DNA of 64,000 nt, taken from Phorcus lineatus. Taxonomy: Eukaryota; Mollusca; Gastropoda; Trochida; Trochidae. The stretch is from contig OV121088.1 of assembly GCA_921293015.1 (NCBI GenBank), positions 4,916,382-4,980,381 of the forward strand. Direction: 5' to 3'. A program made the translations under genes and the position numbers. Shown here piece after piece: positions 1 through 64,000 of this stretch (positions are counted from its first letter, which is position 1; every line of letters begins with the position of its first letter). Below the pieces are notes generated by a model that saw only the letters and a program-made list of their open reading frames with translations, was not told the origin of the DNA and ran no database searches.

Positions 1-909
1 CCTCAAGAATCTTGGTCACATAGCTGGATTTGGAGAAAGCCTTTTGAAATCTTCAATCTATGTTGGAAAATTTTGATCAAACCATCATTCGTAAAAGTTA
101 AAAATATTTTCCAATTTTGAATAAGCTATTTGCTTGCTTGCAAATGGTGCTGGTTATTCTTAACTTCAGAAACTTCAACAAGACTGATTAAAACATGTTT
201 TGAACCAAAATATCCGAGGGGATTAGAATACAAGTAAGCTCATATCACAATACCCTTGGCTCAATCATTGAAATTTCATTATGGACAGATTGTGTGCTTC
301 TTTAACGCCCACTTCAGTCTTGATCATGAAAAGATTCACGTCCATCATTTTGAATGCTATGAGCTCTTGAAACTACATTTGTTATTTAATAATTTCATTA
401 TTTTGAAAGTTACTTCTTTGGGATTATAATCTTCGATCATTTTTAAGACATTGGTATAACATATGGTATTTCAGGATAAAAATAGCATATTTAGTTTTTG
501 AATATTTAGTACTAAAGTTCATCTACGAAATAAGTTATATATATCGAGTATGATTGTGTAAATTATTAAGATAACAAAACATTACAGTCAAGTCATAAGA
601 TATTAATTGTACAAAGGCCTCTGTAGAATGTACATAAAAGTTATTGTAACATGACTTCCTTGTATTCTCGATTTTGACTGGTTAATTTGAAAAAATTACC
701 CTATGTTGAATGACAATGAATACCCGCAAATTAGAATTATCAGTACGATGTTTGTAATGTAAATTATGCCGGGAATTCACATTAGTTAGACCTTATCACA
801 CCTCTTACAGAAATAGAACAGTCGCAAAGTCCTCTCCACACAAAAATAAATACGCAAAAACAGAGTTCACTCTTAAAATTCTAATAACTAATGGTCAAAT
901 TACAATATC
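1..909. other. AT-rich non-coding stretch
   Basis: No convincing exon or repeat boundary is visible. Around 708-735 a segment resembles one arm of the fold-back element at 910-1070, so an older decayed copy of that element may lie here. The first 60 bases are open in more than one frame, but no splice site or known motif supports a coding call. Confidence 0.5.
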
Positions 910-1070
910 GATAAATAGTTGCGTTTGTAAAATTTCCGGGATTCATTGTTATTCAACGCCCGCAAATTTAAGCGTTTAAAACCTCCGGCTAACGCCGTCG
1001 GTTTTAAACTAAATTTGCGGGTGTTGAATAACAATGAATCCCGGAAATTTTACAAACGCAACTATTTATC
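910..1070. repeat. Long fold-back (hairpin) element, 161 bp
   Basis: Bases 910-970 are the reverse complement of 1010-1070 over about 61 bp, with one mismatch seen. The arms continue inward through GTTTAAAACC / GGTTTTAAAC after a 3-nt bulge, leaving a small GC-rich loop (CTCCGGCTAACGCCG). The whole unit can fold into one hairpin. This is the structure of a fold-back MITE. The right arm recurs with 27 identical bases at 62887-62913, so the element is dispersed and not a chance palindrome. No coding capacity is seen. Confidence 0.85.
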
Positions 1071-1131
1071 TTCTAATTGCATAGTAAACTAGTAGTAGCA
1101 ACATTCGTCCTGTTGACAACGGTATTTGAGG

Positions 1132-1360
1132 GTTTACACGGAGCAATTGTAGAATTGGTTCGCCACCTAGAATACATATCCTAATCCTAACCCTTACCCT
1201 AACAGTAACCCTAAAAAGTAGCTCTTACCCTAATGCTAAAAACTCACCCTATAACTGAATGGAAAATAATATTAAATATCCTATATTGGAGACTATATAG
1301 GTATTTAAATTAAATATGAAAATGTGTGGCGAACCAATTTTATAGTTATTCCGTTTACAC
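1132..1360. mobile_element. MITE-like element with terminal inverted repeats and telomere-like core
   Basis: The left end (1132-1167, ending GGTTCGCCAC) and the right end (1326-1360, starting GTGGCGAACC) are imperfect inverted repeats of about 35 bp. Between them, 1178-1250 is a run of degenerate CCCTAA/CCTAAC units, the complement of the metazoan telomere repeat TTAGGG. There is no ORF. It is best read as a non-autonomous inverted-repeat element carrying telomere-like text. No clear target-site duplication was found. Confidence 0.6.
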
Positions 1361-1456
1361 TTTGTTTAATGAGAAGGTCTCTTCAATCTAATGCATGCTT
1401 TATTTACAAAGACAATTGTACACAAATGTCTTCATTTGAAGTTTGTAACAAAGATG

Positions 1457-1616
1457 TAACAAAGAGCCGCGTATATGTGTCAAAATAATGAGATCCTCAC
1501 AGCGAGAGCTGCATATAAGCTTCCGTTAATTAGCAGTTTCTCACAGCGAGAGACGCTTATGTGCGTTAATTGAAAGCACCTCTTATTCAGCGAGAGCCGC
1601 GTATGTGCGTCCGTCG
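1457..1616. repeat. Degenerate tandem array, about 4 x 43 bp
   Basis: The motif (TCACAG)CGAGAG followed by GC-rich text and TTAATT-like spacers recurs near 1461, 1503, 1547 and 1590, a period of about 42-45 bp. The copies share blocks such as CAGCGAGAG and TATGTGCGT. The short open frame across it is a by-product of the repeat. Confidence 0.6.
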
Positions 1617-4600
1617 TATAGTATAACAATGAACTTATTTTTAAAATCAATTTAGCATCCATTAATGTAGATAACAGTTTCGTAAATAAGATGCTATCCT
1701 CAGGAAAGCAATAAGAAATGAAAATCGTTGCTCTTTGTGCACAAATATACTACGTTTGGTAAATGAAAACATTTTGCATATGTTGATCTTGGAAGGGAAA
1801 AATAAATACTTTAAAAAGAAGGTTTATTAAATCAGATGAAACGATTGGAGTCTTTGTGAAGTTAACAATTTTGAAACATTGTTAGATATATTTTATTTGT
1901 AAAACGCATTGAATTCATATATCTAAGACGAAACGAGAGGAAGCGTTATTATATGAACATTTATGTGCATGTATTCATAAATCATTTGTTAAGAATTTGA
2001 GGCTATTGAAAGTGACACTTTAATTTTACCTTTACTTCTTGAATGCATCACTTTGGGGATGTCATGTCATGAACTATCAATTTGATAATTGCATGTAATT
2101 AATATTTTGAACGCCAGTGTTGTTATACTTTGAATACTATTATTAATATAAGAGTTTGTTCGAATATTACTTTACTGAACTAGCTGAGTGCATCCTATAT
2201 CAAGCACCGTAAGTAGCGGTCCTGTAACAATAATAGTTTTAGCATATGTACATGCTTTTTTAAATTCGACAATATGCTTCATATTTTCACGACCCTGTCC
2301 GCCATTGAATGGATACTTACACATGTTAAATTATAATTAGAGTTGAATCACTTGGTCAATATTAATAATCATTACGTCCGTTGATGTTACGTGCTATCTC
2401 TTAAATCGGGATATCATTTCCATAAATTCTTAATTATTATTCAGATAGTTGGGATACCGACACACTGTATCTACTCAACATGGTGTGAAGATATGCAGTA
2501 TTTGTATTTACAAATAAAATGCATGTAAATCAACATATGTGAAAATATGAGGTACTTTACGTGTTTATGTGTTAGTACTTGCAAAGGAGTGAACAATATG
2601 CCGCCATCAAGTCACTGTAGTGGTAGATTGAGAAAGACAATCTAACATGAAGATTGACAAATGCTTATAAGTGATATTGGTTATGTATATACTATATATT
2701 TTATAATATGTAAGTGTGTGTCTGTGTGTATTATTTGCTGTTCTTTAAGTACTGTTGTTTAGGTTTAAGTAAGAGAAATTGTCTCTCATAACATTTTGAC
2801 CAATATAAAAGGTGCGATATCTAATGCAGTTTACTTGTCAATTTTATATGGTGAGACAATGAAAACAATTTCGCTCTCTCTATCTTTGAGTATGTTTATG
2901 AACTGAAAACGGACAAACCGCAAAACATAAACTCAATAGTGAAATACCACATGTTATATTCCTGTAAAGTATCAATATGCAGCACCTGCATCTACAAATG
3001 TATCTTCATGAAACTATAAAACAATCAAGTCTTTATGGCACAAGGCTAGACAGTTTCCGTTCAAAGGCTGTCGCGAAAAGACCGGTGCTTTGAGGTAATT
3101 GGTCTCGCTACAGCGAGCAGCGTCTGTGGTCAGTGGCCCAGGCGTTGAGCCGTGAAGCTGTCTCGGCGTTAATGAGTTAATGATAATGGATTATGGTGTG
3201 AACGCCTATACAAAGCCAACATATTAAATTATTTAACAAGAGCTTACCATGGTTCAAAGATAGAGTGTAAACAGTGTAAAAAAACCCAACCATTTCTGAG
3301 CCTAATATGATGTTGCTGTAGATTACACATGTAAAATGAAGAATGAACAACAACTCTTTAATCAATCTAATCAATAATGCACATGACAACAGATTGTTAC
3401 TTTTCAATTAATTTATTTCAATCTATAGAAGAATGTGTTTCGTTAATATCATAGATTTGACCTTCAATCTATAATCAACCCAAAAAGGATACAATATAAA
3501 AAACGTGAAACTCATGATTCCAAGCAATGTTGTAACAGAACCAATTGCACTCTTCATAAGAAATATATGATAACTTTAACGGAAATGACTCTGAAAATGA
3601 CATTAGGTTTTCCTCGTATCTTACTTTATACATGTTACATGTTTATTGATATGATCTCTAAAAATTAACAAGATTTGATAAGATCGTTTAACAAGTTAAC
3701 TGAATGATTGAAAACAGTGTTAAAGTGATCGAGTGTGGATTCAATTTCCTTCAAAACTATTTCAGCTATTTAACTATGATCTAATAGAGAATGGGTAGAA
3801 TAGGGAAAAAGGGATCGAAAGGAGGAAGGAAAAGACTGAAAGAATTATTAATTATTTTTGTATATATAAAGGCTGGTATATATGATTTGAAAACTCATAT
3901 GCATCCTGAACCTAACGACATCAACATCGACTTAAAGAACCCAAAACAATCAAGAAATAGTCCTTTCATCACAAGAAGGGAAAACCTTTTTAAGACAAAC
4001 ATGATTTTCAATGTGTTGATTGGATTTCGTCAATCATAATACAGTTCTGTAATTGTTGTACTTTACAGACGACCAAATTGGAAGAATTTGCAAAATTGTA
4101 TAATATATGTGAACTATCAGCCTCAATCATTTTATAGGCAATATATTTTTTGTTTCAGACAAATGGCCTACTTGAACCTTCAAATTCTTTTATACTGACG
4201 GTTGATCTGGCACAGATAACGAAAAGTTTTAGAGACAATGTCTAACTTCTACATCATTCATCAATTAACTTCTATAATTCAGACCTACAAGACAAATAGC
4301 ATTGTTGGAATATTAGAAACATAAACCATGGCATTGACATTATTCATTTGACAGTTTGGAAGGAATAATCTAAGCCTACACGATGCAAGTACACTTGACC
4401 ATTTGAAGGATGATGAAGATGTCTGGAAACAAAAAAGTTATAAAGATTTAGCAAAACATACAATCTATCTTTGCTATGTTTAACCATTGACCATGGGCTT
4501 CCTTCTTGGTTGCCGTAACTGTCGTTTTAAGCTTTAAAGGTAGGACAACTGACAAACCGAACAAGAACAAACAGCTCTGCATCAACAATTTCTGACCAAA

Positions 4601-4678
4601 AGATAGATTGCACTAACTTAAACATCCTAGTTGTCAAACACAGTTACCAATGCATTCCTTCATCAGGATTTTTTCTAG
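1617..4678. other. Non-coding stretch with one GC-rich patch
   Basis: Mostly AT-rich sequence without recognisable genes. A GC-rich patch at about 3055-3175 stands out (CGCGAAAAGACC, CAGCGAGCAGCGTC). It has no long frame, tRNA fold or match I recognise, and may be an old repeat. Small frames at 3900-4040 and 4350-4480 are open but lack convincing splice signals. Confidence 0.45.
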
Positions 4679-4796
4679 AAAGTTCGAAGGTCACAGGTCA
4701 GGGCGCGAAGTTTATGCTGGGGTTAACATCCAGGGTAGGAAGAGTGAAGCGTCAGCTAAACATCTTACCCTAAGACAGGATGATAATAGCTGTTGA
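4679..4796 (+). CDS. Candidate terminal exon, unknown gene
   Basis: A pyrimidine-rich acceptor (GGATTTTTTCTAG) precedes 39 open codons that end in TGA. The segment is GC-richer than its surroundings. The first part reads KFEGHRSGREVYAGVNIQ. An alternative internal donor (CCAGG/GTAGGA) lies near 4733, so it could instead be a 55-nt internal exon. I recognise no protein family and found no partner exon. This is a weak call based only on composition and the acceptor. Confidence 0.2.
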
Positions 4797-5988
4797 AGTG
4801 TATAACAACATAAAGCTGTCACGAAAAGTCTTGTGTGTGAAGAGTATATTAAGTTTGGGGTTTTAAATACACTGTTAAGGAGGAAAATATCCGAGAAATG
4901 TTAGCTTTCTTGTTTTGATTGCTTGAAATTGAGTGAAATATATTGGATAAATAGATAAATCCAATACAAAACTGGAAAGCCATAAGAATGATCAGCCCAT
5001 CTTACTAAAATCCGTCAACATTTTAGATAATAAACGCAATAAACACACACAAAGAAAAGGTGCAGATGAACATGTACCTGAGGATAAAATAAACATTATG
5101 AAAAGCAATTCCTTTGTATCATACTCAAAGGAATCACTTTGTTAGTAATAAAAATGAACATTACAACATATACAATGATAAATGTAACAGTATGCACACT
5201 TTTATGATTTTAATTGAAATGGCCATCAATCATCGAACGTTCCTGTCAAAGATGAATTTAATCCTTATAGTGACACGTTTATTTTACTCTTTGGTAGAAA
5301 GTTAATGGATTGGAACCCTAAACGCTTGAATTGAATCTTTCTTTCATTTCCCAGCAAATCATTTTGATGTGCTTTGCTGGGCCCTCTACTTACATGTAAA
5401 AAAGTGAATTTTATAATTTCGTTTTTTTCTACGTTTATCTGAAATAATTTTAAAAGATTTTCATTGACAATAATCTTGTGTCGATATACCACTTCACATA
5501 TTTGATCAACTGCTATTGGTGGACGAAACTAAGCACATACTTATTCTACTTTAGTAGATTAAATAGCCACATTTAGAAACATTTTTTTGAACAATCTTGT
5601 AGAAAATGTTAATGACCAAAACTTAAACACAAGTCGAATATTAAAGATTGGTGACCTGAAGAAGGTATCAGAAGTATCCCTGAAACCAGAAGCGCAGAAA
5701 TCAAATAAAGAAGTAGATATCCATCTCACCAACTTCTTAACGCCTTCGAAGAACTTCATGAAAAAACAACATTGGCATTTCAGAAAAGTATTTGATAGGA
5801 TGATTTGCATCTCTAATTATATCACGGATATCTGAAAAAGATAAATGGTGATTAAAACATTCTAATTATGACGGTTTTGTCTTTGTATTACTATAGAGGG
5901 TTAATCAAGTAACATGTTTTCAAAGAATTTGATATTACATATTTTCAATACTTTTATCAAGAACTGTCTGAGTGGCATTCTAGAAGTG
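4797..5988. other. Non-coding stretch with possible decayed coding patch
   Basis: Around 5640-5800 the plus strand reads IGDLKKVSEVSLKPEAQK and, after a frame change near 5740, NAFEELHEKTTLAFQK. This is protein-like in composition but interrupted. It may be a broken exon or transposon fragment; I cannot assign it. The rest is AT-rich and featureless. Confidence 0.35.
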
Positions 5989-6074
5989 ATCAACTTCTCT
6001 ATTGTACTGATAGCGACGTTTCAGTATAGGAAGCTATACCGAAACGTCGCTATCAGTACAATAAAGAAGTTGAT
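5989..6074. repeat. Near-perfect 86-bp hairpin
   Basis: The arms 5989-6029 and 6034-6074 are reverse complements over 41 bp with two mismatches, separated by a 4-nt loop (GAAG). The right arm contains GAAACGTCGC and an AATAAA polyadenylation-like hexamer. No coding content is seen. It could be a small fold-back transposon, the structured end of a retroelement, or a hairpin RNA precursor. Confidence 0.8.
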
Positions 6075-8219
6075 AATCCATAAGCAAATTCCTTATCTTT
6101 CTATTTTTATGTATGCAATAGGAATACTAATAATGAAGTAGAATGTTCACCATTCTAAAGTCGTTTCATAAGATGTTTTTTCGCAACTTGTTCCTCCTGT
6201 TCATCTGCAAAGTTATGAGGCTGAATATGGCTCAAGCCATACATGAAAGAAGGTCAATTACAAAATGCGTTATACAACATTTCGTATAAGGAGACAACAT
6301 ATCGATAGTTTTTATAAACAAGAAAATCATATTCAATGCTAAAGCCTTAAAACGATTTTTCGAGGTCCAAAGCGCACAAAAGCAATGAATCTCTTTTCAC
6401 GTTTACATTAAAGTTGTGTAAATTCTAATCAGGATTCTATTCAAAGTAAATTTTGAAGACACACCGACAGGAATTCACCGTTTTCTAATCCTTCCTTATA
6501 TTTCATGTTGATTTAAGAGTTTAAGTTCAAAGGCACATTTTGATCAATCGTGTTTTTATTTAAAGAATAGCCATACCATTTGCAAGTCTAAACATAAGTT
6601 ATTTAACATTGTCAATATGTTTTGTCCAAAACAAACGTTGGGCTGATTAGGATAGTCCAGATATAGATTGGTGAATTTCAGGAAGCTTTGTTCAAATCCA
6701 GGTGTTTGTTCAACATGTGGTCGTGAATATGCAATATGTGAAGATGTGAGTACAAGGTCACACTCGGAAGTAAGGTGAAATGTTTCAACTAATTTGATTA
6801 TATACACTGTGGTATGTTTACATTTATATCATTATATTATCAATAGTAGGCCATTGATGTATCCGATTATAACAAATGGTGATGATTTTGCTTTCCTAGC
6901 AAATGATAATTTTTGTTTTGTGTGTGTGACCCGTAGATCCTTCTGATCGGAAATATTCTCAAACGGCTTTAAAAGATAATGTAGAAGATATTCTAAACAT
7001 ACATATGTAAATGAAGATGTTGGAGATTACATGAGTTATTTATTATTCATATACTTATTTATCTAATAAATCTATGTATTCTGTGACCCATAGTAACAGT
7101 AATTAACTGCACCTTTATGAGAGTTAGTTATTGATCCGAATGTTTACATGTAACGACTATCATTTAACTTTGTAACAATACATGTTTTCAGCTTTTTTGT
7201 TATGTATGAAGTCCTCAATAATTGATGCAGTGAAATTATTTGTTGATTTAGGAACTGTAGGTTATTTTTTAAAATAGGAATCCGTGTAAAAGAATGACAA
7301 GCATTTTAAATTGGATTTCAGATTAATCTATTTTTTAAATTTTATTCTGAATCAATTTGCAATCTTAAGAATACGTCACCATTATGATTAAATACGTCCC
7401 AAGGCTTTCATTAAATTTAAAGAATTTTTGAAAGGAAAAATATTTGAAATTTACCAAAATAGGATTTGTTTTCTTATAATTCAAATGATCAGAAGGGGGC
7501 GAAGCAATTGTGATGCATTTCTATATAAGACTACAGTACAAAGTTCATGCAATTTCAACAAAGGTCCTTTCATCAAACAGAATCTTTACTTTGAAGATAT
7601 TCAAGTATTGGCGAATGTGAATATTTGATGCATTTTTAAAAAGGGTCATCAAAGTCATCTTAAAGACTTAAATAAACAATAAAATTATTACAAACTCAAT
7701 TTTAGCTTGATGACAAATAAAACAATGTTCACGCTATTTACAAGACATCATAAATTGGATGAAGAAAGGTTATAATTTCCTTTTATAAGATCATTAAAGA
7801 TAAATTTGAATCATTATTATTATTGCACTTGATGATGCAGCTATTTCCCGTTGTAGTATATTCTCATATTATGCAAAGTCAGTCGTATGTGTTTACCTGA
7901 AAGGCGTATTTAGACATTAAAAGTATGGTACATAACCACATAACCAACTGTCAATAAAAATAGGTACGTTTTTGAAAGTTTTATCTCCTCAAATGATTCA
8001 AAATAAACATTAGTTTATACCGAAATTTTAATCTTCTGAGGGTCAAATATCTCATTACTCAAACTGTTCATCTGTAAACGTAGTAGCAATAATAAGTTTC
8101 GTTAAGATCTGCCTCTTTTGATTAAAAAGGCTTGTCTTACAATTTGTATGAGTTATTTTTATTTTGCAAGATTACTTTATCAATTAGTTTATACCATCTT
8201 TACTAAAAGTTGAACTGTG
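6075..8219. other. AT-rich non-coding stretch
   Basis: No gene or repeat could be supported. A minus-strand frame at 6556-6807 has plausible amino-acid composition but no recognisable motif or clear splice pair. Confidence 0.45.
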
Positions 8220-9680
8220 TGTGAACAGGAATGGCAGCTTCGTATGTTCAATGTTGCCAATGGGTAGGACCCCATGTGTAACATTGACAGCATTTCCCAT
8301 GCCTTACGGTTGCGTTTTGGCGACAGTACATAAGACGAAAACCAAAGAATTGTTCTCCCCATACAAACATGTCATTTGAGAAGGAAGGGCATCACTCGAA
8401 CACAACAATCAGTGCATGTGTTTTGGCTAGATGTCAATGCTTCTTTTGGGTATAAAGTTGATGCCAGAATCATTTCGCCTGTGTTCGTGTTTTCAATCAG
8501 TATGGTGAGGAGACGGTTATCCGTTGACGATCGTAGGAGAGTGATTGGCATGCTTCAGACTGGAATTTCTTTGAGAGAAGTAGCTAGGCGTATGCAAAGA
8601 TGCCCACCCGTCATTCACCGACTATGGTTACGTTTTCAGGCAAAAGGAAGAGTCCAGGACCGACCACGCTCAGGCAGACCAAGATCAACATCAAGAGCTG
8701 ATGATCGCTATGTTGTTGTGACAGCTTTGCGACAGAGATTCACCCATGCAAGTGCTCTTCGTCAAACATTCGACAAGCCACACACGTAAATGTTAGCAAC
8801 CAGACCATACGTAACCTTCTTCGTGCTGCTGGAATCCGTTGCAGACGTCCTGCTGTACGACCCATTCTCCTCCCACGTCACAGAGACGCTCGTCGAACTT
8901 GATATACTGCTCATTTGCGCTGGAATCGCCAGGTCTGGACACAGGTTTTGTTTACTGATGAGTCACGCTTCAGTTTGATGTTCCATGACGGCCGGGTACG
9001 TGTGTTCAGAAGACAGGGTGAACGCTTCTCTGATGCAGCAGTAGCTGAACACGATAGGTATGGTGGAGGATCTGTGATGGTATGGGGTGGTTTCAGCTTG
9101 AATCACAGAACTCCCCTATACCACGTGCAAGACAGTTTAACAGGACTTCGCTATAGAGATAAGATCCTTGCACCTCTTGTCCCTCCAGCTCTTAACACCA
9201 TCGGTCCTGGCAGTATTCTTCAAGACAACAATGCGAGACCTCACCGAGCGCGAGTTGTTACTGAGTTTCTGCAACGGTGGGTTGTTCAGAGGATGGAGTG
9301 GCCGGCATTTTCACCTGATCTTGCCCCTATTGAACACGTCTGGGACATATTGGGAAGACGCGTACGGGAAAATAATCCTCCCCCTGTAAACCTTCAACAG
9401 CTGCTCGGATTTCTGAAACAGGAGTGGAACGCAATACCCTAAGGTACTCTTCGAACGCTGGTGAGATCCATGAGTTCTCGCTGAGTCGAGTGTCTCAGGA
9501 ACAGAGGTGGCCACACTCATTAATGACTGACTTTGGTGGCATGCAACTTTTGAAACACACCCACTCATTTCTGCCTAGTCTACAGGATATGTACAACATC
9601 GTTTTTTGATTATTGTTACTGAAAAAACATTAGCCAAGGCTTTGTCAGATTTGGATTTGGGTAGTTTGATGTAGCAATTG
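8220..9680 (+). mobile_element. Decayed Tc1-like DNA transposon
   Basis: This GC-richer island surrounds the broken transposase at 8502-9523. About 280 bp of leader and 150 bp of trailer fit the short UTRs of Tc1-type elements. I could not identify matching terminal inverted repeats, so the limits are approximate and the ends may be eroded. Confidence 0.6.
8502..9523 (+). pseudogene. Tc1-family transposase, broken
   Basis: A Tc1/mariner-superfamily transposase would bind the terminal repeats and cut and paste the element in the nucleus. The natural start is the ATG at 8502 (MVRRRLSVDDRRR). A helix-turn-helix DNA-binding region follows, then the GRPR-type motif RSGRPRSTS. The catalytic part carries FTDESRF (first Asp), the glycine-rich box YGGGSVMVWGG, QDNNARPHRA, and SPDLAPIEHVWD (Glu). 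The gene is dead: the frame changes near 8760, there is an in-frame TGA at 8900-8902, a TAA at 9440-9442 and further stops before the end at about 9523. In related elements the second catalytic Asp normally sits directly before NARPH; here that position is Asn. Length and domain order otherwise match a protein of about 340 residues. Confidence 0.88.
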
Positions 9681-12137
9681 TAAGGACGTTGAGGTTACAA
9701 ATATTTGGAGTGGCCGTATTTCATTTAAGTGAGTTTTGCAATAGTAGCTTTTCAAACTGATAGAATCAGATTATTTCATTGACAAAAGTGTACTTATTTT
9801 TTTCTGACGTTTTGGAAAAGTTGCATTGAACTGAAATAATATACATACTGCCATAATTTAGAATGGATATCTTTTTCAAATCAATTTGGTTCGATCTTCA
9901 ATCTTATCCCATTTCGGTTGCCAAGGGTAGAACTTCTGTATATGACAAATGTCCTTTTCATAACTCATTTACGGTTACACAAACACAATAATTGAGACTC
10001 AATGCCTCTTTATAAATAAATAAAAGTTTGGAGTGAAGGCTGAACAGAATTGGTAAAATCAATAATTATTCATTTATCATTATTATTTCTTTCGAAACAA
10101 TGGTTTGTTTACATTTAATCGGACCTTTTTGACAAATTATGTGCATGTATTTACAAGTCAGCAAGATGTTAAAATCAACAAGAATTCACTCTTCAATAAC
10201 GAGTTAAACAAATTTACATGCATATTTTCATATGAAAAGTTACGTTGCAAATTAGCCTTAAAAATCTGCAAACGACAACTTCGATTTCATTTAATGTCCT
10301 CATTGAGTATTTACTATATTTTGTGAATATTGTGAAATCGTTGTTGATTGGGGAATGTAAACGATTACTATCACAGTATATAATGATGTGCAATATCAGA
10401 TGTATGTTAGGTGATATGTTTTCAACAGATATGACACATAAAAACGGAAGGTTATAGTACACGTAGCTTCAGTTTTTCTCAGCTCTTAAAGACCGTTTTG
10501 GATCATTGATAAACTCCAAGGTTGAATCTATCAGATATTTATCTCCATTTCCTTGTCATCGGGTTCTCCAAAAGTAAAGAAATGTTCATGAAATATTCAT
10601 AGATCAGGAGCCATGGATCACTGTCCTACATCGTTAATAAGATTAGTTCCTTTCTTATGATAAGTGATTTTTAAACTATGCAAATATGTTAGTTACCAAT
10701 CAATATACAACTAATTGGTTTATTTGTCAAATTGTTCCTGTTTGTACAGATATCAAGTATAGAAATGTAAACATATAATTGAAGACAGCTTTTTTAAAAA
10801 GTACTTTTTGGTGGAGAAGTGAAACAATGGATCTCAGGTACATCTACATAAATATTAAGTTTGTATATACTTGCATGAAAACACATTTGGTATACACTCT
10901 TACTAGCAGATTTCATTTTGATAACAAAAAGGAAACGATACACAAAATAAGAATGTATGCAAGAAGTGAGTTCAAATCTATGTTTATTCTGTTTGTTCAA
11001 CCAAGATCAAAACTTCTTCAGTACTAAATTTCGCATATCGACGAAACTGGTTAGGGTGTGATTCTTCTAAAAATCAAATATACATGTCTGAAAGTAAGAG
11101 TAAATTGTATTTACCTTATTCAAGCTTGACAGAATGTTACTAAATGCAAATATTTTGTCATTAAGACAAGTGCCATTGGTGCTTCCTTTGCATTTTTCTC
11201 CGCGGCCTTTGAGGTTTAGTTTGTCTTGGAACATCATTTACTGTTACTTTGTCATTCGAAAACGATTCATAGTTAAATATTTTAGATGTTTGTGCGTTAA
11301 ATATGCACCATTAATTGATTTGTTATATTTTAGTTTTTTTAAATCTTATTATCATGTATGTAAATTATGTTATTGTTGTTTTATTTGTTATCCACAAAAG
11401 ATACATCTCAATAACTAATTATTTATGCAGAATATTTGAATTATTTAATACAACAAAGGAATTATTTTGTCATGTTTGTAATTCAGGAAGAAATAGAATG
11501 CTTTAATTTCCCTCTGGAGCACAAAATCCATTCTCCTATCTTTAGATTCATCATTGTTTGAACGAAAACATAGTTCTGAACGTCAAAAAAGCAAGCAGCT
11601 GCATCGGCTTTACAAATTACGTCCATCAAATTTTTTAGGTCACAAATTGAACTTTCACTCCGATGGCTTTTTGTAATTAATTTGTGATTCATACACGTGA
11701 TTTCAATATACTTTCTGTAAGCTGATATAATCTTGTGTAAGTTTTAGATAGAAAGATATATGTCAACTAACGAGCGCTTAATGACCCTGAATGAAGCCTT
11801 TCTAGCATCTTTCAACCACACGTTTTAGCAATTTAGTTGACGTTGACGTTAAAGGATGGAAAAGACGAGACTCTACGTAACCTGTCACGTCGCACGGTAT
11901 GAGGAGAACGAACAACTGTGCCTTCGACGTATTCATTCATAAATTGAAGACAACACACTTCTACATTCATTTATTATATAGGAAGAGCCAAAGCGTTATG
12001 TGTCACAGAGATGTCAAGCTTAACTCTGCTGCTGTGTGTGTCAAAAGAGCGTATTCCGTAAATATTAGATTTCATTATCTAAGTTTATTAAGAATTGATG
12101 AATGATATGTGTAAAACGATACATTAACAGTTAGAAA
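9681..12137. other. Non-coding stretch holding two diverged duplicated blocks
   Basis: Block 10500-10640 resembles 15906-16036 (shared text such as ATCATTGATAAACT, TATCTCCATTTCCT and TTCATGAAATATTCATA-like). Block 11040-11180 resembles 19250-19390 (shared ACATGTCTGAAAG and AAGTGCCATTGG-like text). The order is the same in both places, suggesting an old duplication of this locus. No exon is identified. A minus-strand frame at 11483-11692 is unassigned. Confidence 0.45.
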
Positions 12138-13310
12138 TTTGTCATGATTGGTAAAAAACAAGATTGAAGGACCCTTTTGATTACAATTCCGCAAAATGTT
12201 TTACAACACTGTCACCTTGTTTGCCATCAGTCCATTGACAACAGTTCATTATCTAGCAGACAATTCCCGTCCAAGATATTTTAGATATGCAGTGCAATTT
12301 GCCCTATGTATGTATGTGTGTACTTAAATAATCTAAAGTATGTCATTGAAACTTAATTTTCCTCTGTTCAATTAGGGTAGACATGTTTATCATATTTGAA
12401 TAGATCTTCAGCAAAGCAATTAGGTTTTAACTTCAATTGCATGGATCACCTTATAGCTAATATATAACCTGATATTGACATAAGCATCGACGCGTTGACA
12501 AACTTATAACTCATACTACACATTTCGAATGTTCTAATGGCATCACTCATGGAATAGCTAGCCATTATATAACGCTTCAACAACAACTGGACAGTAAAAG
12601 CAAATTAGATTGATTGCTTTCAGAGATTTTTTATTTTTTACATTCCTTTCATGTAAATGGTCTATTGTCGTTTCAATCCTGGTATTTTTTAAAACATATC
12701 TGTTAAATTCTTTGATCTGTTTTTGTCATGATTGGTAAAAAACAAGATTGAAGGACCCTTTTGATTACAATTCCGCAAAATGTTTTACAACACTGTCACC
12801 TTGTTTGCCATCAGTCCATTGACAACAGTTCATGATCTAGCAGACAATTCCCGTCCAAGATATTTTAGATATGCAGTGCAATTTGCCCTATGTATGTATG
12901 TGTGTACTTAAATAATCTAAAGTATGTCATTGAAACTTAATTTTCCTCTGTTCAATTAGGGTAGACATGTTTATCATATTTGAATAGATCTTCAGCAAAG
13001 CAATTAGGTTTTAACTTCAATTGCATGGATCACCTTATAGCTAATACATAACCTGATATTGACATAAGCATCGACGCGTTGACAAACTTATAACTCATAC
13101 TACACATTTCGAATGTTCTAATGGCATCACTCATGGAATAGCTAGCCATTATATAACGCTTCAACAACAACTGGACAGTAAAAGCAAATTAGATTGATTG
13201 CTTTCAGAGATTTTTTATTTTTTACATTCCTTTCATGTAAATGGTCTATTGTCGTTTCAATCCTGGTATTTTTTAAAACATATCTGTTAAATTCTTTGAT
13301 CTGTTTTTGT
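12138..13310 (+). repeat. Recent tandem duplication, 2 x 584 bp
   Basis: 12138-12721 is repeated head to tail at 12722-13305, and the microhomology TTTGT lies at both edges. I see only two differences between copies (TTCATTATC versus TTCATGATC; TAATATATAAC versus TAATACATAAC), about 99.7% identity. The unit has no ORF or transposon feature. Either the duplication is very young or it is an assembly artefact from two haplotypes. Confidence 0.95.
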
Positions 13311-14619
13311 TTTCCACCGTTTTCCTTGCACTCCTACAAAACACTAGTGCAAGGAACATTGAAGATTGATTGATTCCGAAAAGGCACAATTACTAAAAAT
13401 AAGTCATTATTGATTAAGTATGTCCATTTTTACACTGAGAGCACGTAAAATCAAATCGAATACTTTTCCCAAGAAAGAGGCTCCACGTTACTGGTATTTT
13501 TGTGTCTATAAACAAGATCTTTTTTTTATTAATGAATTCAGCTAACACTTTAAGGAATAATTTCTCCAAATGATATACTTCAATAGACAAATATCGGGAT
13601 CCAACGGTATTTTCACTAAATATATCTATGTCAACACATCATATAAAAATCGTTGTTGACGTGCAGTCGTTTAATCTATTTTCAAAGAAATTTTCTCTAG
13701 TGCACGTGTGACATGCATTTAAAGCAAACTAATTTGACAACTGCATGAATCTTTATGCTTTTGCTTTTGCATATAACATACTGTATTCGAAATCGGAGTA
13801 ATATAAAGGATATAGAATAACTTTGAGTTTAATTCACAATCAAACGAGTCGTATGCAATTAAATTCCGCTGGCACAAAATAATAATTCCTTTTAAAACAA
13901 TCTAATAAAAAAGTTATAAAGTGATAATGAAATCAAATGCATAGTTGTATAAAGGATAATATATATGATAACTTGATGTTATTGCTTTCTTGCAAGTTTT
14001 CGTAATGATAATCAAATACACGCATTCGGCCTTTAAGGGATTATAAGATAAAATGCACTTTTGATATTTATGTTTGAAAAAAAAAAAATTCCAAAATTGA
14101 TGATGATAGTAAATATCTCATATTGATGACCAACACATTCTCTTTAAAAGGCAAAACGAGATTTTTCTTAAACATTATCGCTAATTCTTTTTACTGACGG
14201 ATAGCTAATCAAAATATATATCTGCCTTACACTGAACTTTTGTCAAATTAGATTTGACTGGAGTCAAAGATGATTTGTTTTTAGTTCTACCGGATTTTGA
14301 ATAAGCTGTACCGTTGAGTATTACATGACAATGTAGAATTGCTTGAGAACACTTGTCCTTTTACTTAGAAATAGATAATATGTCATGTCTTATTTAATTA
14401 AAGCTTCAAACGTTGAATTTGTAAAATGTCAAAATAGCCCAGAAATAATTCTTTAATGAGTGCCCCATGTGACAAGCTTTACTATAATGAGATGATTGAG
14501 TTTGTGTGCCTTTGTCTATAAGAAATACCTGAAAGCAAAGCCAGATCGCTGCTCGCATTTTTGTGTTCGATTGAAATGCTAGTCACCAATATTTCTTTAT
14601 TTTTGTTTCATTTCAGATT
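13311..14619. other. AT-rich non-coding stretch
   Basis: No genes, hairpins or recognisable transposons seen. Confidence 0.5.
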
Positions 14620-14814
14620 GAGGCGAGATAGCACAGTGGTTAGCGCGTTCGGCTTAGGATCAAGAGATTCGATGTTCGAAAGCCGCCAGAGGCTCGGCAA
14701 CTTTGTCTGCAGTATAGAAATTTGTTTGACACGCAATAAGGTCAGGGTGCACGGTGCAACATGGTTTGCTAGTGCTACCCGTTGCTCGCAGGTTTCACTA
14801 TAATGCATAGCCAC
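14620..14814 (+). mobile_element. tRNA-derived SINE, family A, 3'-truncated
   Basis: The tRNA-like head has an A box (TAGCACAGTGG) and a decayed B box (ATGTTCGAAAGCC). It is followed by the shared body text CTCGGCAACTTTGTCTGC, CGCAGGTTTCAC and AATGCATAGCCAC. The complete copy on the other strand is at 34478-34785; this one lacks roughly the last 100 bp. Such elements are transcribed by RNA polymerase III and moved by LINE machinery. The open frames across it are by-products. Confidence 0.85.
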
Positions 14815-16741
14815 AATTGCCTTGGTTTCATTTAGACAATGAAAAAAGTTTACAATGAAGTATGGAATAAGGAATAAGATGTTTTTAATGATTTCTTTAA
14901 ATTCTTGTATATAACGCTTATGTCTTAGTCAAAAGTGTAAGCTGTTTGTGAAGCAAAAGTGAAAAGTAAAACGCTGCTTTCCTTTATCTTATATAAATAT
15001 TTTAACAGTATATGATAATTATTTTTCTACACATCATAAAGCAGTAGGAAAATATACGCAAACGTAAAATACGAAGGACATTAAAAAATCTATCAAAATC
15101 GAATGTCAATTCGTATTTCAAGGAACAACTTTAATTGCTAAGATGTTGTCCTCCTTTCTTGAAGTATTTATATACCTTTCACAGTGGACGATAATTTAGT
15201 ATGAGACAGTAAAAGCCTGAATGCCATCTACAAATCAAGTTTGAAGTCTTGAATGAAGCATGAACGGTTAGAGAAAGATTGGCTCACAACAATGTCTTCA
15301 TCATCACAATGAAAAATTTTCAAAACAAGATTTTTTGCTTTAATAGACATGTTGTCTCTTTATATCTTATCATGTTTTTAGGTCCAGACCTTACTTACGA
15401 TTTTGCTTCCGATAAGAAAATGACCAAGAATTTTCTTTTGTTCATCGAGTTGTACCAGATCATACAAATTCCGAAATTACATGGTTGATGATAGTGCTTA
15501 TGTCTATACTGAAAATATTATATTTGTCACCATGTGTTCATAGCAAGTTTATTGTGACTAGAGTTGGTATTTAGAAATGTATTATCTCTTGATTGCTATT
15601 GTACATTAAAATGTGTAAAATCTTGTGTGAAAAAAGTGCAGTTTAATCCGAAATGGGAAAAATACAAATGTTTTATTTTCAAATGTATATATCGTTAATC
15701 AAATTCACATTAACGTCCATCAATAAAGGGTATAAGATATTTTAATCAATTGGATAACGTTTTATCTCACGTTTTCAACATTATGATATGAAGTGAGGTA
15801 TCAAATCTTTATGATATTCAAACGAATTTCATCTGAGAAGGCAAATATGGATGTTAGACAATTATAACTTAGCTCGTTTCTCTCAATAACTTTTGCCTCA
15901 TCTGTGTCATTGATAAACTGGGAAATTATAACTGAGAGTTATCTATCTCCATTTCCTGGTCATCCTGTTTAAGCAGAGCAAACAATTGATCATGAAACAT
16001 TCATAAATCCCAGGGAACATATCATTGACCCACTTTATAGATGAGATATCTTTCCAATGTATGCAACTTGTAACTATCGAAATATCAAGTAAATTACCAA
16101 TCTGATGAACCTTAAAGTCATTGGTAGATGACTGCTAAAGATTTATCAAACGCCTCTTGTCTTCACATTTATGTAAATGAATTTGTGATTAAAACTCAGT
16201 AAAATCGAAGCCAATTGATAAATCTGATGACTTTACATTAAACCATTAAAAAAGGATTTTTCACATAAATTAAACATGCCGAACAGCAAGCAGTACACCA
16301 TTCATGGAAAAACCTTTCCATGGCAGGACAAGACATTTTATTTCATTTTCCTACAACGTAAGTGTCTGATAGTCGTCATGTATGCTTTGAGGATTAGAAA
16401 AAAATAATGGTTTTATACACATTGCACTTTCTTTGTCTATTATTCATTGCTGTAAATATTCCTTATTGATTTCAACCTAAATAAACTAATGAATGTTTTA
16501 GAAAGAGAGTCAGCCTTGTATATTAAATTTATTATTAAAAATCAATCTACAGAAGGAAGGACTTTTGATCTAGCCAAAACATTATAAGATAGGTAGACTT
16601 ACTCCTAAAGTGAATATCAGGATACAAATCATATTTGATGATTCGCTACTTTTATAGTTCTGTAACATTACAGTGGCCAGTACTACTTTCAACTGCAAAA
16701 AGTCTAACTTTAAACTTGCAACATGACTTATTTCAAGCGCT
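14815..16741. other. Non-coding stretch with duplicated block 15906-16036
   Basis: It contains the partner of the block at 10500-10640. Nothing else is recognisable. Confidence 0.45.
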
Positions 16742-17372
16742 TATGTATGTGGGAGGTTCCCACTTACCCAGCCCTTTTGTTCAGGGTAATTAAACCAGTC
16801 AAGCAGTATAATCCCTTAAAACAACAGGTGCTTGGTCAAATTTGCTACCCATGAAATAAGGGAAACTACATATTTTAAGTCATACAATTTTTGTATATGC
16901 ATCACATACAGTTATTCACATAAATTGTACAGCTATACAGTTATTTTTTCAATTTACATTTATGCATACAATTTATAGAGCAATCAATAAACCAATAAAC
17001 CGCTTTCAAATAAAATAATGAAAATGATTATTAATTTTTATATCTAACAATTAAATCTGAATAGTTTTTTTAAATGGGTTTGTTTATGCAACAATACATC
17101 AAAGGTAACAAATTTAAAAAAATGAAGTATTCATATTCGTATAATAAATGGCATTGAGATTAATGCCATTCCATAACTGGTTGAGTTTAATTCATGATTT
17201 ATGCAAGATGCCAGACAAGTCACCAAACTTTCTTTTTGATGTAATATTTCATGGACTATTTCGTAGGTAACTTTTTCCCCCTTCACCGAGACTGGCAAGC
17301 CTAATCCTAATCCCTATTAGATAGGATTAATTAACCTTTGGGCTGGGCAGGAGGGAATAACCCATGTATGTA
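16742..17372. mobile_element. Candidate non-autonomous DNA element with degenerate inverted repeats
   Basis: The left segment 16742-16797 (CCCAGCCC ... GGGTAATTAAACC) and the right segment 17323-17372 (GGATTAATTAACC ... GGGCTGGGC) are imperfect inverted repeats of about 45 bp enclosing about 520 bp of AT-rich DNA without an ORF. The ends are diverged and no target duplication was found, so this is a tentative MITE call. Confidence 0.4.
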
Positions 17373-18086
17373 ACATCAGTTCAAGGCTTAACAATTAAAC
17401 ACATTCAAGAGTGTAATATCAAGTATGGTAAATATCAAAAACAGAACGGCCTTTTCATATGTAAAAGAGATGAACCGAAGAAACACTACCAAAACGTTGA
17501 AAACTATGTAAATACATACTTATGACACTTTTGTAAACATTAAAAAATTGTAGAAATAAAACGGTATGTGTTCCTTTCCTCAGATATTGGCAATGGGATT
17601 GAAAACGTGCATTCTCCAAATGTAATTTACTCTTAAATCCTTCAATCATTCAGTGGATATAGGAGTTTCTCTTCAGGACCTGATATATCCAACACTCACG
17701 CACTGCTACAATAAATTATTTGACGTGTTAACAGACAATTGTTTTACATGCAATCAGATGCTGTGTCAGTTTAGTAGCTAAGTGTATTGTTTGACTATCG
17801 TCTTTGTGCATGACTTGTCGCTGTGAAACTGTTCTCTACTGCTAAAATTAAATGCATGATATTAACATTCTCATACGTGTCATTAAATGACATTCTTAAG
17901 CCCCGAAGTACAAAATGACTCTGCTATTGATTTTTTTGCCTTACTTTAAACGCACAAATATTTCTTTGTTGTTAAACAATAAGCTATCTAAAATACAATT
18001 CTTTGAAATAAGATTACATATAGAATAAATCAAACTATATTAATTTGCAAAAATAAGCACAGTAAATCCAATATATTTAATCAATA

Positions 18087-18128
<42 letters not shown>

Positions 18129-20254
18129 AATATTATGTTATTATATTATATTATGTATCAATGATCTTTTGATTACATAACTATATACATGTAATTATAA
18201 AATTCAAGCACAGGTTTTTAATGATACTCATGAGACTTGAAATTCCATTTCATATTTTTTGCAATTCTTAGGTGACGGTGAATACGTTAATAGATAACAT
18301 TGCATTGCATCTTTTTTTTAACAGATTTTAACTCTTGCCGGCGATCTGATGGTTAAAAAAATGATGACATGATGACAGGTAAGAAACAAACAATAATGTA
18401 ACCAATTTAAATACATTTTCCAGTAATGTCAGAACAATCTCACATCAAGAACTGCTTAAACATCTCCTTATGGTACATTACATCCTGGGGCATTCATTAA
18501 AGTTTCTAAAAAGATTAAGTTCAAGCTATTGAAATTTCCCATAATGAGTTGAAATTTACCTTAAAAAAATACTTATGGGTGTAAATAATTACTTATTCAA
18601 AATTACATTTCAGATTCTGTGAATGTTTAAAATTGTAGTTATACATTCACCTTAATGAATCTTTTCTTTAAAAAACCTTCAAGTAATGTTAATTATGGTT
18701 AAGACTAATTATAGTTAGTAACAGTAACATGCAACAATTACTATGAATATATTACATTTGTCCCGAACTTATATTATCAAAGCAGCAAAAACCTATATGA
18801 TCATTAATTACACTGCTTAATGTTTTGATGTTATTAGTATCTCGAAAATATTTGATAGGAAATGTAACCTTTATATTTGATATATGTGTTTTTCTTCCTT
18901 TATTAGAAAGTTTTCCAAGTCCAAAACAGTTCAGGCTGATATGAGATTGAACATCATTGGATCATTTGATTAATAAACTGACAATCCTTGATTCAAGGAA
19001 TATCATGTTATGAAAGCTGGTTGATTAATTACCCTGTTTCATGATGTCACATCAGATGTAGATTTTTAAAAAGAGTTTTTCATTCCCGTCTTCCACAAAC
19101 TTTCATTTATATACAAGGTCTCCTACTTGATGTGATTTTGACAAAAGAAAGAAGACATGAAAACATAGACATGAATTGGTATTTATTGAATATATGTTTA
19201 TCACGCCTATCTATCGAAAGATTTGAAGTGTTTACTACTACATACGTAACGTACGTACATCAATAGAATAGGATAAGAAGTGGTGCTTCCTAAAATCAAG
19301 TTTACATGTCTGAAAGAAACAATAAATAGCATTTACGGGGTCTTAACGGGACAGGATGTTTCCAATTGCAATACATTGGTTATTTAGATAAGTGCATTTG
19401 GTAATTATGCTGTGTTTATCTCTAAAATGTTTCTTGTTAAGCCCGTCTTCCAAACATAACACTTTTCTTACACTTTTTACCAGTTGCAACTGTTTTGCTG
19501 GATTCAATATCAAATTGTGTGTACGATTTTGAATGCAATCATCATTTATATACCAGTCATGTGTATCATTACCTGCATTTTGTAATTGTCATCCAATATA
19601 ACCAAACATAAGTCATATATGTACCTAGAATAAAACGAATTACTTTGATATAACAAATAATTCCCATTGTTATTGTTATTAATTCAGTGCAATTACTACA
19701 AACTAATCACGCGGACCTATATCTGTTAAGTCGATGAGCGTTATTCAACATTGATCTAATTAATGAATGCGTAATAAAAATTATCATTTGTAAACACCTT
19801 GATATGGTAATCATTAAATATAATAGATCAGACACTATTCAAAGTTAACTGAAAACAAAATTAGTTTTTTAATTTTCAAAAGACAAATAGAAGTACAATT
19901 ATCTAAGATTCCGCTCATGTCTAATGTAATTTGTCTAATTTGTTTTTATGCTCAATGAAAGATGAGCCTCCCTTTTTTAATCGTAACTCATAATTTCCTC
20001 TAGTATGGAATTTAATCAACAAAAGTCCCTATTTTTCTGACAGAGATATGTGTATGTCGTTTGACATTGTAAACAATAATATATGTCTATAAAAATATAA
20101 TAAAATATAATAATGATGTATGTTTCATGATATGATTGTATAAATGATAGATTCAGAAGAAGCATAGAAACAATACCCTAGATATTCCGGCATTTTTCAA
20201 AATTTGATTTTGTTTGTATGAATGAAATAATTTCATAATAAAACATTGCAAAAT
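17373..20254. other. AT-rich non-coding stretch
   Basis: Apart from the AT microsatellite at 18088 and the duplicated block 19250-19390 (partner of 11040-11180), nothing is recognisable. Confidence 0.45.
18088..18127. repeat. (AT)n microsatellite
   Basis: About 20 uninterrupted AT units. Confidence 0.97.
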
Positions 20255-20361
20255 TTACTCAGAATGCATTGGTGCCAATATCGGTATCACTGATACATAT
20301 TCTTCATGGGAGCCAAATATGTAGCCTGTGTGGCCTGGCATATATGGAGGTGGTTCTTTTT
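20255..20361 (-). CDS. Candidate terminal exon, possible FAM166/CIMIP2-like protein
   Basis: On the minus strand an acceptor (CCAATCTCTAG) is followed by an open frame ending in TAA at 20255-20257. It reads KEPPPYMPGHTGYIFGS, then HEEYVSVIPILAPMHSE and the stop. The segment is GC-richer than its surroundings. The P-G-H-T-G-Y-I pattern resembles the PGYTG motif of ciliary microtubule inner proteins of the FAM166 (DUF2475) type, but this is a short match by eye. The exon begins in phase 1 (two bases complete a codon). A second exon-like segment lies 2.9 kb upstream on the same strand at 23229-23334. The best donor there leaves a different phase, so at least one exon between them would be needed if they belong together. 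Confidence 0.5.
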
Positions 20362-20544
20362 CTAGAGATTGGTTATCAAAATGTGGGAAAAGTAAACATC
20401 GGATGGTTCTGACTGGATCAATCTTCTTTAATACAATACGATGAATTCATTTCAACCAGTGTATCGGTCTTTTCAAGTATGATGATGTTTACTCTTTTTT
20501 ATATATAACACTTTCCTTCACGTGAGAAACCTACTGTCCTTTTT

Positions 20545-20547
<3 letters not shown>

Positions 20548-20605
<58 letters not shown>
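20548..20605. repeat. (AT)n microsatellite
   Basis: About 29 uninterrupted AT units. Confidence 0.97.
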
Positions 20606-20607
<2 letters not shown>

Positions 20608-23228
20608 TTGAAGTGTAATCAGAGCACACAATGATTAGATCTAACAGATTTAACCAGAACTACTAAATTGAACAAGATTTAATTTCATGGAAATACATTC
20701 TTCAAAAACGCATAAAAACATATATTCTACAAATAACTATTATACAATATGTGTCACCTCTGAATTTGAAACTAAATATCAATTCATGGACTAGGAATAG
20801 GCAAACACATCTGACCCATATCTGAATCCCTCATAAAACTGCAATGTGCGCTGATAAAGATAACCACTTTTCACTTGCAAAGTCTAATGTCATTTTGACA
20901 GCTTTAAACATGTTAACCTATTATTTTGCCATGATATAAAAGCTCCACACCGTTGAAAAGACATGTAAACAAATCGAAATAAGACGCTTCTAGTTATCAT
21001 GAACATGAAACCTAAAGAATGTGGGGTCTGAAATATTACTTCACGTCCGACCGTCTTCACCCTTTCACATAAATATATCAATAACTTTGTCTTTATGAAG
21101 AGTATTATTACGTGTAATAGTTATGTTTAGTCTAGTGGTCATGAAATAGCCACCTGATAAGCTTTCATATTAAAGAATGTATAAGTATAAAACTTATAAA
21201 TAGGAAACATCTCTGGTTCAAGATGTTTGATATGTTTAAAAAAGGAAGTCAAAATCCCTCTTCTTGAAAAATTTGTTCTATCAACAATTTGAGTTTAATA
21301 TCCGATAACGAAGTAAATGAAACACCTTACTTCAAAGAAACCGAAAGGCACGATTAAATAATAAATATTGTTTCAGCACTCTCCAGAACATTGAAGGAGG
21401 GAGCCGGCGGTTTTATATCAACAACACAACGTTTGAACATGTGTAAAATCTATCACACTTTCTAACACCCTAACATGCTTGACAACACAAATAAACATGT
21501 TTCAGAGAAGCGTTTATAGATAATTTCAACCGATTTATGCCATGTAGTGAAATACATGATATTAGAATGATAAGATAAGACCAAAATTGCTTTCAAAGAT
21601 TTCCAAATATCAATAAAACTGTTACCATTTGGAAGTCCGACTTAGCTTTATGCCTAATCCAGGAAATTTACATCTAATACTTTCTGTTCAGTAAAATTAT
21701 AGTCCTCAAATACAAGTGATGCATCGGCTATATAAAGTAATTCTCTCTCTATGTTTATGATTTGGTTCAAATAATTTTTCAAATAAAACGGCTATCGGCT
21801 ATTGATTTGGAGATTTGTCATTGATTAAAACATTGCTTGAAGACAATGTTAAAGGTTTCACTTCAATCTTTATCTTTCCTTGTGTTTTGCTGAAACATTA
21901 CCTGAAATAAAGACTTTTTCTCCAAGGAGTTTTAATATTCTACCATTGAGGATATCAATGATCTATTAAAACATAAAAAAACTTGATCAAAGCCACAGCA
22001 TTATGGAAATGGAACCAAAAACCGGCAGAGGATACAATTTAAGGTTTTTTTGTCTGCAGCAAAAAAATTTTTATTCATTGGAACATCACCTTTTTCAAAA
22101 TCGTCAGCGTTGATACAAATGCTTAAATCTTAAATAATATATACGCATCTTTCTGCTTCAGAGGAATAAGGAGACGTGTGAATCTGGAAAAACGGAAAAA
22201 TTATGGCAATATTTTGTGATTCCTTCAAATGCTCTTCTAGATGCGAAATAATAACACAGATACCGCCCATCTTACCCATTTATCCATAACCAATAGATTT
22301 CAAACTTTTATCTCATCAAAACATTTAGAAATTGGACAGATGATTTCTTGGATCCTGTAAAGTCTGATCTTGGAGATATAACAAAACTTAATCACGTGGA
22401 CCGCATTAAAATCTACTTGATGGAAATAATCAATACCTTCCACACTGCTAATTTTAACTTAACGACTAAACAGGAATTCAAGCATCTAAATTGTCCTTGA
22501 ATTCAAATGTTTAACTAAATTTCTACAAGCATCCGCATTGATTTGACTATATTAATGGTATGTAGAATAATTAGCTCTTTAAACTTTTTCAAACAGTTAC
22601 TAAAGAAAGACATCAATTGTTGATTACCAAAAATGTTTTATCAAGCATCGATTTGTAAATCATTGATTTCGAGATAGTTTAAGGCAACCTAGATAACAAA
22701 AAAAAAATAAAAATGAAAAGCGTTTTATATTGATTAAGAATTGTAAGGCTTCAAGTTTATCCTAAAGATCATGTAGTCATCACTCCCATAAACCGCTACT
22801 TAAAGCCAGTGCTTACAGATTTCACAGCAATGCATGCGTTGCCTTTTGTTGTAGGCCTTCAAACTATGATCAAATTTATTCTAACTTTAACATACAAAGC
22901 CGCAACCGTAAACCTGTTACTCTAAAGAGATCAATTATTTGAGTTAGTTATGTAAATTGTTTTAAAAAGTGATATGTTATCAAAACTCCATATTTTCCTG
23001 TCCAAGATTCTTTTATCGTGTACAAAAAACCAAAACAATACCTTTGCCTTCCTCTTATTAAAAATTAAACAGTGCTTATGAAGTGGAGGTAAAATCCCTT
23101 TTTAAAATTGGTCTTACTGTTAAGAATGGTCAAGCACAGTCTGTATTTATATTTTACAAACATGGAGGAAGAAAAATATAAAAGCTGCTTTAATTGAGAC
23201 TATATACACCTTTAATATAACTTTATAC
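20606..23228. other. Non-coding stretch, possible intron
   Basis: It lies between two minus-strand exon-like segments. A GC-richer patch at 21375-21425 reads VVDIKPPAPSFNVLES on the minus strand but lacks clear splice sites. No repeat is identified. Confidence 0.4.
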
Positions 23229-23334
23229 CCCGGTAAAGGAACACATGTGCACCCTTTGACAAAATCATTGAGTGCCGCTTTCCCAACGCCCAGCGTGTTC
23301 TCTTTGGTTGAAGCACTGTACTCTTTCTGTACAT
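23229..23334 (-). CDS. Candidate internal exon, unknown protein
   Basis: The minus strand reads VQKEYSASTKENTLGVGKAA then LNDFVKGCTCVPLPG, a GC-rich coding-like patch in AT-rich DNA. Possible acceptors are TTATATAG (used here) or TGTACAG eight bases later. Possible donors are CCGGG/GTATAA (used here) or AAG/GTGTAT at 23209. It shares strand with the terminal exon at 20255-20361 and could belong to the same gene. I do not recognise the family with confidence. The splice sites are only moderately good. Confidence 0.4.
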
Positions 23335-23741
23335 CTATATAATAAGTTTTCATGAAAAAATGTTCTGTTCAGGTGATTTTCCAGCATAACAACTGCATGT
23401 AAACTTTTTGCTTTTTATCACAATCATAACCCGAAACTGATACAGCCATCATTCACGCACGCATGGGTTTCATTGTTATCAAAAGCTAAAACGATAAATG
23501 CTGTACCTGCTTTTAGAAGCGATCAAGCAGATCAGTTGACAATGAACTTTTGACCTTGAATCCACTTCCTTCCAAGTCACGTTTGCGTCTAATTTGTCAC
23601 TTAATGGCTTAACGCCTTATTTGATTATGAGATTGGCCAATATGTCATCGATCATCCACTGAACTATGTGCACTTATAACGTTTACTAAGCATAACAGTT
23701 TCCGTCACGTCATGATTCATGACAAATACCTTATTCTAAAT

Positions 23742-23838
23742 GAGGGGGCGGGAGTGGTTAGCAGTAGTTAGCGCGTTCCACTTTGGCACAAGAGTTGGAA
23801 TCCATTGGCTCGGCAAGTTTGTCTGCGGTAGAGATGAG
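23742..23838 (+). mobile_element. SINE family A, head fragment
   Basis: It retains GTTAGCGCGTTC and the body text GGCTCGGCAAGTTTGTCTGC followed by GGTAGAG, one mismatch from the complete copy over that stretch. Only the 5' third of the SINE is present. Confidence 0.6.
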
Positions 23839-24115
23839 GTATCAAACAACACACAACGTTTATTTTGCAAACTAACAGAGTATGACCCTTCTTTGTTACT
23901 GAAAACGACTATTCCCAAACATTTTATTTTCAATCTTAAAGATGCAAAAATCATTCTTTCCTCAGATTTTGGATTTTAATTCATGTGTTTTGAATAATGG
24001 ATCAACAGTGAAAAGCTTCTTTCCTTCTTTCCTGCTGTGATTATAATTTTGAAACTGAAATCTTTATGGAATTAACGCACTTGTAATCATGCTTTTTAAA
24101 TCAATTTACGGTTTT

Positions 24116-24542
24116 ATAGATAGATAGATAGATTGCCTTTATTTCCTCCAAGCTTGAAGATTACAAGCAGGTACATGTGTATATATAATAGCAGGGGTAA
24201 GGAACTACACGTATTCAATGCTTACAATAGGAAATGATGTGAAAATAAATGTTTACATTCATGAATGAAGTTTGAGGTGTACATCATTATTGAATACCAT
24301 ATTTGTGATTCTATAGATGACATACATTCGGGAAGTCCCCCCAGAAGGGTTGAAACTATTAAGTCATCATCTTGTGACCAGAGGTCAACAAAGCTATCTA
24401 CAGGCATGATATCACATATATTTTCAAAGATAACATTTCGCACTTGCATGTTGAGAGTACAAAACATAAAAAGATGTATTACAATATCATTGGCAACCAC
24501 ATATACATTCAGCAGACTGGATTGTGATTTTGTTTTATCTGG
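24116..24542 (-). pseudogene. 3' part of an older LINE (ORF2 C-terminus and 3' end)
   Basis: Read on the minus strand, codons at 24542-24222 give a LINE ORF2 C-terminus. The text IHLFMFCTLNMQVRN aligns with HFFFECSLYKNERKN of the intact LINE ORF2, and the tail ends QIWYSIMMYTSNFIHEC. About 105 bp of 3' UTR follow, ending GGAAATAAAGGCAATC and a TATC tandem at 24133-24116, a common LINE 3' terminus. The 5' continuation of the same frame lies beyond the young LINE at 29791-30260. The two halves were split by that insertion. The fragment itself has no in-frame stop before its natural end. Confidence 0.8.
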
Positions 24543-24552
24543 ATATATAACA
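24543..24552. repeat. Target-site duplication, left copy (ATATATAACA)
   Basis: The same 10 bases occur at 29781-29790 on the other side of the full-length LINE. Both copies fall in the same codon phase of the interrupted older ORF. Confidence 0.8.
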
Positions 24553-24557
24553 TCTGG

Positions 24558-24570
<13 letters not shown>

Positions 24571-24603
<33 letters not shown>
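24571..24603. repeat. T33 homopolymer at the LINE 5' junction
   Basis: Thirty-three consecutive T residues directly precede the element's CAAGATGGCGG. A run of ten frames of K or F codons across it is an artefact. Confidence 0.97.
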
Positions 24604-24614
24604 CAAGATGGCGG
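24604..24614 (+). promoter_or_regulatory. YY1-like motif at the start of the LINE 5' UTR
   Basis: The first non-homopolymer bases of the element are CAAGATGGCGG, matching the YY1 core AANATGGCGG. In mammalian L1 a YY1 site at the very 5' end sets the transcription start. The same role here is inferred from position and sequence alone. Confidence 0.45.
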
Positions 24615-24755
24615 ATCTGACAAGACGCATGTAAGAGAGCTCTCGCTCATGTGCAAATATTTCAAGTAAATACAACAACTGCAAAGTCCAGCACACGCTC
24701 AACCTGTTCCTAACGTCACAGTCAGTCATTCTTCTACAAAGACAAACACATTAAG

Positions 24756-25700
24756 ATGTCTAGCCGCGACAGAAAACAGGGTAAAGGTGGAAAACCAACA
24801 ACAGCTCGAAGCTCGAGCGAGAAGAGAAAACCATCAGGCTCTCCCACGGACTCCGTACCACCTAAGTCACATAAGCCGCTTATACAGTCGACAGTGTTCA
24901 ACTTCACAAGTACACCGAAGCAGCCATCTCAACAGCAAGATCAACAGTTGCAACAGGTAGATCAGCCATCTACAGAGCCAGGGAGTCCCAGTCAGTCGGC
25001 GGAGATTTCTTATCCCTCTACCCTGTTCAACTTTATTGACGAAGTGTCTGTAGATGTACTGACTACGAAACTGGCATCTGCGCTTATGCTTCCACAGCTT
25101 CAACAGAAGTTTCACTTGGCGTTTTTCGAAGTGGCAAAGGAGGTAATTTCGAATCTAATCGAAAGGGAGATTGAACCAATGCAGAAGGAGATTTCAACGC
25201 TAAGGAAAGAACTACAGGAGACGAGGGAAGAACTGCACATGAGGACGGACGAGCTGGAACAGTACAGCAGACGAAATTCATTGAGGATCAGCGGTGTTTC
25301 AGAAACAGAGGACGAGAACATCGAAAAAGTCACCCTGGATGTGCTGAAGAAGGTTAACTCCAAGATATCTCTATCCGATCTCGACAGGTGCCACCGGGTA
25401 GGCAGGCGATCACCAGGACGCAAGAGGCAGATAATTGTAAAGTTTGTGAGTTACTTTGACAGGAACAAGGTGTACACCAACAGGAGGAAACTACGCGACA
25501 GTATGGAACATATATTCATAAACGAGGACCTCACACAATATCGGAGCAAGTTGTTCAACATGGCCAGAGACTTGAAACGAGCCCGGTGGATAGAGAACAC
25601 TTGGACAAAGGACGGTAGGATCTTTGTTTTGGAACAGCCAGAAGGAGCGACGAAAGTTGTGTTTTCAAAGCAGGATCTAAATGCTTATGTGCGCGCATAG
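24756..25700 (+). CDS. ORF1: LINE ORF1 protein (coiled-coil RNA-binding protein)
   Basis: This 314-residue protein would coat the LINE RNA and help form the ribonucleoprotein used for target-primed reverse transcription. Residues 1-95 are low-complexity, rich in Ser, Pro, Gln and Lys and probably disordered (QPSQQQDQQLQQ). Residues about 125-172 form a heptad-like charged coiled coil (MQKEISTLRKELQETREEL). Residues about 173-235 resemble the RRM-type domain of L1-like ORF1 proteins, with EQYSRRNSLRISGV and DRCHRVGRRSPGRKRQIIVK. The C-terminal part (236-295) contains IFINEDLTQYRSKLF and WTKDGRIFVLEQ, as in the small C-terminal domain. The start is the first ATG after a 150-bp leader. ORF2 follows 422 bp downstream in a different frame. 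There are no stops or frameshifts. Confidence 0.88.
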   Translation: MSSRDRKQGKGGKPTTARSSSEKRKPSGSPTDSVPPKSHKPLIQSTVFNFTSTPKQPSQQQDQQLQQVDQPSTEPGSPSQSAEISYPSTLFNFIDEVSVDVLTTKLASALMLPQLQQKFHLAFFEVAKEVISNLIEREIEPMQKEISTLRKELQETREELHMRTDELEQYSRRNSLRISGVSETEDENIEKVTLDVLKKVNSKISLSDLDRCHRVGRRSPGRKRQIIVKFVSYFDRNKVYTNRRKLRDSMEHIFINEDLTQYRSKLFNMARDLKRARWIENTWTKDGRIFVLEQPEGATKVVFSKQDLNAYVRA

Positions 25701-26122
25701 TGTGTTGTGACCTGACTGGAATCGTTATTTGAACTGTAAGTTATATTTTAAATTGTATATATATTGAAATGTGTAACGGTGTCATTCTACAGTCAGAATT
25801 GTAAATACTCGATCATGTTTTAAGTTGTTTTCAGTTGTTGTGTATGTAATGCACACCTCTTATTAGATCCACATGAGTCTAACTTCCGCCATGCTAACGT
25901 CTCTTTCTGTACCATATTTCGTTATCATTTATTTTGTATGTACTTTTCACCCCATTAGTCTATCTCTGTTTCTATCACAAAGTATTGAATATGTTAGAGC
26001 TTGGTCTGTACTTCCTAACAAAGTCTGTATTTTACAAATTGATGTGCTTGTGTATTACATTGAACTATCCCGATTTTCACTCCACGCTTTGCATATTTTC
26101 CAATCCAGATACTTATTAGATA
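25701..26122 (+). other. Inter-ORF spacer of the LINE
   Basis: These 422 bp between ORF1 stop and ORF2 start are rich in T and contain short chance frames. ORF2 must be reached by reinitiation, internal entry or a separate transcript. Nothing in the spacer decides which. Confidence 0.6.
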
Positions 26123-29100
26123 ATGGGTAGTCATATAGTTCAACATCGCGTGGCGATCGGGACATTTCATTGTAAGACATGTTGTAAGTGTATGCGCCTA
26201 CTTAGATCATGGCAATTGTTTACGTCTTGTTACTTTCAACGCTTTGGTACGCCTTTGTTTGAATTACGAAATATGTGTTCCTTACTGTCTGTATCATGTA
26301 AGACAAGCATTGTATTCACAGTTCTCTGCGTGCTACAAAGCCAATTCCGTAATACTAGTGTGATATTTCTACTACTATTGTTGCTACAGCTGTCTGGTGA
26401 TATTGAAAGTAATCCAGGTCCAAACGAACCACATTACAAAAACTTGTCAATATTTCATTTGAATACTAGAAGCATAAGGCATAAATTAGAGTATCTTAGC
26501 GAGTATCTTTCGGAAAATGAAATTGTTGGTTTTACAGAAACTCATTTAGATAGTAATGTTACAAGCGATTCATTAAAATGGTCTGGTTACCATGAACCAT
26601 TACGCAAAGACAGAAGTTCATTTGGAGGCGGAGTTATGCTTTATATAAAAAATTCATTAGCATATAAACGAATGTACGATTTCGAAAATATAATTGACGA
26701 AACAATTTGGGTACAGTTATATTTGCCTGTCAAACCACTTATAATTTGTTTGGCATACAGACCTGAGTATAATTCTTTGGATTTTTGGAATAGACTTGAT
26801 ACATATCTTGAAAATGCCATAGACATCACAAGTAAAGTTATTATCATTGGTGATTTAAATGCAGATCTTCTTTCAAGTAGAGGCAATAAACTCAGAGATA
26901 TAATGATTAATAAAAATTTGAATAATGTTATTACAGAACCAACAAGAGTTACACGTTACTCTAGTACTTTGATTGATCCAGTTATTGTCAGTGAAGATAT
27001 AAAGACTGTTGATTGTGGAGTTACTGATTTCGATAGTGCTATTAGCGACCACAAAGGTACTTACATCACCTTAACTAAAACAGTAAATACCAAAATGGCT
27101 TATACCAGAGAAGTGTTGTGTTACAAACAAGGCGACTATACTTCATTGAATGATTCTATCACAGAAACAAATTGGAATGAATTGTTACACAATTGCAAAG
27201 ATGTTAACGAAGCTTGTGACAAATTTTATAGAAAATTTAATTCATTTCTGAAATCTTTTATCCCTACAAAGACTGTTACTATTCGACCAAATGATAAACC
27301 GTGGTTTGATTCCAAATTAAGAAAAGAGTGTAGGAAGAGAGACAGATTGCGAAAAAAGGCAAATAGAACAAAATCTTTATCAGATATTACAAAATTCAAA
27401 AAACAACGACAAAAAGTTAATAATATGAAATATCATGCCAAAGAAAACTTTTATGCAAATATTGATAATTTTCTTCTTGACTCGTATATTGAAAACAAGT
27501 GTTCATATTGGAAACTGCTGCGATATTTAGTGAAGCAATCTGGCTCTAGTACCTGTATACCTCCTCTCAAATGTAAGGATGATAACAATAGTCCAACGTG
27601 CTTTTCAGATTTTGAAAAGGCTGAGAGATTAAATGAATATTTCCAATCAATATCAACTTTGGATAATAATAATGTTTGTTTACCTGCATTTAATAAGCGA
27701 ACGAGCGCTATTTTTGATTCTCTTATTATTACAAAAGGTGAAATCGAAGATGTCATTAAATGTTTACATGTGAAAAAAGCATCTGGTCCAGACAGAATAA
27801 GCCATCAGTTGTTACAGAGTATTGTATACTCAATAAGTGACGTGTTGTGTTTATTGTTCAATATGTCTTTGCAAACTTGTGTGTATCCCCTCGAATGGAA
27901 AGTTGCCAATGTTATGCCTCTTTTCAAGAAAGGGGATCCTACTCTGGCGTCTAACTATAGACCAATTTCACTTATCAGTTGTGTTGGTAAAGTTTTTGAA
28001 AGAGTTGTTTTTAAGCACCTGTTTAATTATTTCCATACAAACATGCTTTTATATAAATATCAATCTGGCTTCCAGCCTGGACATTCAACTGTACATCAGC
28101 TAATTGAAATATATCATCAGATTTGTGAATCTTTAGATAGAAAGGAAAATTACTGTATGGTGTTTTGTGATGTGTCGAAAGCATTTGATAGAGTGTGGCA
28201 TAGAGGTTTATTACTAAAATTAGAGAAATATGGTATAACAGGTCAGCTATTAGGGTGGATAAAAAGTTATATAAGTAATCGCAGTCAAAGCGTGTTTGTC
28301 AATGGGTCAAGTTCTAAGCCGCGAACACTCCAAGCTGGTGTCCCACAAGGGTCAGTACTAGGCCCATTCTTGTTTATTGTGTACATAAATGATATAGCTG
28401 ATGAGCTAGATTGTCTTACGAGGCTTTTTGCTGATGATTCTTCGCTTGGTTATTCATCAGTTGTCAATAGTGATATAGAAATTAAATTAAATGCTAATTT
28501 GTGCAAGCTTAACATGTGGGGTAAAAATTGGTTAATCAAATATAACCCTGATAAGACTGAAGCTGTGCTTTTCTCGCTTCAAAATACTAATGATAAGTTA
28601 CATCTTTATTTTGATGGAGTTGAAATAAGAATGGTTGAGATACATAAACATCTTGGTGTAATACTATCACAAAATGGGAAATGGGCGTACCATATCGAAA
28701 ATATCGTTACAAAGGCTGCAAAGATGGTAAACTCTCTTCGAAGTCTAAAATATGTGTTAGGTAGAAATACTCTCAATAGGATTTATATAATGTTTATTAG
28801 ACCACATCTTGAATACGCATGCGAAGTCTGGGATGGTTGTTCACAGGAATTAACCAATAAACTAGAGCAAGTTCAATTACAAGCAGCTAGGATTGTAACA
28901 GGATTGCCAAGATACGCATCACGGCAATTTCTTTACTTTGAAACTGGTTGGGAGCCTTTGCTAGAACGTCGTAGAAAAAGAAAATTAAATTTAATGTATA
29001 AAATCCAAAATAAAATGTCACCACAATACCTCGCAGAACTTCTTCCTCAAAATGTTGGTTCAAAAAGTAATTACAATTTACGTAACGCAAAAGATATTTC

Positions 29101-29596
29101 CATTCCATATTCAAGGCTTAAACATTCAGATGAATCGTTCTATCCATCAGCAATACGTTCATGGAACAATTTACCAGAGAATGTCCGTAAGTCAGAAAGC
29201 ATTTCAATTTTTAAAACATGTGTTACCAATAAGTATGTGTCTGCCCCAAAATATTTCTCATGCGGTAAAAGAAAATTTAATATTTTGCATACAAAATTGC
29301 GTTATGCTGTCAGTTCATTGAATTATGATTTATACAAATTTGGAATGAAGCCTGATACCAATTGTACTTGTGGATATTATGTTGAGAACTCCTATCATTT
29401 TTTCTTTGAATGTTCTCTGTACAAAAATGAGAGAAAAAACCTTATGTCATCAGTAAAGCGCATACTGCATACATCATGTATTTCAGTTACACTTCAGCTT
29501 TTGTTAGAGGGAAGTACAGACCTGTCATTTTGTCAAAATGTTAATATATTTGAGTTTGTTCAATTGTATATTCATGCTACCAAACGATTTGTGTAA
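26123..29596 (+). CDS. ORF2: LINE ORF2 polyprotein: 2A-like leader, APE endonuclease, reverse transcriptase
   Basis: This 1157-residue protein nicks target DNA and copies the LINE RNA into it. A Cys-rich hydrophobic leader (1-91) ends in the 2A-like motif GDIESNPGP (92-100), where ribosomes are expected to skip between Gly99 and Pro100. The endonuclease spans about 106-320, with FHLNTRSI, ETHLD (Glu139), GDLNAD (243-248) and SDH (His310). The reverse transcriptase spans about 550-800: KASGPDRIS, NYRPISLISCVGKVFER, DVSKAFDRVWH (683-693), AGVPQGSVLGP (738-748) and the catalytic FADD (769-772). A conserved C-terminal region (EYACEVWDG, LERRRKRKLNLMYKIQ, WNNLPENVRKS) ends with a C-x-C-x8-H-x4-C knuckle (1081-1097). 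No RNase H is seen. The frame is intact; the first ATG is used, and Met51 is an alternative. All catalytic residues I can check are present. Confidence 0.93.
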   Translation: MGSHIVQHRVAIGTFHCKTCCKCMRLLRSWQLFTSCYFQRFGTPLFELRNMCSLLSVSCKTSIVFTVLCVLQSQFRNTSVIFLLLLLLQLSGDIESNPGPNEPHYKNLSIFHLNTRSIRHKLEYLSEYLSENEIVGFTETHLDSNVTSDSLKWSGYHEPLRKDRSSFGGGVMLYIKNSLAYKRMYDFENIIDETIWVQLYLPVKPLIICLAYRPEYNSLDFWNRLDTYLENAIDITSKVIIIGDLNADLLSSRGNKLRDIMINKNLNNVITEPTRVTRYSSTLIDPVIVSEDIKTVDCGVTDFDSAISDHKGTYITLTKTVNTKMAYTREVLCYKQGDYTSLNDSITETNWNELLHNCKDVNEACDKFYRKFNSFLKSFIPTKTVTIRPNDKPWFDSKLRKECRKRDRLRKKANRTKSLSDITKFKKQRQKVNNMKYHAKENFYANIDNFLLDSYIENKCSYWKLLRYLVKQSGSSTCIPPLKCKDDNNSPTCFSDFEKAERLNEYFQSISTLDNNNVCLPAFNKRTSAIFDSLIITKGEIEDVIKCLHVKKASGPDRISHQLLQSIVYSISDVLCLLFNMSLQTCVYPLEWKVANVMPLFKKGDPTLASNYRPISLISCVGKVFERVVFKHLFNYFHTNMLLYKYQSGFQPGHSTVHQLIEIYHQICESLDRKENYCMVFCDVSKAFDRVWHRGLLLKLEKYGITGQLLGWIKSYISNRSQSVFVNGSSSKPRTLQAGVPQGSVLGPFLFIVYINDIADELDCLTRLFADDSSLGYSSVVNSDIEIKLNANLCKLNMWGKNWLIKYNPDKTEAVLFSLQNTNDKLHLYFDGVEIRMVEIHKHLGVILSQNGKWAYHIENIVTKAAKMVNSLRSLKYVLGRNTLNRIYIMFIRPHLEYACEVWDGCSQELTNKLEQVQLQAARIVTGLPRYASRQFLYFETGWEPLLERRRKRKLNLMYKIQNKMSPQYLAELLPQNVGSKSNYNLRNAKDISIPYSRLKHSDESFYPSAIRSWNNLPENVRKSESISIFKTCVTNKYVSAPKYFSCGKRKFNILHTKLRYAVSSLNYDLYKFGMKPDTNCTCGYYVENSYHFFFECSLYKNERKNLMSSVKRILHTSCISVTLQLLLEGSTDLSFCQNVNIFEFVQLYIHATKRFV
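26396..26422 (+). other. 2A-like ribosome-skipping motif in ORF2
   Basis: Residues 92-100 of ORF2 read GDIESNPGP, a full match to the D-(V/I)-E-x-N-P-G-P consensus, preceded by the hydrophobic stretch IFLLLLLLQLS. 2A peptides make the ribosome skip the Gly-Pro bond, releasing the upstream peptide and continuing translation. Similar 2A sequences at the N-terminus of ORF2 are known in several animal APE-type LINEs. Here it would split a 99-residue leader from the enzyme. Confidence 0.88.
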
Positions 29597-29780
29597 CAAA
29601 TTAGTGTTTCATTTTTTCCTTTCTTCTTTGCTATTCTTCTTCCTACAACCTTTTCTTGTTCAGTATCTGTCATCATTTTATGATGGAAATGTATGATATT
29701 GTAAATACCAAGGAGAGGGTATCCTAAGTTGGAGAACTTGTTCCCAATCCGTTTCTTCATGAATAAAATATGTTTAAATC
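29597..29780 (+). other. LINE 3' UTR
   Basis: 184 bp between the ORF2 stop and the right target-site duplication, with an AATAAA at about 29762. This end would be the substrate recognised by the LINE's own reverse transcriptase. It shares no obvious tail with the SINEs in the window. Confidence 0.6.
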
Positions 29781-29790
29781 ATATATAACA
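29781..29790. repeat. Target-site duplication, right copy (ATATATAACA)
   Basis: Identical to 24543-24552. Confidence 0.8.
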
Positions 29791-30260
29791 CACATTTTCC
29801 AGATTCGATTTGGACTGTTTGATCGTATAGCTCTGTATCTAAGAATGTCATGTCTTAAGAGCAGCTGTTTCTCTTGTATACAAGATTCATATTTTCTTAT
29901 TCGTTCATTTACAATGGAGGACCAAGCAGATTTAGACGGCAACGTGGATTTAAAAACATAATCATGCAATAAATGTGACATGCCATATTTATGTACAGTT
30001 CTAATAATATTATACACAGGAGACATAGAACATTTCGTGGTATTGTAAGTGTCATACAACTGTAGAATACAGCCAATAAATACCTGTTTGAAATAAAAAT
30101 ATTTTCCTGATCTACACAATTTTCCAACGAAGAGAAGAACTTGCTTGTCGATATATCCCTGTACAGAGATGAGATTAAGAGTATCTATACAGGCAGGCCT
30201 TGGTGTATGTTTAGGTAGACCCTGAACTCTTCTGCTAAAATATCGTTGGATAATTTGATT
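29791..30260 (-). pseudogene. 5' part of the older LINE ORF2, interrupted by the young LINE
   Basis: On the minus strand the frame reads RRVQGLPKHTPRPACIDTLN, then YIDKQVLLFVGKLCRS, FKQVFIGCILQL, and PSKSAWSSIVNERIRKYE. This is the region that follows the reverse transcriptase in CR1/L2-type ORF2 proteins. It ends at the target-site duplication in codons for Val-Ile-Tyr. The same three codons open the other half at 24551-24543 in the same phase. The 5' side appears truncated near 30260-30280, where a short AAATCAAATC-type repeat begins, so the reverse transcriptase domain itself is missing. Confidence 0.8.
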
Positions 30261-31850
30261 TGATTTGAATTTTGATTTGATCGGAGGTGAACGAGATAAC
30301 AACATACTTTAACCCTGAATTATTGCGGGTGAACGTCCAACAGCTGGTCAAGTTTACGATATCCTTCATTAACATCTTTAAATGAACATCTCCTTCATTA
30401 ACATCATTAAATGAACATCTTTCCTCATTTTAAAATTGCTTGAGGATGACTAAAGTCCAAATCAGTAAATTTTATCTTGAAATTGAACCTCGATCGACGT
30501 TTCAAAAGTATGGTTAGTATTTATGGGTTTTTTTTCTATCAAAACGTTATGGCTGTTTGGTCATAGCTTTCACGTTTGAGTTCATTGTCGATAATGTAGC
30601 AAGAGAAATACTTCATCAACAACTATTTAGAAATTTCTTTAAAGTTTACACACATGCCCTTTCTTAAACACACATCTTCAAATTGATTTTTCCTAACTTG
30701 AATCTGACTACAAGGTCTCCTATTATCATATTGTCTTAAAGGGCTCAAAGCATGAGATAATTTGTATCATAAATGTTGAACATGTCATATGTAATGGAAA
30801 TCTAACAGCATTACAGTTTTAGGGTACTCTATTCAGCATTGTTTCTTATTTCGTTAAACATTTCATCCTTTGATATGTATAGTGTGTCATGATTATACTA
30901 AGTCCCATGGTAATAGAAAAAGATATATGAAATTAGGGTCAGTCCAAAAACAAAGGAAACAAAATCTAGTTACAGTTTTCCTGAAAACCAAGTCACTATC
31001 ACAAGTTAAAAAACACAATTCAAAAACATTCTGACAGTAACCAAATAGTACATTACTGACAGAAAATTCAGCTGTCAGTAAGCGTGATTCTGTTAGAGTT
31101 CATTTAGATCAGATATTTCATTTAAAATGCTTGTTATTACCAAATCTTAGGCTTTGACATAGTTTGATCAAATTTTGTGGCGTGATGATGGTTGTCTTCT
31201 TCTTGCTGAACCAACATGATTATGGTCGTTGGTTCTCTTTGAACGTGAAGTTTTTTAATCAAAATGTTGGTTATGGTAATGGCTACCTGATGCCCTAGCT
31301 AAATTATAGTTGTAATTGAGAAAACAGAGAAGATAAAATAATGAAACCTTTTTTGTCATTATTAAAACCGTTTTTTTGTACACGATTTATTTGTACCGTA
31401 TATTATCATCATTCACTTAATAGATAAGTTAACCATTATAATAACTCCACTGACAAAGTCACTTGGCTGAGGATATAAAATTCTTTCACTTAAATTGCTT
31501 AGCATTCTGTCAGGCAGATAATTCGGTTATGCTATTGAGGCGATGCTTAAATCTCAGATGTAAATCATTTTGTCAAGGAAATTAGTTTATCAAAGACAAA
31601 TATGGCTTAGCCAAATTGCAACATTGCAACGATTATGATAATATTGTGATATATTTTGTCGTATTGTCTCTATTGATGCACTAACGTTCCTATGAATATA
31701 AATTGTAATGACAATAGATTACAGAGGCAGTCAACATCAATCATTAAAGTTTCGTATAAAAATTCAAGGAAATAATTTTACTTCCTTTACACCCCCAAAC
31801 ACTCCAACACTGCTTTAAATAATGACAAGTATGTGTGTGTACAAAGGACA
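30261..31850. other. AT-rich non-coding stretch
   Basis: It contains the short tandem at 30362-30419. No gene or transposon is recognised in the remainder. Confidence 0.45.
30362..30419 (+). repeat. Short tandem duplication, 2 x 29 bp
   Basis: TCCTTCATTAACATC followed by TTTAAATGAACATC occurs twice in a row with one difference. Confidence 0.9.
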
Positions 31851-32206
31851 GTATGGTTAAAGAATATACATAAATATATTAGTAATTGGATTAACTTTGA
31901 TTTAATAGTTTTCTTCTGATGATGGAATTGATCGATGTAACGAAGTTCTGGAAATATTAATACAGGTTACGTGTTTTGGTTTTATTAGTTTGCGCATAAA
32001 AAACTACAATGGAATTGTCGCTATGTGTATGGTAAAAGAATGTACATAAATATACTAGTACTTGGATTAACGCTGATTTATTAGGTTTATTTCTGTTGAT
32101 GGAATTGATCGATGTAACGAAGTGGTGGAAATATGAATACAGGCTAAGTGTTTTGGTTTTATTACTTTGCGTAAAAAAGTGGAAATGGAATTGTCGCTAT
32201 GTGAAT
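31851..32206 (+). repeat. Diverged direct duplication, 2 x about 178 bp
   Basis: 31851-32026 and 32027-32206 align along their whole length at about 85%. Shared blocks are ATGGAATTGATCGATGTAAC, GTGTTTTGGTTTTATTA and GGAATTGTCGCTATGTG. It is older than the 584-bp duplication at 12.1 kb. No ORF. Confidence 0.88.
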
Positions 32207-34477
32207 TAGGTTCATTTTAGAATTTCACTCACTCTTTAAAAATGACATTTTGTATGTTGTTTTCTTAAGGACAAATTCTATCTTAGATACACATCTGTTA
32301 AATTAAGCAGCTTTGGGCTGGCAGCGTGGAAAGGACATTACACGTGAATTTAGATTAACAAAATGTTCCCGTTCAAACAAGCAAAATATGACACTTCATT
32401 TAATATAATAATAACAATTTTATTAATGATAAATAAAAAGTTTAAACTATAGATATGGACTATTACAAATAAGCAATTCAAAACGAGTCAAAATAACAAA
32501 TCTAAATCTATAATCAGTGAAGTCCTTAGTCAAACAGAAGTTGATAAGTTGAATCTTTGCAGTTAAATACAAACAGGTGGACAAGAATGGCGCAGCGGAA
32601 TGATAAGGTAGATGTAGAAGGCAATATCTAAATGTGTGAATATAATAGATAGCCTTTATGTAAAGAATACATAGTTAAAAATACTTCCGTTTCAGGAGAG
32701 AACTCACAGCAGTGCAGAATTACATGGAAAGGAGGCAACTTTTAGTCATCGAACACTCTGAGCTAAACTAGCGTACATAATGAACATCTAAGTCTTAAAA
32801 AATAACATTCTCATAACACTTGTATACAGGAAAATGCAACTTGTAGGTTTTAATTATACGGATGTATAGGGACGCTTCTTTATTCTGAAAAGAACAATTA
32901 AAACATGTTCGTCTTGTCGTACAACTGTTCCCCGAATGCGTATTAATAGTCAGCCTTATGATGAATGACCAAACAGGATGAAAAACGCTAAAGTATGTGG
33001 GCAAATCAGGTGTTATAAAATGCTATGTTATCTAACCCATTAATAACAAGAGAGTATTCTACATGTTGGTGATGCGTGGTGTCTAGAGAAATAATTTCAT
33101 TTCTTGTCTCCTGCATTGATTGATTTAATCTATTTGCTTTGTACACGCCTACGATTGGTATTGAATAATGGCAAAGTATCATTGCTGTACTCGGAGAGAT
33201 TGCACAAACTATCCCCATGTATGTATTTGATTAGTGTTGATCGATGCAACCTTGCATAGCCTTTTTCGCAGTTCGAAATGAAAACATTAAATAAGGCTTC
33301 TTTAGGTTTTTAAGTTCCAAGAAATATCGTTCACATGTATGCCTCTTGATGATGTATATGTCCTTCAAAAATTAGAAATCTTAAAACATTTAGGCATATA
33401 CTGAATGTACCTAATGAAAGGACTATAGCTAATGGTGTATTTTCGCTAGTATTTCAGTTACAAAACAGAAATAAAACCCAACAGAGTAAGATGATAATCA
33501 CATTTGACCAATAATCTTGAAATTAATCCATATTTTCATATTTTATCAGATATGCTACCCCTTGCGCTGGTTTCAATTACTTCAAACTCTCGGTCGCCGA
33601 GTGTGCTCTAACAACTGTAACTAATATTAACTTAACTGCAAATTAGTCAGTCAGCTAGTGTGTTTTTTTTTATCTCGTTATAACTTTTCATTTAAATAGA
33701 ATAAAGGCTTTGTAAAAATATGTATTAGGAAAAAACAGAGGATGATCTTTACAGATTATTTAAACACGATTAACTTACCTGAACTGAACCATTCTATATT
33801 ATATAATTACACAATATACAAAATAGGGCATACAAGGTATCGCAGCTCTCATAATTAGATCGGCTTTATGCAACATTAGTTATTTGAAAAACGTGTAGTC
33901 AACAAATAATAACGACTGAGGATAACATTCTAAGGAAGAAAATAATATGACATTTTGGGACAAAGGTAAAGACATAATTAATGTATTATCGAACTCTTAA
34001 TTTAACCGTTTCTGTGAAATATGTAAAAATAATGCCACGCTGGGTTTCAACAACTAAAAAACAATCGAACACCCAATGAGTAACATTCATATAGATATTT
34101 AAGGTTTCCATGTCATATACTTTTCAAATAATGTTACGTTGAAGGCGAAAGTTATAATCTTTGGTCGTCTTTTTTCAACTTTAAATGAAATTTGGCACCC
34201 TTGGTTTTCAAGAAATGAAATTACATTTACAACCAAGAAGAGTGTTTATTTGATTAATAGCTTCCCGGAAATTGACCGATTTGGGAATGGGAATTTTACC
34301 CCCAATCATGAACATCAACACATATTCAGACCAAATTTTGAAGTTTCCAAGTCATGTAGTTTAGCGTAACATTATGGGAACATTTTCAGATGCACCGACG
34401 CACAGACAAGCACATCATTGAAACCCCCTGTCTTTGTTGTAAGTGGTATGATACAAGTGTATCAAATTGGAGCATTG
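32207..34477. other. Non-coding stretch
   Basis: Minus-strand frames at 32795-32893 (after a good acceptor, TTGTTCTTTTCAG) and 33006-33218 have plausible composition, but no motif, donor or partner could be settled, so neither is called as an exon. Confidence 0.4.
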
Positions 34478-34785
34478 AGGTGAGGTGAGGTGAGTTGGTG
34501 TTTAACGCCGCTTTCAAGAGTATTTCACTTATATCGCAGCTGCTAGTATTATTGCAGGGAGAAAGCCCGCAACACTATAGTGGCTATGCATTGCGGTGAA
34601 ACCTGCGAGCATCGGCTGCAACTAGCGAACAATGGGTGCTACTGCGCTGAATTTCAGTGTAGCATTGCACCCAAACCTGACTGCGTGTAGAACAGTTCTC
34701 TACCGCAGACAAAGTTGCCGAGCCCCTGGCGGGATTCGAACCACGGACCTCCTGATCCGAAGCCGAACGCGCTAACCACTGCGCT
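34478..34785 (-). mobile_element. tRNA-derived SINE, family A, complete copy
   Basis: Read on the minus strand it starts with an A box (TAGCGCAGTGG), has the anticodon-arm text TTCGGCTTCGGATCAGGAGG typical of tRNA-Arg, and a perfect B box (GGTTCGAATCC, complement of 34732-34742). The body includes GCTCGGCAACTTTGTCTGCGG, and the tail ends in GGCGTTAAACACCAACTCAC with a CTCAC tandem. AGCATTG lies on both sides (34471-34477 and 34786-34792) and fits a 7-bp target-site duplication. Partial copies occur at 14620 and 23742. Confidence 0.9.
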
Positions 34786-37700
34786 AGCATTGGATATAGA
34801 TGTATCGGAGAGTTTGTGATTATCATATTAATGATGAGGACTTGCAGTTTGTTTCGAAGATTGACATTTTGTGTTGAAGATTCTAACTTATTGGTATTAG
34901 AAAGGGTATTCATTTTGTACATTTTGATTTATAAGACAACATTTGTCAATATTTTCTTTTCTCTCTAGTTCCCATTTCGAATACAGAAATAGATAATGAC
35001 ATTCTCCACTAATAACATCAAAACTGAAAATTCAAGAATATAATCTAGATAGCAATCAAGAAATGGAATGTAAAGAAGTTGTTGTAATCAATTGGAAAAG
35101 TCGATGAATCACATTCAATGCAACTTTCCTTTTATTGAGGTGTGAGGACAAATGCATGAAGAAATATATATGAAAGTTGATTAATTATTATTACATTTTT
35201 ATCACAACATTACATTTCTCTTACTTTTACATTTGAATTCAAGTAGTAAATAATTAGAATGTAATAACTGTGCTTATAGTGTTTCATAAAGGGTTGTAAA
35301 ATACTTTATCAACTTAACTATTGAGTAAGCCAATCCAAGTGAATTTCCCTTACTGATCAAAATAAGCATAATATAAGCAATATTTGAAAGGAATTTTATG
35401 GATAGTGATTATTGTAACATTTGATCAAAACCTGATCAAAACATAACATTTCTGTTTAATCTATAGTTTTAAAACTGTGCCTTCAGTGTTGCGTTATAGT
35501 GATGTGCCTCAAATTAACTCATGAAGTAATCAGCGTGAATGAGCCTTCGCAATGAAAAATGTGTATATTCGTGCATACTGATTTGGTAATTCACATTCTA
35601 ACAGAATCAGTTTGGCATATGATATTAGTTAAGATTATTAGTTATGATTTGAATGTTCATGTTTAATATCGTTTGCTCATTATCAGGTTTGTAATTAAAT
35701 CATTCAGTGAGTTTATTCAATTTGAATGTTTTAGATAGATAGATGCTATGTATTAAGTTAGAATAATAACTACTGACGTGATAAATCGTGTTGTGGTCAT
35801 TATTCACAGTCATCGTTACCAAAAGGTACAAGGAAAGATCTCAGATGTAATTTTAAAAAATCTATCACTAATCATGTTATAAAAACGCCGCTGCAAGTAT
35901 AGAAACATCAACAAGGCCCATCTCTCCATATTAATTATTCATCAGGCTAACAAGCAATTAACAGCTCACTTCATATAATCCTTGATATTGTTAATTACAA
36001 ATTCGAAATAATTTTCTCAGCTAAAATATTTTCTAATGGTGTAAACATCTCTTCCATTCAAGTATTGTCAAGTATCTGACAAAAATATCTGTTAAATATT
36101 TATGGTAGAGAATCAAAATCTCTCAACATTCTTAGTCTTCAAAGTCATATATTCACGAATAGTTGCAAGATGTAAGTTGATGGATGGTATAAAAAGCTAA
36201 GTGAAGATAATCACCTGACTATGTACCTTTATTTCACTTACAATACTTTGCTTCATGCCTATCTGACGGACTGATGCTGTTTATTAGAGATGTAGATATT
36301 AAGTAAAGTGTAAAGAAAATTAATCCTGACCTAATGATATAATTAACGTAAAATCTAAATGAGAAACCATTCTGATTAGGATAATTTGATTAAGCACATT
36401 TTACATTAAGTAAACATAAACACATTTATTTTGAGGGGTTAAAGTATAACATTTTTTAATCATTCTTTTGCTTTACTTCAGTGCCCATTTGATTTTTTTT
36501 TCAAAAGATATAATTTCATAATATTTTACTTATGCTGATTAAGGAGTAGAGGATACCGTGATCGCCTGTTCAATTAGCTGGAAAAAAAACCGGTCGATTA
36601 TAAAACAAACGAAAAAAATTACTTACATAGTAAAAGTTTCACTTTAAAGTATTCAATCAATAAGATTTTCGCCGCTGAGTTAACTTTGTAATTTTAAAGG
36701 ACTCTAGACATCTCATTTTCTCTATAGACAATGGTCCTTTTATGCTTAAACGGTCAACATGAACAGATTTTCCTAAGCAGAATACAAAAGTTTCGTTGTG
36801 TGTTCTCCTTAAGCCTTTCCATTGTTCTGATAGTACATGTATATAAGATAATAATATATAATGTATTGTATAACATAAATTCTGATTAAAGCACAATCAA
36901 CCGTTGGCGCCGGTGCTATTACTGCTTCACTATCATTACCATCACAAGTAAAACATTTTATTCCTGAAGGTGTACAGGGACTAAACATAAGCCACTGAAA
37001 ACATTTTTTCTTCAGCGAGCGACATTTCTAAATTAAGTTTTAGAAGTAAGGAGACATTTACCCTTCATTATTTAAGATTAGGCGTAGGCCATGGGATCTG
37101 CTCATGTAGCATCAAACTATGATCGTGCATTATATATTGTTTTATCTCTGTAAATCAATAATATGCTAACCTGACACGATAATATAAATATTTACAGATA
37201 ACACAATGTGCAATGTGACCACATAAGGACGTGCAAAATAAAGTTTACATTCGACTAAACCACTGTAATGAGTTGCTAGAAATGAAAAGCAAATGTCTTG
37301 GAAAGGTCAGAACATTGATAAAAGCGGACTAATGTACATTGATTAAATGTGCGTACATGTAAATAAACAGCCAATGATTATTTTTCTGATTTGTCAAAGG
37401 ATAATATTCTTTAATATATATATAGCGTTTGTTTGCCAACCTCCATGAACTTCGAATATTGAGACTTTTCTGAAAAAAATACAGCATGTCGGTCTTTAAG
37501 AAGGACTTTAATGGCTTAGTCATCGTATACATATCAGAAAGAGATCATTAGATATGGTATTAAAGTGTCAGAAGAACGTTTTATAAAAATTGTATTTATT
37601 CAAATTTTCTTCAAAACAAAAAGTAATGCCAATTCTTGCATTGTTTCGGTAAAGATTCCGCAATAAAGTATAGAATTTGAATGACGCCACGAACCAATGA

Positions 37701-37843
37701 ACCATGGCGTCAACAACAATAACGTTTTGACATCACTGGTAATGACCCTAATCGAGCATTTCACAGTTTGCTGCCAAATAGTCAAAATTTTATTTACTTC
37801 ATTACACTTTGTCTGAAATAAAATTTACACGAGTCAAAGCATG
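34786..37843. other. AT-rich non-coding stretch
   Basis: No gene, hairpin or transposon supported. Confidence 0.45.
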
Positions 37844-38135
37844 GAGTGCAGTGGTCAGCGCGCTTGCCTCTCACGCAAACGGCCCGGGATCGAATCCAGA
37901 TGGAGATGGTGACCTGGGCTTCACACTGTGTTGTGTCTTTGGGCAAGGCACTTCATCCACACCCAGCTGTACAATTGGGTACCTGAATACGGGATGTATG
38001 GACCTATATGGTCGCGCAATGCGCTTAGTAGCTGCATCGAAAGTACAATTCCTTCAGGGTAATAAATGTGTAGCGCTTTGAGCATGCTTAGAATGAACTA
38101 TAGCGCACAATAAGTATCCATTTGTTATCATTATT
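37844..38135 (+). mobile_element. tRNA-derived SINE, family B, with LINE-type tail
   Basis: The head has an A box (AGTGGTCAGCGCG) and a B box (GGATCGAATCC, 37887-37897); CCTCTCACGCAAACGGCCCGG resembles tRNA-Glu. The centre carries GTCTTTGGGCAAGGCACTT, a motif shared by several metazoan SINE superfamilies. The tail TAGCGCTTTGAGCATGC (38071-38087) is identical to 41198-41214 at the end of an L2-like LINE, and both end in a short ATT repeat. This suggests that LINE family supplies the enzyme. Confidence 0.88.
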
Positions 38136-38203
38136 AAATTCGACATGCTAGAACAGAAATAGAGTAGCCCTAAGCACCATGTATTTTGCAATAAAGTACA
38201 CGT

Positions 38204-38281
38204 ACAGTCTTTCCCTGAACTATTATTAGCGTCAAACCCTCGACCTCGTGCTTTCACTATAGTAGTTCAGGGGAAAACTGT
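38204..38281. repeat. Imperfect hairpin, 78 bp
   Basis: ACAGTCTTTCCCTGAACTAT (38204-38223) pairs with ATAGTAGTTCAGGGGAAAAC (38259-38278) over about 22 bp with a few mismatches. The loop is GC-rich. It is probably a small MITE or an eroded one. Confidence 0.55.
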
Positions 38282-39672
38282 ATTTAATTGCAAAGCACAT
38301 GAAGGTTGAATCATCTCTATTTCTTAAATGTATCATACTCAGAGGGTCAAAGATCTCGATATAAGACCCGGTCACCCATGGTTGTAGACAAACTGATTAC
38401 GCATCAGCCATTTATGTGTTAAAACCTTTCAATCATTTGTAGTAAAGCATATGTTGATATTTATTTGGAACTATTAGATGATTAGGTAACCGTATAAATT
38501 TCTTTGGTAATAGGTGTAAGAAGAATTGAATGCAATGTATAAAATCAGAGAAATACATCATTCAAGCACAGAAAAAATCTTAAATACATATGTGTGTTCT
38601 TATGGTAACCAGGAAAGAAAATATTAACCCATTAGGACACATGTGCGTATCATGATTGTTATGAGTAACATTTTTGTAAAGGTGTTTAGAGGACTGTACT
38701 CCGGTATACTATCAAAGACAGAGGCTGAGGTAAAGTCATATTTCGTTGAAAACTGTATAAAAGTTTGTGACGTAAAAAGTAGTGCATGGGGGTATTTTAC
38801 ACGTTCACATGTATCAAGTCTGTGGATTAAGGATGTACAGATAAAGATATATTCTTCAAACAAAGGGTCTAAACGGTATATGGCCGGAGTATAAACAGAC
38901 ATGAACATGACATTGTGATTATTTCCATAGTTTAGAATGACGTTTCAATAGTCAGATGATGATATTGACACTGGCAGGAGAGCGTACTAATCACACGGTT
39001 TTAAAACCAATGGACATATTCAAAACACGATCTATTAATTTATTTCAAAGATCCCAAAGAAAGATGTTTATGTTTGTTGGTTATAATCTAAGCATGTGTG
39101 TTTTTGGTTTAATTGCTTCTAAATCTGATGTTAATAGAAATATTCTTCGGTAATAAATACACAAACTGATATAATCAACGTTATTTCTCTTACAGTAAGT
39201 GTGTTTGCATGTGTATTAAAAAGGCGATTGAAGAGAACGATATAAATAATCAACGCGTATTGGGATTTATTAGGATTTTTTTCTCTTCCATGAACTTGAG
39301 ATGCTAAGACTTTGATCTTGAATAAAAAAAATTGTTTAAACATGGAAATAGGGTGCTGCATGAGAGAGCATTATGTTTTACAGAATGCATGCTAACATAA
39401 TTAACTTAGAATCTTATGAAATTGTGCAGCTTCTTATTTCAATTGATTTCTTTTTAAGCTAAAGATAAATCAGTGTGTTGTTGCACAATTTTATGATGTC
39501 ATAAGCTTTTCTTAAATTCGCACAACAATCAGGTAACTATACATATACAATACATCCTACTTAATCTAGGATAAGTTTATAACTTAACAAACGTCGGATA
39601 CATATCAGTGGCAACGTCATCCTTCTCCAATCACAGAGGTAACTTGATTAAGTTCTACCGCAGGTAGCGACA
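38282..39672. other. AT-rich non-coding stretch
   Basis: Nothing recognisable. The frame at 38643-38894 looks like chance. Confidence 0.45.
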
Positions 39673-39783
39673 AGGGCCTAGATTTTCGAAGCGCTCTCAG
39701 TGCTAAGATGGTCGTAATTACCATACATTAACATTGCCTTAAGACAATCTTAGCACTGAAAGATCTTCGAAAATATGGGTCCT
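39673..39783. repeat. Fold-back repeat, about 45-bp imperfect arms
   Basis: The left arm contains TTTTCGAAGCGCTCTCAGTG then CTAAGATGGTCGTAA. The right arm contains the near reverse complement TTAAGACAATCTTAGCACTG then AAAGATCTTCGAAAAT. The loop is about 20 bp. It has the form of a small dispersed palindromic repeat with no coding content. Confidence 0.75.
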
Positions 39784-40909
39784 GGAGTAGAAGAAAGGTT
39801 TGAGCCATCTCTGTTGGGTAAGAATATATAAGTGATTTATGTTAAACCTTTCCTTGCTTAATGTAACACAACATAATACGTGTTTTTTTTTGCTATATTG
39901 CCTTTGAAAGCGTTCTATACTTAAATGTAAATTAAAACTGAACATGGGTTGTGTACAAACTAAAGACATTGCATTAAGAGGATTATTTACTTGGCCTTGG
40001 AATGAGCAAATGCATCTGTGAATTACGATTTCAGTGGTACCGATTGAATATATTCACATCACGATCCACAAACACGTTTCAAAGTGAGTTCCTCAATGAC
40101 ATGTATTCTCTTTTATGGCTTTTATCTCTACATGTTATCACAAGGTTTAGCTTTTAAAAGCTAGAAAAACACGTATGCTCATGCATTCATTCTTTGCTTC
40201 AAGAGATTGTAATCTCAAATACCTTTGTAACAAAACCAATAGTTGGCCATAAAAATGTTTGCCCATGTCAATAATTATGTTTAACAATGTGGACACGAAT
40301 TTTCATCTTTATTGAAGAGAAGGAGACAAAGAGGGATTTTTAAAACCGTGTTCAGGATTTTTAAATTAAGTTTGAGTTAAATGAATTTAAAAATCGTTTT
40401 TAAAATATCTTGATATTTGATTTCTAGAAATACCAAAGTATAATGCAATGAGAGAACACTGGAACTTTATCATCTTCATCTTGTCTTTGCTCCTTTCGAG
40501 TTTTATTTACTTATTTCGCTTAATAAATATGGACTTATGTCGTTGATTTAAAATATCAAATATTACAAGATTTACTGCCACTATTGGTACAACTGTAGAA
40601 TCATAATGTTGATTTTGTATTGGTCAGGTTTTTTTAAACACCATCATCAGGAATTTCGTAAGATTGATGTAATGCAAATTGTTAAACTGTTACATTGCTT
40701 CCGATGGTCGAAAAGACACACAGACCGACTTTTAAGGACTTCTAAATCCCAGGATTGTTTTTTAAAAAAATTAAAAAATTCTTCCTTCAAATGAACAGTC
40801 AAAAAGTGTATTCTCAAAGAATCAAAACGCATTCAATAATCAGATTTAACGCAAACACTTAACTATAACACATTTGGAGGAATTCTTCTAATGGCGCATA
40901 CTTCATGAA
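39784..40909. other. AT-rich non-coding stretch
   Basis: No supported feature. Confidence 0.45.
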
Positions 40910-41200
40910 CTTCACTGGTTACCCGTCAATCTCAGGATTGATTTCAAAGTCCTTGTACTGGTCCACCTGCAGGACCTGATCACACTGTACACACCCTCAA
41001 GGCTCCTGCGCTCCAGTTCCAAATTTCAACTTGACGTCAAGCAACCAAGGATGAAGACATTTGGTTATAGGACATTTCACTATGCAGCAGCCAAACTGTG
41101 GAATCAGCTTCCCGTTGATCTGCGATTAGTAGAGAGCAGCGAACTTTTCAAGAAAAAACTGAAAACCCATCTTTTTAGTCAATTTCTTGGACATTGTTAG
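40910..41200 (+). pseudogene. L2/CR1-like LINE, C-terminal remnant of the reverse transcriptase ORF
   Basis: Ninety-six codons and a TAG stop give the last part of an L2-like ORF2: LHWLPVNLRIDFKVLVL, then QDLITLYTPSR, FGYRTFHYAAAKLWNQLP and FKKKLKTHLFSQF. The element is 5'-truncated at about 40900, as is usual for LINE copies. About ten residues seem to be missing between VLVLV and HLQDLI, where relatives read a longer segment. The remaining frame is open. The 3' UTR follows at once. Confidence 0.85.
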
Positions 41201-41261
41201 CGCTTTGAGCATGCATGCATGGAACCCAGCGCTATAGAAGCAGATATATTATTATTATTAC
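41198..41261 (+). mobile_element. 3' tail of the L2-like LINE, shared with SINE family B
   Basis: TAGCGCTTTGAGCATGC starts at the stop codon, is followed by CCCAGCGCTATAGAAG, and ends in (ATT)n. It can form a short stem (AGCGCT/AGCGCT), as expected of an RNA tail recognised by the reverse transcriptase. Confidence 0.8.
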
Positions 41262-41775
41262 TTTGGGTTGCATTAAGGTATAAGATAGTTTTGAAATACT
41301 TAGCCAGCCATGTAAACATTTAACTAAATACCTTGGTGTAAGATATATAAGCTATTGTCATATAAAACAACATACCAATATAGATATCTAGTATATGGAT
41401 ATATGAAATACGGATAACATAATAATAATCCTGTCAAAGGTACGACATGGAGATATTTTCTCATAAACTTATTGCCCTTTAGATTTAAAAAAATTGCTTA
41501 TATGTATACTAGATTACATTATGATGTTATGTATGACTATTGCGACATCATTTGACGTCCGGCAGCATGCAATGTTATGTCTCATAACATTATATAGATT
41601 TACTAAACGACGGTCACTTAAACAGGATAGTAATAAAAACAGTTTACTTACTATATGAGTATACATATAGATCTATGATTGTACATATTCAGACGACGGA
41701 CCAATTCAAATCTAGATAAACTCTATGTTCTGTACTTTTCTTACTGAATTGATTTAACTCTCTGGTTTACAATAG
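41262..41775. other. AT-rich non-coding stretch
   Basis: No supported feature; it ends in the pyrimidine-rich run before the candidate exon at 41776. Confidence 0.45.
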
Positions 41776-41894
41776 GTCAATCAGAGATAATTCTGACTAT
41801 GAAAGCCGTCTGGCGAGAATCTTTCCAATATGGCTTTTGTCAGTCTTCTGATGTAGGCGAGTGTGTGATTAGTAACTGCCTCAATCAAGTTTAG
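41776..41894 (+). CDS. Candidate terminal exon, unknown protein
   Basis: An acceptor with a long pyrimidine-rich run (TTTAACTCTCTGGTTTACAATAG up to 41775) precedes 39 codons ending in TAG at 41892-41894. They read ILTMKAVWRESFQYGFCQSS then DVGECVISNC, with three cysteines. The exon starts in phase 1. An AATAAA lies 310 bp downstream at 42204-42209, a plausible 3' UTR length. I found no upstream exon and do not recognise the protein. Confidence 0.35.
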
Positions 41895-42203
41895 TTGTAA
41901 GACCCATGTTGATGGCCACTGTCAAGAGGCAGTACACATATGTGAACAAATCAAGATTTTCATTACAATTTGCCGGAGCAAATACACTGGTTAACACAAA
42001 AACTTCGCTTTAAAATAATATTCATCGCTATACGGACTATACTCTTAACTTATGCAGGAATAGGTTTTTTTTTATGAAATCGTAAAATCTTCCAAAGTTA
42101 ACGAGCGTTGTTTCATTTATGTTAGGTTTGTAAAATGATAGAGATATATGTTCAGTTTCGCGTCTCTTCATTTGTAAGTGTTGTGTATTATATATTTTAT
42201 GGA

Positions 42204-42209
42204 AATAAA
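42204..42209 (+). terminator. Possible polyadenylation signal AATAAA
   Basis: The hexamer lies downstream of the candidate terminal exon 41776-41894. The hexamer is common by chance in AT-rich DNA. Confidence 0.25.
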
Positions 42210-42249
42210 ATACTGGTTAAATCAAAAAGAAAACCTAACATTTTAAGTC

Positions 42250-42327
42250 AAGAGAAAACGCTGTATTTAATACGACATCCAACTAAGTAATGCTTAATAA
42301 CTGCAATGAAGTTTACAAGTCAATGAT
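42250..42327 (+). repeat. Duplicated block A, copy 1
   Basis: It shares ACATCCAACTAAGTAATGCT and flanking text with 49376-49453. Block A precedes block B in both places. Confidence 0.7.
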
Positions 42328-44969
42328 TTGGCTAACTTATCTATTCAAGGATGTAAGGAATCTTTGTATTAGTAATCTGAAAGAAATCCACATCATTGCA
42401 TCACATATGAGCCTGTTGACACAGAATACCACCAATATCTTAGTATGAAATTAAGCAACGTCTATTGGTAATGATTGATAAGTAATTGTGTTTTGAAACA
42501 TGTCTTCTAATTTATACGACATCATTCAGAAATTGCCAAAATCCATGATCACTGGTCAGCGCACATGCCACTAATTTTCTATGATTAAATATGACCCCGT
42601 GCACTTCGCAGCTAAGCCAATGTTTACTGTCTATAAGTAATTAGTGTCATTCTGGCTGATAGCATAAATCAATCTTATTTTAATTAGCATGGTGCGGGAT
42701 GCACACACATGTATAAGTTTATCATTTATCAGATTGAGAGATTTGATATAAATAAACCACATGTGTTTCGAAAAATATAGTTACGTCCATTTACACTAAC
42801 GGATGCATATAATGAGCTTAAAATGCTCTATGATAGCTGGATCTGATTTAGTTAGATACATGATGTGAGTACGAAATAGGTCGTCACGATCAGCATTGTC
42901 AAAGTCGTTAGTGTTAGAATAAGTGATGTGGATAATGCGACTCAAGTATATGCGTTAACACTTCCTATGTTTCACTCTTTTCATCGACTGCTCAGTCTGA
43001 ATATCTCTGCTTCAAAAAGACTATATGTTTGTCAGGCACAGCTGTTTTGCAGAACTGATAATTGAAGACTGATTGTTCCGTTATTCCACAAATATCTCAC
43101 CCCTAAATTTTTCCTTCCTCTGATTGACTTTAATGAATAAGCTTATTGTTGCCTTGGTGCAGAATAATGAACATCCACAGATTAAAATTGCCGAAACTGA
43201 AATTCAAGTTTAACAATGCTAGTGTTTCATGGCCACGAATTTAAAAAATTGACGATAATGGAAAACCCACATATGTACATTATTTACGAAAAATCAAATA
43301 AAATGCTTTAAACATAATGCACAAAATATCATTGATAATCAATTATCATTTGGAAGATAACATGCGAATCTTTCTTATCAAATGCATAATCCTGTGCAAA
43401 CGATTCATTCGCAGATGTCAGTGTTTTAAACAAATAATGTTACATACGTATTACAAGTAGGGATTATCAAGTAAAGCCAATCAAAAAGGAAACCAAGGTC
43501 TCACGTTTTAATTATTAAAGGTTTATCACTAACAAAACAAACGTTAGAGCCGAGGTAACAGTTACATCCTAATCGTAAGTGGGACAGTGGAGAACTGTTA
43601 TCCAAGGGACATAACCTCGGAAATATTAACCAAAGCAACATTTGTATATATTTTACATACGATATATGCAAAGTACCGATGTGTATATCTAAAGCTTTTT
43701 ACAGATTTTAGGAAAGATTGGTAACTTTTTATAAAAAAGTAAATCGCTGATCCAAATTTCTTAGACTAAAATGGGGAATTCAATCATGTTTTAATAAACG
43801 CCATTATTTCATAGTATTTGTTTGTTCACATAAGAGACGTATATGACTAAAAAACACGTGTGCACCATTTTAAAAAGATTGTGGAATATATATAGTAAGG
43901 GATCAGACCGAAAACCCATTTTGGACAGACGGACAGACAGATCTAGAGCTCGAGATCACCATAACAAGAAACCGATTCGGGCTTTTCCTGTGACGTTTGA
44001 AATAAATAGTTGATCTTTAATCGGAATTAAACAACTTCAACAAGCTCATGTTAATATCTAAAGACTTCCACAATACCTTTAGCTTTTTGGATTCGTTTTT
44101 TTAATTAGTATCTGTTTTTTTATCTCTGAATTTGAGAAACGGGTTCCAGCTCGACATCTGACGAGCCTAGATGACAACAATCCATCATATAAAAGGATGA
44201 TATTAATACAAGACAATTTTATTGATAAAGAATGATTTGCTCTTTTATCAAAAGCGGATTCAAAAAGAAAATTAATATATTTCAACTTACTTCGTTTTAT
44301 CGGTGAAACAAAACTCAATTGAAGTACATTACAAAAAATGTTTTTATACCCTGAAAAGTCAATTGGTTAGCCCTTTTATCAAAGAAAACCAGAATTTTAT
44401 ACTTTTAATATCACATAGAATCACCACAGAATGATATCAAATTGATAAAAATTCACTTATATACTGCTGATTTGTAACTCGGGGTCTTAATATCTGACAA
44501 GTGTTCAGAAACGACCCAACTTTAATTAGCCATTGCGGTGCTTCGTCGATTCCACTAGCAAACCAATGAAAATACGACTTTTAACCAACATTGGTCAATC
44601 GTTAAGTATTTTGACTGCAACTGGCGTTCTGCTTACATTCGGTATTCAGTCTGTAAAATGAGGAACCTCAAAATGGAAGTTGTTTAAAGTTTGTAGAATG
44701 TTGAACTAAGTACATCAGCAACACAGACACTGACCAATAAATTCAAATTTAACGATTTGAAGGAAAGACCTTTATCATCCAAAACTGATATCTACAGGAG
44801 ATTTAATTGTGAGGATCAAGGGATTTCTCCTAGCAGATATAAATTTGTCAGTAGATTTTGAACTATGCCTTGTATTTACATTACTTAAAACATGTTTGCA
44901 TCATCAAATAATGACATTATTATTATCAATAAAATATATAACAATCTGAACCTGAGTAACGCTATGTCG
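42328..44969. other. AT-rich non-coding stretch
   Basis: No exon or transposon supported between duplicated blocks A and B. Confidence 0.45.
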
Positions 44970-45153
44970 CTATGTTCTCTTGACAACCAATAAGGTATTT
45001 GCCATACATAAATGAGATTGTTTAGGTTCAAAATAGTTAAGGACTGGTTAACAGTGCGAGTTGTGGTCAACTCAGGGTCAGTGGCTGTGAGGCTGACCAG
45101 ATGTTGTTCGGGTTCAGGTCAGTGTATGTAAATGAATCATTTACATGTAATAT
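44970..45153 (+). repeat. Duplicated block B, copy 1
   Basis: It is about 80% similar to 50085-50245, with shared GTTGTGGTCAACTC, GGGTCAGTG and GGTTCAGGTCAGTGTATGTA. No coding frame is conserved, so it may be promoter, UTR or an old repeat. Confidence 0.75.
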
Positions 45154-45342
45154 CCATACGGACATATCATGACGGGAACATCCATTCATCTACATGTCAA
45201 TAGCAATTCCCATTGATGATTTACAGAGTAACGCCATTCTTGGATTAAGATTTACATATCCTTCTTTGAAATTCAAGTAAGTGTTGATGTTCAATGGTGA
45301 ATAAACATGAATATAAACAGAAATTTATTAAAAAAAATTTTA

Positions 45343-45459
45343 ATGCAACATGATAGTGTAAGTACCACAAAAGAAACTGTCTACCGAATAAGTTCTAGCG
45401 AGGAAGGTGTCAGATACCAGCTTAATAACGACTACACCACCGTGCCAACAGTTGTGTAA
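45343..45459 (+). CDS. Candidate short coding segment, possibly a receptor-tail exon
   Basis: Thirty-eight codons and a TAA read STTKETVYRISSSEEGVRYQ then LNNDYTTVPTVV. The composition is coding-like, and the C-terminus resembles a Ser/Thr-rich cytoplasmic tail ending in a hydrophobic, PDZ-type residue. The ATG at 45343 or an upstream splice acceptor (CATGATAG) could start it; neither is strong. It lies 190 bp after block B. No family is assigned. Confidence 0.25.
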   Translation: MQHDSVSTTKETVYRISSSEEGVRYQLNNDYTTVPTVV

Positions 45460-48400
45460 TGTTTTGGGGAATGTCGGATGGTTCAGTCAGATCGGGATAA
45501 AAACCTGACACACACTATAAAAGTGAATAAATATTTTACTGATATTGGAAGTTTGAACTTTGACTTTAAAATTTGAGCTTGAATGTGAACATGTGCAAAG
45601 AATTCCCAGGGTGTATTAGCAAATATAAGATCTCTAAACGCTATTTCTGATTTCAAAATTTGACTTATCCTTATCACGTGACCTTGACCTTTGACATTCA
45701 ACCAATTGTAGCTAAAACCGAGTAAATTTCGTCCATGCCCATAGATCTATATACTCAAATGAGAGCCTCACAGCACCAAAACGTTTTAAGTTGTCGTTTT
45801 TACAAGTTTTTTTTTATGGATTTCATAACTTGAACTTTGATTTTCAATGCGAGTATATCAAAACGTTTCCACCGGGTTATAAGTAAAAGGTTTGGATAAT
45901 ATCTTATAACCTTCGTGGAAAAACGTAATAGCTAAATACAATGTGCGGTGGCAGCAGTGGCGGTGGAAACTGGAACTATACAGGAAAAAAGGCAAAGAAA
46001 GTCAGGTTTAAGACAGCAGGTCTAAGAACCATCGACCTGTGAAGTTTGGGTGCCTCTACCATGAGCATGTTCGCATGTTCTAGCTGGCATAGCTCTAAAG
46101 ATCTCAGAGGCATGAAAACAACCTCACCACGATAAGGTATTGGGTAGAGATGAGAAGAGAGATGTGTAGTGTTGTCGCCCATGAAGTGATGATTTATTAA
46201 ACATTTATTATCTAGTGAAAGATGGATGTAAATTAATAGCTATTCTAGGTTCTCACTGGGGCCATTTAGGGGTAATTATGCTTAGGAAAACATGCTTTGC
46301 AGCTGTTGTAACTAATGCAAGGGGTTGAGATATAAATAAATCACGAGCTGACAGTTACCTTTCAGTCGTTCTATAATAAATATGTTGAGAGAAGAGAAAC
46401 ACTCTCTCACCGTACCAACTCATGTACAGCTGCATATCAAAATCTTTAACTATCATGTAAAATATCATGTAATTTTGGTTTTGTTTGGACGTCAATAAAA
46501 TATATTCAGCAAAACTTATAATGAATCAGCAATTGTCCAATTTCAAAACAGCCATTCTTTAACCTATTTTGGAGTCGTCTTATCACTGATGCAATAATTC
46601 TGCGTGATGAAAGAGACAGGAGGGGTCATATTTTCGAAATTATGACTTCCAGTTCCAATCTCTGAGACAAAAATCAGCACTGTCACATCTACTTAGTGCA
46701 TTGGAACAAACATATATTGTGTTTAAAGCTGTTGTTCATTTCAAATGGAAAATGAGTCTTTTCGGAATTTTCACCCCTGGTCACTTTAATGACCTGTCAA
46801 AACTGTCAGGTTTACTTTTTGGTATGGTATCAAATTTAAGTTAAAATACACTGAATCGTCCCTTCTGTATTGAAAATTCAACAGAAAATTCAGTTTTCTT
46901 TTTCGTAATGCAATGATGTCTTAAAGGCATCCCAAATTACATAAGATTTGAACTGAGATACCCAGCCATGTGAACAAACTTCCAGTATGCAGCTGTACAT
47001 TTACATCGGAGGTATATTTTGCATTCTTATAATTGTTAAAGATTAAAATTGTCATGTCAGGATCGAGTTAAAAATCTCATATTCTATAATGTGATTGTGA
47101 CTTCTCAATAATATAATGAAGTCACCCGATCAGGTATCGTTGTGTTTGGGTTATACAGCAAAACTTTGTCTATTTGTTAAAATTGATTTCTAAGTCTTAA
47201 CTGGACCCAGATACTAATCCAGTATATGACGGCTTCATGGTGTCAATGCGACTTGTAACATGTCACTCGATCATATAAGGGGGGTATTCTATGTTTTTAT
47301 CAAAACCATATTTGCAAAGATTGCAAATGCATTAAGCATGTGCTGTGACATATCGACTGTCACATCTATTAATGACCGAAAGTTTAGCAACTAAGAACAT
47401 GGAACTGTTACGTATTACATGACACTATGGATTATATGCTTGTTCCTATTTTAATTGAATGGATCATTAATGCTTAGAAAGCTTCTTTGTTGTAATTATT
47501 GCTGCAAAATATTGGCTACACGTTTTTAAAGAAAAAATGCCTCCAGGTATAGCTAATTGAATCTGCAATGAAGATGCCTATTCTGTGCAATATTGTAACG
47601 TTATAATTGTTGCTCACATATACTTTACAAGGTTCGGGTGCCTGGTTAACCACGTTAATCACGGTCAATGAGTCAGTTTCTCATTAGTTGGTATTTCTGC
47701 TTCATTTCACGTAGATTCAACCATAGTGTGCGCTCATATTGGCTTGACTGGCTTACAAATTGGAGCATTATTTTTTGTACCAAATTACAGATTAGATTTG
47801 TGTTCGTGGTGTGTTGTTGTCTTTCTATCAATATCCATGTTCATCGCATGTTGGCAACTATCAAAATGAATTAATTTTAAAATCATATACATATACTTGA
47901 GTCTAACTACCAGATTATCCAAATAGTTCTCATATATCCAAAGTCTTTATTAGGTTATTTCAGTTATTATTATGTTTATATAATATGTGCTATGAACATG
48001 TTAGCGTGATTCATTTGATAAAATGAGAATGAAGCTCCTCTTCAAAATTAATTCAGTCGTAATAAGTATATCCTGGTTTTTAAGTCATTTAGATTGTAAC
48101 GGAAAAACAGTAAATACCTTTTTTAGTAAAAATAAATCATTACAAATTGAAGCGAGTGTGGATAATCAAATAAAGTTTTTTTACTTTATAACTTGGAGTT
48201 GATCGATTTACCTTGAGGTGATGATTTGTAAGGATTGATTGCTCATTGGAAGAAAGGTATTTGTTGGGAGAGAATGATAACAGAAGAAGGTTGCAAGGAA
48301 ATAAAGATACATGTAATTAGTCATACCCATCAATAGCATTTTATTGATGGTCTGCGAAAAACATTGCCAAATATATCGTTTGGGATTCACTGATTGGGCT

Positions 48401-48862
48401 GAGCGAAACACGAATCACATTCAGTTTGACATTTCTATCTGTTCTGTCAGGTAATTTCTTCTCATGGTGTTAAATCAAGTCCATGTGAGTAATTCGCGTT
48501 GTATATTTCAGAGCTGGAACTCGTTTGGTTGTTTTTGGATTCACGCCCTTTTGAGAGGATTATCATATATAGTATTTCCTAGTATCAATTAGATGAATAT
48601 TTATAACATATCGTTGTACATACTCATCTGGTATCTATGATTTAGAAAATAATATTGAATATAATTGAATAGAAAACTGACTAGTGTTTAGGCGCTCGGA
48701 CAAACACAGCAAATTATATGAGATGTCGTTTAATAAACTTCTCTGTACCTACCATTCAAAGATCACACGCATCCGCACAAAAGTACGGACTATTTTGTAT
48801 GTAATTGCCGTTTTACGTGGTAGGTTAAGCAATTATCTACACACTTTAACCTTAATTACTAC
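45460..48862. other. Mostly non-coding stretch
   Basis: A GC-richer patch at 45941-46180 contains a 33-codon plus-strand frame (MCGGSSGGGNWNYTGKKAKK ...) and an overlapping minus-strand frame (EVVFMPLRSLELCQLEHANM ...). Neither is recognisable and it may be a repeat fragment. Elsewhere nothing is supported. Confidence 0.4.
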
Positions 48863-49091
48863 CTGTCTTTTATATCTTGTCTTTTGATGGTATAACAATG
48901 GTGACAGTAAAGTTCATCTCGTTCACAGAACACGGGGTTAAATATTTGGCAGCAGTCCAAATTACTTAAGACGCTGAAACAGTTAGAACCTAGTATAGTT
49001 TTAAAATCGGGAATAGTTTTATCTGTCAACTTATTATTGTAAAGCACACGTTTATTATCTGTTTTAGAAAAAGGAGGTGTGTCTATAACGA
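48863..49091 (-). CDS. Candidate internal exon of a cysteine-rich protein
   Basis: On the minus strand an acceptor (TGTATTTCACCAG) and a good donor (AAAGACAG/GTAGTA) bound 229 nt that are open throughout. It reads VIDTPPFSKTDNKRVLY, KTILGSNCFSVLSNLDCCQI, and VFCERDELYCHHCYTIKRQD. The six cysteines in the second half, including the C-x2-C pair of CHHC, suggest a metal-binding or disulfide-rich fold. The exon would start after a phase-1 intron and end at phase 2. No partner exon was found; it could also be from an unrecognised transposon. Confidence 0.4.
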
Positions 49092-49375
49092 CTGGTGAAA
49101 TACAAATCAACGTATGGCCTAGAAATGTCAGTTATCTATATTGAAGTGTACCTGAAACAAATACGAATCAATTAACAGAGTCACTTTGGGTTAATTAATT
49201 ATATAAGTGTATGTTACAGGTATTTTATGCAAGCAAAGAAGGAACGAGAGACAGGATGACAATCCAGATAAGTTTTAAATATGTAAATGTGCTGCGTCTG
49301 GTCTATTTGTAAATGTCGTACTGTTCAGTATTACATTTTATATATTTTTCATTCTTTACATTATTATTGCACAGT
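49092..49375. other. AT-rich non-coding stretch
   Basis: Nothing recognisable. Confidence 0.45.
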
Positions 49376-49453
49376 CGCGAGAAAACACAATTTTCAATAC
49401 TACATCCAACTAAGTAATGCTTAGTAATTGCAACAAAGTTTATTGTCAATGTT
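49376..49453 (+). repeat. Duplicated block A, copy 2
   Basis: Partner of 42250-42327. Confidence 0.7.
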
Positions 49454-50084
49454 TCCCAACTTGTAGGAAATCAGGGAGAATTACGTTATCAAATGCGAAT
49501 GATCTGATCATTAAACCCACCAGATTACCAATTACATTACAATACATTAAGTTTTATCACCTAGCATACATAAAGTTATGTCATGACTCAAAGGTACATG
49601 TAGTTCCGTGAGACCATCATAGGTAATTTGATATATGTTTATATAGATATCATATAAATTATTATTAGAAATTATCATATGTTACCTTACTATAGACAAG
49701 ATCGGTATCTGCTGAAAAACAATATTGCAAACTACGATAAATGGTTAACCTAATCCATAAATCAATAAATGTCTTTGAATGTAAGTGTACGTCAAATTCT
49801 GTCTCTGTAATATGTCACAAAATAATTTGTATTTAAATATCATTTTAAAAACTAATGATTTCCACATTAAAAACACATTGAAAGCAGAAAATAGCCTATA
49901 TATATAGGAAATTTGTCACTTTTATCAACTCGTGTTTTTATATCATGAGACACTTGAGTGAGATTATCTATTTATTAGTTTCAGGAATGGACGAAGACGA
50001 TATTTTTCTATCTGTCACTCCTAATGGTTTCAATCATCCAACAAAAGTATTTGATAGTATGAACCTCGTAAAATCTACCTCGCT

Positions 50085-50245
50085 GTTCATTTGACAACCG
50101 ATGAGGTATTTGCTATTTAAAATGAGATATGTTTAGCTCAAAGTAGTTAAGGAGTAGTTTACAGTGTATGTTGTGGTCAACTCGGGGTCAGTGCCTGAGA
50201 CTGACCATGTGTTGTTGAGGTTCAGGTCAGTGTATGTAAATATAT
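50085..50245 (+). repeat. Duplicated block B, copy 2
   Basis: Partner of 44970-45153. The A-to-B distance is 0.6 kb here against 2.6 kb in copy 1. Confidence 0.75.
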
Positions 50246-52049
50246 CATATCATGTTATATACATATAATTTACATGGGCGTTCTTATAGTTTTATGTGCA
50301 CAGCACGTCTCACTGATAACAAATTTAACGAACTACCTTCAGTCACGAAGAAAGTCCGTTTTATTCTTACAGATCCGTTTTTACAACAACTTTGTGACTA
50401 TAGATACAATTGATTTAAATGAAGACACATTTGTAAACGAACAGACACTAATGATACATTTTACATGAGTGTAAACTTTACATCAAAGTAAATGTTGATA
50501 AACCATCAATGGCAAGCTATAAGTTAATGTAAAAAACTTCAAACTGTTTAAAGACTCTGACATATCTCCCTTATGCTGAAATCCTTATTTATTACTATAA
50601 GATTATATGCATTTGCCATTAATTCCTTTTTCTTTTTTACGCTTTTGGGCAACTCAAACAGAAAATTTCTTGAAAACTTGATTTTTGATCCCGACTATCT
50701 TAATCTTCTCCCTTATTACAAATCATTAAATCTATTAACTACATCCATTTTTTAAACGAACGGACATAAAACGAAATTTGTCATCAACGGAAAAGACGAC
50801 CACAGCTGAAACTTTGATATCCAAGTGCCTAGCATAAAAAAATAAAATGTATCATGGAACAAGACACAAACAACAAACTACTTATCCGTGGTACACTGAT
50901 GTAAGAATCTGGCTTCGAAATCAACACATCTCTAATCCGACTCACTTACCAAAACTTAAACTACAGGTTAACTTTCTCGTGTATATGTTATCGATCGTGA
51001 CAAAAGTTTGAATAAAAGTGACACACAGCGCGAGCGTCATACTGATGATATGGCACGGTAGTCATAAACATAGTATGCCATGGGCACGAATATAATTTTC
51101 GGTTTATTACCGAAATAAGAAGTCCTAACACTAAAGAAAATAATCAAAATCAACTAAGCATAGACGGATTACCCTCTGTCAGCACATTTAGAACAATGTA
51201 TTTAGATATCTGAATAAATATATTTTCAGCTTTTTATTCACATGTTCATTATGATCAAAATCTCATTTCTTTCTCTCAACCTGTCCTGTGCTCAATGGTA
51301 GCTCGAATTTATAATGTTTTGATTGTAGTTTGATAAATGATATACTATCATCTTTGCAAATGAAAATCAATAAAAAAATATGAATTAAAAAGTCCAACTT
51401 ATTTTTTTATCCAATTGTGTATCATACTTTGTGTCATATCTACATGAATAAGAAACCAAACTTACTTGGAAACAGATCCAAAAAAATATTCATCACCTTT
51501 TATCAAAGAAGAGATAGGGCAAGTTAACTTTTTATTAGATTTAAAGACATGGAAAGACAAATACAGAGAACAAATGTTATTTCAGTGAGCAAAAAGTGCA
51601 CGACTGGAGAGCATGGCGTCTTTAAGTTGTTATGATGTCAAAAGCGTTCTCTGGAATTCGTATTACCATCTTTTAATCTGAGGCTTTGTATAAACGTGCA
51701 AAATATACCTTTAAAATACCTACCAATTTCGGTTAAGCTACTTTTTGCAAAATTTATATTCAATAGCAAATTTTGAACAAAGACCAAATCGAAAAACGTC
51801 CTACAACACATAAATATTCAGACATCATGTTTGCCTGCGTAGCAAATACGGAAGATATCTTTGGGTTTTATAATTTGCTCAACTTTTCTATCAGGCAGTG
51901 GCTGTTGTTAGATACGTCCCTTAACACCTGTGGTCAAGAACTTAGTCTGATATCGTGTTGTAAAAAAATAGAATATTGATCCTTATACATATTTGAAATC
52001 CAACTACACAACCCCTTAAGATATTCATTTGTTTAGCACTACTGTTTTA
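50246..52049. other. AT-rich non-coding stretch
   Basis: A plus-strand frame at 51773-51979 is open but unassigned. Nothing else is seen. Confidence 0.4.
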
Positions 52050-52262
52050 CAGTTTAAGGAGTCACAAAACAGATCAGTCATTTTGAAGAAAAATAAGATA
52101 AGAACAGATAAGACTGACATACAATAGGGCGCCTCATATGCCTTTAGAACGCGAATGACAGTTGAACTAAGACGAGTTTTTAAAATAAGTATCACTAAAT
52201 CTCCATAGCCAGACCTTTTTTGACTCAAAGTTCACAAACGATACATTTACGATTTAGCAATA
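52050..52262 (-). repeat. Inverted duplicated block C, copy 1
   Basis: Its reverse complement aligns with 59467-59690 at roughly 80%, with shared TTGCTAAATCGTAAATGTAT, GGTCTGGCTATGGAG and TTATCTGTTCTTATCTTA followed by TTTTCTTCAAAA. No coding frame is conserved. Confidence 0.8.
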
Positions 52263-52331
52263 AATATATAGAACGTCATTCGAGTTCAATACAAACGAAA
52301 AAATGCACTGGAATGACGTTCTATATTTATT
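52259..52331. repeat. Hairpin, 21-23-bp arms
   Basis: TATAGAACGTCATTC (52267-52281) pairs with GAATGACGTTCTATA (52311-52325), and the arms extend into AATAAATA / TATTTATT. The spacer is 29 bp. It begins exactly where block C ends. Confidence 0.75.
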
Positions 52332-52739
52332 ACATACCCTTTTTCGTTAAATTTACTTCAAATAAAGCCGAACACGGAAGAGTGTTTACGTGTTGTCTTG
52401 ACCTAAAGATAATACACCGCAAACCCTTTCACGAAATATTACGTCATTACGTTCCTCCACCTATGACGTCACATAGCAATAGAGTGCACACAAAACTGTG
52501 ATGAATATTTGAAAAACCCCAGACGCAAGATGTTTGTTCACGTGTTTAAAATTTCTTTAATGACACGTGCATATCACTTAAATGTTTATATCAACATTTA
52601 ATTAGAATACAATATAAACATTCATAACTTGAAACATTTGTTGACATTCGGCAAAGTTCGTTCACAACGTATTCAAACGTGAACGTGAACACGGAGAGAT
52701 GACGTTACAGAACAGTTTAACGAGAGGAAATGACAGTAC
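52332..52739. other. Non-coding stretch with a CRE-like site
   Basis: TGACGTCA occurs at 52464-52471. The rest holds no supported feature. Confidence 0.4.
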
Positions 52740-52910
52740 TCACTCAGAATCTGAATCACTATAAATGATGGCACGTCTACGTTTTGGAGGGACATTCACT
52801 GAATGTGTTTGTGTGGAAAAGTTGAAGTTAGACCCCCGTGAATGTTGCTGCCGCTGAATAGACCGGAAGTAATACTTTGACCCCTTGAAACTATGGCACA
52901 TGTGGCAGAA
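52740..52910 (-). CDS. Candidate terminal exon, protein with C-x2-C motif and acidic tail
   Basis: On the minus strand the acceptor AAAACTGCTGTCAG is followed at once by 56 codons and a TGA, GC-rich and in a single phase-0 frame. It reads FCHMCHSFKGSKYYFRSIQR, then NVPPKRRRAIIYSDSDSE. The C-x2-C could be half of a zinc finger completed by the previous exon. The basic PPKRRR is nuclear-localisation-like, and the SDSDSE end is an acidic tail common in nuclear proteins. I do not recognise the family. It could be a host nuclear protein or the last exon of a domesticated or active DNA transposase. Upstream exons should lie at higher coordinates, but I could not find them. Confidence 0.5.
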   Translation of the reverse strand, partial: FCHMCHSFKGSKYYFRSIQRQQHSRGSNFNFSTQTHSVNVPPKRRRAIIYSDSDSE

Positions 52911-55070
52911 CTGACAGCAGTTTTGTGTGATGGTACAGAATCACAAGACTTACGTTTATTCTGATAAAAACACTCAGGGATGTCTGAATCAAATTATGTG
53001 CGTTTGTTTGCATTATTGATATGGGGGTTCACCTGACCTAAATTCTAAAAATAGCTGACATGACACCTCTCTCGCTGAGAAAGAAGTTCTGTGAGAAGTG
53101 CAATACGGAGTGCAATACGGATTGAGGAGTGCAATACGGAATTCATTGTATTTCATTACGTATTACTATCGTATGATTACATGGGTATGTAATAATTAAA
53201 TTTTGTGTTGGAGAACATGTTCTCATAAGTAAAAATAACCTGTAAAAGACTGTAAGAGAAGTAGGTAAATCAATTGTTTCAAATGCATGCATGTCAATCA
53301 GCTGAAAGAAGATTTAGCCTCGACATGCATAATACTTCAATGTGACTGTTATAATTTATGATTTAAATTTTAATTTCTTCATTTTTCATCAAATATGTCT
53401 TTTACTGAAAGGCAGTGGAATGCCGGAGTGTAATATCTTTGATTTAACATATCTATTTTAGAGGAAATACATTGAGAAAAATAACTTAAAAGTTTTCAAA
53501 TTTCTTTAGTATCTTCCAAATAAATCTTTATAATAAACGCATTTTTTACATTAGATTAGGCAACAAACTCTTAAACTCTTAGACTCAATACGATTTATGT
53601 AAAAATTTAATCAGAACATATCAGGAACTATTATGTCAAAAAGATATAAATTAACAAGCATCTTACAGCGCTTCGTGCAATCAGACTACTAAATGAAGTA
53701 TCTATGTATGTAGTTGGGAAACATAATTCATCACTAAATAACTGTAATATTGGTGTCAAAATCTGAAACCAACAATGAAGTTGTCAGGACTAACTACGAT
53801 TCATGTAGGCGTAATTCTGAACATAAGAGAAATCAATATTGACTTGAAATATATTTCTCACGAAATATTCGTTACAACAAAACAACTTCAACAAGACGAT
53901 TTGTAAACTGATGATGAATATCCTACGTGGCCATAAGTCATATCACAATATATAGCTGCCTGCTGAAGTTTTTTTTCTTTTTTGTAGTTATACATCATGC
54001 AACAAACTAAACTTATGCTATTGGGCTAATATAAGGGTCGGACTGATACATGATGTGATGAATCGACATTTATTTATGTATGTTCAGAAGAAAGTAGTCA
54101 CAAACTTTAAATGAATGTCTTCAAACGCTCCACTATAATTTTGTATTCCTATTTTCATATTCACCTCAGATAATTGCATCTGGTTTTTTTAAAGTAATTT
54201 TCTCATTATGAAAGGGAACATTAAAGCATGCAACAGTAAATTACTATGACATGAAGCAATGTATCTATTTCATTTCTCAATTAAAAATCACTTCATGATA
54301 ATGTTGATAAGGCCAATATTGTCAATCACTGGTGTTATGGGTTGATGACTGTAACCTTTATGAACTCTTTTATTATGACAATCACTTTGTCTACCTTTCA
54401 AATTTTTCTAGATTTGGAATAATATATTCCTATCTAATTAATGATATACTTCTTTCTCCAAGAATACATGTAGGTTATCATAAGAAATAATAAAAAGAAA
54501 TAAGAAATAACTTACAAACAATATAATTACCACTAGCTATTCCTCTTTTCAGCAAAATGAAGAAAATGAAACCCGAGTGTCTATTGAGCTATTCACTGTT
54601 AGGACAGATCCAAAAGAATACTTTACGTACCTGAGGTCAACAAGTCGTCTGACCAATTCTGCGCTTTAGATTACATTCTTTCTTCATCTTAAACATTGGA
54701 CTGGCGTATTTGTCAATTGAAAAATAACAATGAAGACTTGATATTCAACCGGCATTTTGCAGTCCTTGTATTTATGAAAAACGATGAAAATATGTCTGAA
54801 AGTTCATATTTTTCAGGGATAAAAAGAAAACCTCAGACAGCCAGATGACCCCAACCGAAATAAATAACATCCTCAGATCTATCTTAACAGTAAATCATTC
54901 CATATATAATTCTAGATGTCCTTTGAATATCATGCCACAAAAATACGAACTTTGGATAGAATTTCAAGAAATCTAGCAACTGCAATGAAGTACCTAAAAC
55001 GTATTAACTTCATTTGTTTTAATTCAATTAAGTGCATATGCTATTTTATAAATGTTGATATCATGTTAGA
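52911..55070. other. Non-coding stretch
   Basis: Contains the 13-bp tandem at 53092-53142. No other feature is supported. Confidence 0.45.
53092..53142 (+). repeat. Short tandem, AGTGCAATACGGA x 3
   Basis: Three copies of the 13-mer, the last separated by a few bases. Confidence 0.85.
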
Positions 55071-55346
55071 ATGAATGTATTTTTGTATGTATGTTGTACA
55101 TGCATGTATGTATGTACGTATGAATGTGTTTGTATTTGCATGTATATTTGTATGTATCTATGTACGTATGTTTGTAAGTTTTGTATGTATGTCACAAAAA
55201 TCATGTATGTATGCATGTATATATGCGTTTATATCATGTATGTATGTATGTATGTATGTATGTATGTATGTATGTATGTATGTATGTATGTATGTATGTA
55301 TGTATGTATGCATGTATGTATGCATGTATGAATGTATGTATGTATA
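55071..55346 (+). repeat. (ATGT)n microsatellite, interrupted then pure
   Basis: The pure core spans about 55235-55310, flanked by interrupted units. Frames reading Met-Tyr-Val-Cys on one strand and Ile-His-Thr-Tyr on the other are repeat artefacts. Confidence 0.97.
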
Positions 55347-55348
55347 TG

Positions 55349-55378
55349 TACGAGGGGGAGTCAAGAAGTTTATAGACG
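55349..55378 (+). mobile_element. Mariner-type terminal inverted repeat, isolated
   Basis: TACGAGGGGGAGTCAAGAAG followed by TTTATAGACG matches the usual mariner end (TACGAGGG, then TCAA-AAGTT). It begins at a TA, the mariner target. No reverse-complement partner is seen nearby. It lies 1.1 kb before the mariner transposase remnant, farther than usual, so it may be a separate fragment or part of an element enlarged by insertion. Confidence 0.5.
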
Positions 55379-56455
55379 TGAGTATTGATAAACCCCTGTA
55401 GAGTTCATCGTTGACAAAAACAACCTTCCCGATGAATTTTCCGTGGTTAAATACCATAAAAAATGAACTCGTAAAAGACTTCAGCAACATTTGTATTTAA
55501 TGATGTTATATCACTTGGCGTGGGCGTGCGTGTTCTGAAATAAACGATAACTCTATGTAAACTGCAGCTTTGATTACATACAATAATCAATCAATCAATC
55601 AAATAGTTTAACAAAATACATGAAACTGTTGAAATAACACTTTCTCTGAATGTCTACTCACTCTTAGTAATAGAATTGCCTAACAGTCATAAATCACTCT
55701 ACATCATTTTTAACTACATAAAAGTTACGTTAACAAATGTCAAAATAAGGAATTATGTAAGAAATATAGGAATATGGATTGAAAAAGGTTATGATATGTC
55801 ACTCCAACAAGTTCAACCAAAAACACCCTAAACAAAGAATACTCTGCACGAATCTCTCTTACACTCGAGCAAATCCACCAAGTTCCAAAATATGGAAATC
55901 TTATATCTCTTGAGCACTTGAAATGAACATAGTTCTACCTAATTGAGTAAATTCATATCATAATACCTGAAGATGGTTCCTCTTTGGGTTATAAAGTGAG
56001 TATATTAATTATTTGATGCCGTCATAACCGTTTGAAAGATAACCCTAACTACAAAACTACAGATATGATATAAACCAACACAGCTTAGAAATTCCCAAAC
56101 TTGCCTTGCGTTCAGTAACACACCGTTCGCGTGTTTCATTCTTTTTTACGTTGTGTGTTCGTGAGCGCTCGGGAACATCCTTGGAAATTCTATGGTACTG
56201 AACGTACTGAAAATAGCAAAACCCTGCTCAGATCTAAACAACTAAGTGAAGCACTCTTAAAATATGACACACTCTCTTGAGTCTAGTACATTACCTCCCT
56301 GGAAAAGTATTCAATACAATACATGATGAACTATAAATGAACTATAATTAATTGAATTGAGAAATTGAATAACCATATTTACTAATTTTATTTGAGAAGT
56401 ATATTTTATCATCTTGAGATTTACAGCCTGTAGAACTCAGAATCCTCCAATAATC
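55379..56455. other. Non-coding stretch
   Basis: A short (AATC)n run lies at about 55583-55601. Around 56108-56215 CGTTCAGTA and TACTGAACG form a weak long-range inverted pair. Otherwise nothing. Confidence 0.4.
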
Positions 56456-57060
56456 ATGGAAAGTTCTAAAACTAAGCATCGTGCGGTTTTCAAGTATCTC
56501 ACGAAGGAAGGGGTAAATGCGACCGAAATACATTAACTTATGACAAAGGTGTATGGGAAACAAGCCCCTTAATATTCTAATGTTGCAAATTGATCAGTTT
56601 AAGTGGGGTCGCAACTCTTTGGACCAAGGAAGGCCTGTTGAAGAAATTACCAATTATATGGTTCCACGGACCACCATATTTGCACCATATTTCATGAGCA
56701 CTTGCACATGTCAAAGGTGTCTGCAAGATGGGTGCCACAAAACCTTCATAGACAAGATCGACACCAGAGAGTTTAATCGCGTCGGATTCCAGATGAACTT
56801 CCACAATGATGATCCCGGTAACTTTGAGCCCGTCTGATTGCAGGGGAAGAAATGTGGATTCATCATTTGGATCTTTACAACAAGCAAGAGTCCATGCAAT
56901 GGAAGCATAATCACTCTCCTGCACAAAGAAGTTCAGAACCGGGCCTTCTGCTAGCAAGCTCATGGCAACCATTTCCCTTGGATTCCAGGGGCGTGATAAT
57001 TATACACTATGAACCACCTAAACTTACAACAAGAAGCAATATTTACTGTTTATTTTCAAA
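56456..57060 (+). pseudogene. Mariner transposase fossil
   Basis: Reading from the ATG at 56456 gives MESSKTKHRAVFKYLTKEGV, then with frame changes FKWGRNSLD, RPVEEIT, HEHLHMSKVSARWVP, DDPGNFE, WIHHLDLYNKQESMQWKH and LDSRGVIIIHYEPPK. These match, in order, the N-terminal helix-turn-helix, the linker and the first half of the catalytic domain of mariner transposases (DD34D type). Stops occur throughout, there are several frameshifts, and about 40 codons are missing between EEIT and HEHLHMSK. The first catalytic Asp (normally TGDE) has become Glu in AGEE. The copy stops before the second catalytic Asp. A 131-codon open frame on the opposite strand is only its shadow. Confidence 0.85.
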
Positions 57061-57109
57061 AGTTCATAAGGTATTGTGATATTCTTAATTCATTCAGATA
57101 TACTTGTAT

Positions 57110-57113
57110 AATG
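57110..57113. repeat. Target-site duplication of the solo LTR, left (AATG)
   Basis: AATG also follows the LTR at 57795-57798. Confidence 0.55.
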
Positions 57114-57230
57114 TGTTATGAGTGTGTGATTGTTCATAGGTTTAACATTGTATAAGATTGATATATTGTTTAGTGGGCCACACTTGCACTTGTTTTGATA
57201 GTTTTAGCTGTCAGTGTCTAGAATCATCTA

Positions 57231-57243
57231 TTCTAGAATGTTC
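57231..57243 (+). promoter_or_regulatory. Heat-shock element, TTCtaGAAtgTTC
   Basis: Three perfect alternating pentamer cores with exact 5-bp phasing, the binding pattern of trimeric HSF. It lies 87 bp upstream of the first TATA box in the LTR. Confidence 0.65.
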
Positions 57244-57295
57244 TATCTATTTCGTGATTGCTTGAGTTGGACACTTCTGATTGGAGTTTGTCGTA

Positions 57296-57318
57296 GAATT
57301 TTAAAGAACATTCGGGAA
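57296..57318 (+). promoter_or_regulatory. Heat-shock element array ending GAAcaTTCggGAA
   Basis: GAA at 57296, an imperfect TTA at 57301, then GAA at 57306, TTC at 57311 and GAA at 57316 keep a strict 5-bp phase. The perfect trimer ends 11 bp before the TATA box, an arrangement like that of hsp70 promoters. Confidence 0.7.
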
Positions 57319-57329
57319 GGTATCTAACC

Positions 57330-57339
57330 TATATAAAGG
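57330..57339 (+). promoter_or_regulatory. TATA box in the LTR
   Basis: TATATAAAGG directly downstream of the heat-shock array. A second TATAAAAG follows the palindrome at 57433. Confidence 0.6.
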
Positions 57340-57340
57340 C

Positions 57341-57432
57341 CATCTTCCGCACGCATCGGGCGAGATATGCATTTACAAGAAATTCATGAATTTCTTGTAA
57401 ATGCATATCTCGCCCGTTGCGTCCGGAAGATG
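57341..57432. repeat. 92-bp palindrome with perfect 58-bp core
   Basis: 57358-57415 is a perfect palindrome with no loop, centred between 57386 and 57387 (AATTCA/TGAATT). The symmetry extends outward to 57341 and 57432 with only two mismatched pairs. It separates the two TATA boxes of the LTR and would place a strong hairpin at the start of any transcript begun at the first TATA box. Confidence 0.95.
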
Positions 57433-57913
57433 TATAAAAGCCGGCATTAGAACTCTTACTCATCTTGCTTCTTACAATCAATTTTGCGATCATCTGCCGT
57501 GCCACTGTTTTTGGATACCTTTACAAGCCGGATTCATCTATCTCCAATCACGACCCACTGACTGTTTTCTACATTCATCAATTGTGTGATTCATAAGGAC
57601 TGGTTAATATATTTAGTTAGCTAATTAGTGTGACTCATTTGATATTGTATTATACCTTGTATTAGCTTGATATTGTAACCATAAACACTTTGTATATTAT
57701 GTGATTGATAAAATTGTAATTAATATACAATTGTCGTGTTATATGTTGCTGGTTTGACTGGTGACGTTTTCCTATTCCAAATTCATTCGTAACAAATGTA
57801 CAATCATACTCCATCAATACTTTCAAAAATGGAAGGAAGTTTAGTATTCTGTTTAAAACTTGACCTCAGTAATCAAACATGATTGCCGAAAGTGTACTGA
57901 ACATTGTGACGGC

Positions 57914-57958
57914 GGTGCGAACATTGTGACGTCACAACCACGCACTATTGTGACGTCA
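57914..57958 (+). promoter_or_regulatory. Two CRE/ATF sites in an ATTGTGACG tandem
   Basis: TGACGTCA is at 57927-57934 and 57951-57958, within three repeats of (C/T)ATTGTGACG. It is just downstream of the solo LTR. Function is inferred from the motif only. Confidence 0.4.
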
Positions 57959-59466
57959 AATGTGCACCGGTATTACACTAGTTTAATATCGCTTCATAAA
58001 TATTACACTGCGGTATCGTACACGGGCGAGTAATAAACAATGATTCTTCATCAATACTTACGATTGCATACGATTTTATAACAAATAGTTTGCAGAGAAA
58101 GTTTAAGATTGATTCTGTTTTGTTTTTAACTTTTGATTTTTGATCCAATGACTGAATGAAAACCTAGTCTTTGAAGTTCATCGCAGACATGAAACTTCAT
58201 TTGAGTTTCAAGATCACAGAGAGAGTGAGCCTTTAGAGCATTTCAAATGACGGTTGTCATACGAACTTTTAAATTTTACTCTCTAATGATTTGATGTGTA
58301 TTTCATTCGTTATCTAGATTCTTGTAGTGCAATTGTACCAAAGAATAAAAAAAACTAGAAAAACTTACATTTTCACCTAGTATATTAAGCAATAATTAGT
58401 TATTACATGACAAAAGTCATATGTAACCAAAACAGTTTGGAAAACAGGCCTTTTGCTGTCAATATCAAACTTGACGTAACCAAACAATGGGCTGCAACAT
58501 ACTCTATACTAGTACAACTGAGTGAAACATGTTAACTACCGGACAAGCAAAGATTAACACAGCATTGTAATAAATCGAATGAGACAACTCAAACAGACAA
58601 AAGTTTGCAGTAAAATAAACATTCATTACGTCTTTTAAGAAGTAAATTTCATTTAAAAATAAATAAACAGTTTAAAAAATATATGTTACGTGTCTACTGG
58701 TAGTGTAATTCCCAAAGAAGACCTTTTAGCAACTTACAGAAAAGTGTGTTCAGTACTAAAACGTTTTCACTTTGCTTACTGCTGTATGGTTTTAGTTCAC
58801 AGATTTTGTAAAAAGCTCAACGCCCATTATCTGGATGATCATATGGGCAGATAGTGAATGGTAAATTGATTAATGGTTATGGACTTTTTATACAACATCG
58901 AATCCGTCCAGGTGCAAGAAAAAGGCAGTTTAACATGCAATCAAAGTAAAGAAATAAAGCACTAACGTAACATCCAATAATGAAATGAGAGATACAATAT
59001 ATAGTTTGTCGGATAAATATTACAAACCTAACACAGACTCTTTCATTATGGACATACTCTATAGAAGAACAAAACACCTAATTATCCTTGGTTGGCAAGG
59101 GAAAGCGATCTTATGACGTTAGTAGTGACCTTAAACCTTTCAAAACGTCACGATATATCATCACTACTGGATGAATACAGGTCATGGTTACAGTGAATTA
59201 CAACACAAGTTGCAGTTGACTACTGACTTTCATTACTTAAAAGTTGATAAAAGAATTTTAGTCACTCTGTTGTGGTTTAAGTTCTAAAGTTCATCGGTGT
59301 CTACTTAAGTCAGGTAAAAAGTAGCCAGGTAAAAACATGTTGGTCCTATAGTTAAGTGCACGACTTAATAAGTTCAAATATTTGAGAACAAGTGGGTTGA
59401 TCAGTTCTCTTAAAGTCTCTTAAAATTTCCATTCACTTATAAAGACATCTTGAATGCAACATTTAA
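57959..59466. other. AT-rich non-coding stretch
   Basis: No supported feature. Confidence 0.45.
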
Positions 59467-59690
59467 TGATTGCTAAATCGTAAATGTATCGTATGTGAAC
59501 CTTTGGCCATAACAAGTCTGGCTATGGAGATAGGTTTAGTGGTATTAATTTAGTCCTTGTCATAAACACTCGATTCAATTCCACTGTAGGTCGCTTTCTT
59601 AATGCATATAAGATGCCCTATTGTTATGAGTTTTATCTGTTCTTATCTTACTTTTCTTCAAAAATGACTGATCCGTTTTTGGCTCCTTTC
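59467..59690 (+). repeat. Inverted duplicated block C, copy 2
   Basis: Inverted partner of 52050-52262, 7.2 kb away. Confidence 0.8.
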
Positions 59691-62600
59691 ACTGCATCAC
59701 ATTGGTACTAATCATGAGTCTCTTAAAAGGCCTCTGTAGTTATTTGTGTTTGGATTTCAGATGTGTATACGGAAAAATAGTCTAAAGCTGTGAGTGTGTT
59801 AAGTTTGTTGGAATTGCTTTACACATCATCCACAGATATTAAACGACGTTTCAAACATCACAGCCACTCATCGATACAGTATATGAGCATATCACACATA
59901 TCTTCCATATATGCAGGAAAACAATATGACTGCATATGTATCACATTAAATGTGTTGTAGAATGTTTTTCAATTTGTTGTTAGTTCAAACTTACGCCCTT
60001 GTATACCAATTTAAGCAAAAGTTATTTCATGCCACCTGTAAATCACGGTTTGTGCCCTTTTTTTACCTTTAACCTTATACTTGCAAAATCAACTTATGGT
60101 AATTCTTCTCGGGCTGCCGGCAAGTTCAGCTAGCGGCAAAATTGCCACACAAACTAGCTGTCAACTTTCAGAAAAAATCACAAGCAAGGATAACATATAA
60201 GGTATTGCTAAATAAGGCGTCTCTGTTCTGTAAGGTTGACTCAAAGTGCAAAGTTTACATTCAAACAAAGTTTACTTACATAACTGATACTTTCCAAACA
60301 ATAACTTTAGAAATGGCATAGCAACTTTGTTTGCAACCAATCAGGCACCTACAAACCTAGTCCGTGAAACTATCGTATTAGATGAGAGGTGATTTAACTA
60401 TGTTAGATGAGGATGGTGAATGGCGTGAATTATCCTAAGTTTCTTTGATGGATTTCCAGACTTTATAGAAGAACTCGAATTTAGCACTTGGTGTCCCTAA
60501 TCTTATTGTGGCCTATTTTGTCAGTAAGTTCACTTTTCCGCCTTTTAATAAATTCTAGTGCAAATATAATACCAGTTTTCTGTAAATATCATGTGATTTA
60601 TTTTTTTTGCTGGAGGAAATAAAGACAAATCTATATATAACATAGTGGGTTAGTACATTAAATAAGGATGTCTATAGGACAACACCTTGGAGATAATTCA
60701 TTACTATCTACCTCTCTCCATCTGTACACAGGCAGACTTTACACAATTCTCAATTGTTTTCCAAGAAAACGGTTTCATCTCGCTGTCACTGTTAGTGTCA
60801 TTCAGTCACACCTGAATTTCACGATATGTAAGTTTGCATTCAAATTGATCACAACAGTAATCAAGATGTTATTCATACTAAACATCTAACATATTCGTTC
60901 ATGCATGATACTAGGTAGAACCTTTCAAACACTACCAACGCAAAGTTTATGTTAAACCAGACTTTGATGATTTTTTGGAATAACAACTTATTAATTTGAA
61001 TCACGTTATTTTCACTTTTTGATATGAAAAGTATATATTGGTTTGGTCACTAATTAAAATTTGCAAAAAGTGAAACGTTTCAACGACAGTAAATACTTCA
61101 ATAAAAACACTCTGGCAATAGGCTTCACATATATGACTGCAATGATTAACGGAGTGCCTGTCACAACGACATGTATCAGGTATGAGCGCTGTATCAATTT
61201 TAATTTCATATTGGACGTATGTATTATGAACCTGAGTTAACGTGACTATGCTGACGTATCTGATGACAAACTGAAAACGATGGTAGTACGACTTTACAGT
61301 AACTCTTAATATAATAATAATATTGATAATTGTTTATTTTTTAATTGTAATACCTTAAGTTTTACAAATTGATTGTGGAGGTGCATCCGGCATTTGTTGA
61401 GATCGGCTGAAATATTGCATAAAAATCATGCATAAAACATAAATGAAATTATCTGAATTGGTCTGAATAGTTTTCTTAGGTTAGAGAGTGTACAGTTATT
61501 TTTAGCTGAAATATCACCTGCATACGGAAATGAAAAAAATCAAAGGGTAATAGTCAATTGCTTCTGCTTACGTCGATAGATAATTTTAGTCACTTCCAGT
61601 TCCAGGCTATAATTGTTTTTATATTAGAATATGGATAAGAATAAACTGCTATTTTATAAAAGCAAATATATGCGAGCTGAATATCAGTGTTATGATAGGA
61701 TAATCCTACGATGTTGCTTGCATGTAAAATTTATTTTCGAAATGGTGTGAGGTATTCTTAGAAGCGATCTTTCAGGCTTGGGCAGCAATTTAAGTCTGCC
61801 TGAAATTTATTTCAAAACAATTACAAAAGCAAATACAAAATACATTAAGAGCTACCAATTTGTCTAGAAAATTGCTTGTGACATTACCAGTTTTGCACCA
61901 ATATCATTAGAGGATAGGCAAATGTATCGCAACTATTTGTATGAGTAGATGTAACAACTGCAATTCCAAGAATAACATATACATGCAAGATATTCCTGAT
62001 ATATTCAGATACTTCAGATACATCAGATACATCAACATACATCAGATATGGTAATATCATTTTTTACTAATGCTGTTACCAAATAGACAAAGGTGTGGTA
62101 TTTATTTGTATATCTTATAAATGCAGATCCCAACAAAACTATACAATTGGATAAGCCATCAAAATATATCAGATATTTCGAAATAGTTGTAAACCTTTAT
62201 CGCTATTAATGGTATCCTTTTCGAGAAGTACTTACAGAAGATGAAAAGTACCCTTTAAAAGCTAACTGATTTAGCAGAGTAAAGGTTCCTATAAGGATTG
62301 AAAGCGTTAATATAACGTTGTTTAGTTATTGATAGTCATTCGCAATTATGGAAACTTGTCTAAATCATTTTGAGAATAAACTTTGAGTTACAATTATTCT
62401 TGGAAGTTAGTTTTAGATGAATGTGTGTTATATTTAGAATAAATAGCACGTAAATTAGTGTTTTGAAATATTTGTATCCAAAATAGCACATCTCTAAAAT
62501 CATGGAGCTTTTCTATAATAATATACTAGACTTGTTGAATTAATTCACTAAAATGCGAGCTGAATATATATCTTGAGCTTTAGAGACACTTAGATAGACA

Positions 62601-62871
62601 ATGAGACGGAACCTGTTTCATTGGAAAAATCTAGAGTATTATATGTTGTCTGTGTAAACATTTGTATGGAAATACATAATAATAATTAATAAAATTTATG
62701 ATTTATTCCATATCATTTCCTATAGAGTCGAAATAAGAAGAAGCCACGATGTTAGATAGATATATTTGCGTGACTGCCTCCAGTAATACAGATTGAAAAC
62801 ATAAACCATCATATCTTGATATCTTAGGAAAAATGGAAAAATATTTGCTTCCGCAAATCTAAGGGTTTGCT
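59691..62871. other. AT-rich non-coding stretch
   Basis: A GC-richer spot near 60105-60160 (GGCTGCCGGCAAG, CTAGCGGCAAAATTGCC) has no frame or recognisable repeat. A CATCAGATACAT-type short repeat lies at about 62010-62050. No genes are supported. Confidence 0.45.
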
Positions 62872-62913
62872 GGCGTTTAATAACACTGAATCCCGGAAAT
62901 TTTACAAACGCAA
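62872..62913 (+). repeat. Half copy of the fold-back element from 910-1070
   Basis: 62887-62913 is identical over 27 bases to the right arm at 1035-1061 (TGAATCCCGGAAATTTTACA ...), with weaker similarity upstream. The left arm is absent, so this copy cannot fold. Confidence 0.8.
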
Positions 62914-64000
62914 TATGTACATGTATCTTCTTTATGGGTACTAATCAAAAGGTACATTTCCTTCTTAGGAGTCAGGGTTTGATAAGAATAGTTTGAGTTC
63001 AATTTACTTTACGGAAGTTTGAACCTTTAAAAAATGTATAATTGGCAAGGACAATGAAACATTTCAGAAACGAAAGAAAAATCTTCTTTTATTACATTGG
63101 TACGGGAATATGAGCCTATTTCACATTTAAAGTTTTAGCTTTATATTGACGAAACGAGCAGCAACAATATATTATTCACTTGAAAAGGTGTTATTTCCTT
63201 ACTTTGATTCGTCCCATAAAAAGTGATGTCAGTTGTCATCTCTTTCATTTGTGTAATTGTAATTGCAAATAATTCAAAAACATCCTAACATGTAAACATC
63301 AAACACGATAACTAATGTTATTTAAGTTTCATTGCGTTAAGATGAAGCGTTAATCATTAATTGCAAACACTTTTAAGTTTACAAATTAGTAAGATATATA
63401 AGGTGAAACATTGATTAACCCTTTCATCAGGAAAGTGTTTGAGAATTGATTAAAACAGATTTATAGGGTTCAGGATTTTATAATTTAAATGAATTGTCCT
63501 AATTGCATGCAATGTAAAACCTCTCTGTTTGATCTCAAACACCAAAGAAACGTTAAAATAACACTAGGAGTAATTATCAGTTTTCTTCATTACTTTGTGA
63601 TTTAACAAATAGGGCAATTCTTGTTGACACAAAAGTCAAATATCGAACCTAGTCTTGTACTCCGTCTTGGACTGCAACTGCATATGATAATGCATAGTGT
63701 TTACATGACCTTTTTATTGATGGTAGCATCGATATAATGTTAAACTGTCTTTCAAGTTATATTGTGTCTTATGCTCTTTCATGTAAATGGTATATTGTTT
63801 TTAATTGCCGGTCTTCAAGAAAAATCTCTGAATTTCTGTGATCGATTCAATTCAATTCAATTAGCATTTTTTACAGATAACATTTCCAACACATGGATAG
63901 ATAATGATTTCATCACCATAAAAGTATTGAATAAATTGAATCAACTCACATTTACAATTGTTTTATAATGCATGTCATTATGTAAATGGTTCCATCTTTA
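62914..64000. other. AT-rich non-coding stretch
   Basis: A short ATTCA tandem lies at about 63843-63862. Nothing else is recognised up to the window end. Confidence 0.45.

Follow-up and report, generated by a model that had tools for sequence, protein, structure and literature searches.

A putative heat-shock-type LTR promoter in a Gmr1-like gypsy family of Phorcus lineatus, and a solo copy whose TATA box was split by an AcademH-like miniature

Heat-shock elements in mobile DNA and the Phorcus LTR

The closest described systems are mobile families that carry heat-shock elements (HSEs), the sites to which heat-shock factor (HSF) binds. In the Brassicaceae, HSFA2 binding and heat induction have been demonstrated for ONSEN/COPIA78 (PMC3907296, PMC5059998). 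The family that we describe from the gastropod Phorcus lineatus resembles ONSEN/COPIA78 in being an LTR retrotransposon whose LTR holds a cluster of HSF sites, in the strength of that array (at least four adjacent units) and in an uneven distribution, in which some lineages have the feature and related ones have a weaker form or none. ONSEN is a plant element of the copia type, whereas the Phorcus family is an animal gypsy family (Gmr1-like), known here from sequence alone. The Helitrons of Caenorhabditis are likewise a mobile family that spreads HSEs through an animal genome (PMC6927752), but they are DNA transposons with reported HSF-1 binding, whereas the HSEs described here belong to an LTR promoter and keep a fixed distance to its TATA box. 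The Cryptococcus elements TCN3 and TCN12 share with the Phorcus family the LTR retrotransposon type and putative HSEs in the LTR (PMC12810828); they are fungal and their mobilisation at 37 °C has been measured, whereas the case for the Phorcus family is read from its DNA.

Two further systems bear on this locus. Gmr1-like Ty3/gypsy elements have a SCAN domain in gag, as the Phorcus family does, and the available sections of the report on them make no mention of HSEs in their LTRs (PMC4131045). Searches of the literature on HSE-bearing LTRs and of that on Gmr1/SCAN, two topics that were searched separately, also found no Gmr1-like LTR described as having HSEs. AcademH elements generate target duplications of 9-10 bp (PMC10045372), and DEAD and Helicase_C domains are among their features (PMC10799480). 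The principle of a heat-responsive mobile element is already known from ONSEN and the other cases, and the sequence of this animal gypsy family suggests that it follows the same logic. If heat induction is real, the family would parallel ONSEN in an animal, within another retrotransposon superfamily.

We analyzed a 64,000-nt stretch of the P. lineatus genome (the window; contig OV121088.1, forward strand, positions 4,916,382 to 4,980,381), which contains one LTR of this family with the following features, numbered from the first letter of the window.

57110-57113 (+): left copy of the 4-bp LTR target-site duplication (AATG)
57114-57794 (+): solo LTR of the Gmr1-like Ty3/gypsy family, about 580 bp plus a 92-bp insertion and its 9-bp duplication
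57231-57243 (+): HSE1, a perfect three-unit HSE, TTCTAGAATGTTC (TTCnnGAAnnTTC)
57296-57318 (+): HSE2 array, GAATTTTAAAGAACATTCGGGAA, five phased units with 14/15 unit bases, the second unit imperfect (TTA)
57306-57318: HSE2 core, a perfect three-unit HSE, GAACATTCGGGAA
57330-57337 (+): first TATA box (TATATAAA), 11 bp after HSE2
57795-57798 (+): right copy of the 4-bp LTR target-site duplication (AATG)

The LTR begins with TGTTA and ends with TAACA, end bases common to most other copies that were fetched, and AATG stands on either side; 4-bp duplications also surround other copies (e.g. L002, L005, L015, L019 and L021). When six internal stretches of the family were compared with the window, no match adjoined the LTR except the LTR edge itself. 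The ends, the duplication and the lack of adjoining internal sequence uphold the sequence-only reading, made from the letters of the window, in its claim of a solo LTR. That reading had also claimed two perfect three-unit HSEs, the second extended to five phased units with one imperfect and ending 11 bp before a TATA box, and both claims agree with what we found, TATATAAAGG standing at 57330-57339, 11 bp past HSE2. The window LTR has two sequence marks of an HSF-type promoter, at least three GAA/TTC units alternating at 5-bp phase and an array just upstream of a TATA box, here at 11 bp.

We quantified how often such an arrangement arises from base composition. Among 4000 dinucleotide shuffles of the 681-bp LTR, at least one perfect three-unit HSE appeared in 28, two appeared in one and the five-unit array in none; shuffles of the whole window yielded the five-unit array in 1/60. 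Real overlapping stretches of the same 681-bp length, taken from the rest of the window (n = 6196), contained at least one three-unit HSE in 134 cases and two in no case. Across the whole window, the three-unit motif was seen four times vs 0.97 expected (2/100 shuffles reached four), and the motif at 57306 is the only one of the four with TATA[AT]A at most 30 bp downstream.

The promoter architecture across the LTR family

We assign the LTR to a Gmr1-like Ty3/gypsy family because its longer elements appear to encode a SCAN-type gag, an integrase before the reverse transcriptase (RT), and RT with RNase H before the 3' LTR. SCAN domains in gag scored above the Pfam cut-off at L068:2-760 (E 2.7e-9) and L076:635-1255 (E 2.6e-10). 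Within L076, an rve match at 2347-2751 (E 9.7e-6, under the Pfam cut-off) is followed by RT/RNase H at 3458-4385, and an element on C7 has RT and RNase H directly ahead of its 3' LTR. Encoding the integrase before the reverse transcriptase is the hallmark of Gmr1, a likeness that the family shares. Matches to RVT_1, RT_RNaseH and RT_RNaseH_2 stand alongside the SCAN gag in internal pieces, a combination that we take to mark the gypsy type and not copia. The elements are not of the Ty1/copia type to which ONSEN/COPIA78 belongs; the earlier comparison with ONSEN holds for an HSE-bearing LTR and fails for the type of retrotransposon. Identity within two presumed LTR pairs is 94.9% and 97.8%, which points to fairly recent activity.

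The genome (957.8 Mb in 74 contigs) was searched with the LTR as query, the best 40 of 1062 first-look candidates were scored and 30 loci were taken, 29 of them besides the window. The strongest matches fall in the half of the LTR that is free of HSEs, so that the sample of copies was not selected for HSEs. The 29 copies were aligned with the window, and L011-L013 were dropped as near-identical to L010, leaving 26 copies. Some copies have a purine tract before them or a sequence like a primer-binding site after them, which indicates that they belong to longer elements as LTRs. Of the 26 non-duplicate copies, 22 have an intact HSE2 core and 23 keep its outer GAA, while the full window-type array of five units (outer GAA, TTA and core) is present in 17/26. 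HSE1 is intact in 17 copies and broken in nine, and HSE1 and the HSE2 core are jointly intact in 13/26. A TATA box follows HSE2 at a spacing of 11 in 22 copies (TATA[AT]A in 20) and at a spacing of 15 in two; none was found after HSE2 in the other two of the 26 aligned copies. The dropped copies and L010 (L010-L013, G000:C11:1813587-1924468) are nearly identical to one another; all four are copies of a single LTR whose 5' part is foreign, lie about 36-38 kb apart and form a segmental array that multiplies HSE2.

Genome-wide counts extend this picture. The five-unit motif GAAnnTTAnnGAAnnTTCnnGAA occurs 310 times vs 10 for the reversed pattern, and the HSE2 core with the family flank occurs 248 times vs 0 in the control. 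A perfect three-unit HSE followed by 11 bp and TATA occurs 516 times vs 138 for the reversed pattern, and the off-by-one control with 12 bp gave 111 vs 121 reversed. The excess at exactly 11 bp, on the order of 380 sites that are not assigned singly, is what the LTR family would supply. Repeat copies inflate such motif counts, which speak for abundance and common descent and not for function. The architecture of HSE, 11-bp gap and TATA box is the norm of the family, in hundreds of copies. The sequence-only reading had named a family without the phased units as the outcome that would contradict it; instead, both the units and their 11-bp spacing are family-wide.

The same abundance would follow if the HSEs had stood in the family's ancestor by chance and been copied along by common descent without driving transcription. 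We consider this unlikely, though it deserves weighing. A young family has had little time to lose its HSEs, and conservation of the HSE sites is not significantly above that of other LTR sites (0.940 for the 21 perfect-unit bases vs 0.927 for 101 other sites of the same stretch; permutation p = 0.23). Yet two perfect HSEs (1/4000 shuffles), a five-unit array (0/4000) and a set TATA distance are improbable by chance, and two observations on relatives also speak against it.

These relatives were chosen by their reverse transcriptase, eight close elements (87-96% RT identity) being hand-picked from 150 scored RT matches; the stretches fetched for L096 and L099 do not include the LTR, leaving six. 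The five-unit array stands at 14/15 in 6/6 of these relatives, and HSE1 is perfect in 4/6, L097 having one changed base. In three of the relatives (L094, L095 and L100), all seven perfect units are unchanged despite 10-12% substitutions elsewhere in that part of the LTR, which speaks against a chance ancestor; fixed differences between these three and the main group number 0/21 at HSE sites vs 16/169 at other sites, which is not significant (Fisher p = 0.14). The second observation against it is that L101 (G000:C1:74227962-74228662) reads GAACTTTCAGGAACATTATAGAA, with the imperfect unit at position four rather than two; the five-unit score is preserved although other units make it up, and binding-site turnover may be the cause. 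The same copy has lost the phase of HSE1 and has TATCTA where the TATA box is expected.

We found no perfect three-unit HSE in ten stretches of more distant sister families (L102-L111, 42-64% RT identity), five of which (L103-L105, L107 and L108, those at 57-64% RT identity) have a recognisable purine tract and LTR start. With the sister stretches free of such HSEs, the promoter looks like a gain in this gypsy lineage, and the comparisons hint at its maintenance, short of proof.

A different question is which factor the array serves. The second unit of HSE2 is TTA in 21/26 copies and a perfect TTC in 0/26, so that another motif may overlap there, and the GAA/TTC array could on this account be a site for another factor, or several overlapping sites, instead of a site for HSF. 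We judge that improbable, as five alternating units at an exact 5-bp phase are the signature of HSF, and a perfect three-unit array also stands near the TATA box at one of seven hsp70 genes of the host. At this gene, one of the seven single-exon hsp70 genes and located on C12, the perfect three-unit HSE is separated from TATA (TATAAATAC) by 12 bp. The other six have partial HSEs, and no perfect three-unit HSE within 1.2 kb upstream, which means that a perfect HSE is not the rule at hsp70 genes of this host. The perfect HSE at hsp70 genes was dropped as a yardstick, being seen at 1/7.

A palindromic miniature in the TATA box

The window copy differs from the family norm directly after its TATA box, where a palindrome was overlooked in the sequence-only reading; the palindrome and its flanks are laid out as follows.

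57332-57340 (+): left 9-bp target-site duplication of the palindrome, TATAAAGGC
57341-57432 (no strand): palindromic miniature transposon, 92 bp, two 46-nt arms that are 96% complementary, no spacer, AcademH-like ends
57433-57441 (+): right copy of the same duplication, TATAAAAGC, identical with the second TATA box; 8/9 bases equal the left copy
57442-57480 (+): original core promoter continued, from alignment with insertion-free copies, with the likely original transcription start, placed by its distance from the TATA box

None of the 29 other LTR copies that were read has the palindrome (L020 is deleted there), and they run straight from the left flank into the sequence past the right duplication; among the matches listed for the LTR query, the palindrome part was matched by the window alone. 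The insertion split the TATA box and duplicated it, and it put about 100 bp between the HSEs and the region of the original start; the second TATA box now lies 114 bp from HSE2. The start region of 57360-57460 that had been predicted from the letters is, in this copy, mostly insertion sequence.

A nearly perfect, spacerless palindrome could also be a local inverted duplication made by replication error, and not a transposon. We give this hardly any credence, because the same sequence occurs at many other sites (best 40 scored of 75 candidates, E down to 7.7e-36 outside the window), because 8 or 9 of the 9 duplication bases are found around 35 of 38 copies, and because two stretches of about 10 kb on C2 have identical ends. 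The family is dispersed, the 38-base end of the palindrome alone having 55 exact genome matches. The 38 measured copies include the window and omit L044/L045, where a single stretch holds two copies, L065 and L086 as longer elements, and L064, L092 and L093, whose stretches contain one end; the 9-bp flanking duplication is exact in 29/38. Palindrome loci L031-L063 and L084-L091 have mostly 9-bp duplications, and L084 (G000:C5:11937704-11938029) is a 126-bp copy with a second, nested inverted arm. Covariation of the arms between copies was dropped from the analysis since the copies vary mainly in their centre.

The two C2 stretches, 9,899 and 10,019 bp long and about 160 kb apart, are bounded by the same exact ends as the palindrome. 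The first (C2:59674835-59684733; L074, G000:C2:59674800-59684799) is flanked by the 9-bp duplication aacaaggac. It encodes a helicase with DEAD (E 3.1e-18) and Helicase_C (E 9.4e-19) domains, as well as two pieces of DUF6589 (E 5.8e-11 and 2.5e-7). The second (G000:C2:59844337-59854355), of which the ends alone were read, has an 8-bp duplication. We take the palindrome to be an AcademH-derived miniature because of its 9-bp duplications and the ends that it shares with an element encoding DEAD and Helicase_C, both of which are likenesses to AcademH (PMC10045372, PMC10799480). It differs from AcademH in that only terminal-repeat sequence is present, apparently a head-to-head junction of the terminal repeats of an AcademH-like element, in copies of 72-126 bp with a variable centre. 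A first guess from the 9-bp duplications, that the palindrome is a MULE miniature, was dropped in view of the DEAD/Helicase_C domains of the same-ended element and the 9-10 bp duplications of AcademH. DUF6589 would be the transposase of the long element; our literature search found no mention of it. The L074 element also contains a zf-AD-like piece, below the cut-off. As RNA, the whole palindrome is predicted to form a hairpin of -73.5 kcal/mol (z = -14.4), and the single-stranded DNA fold is predicted at -48.5 kcal/mol.

Proposed working and surroundings of the LTR

We consider it probable, at roughly 65%, that this Gmr1-like gypsy family has a heat-shock-type LTR promoter and that the window holds a solo copy, later split by an AcademH-like miniature. 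The promoter reads, in order, an upstream three-unit HSE, the five-unit HSE, an 11-bp gap and the TATA box. Under heat or protein stress, trimers of heat-shock factor would bind the HSEs and start synthesis of the full-length element RNA, helping the family to spread. The window copy lost its internal part, leaving a solo LTR, and the 92-bp palindrome later landed in the TATA box, doubling it. HSE2 now faces a first TATA box whose transcript would begin inside the hairpin, while the second TATA box keeps its position before the original start region. With a split TATA box and a distance of 114 bp, an altered or reduced heat response is expected, and the heat promoter of the window copy is probably weakened or changed and less likely to be a normal one. 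The earlier description of a heat-shock-type LTR promoter is sustained for the phased units and 11-bp spacing of the family, and qualified for this copy, whose TATA box was split by the later insertion.

The architecture suggests that heat could activate the retrotransposon family. If true, the family couples heat stress to retrotransposition and spreads HSF sites through an animal genome. It would be directly testable, since the copies number in the hundreds, some having and some lacking each HSE, and the promoter is physically split in at least one of them. A broader scenario is speculative, and we hold it to be rather doubtful as a whole: an animal Gmr1-like gypsy lineage would have gained a heat-shock LTR promoter that was kept by selection, tying its mobility to heat; its LTRs would have seeded several hundred cassettes of HSE, 11 bp and TATA, most of those in the genome, which could be wired to host genes; and other transposons, such as the AcademH-like miniature, would disarm or retune single cassettes through the TATA box.

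No host gene was recognised near the LTR among the eight open frames of at least 120 aa that were listed, six of which were scanned, a survey that genes with short exons would escape. The scan found no domain match in the frames at 24714-25697, 29760-30308 and 56580-56999. The last of these lies in an open frame of 140 aa that directly precedes the LTR (56577-56999, minus strand) and has no Pfam match, and its best solved-structure match is no better than E 0.33. The other three of the six scanned frames encode transposon domains, HTH at 8334-8786, DDE_3 at 8903-9439, and reverse transcriptase with endonuclease at 26120-29593. The stretch at 24714-29596 is a LINE, with an upstream open frame that has no Pfam match and a 1158-aa open frame for endonuclease and reverse transcriptase, and 8334-9442 is the remnant of a DDE_3-type transposon that includes an HTH part and is spread over two open frames.
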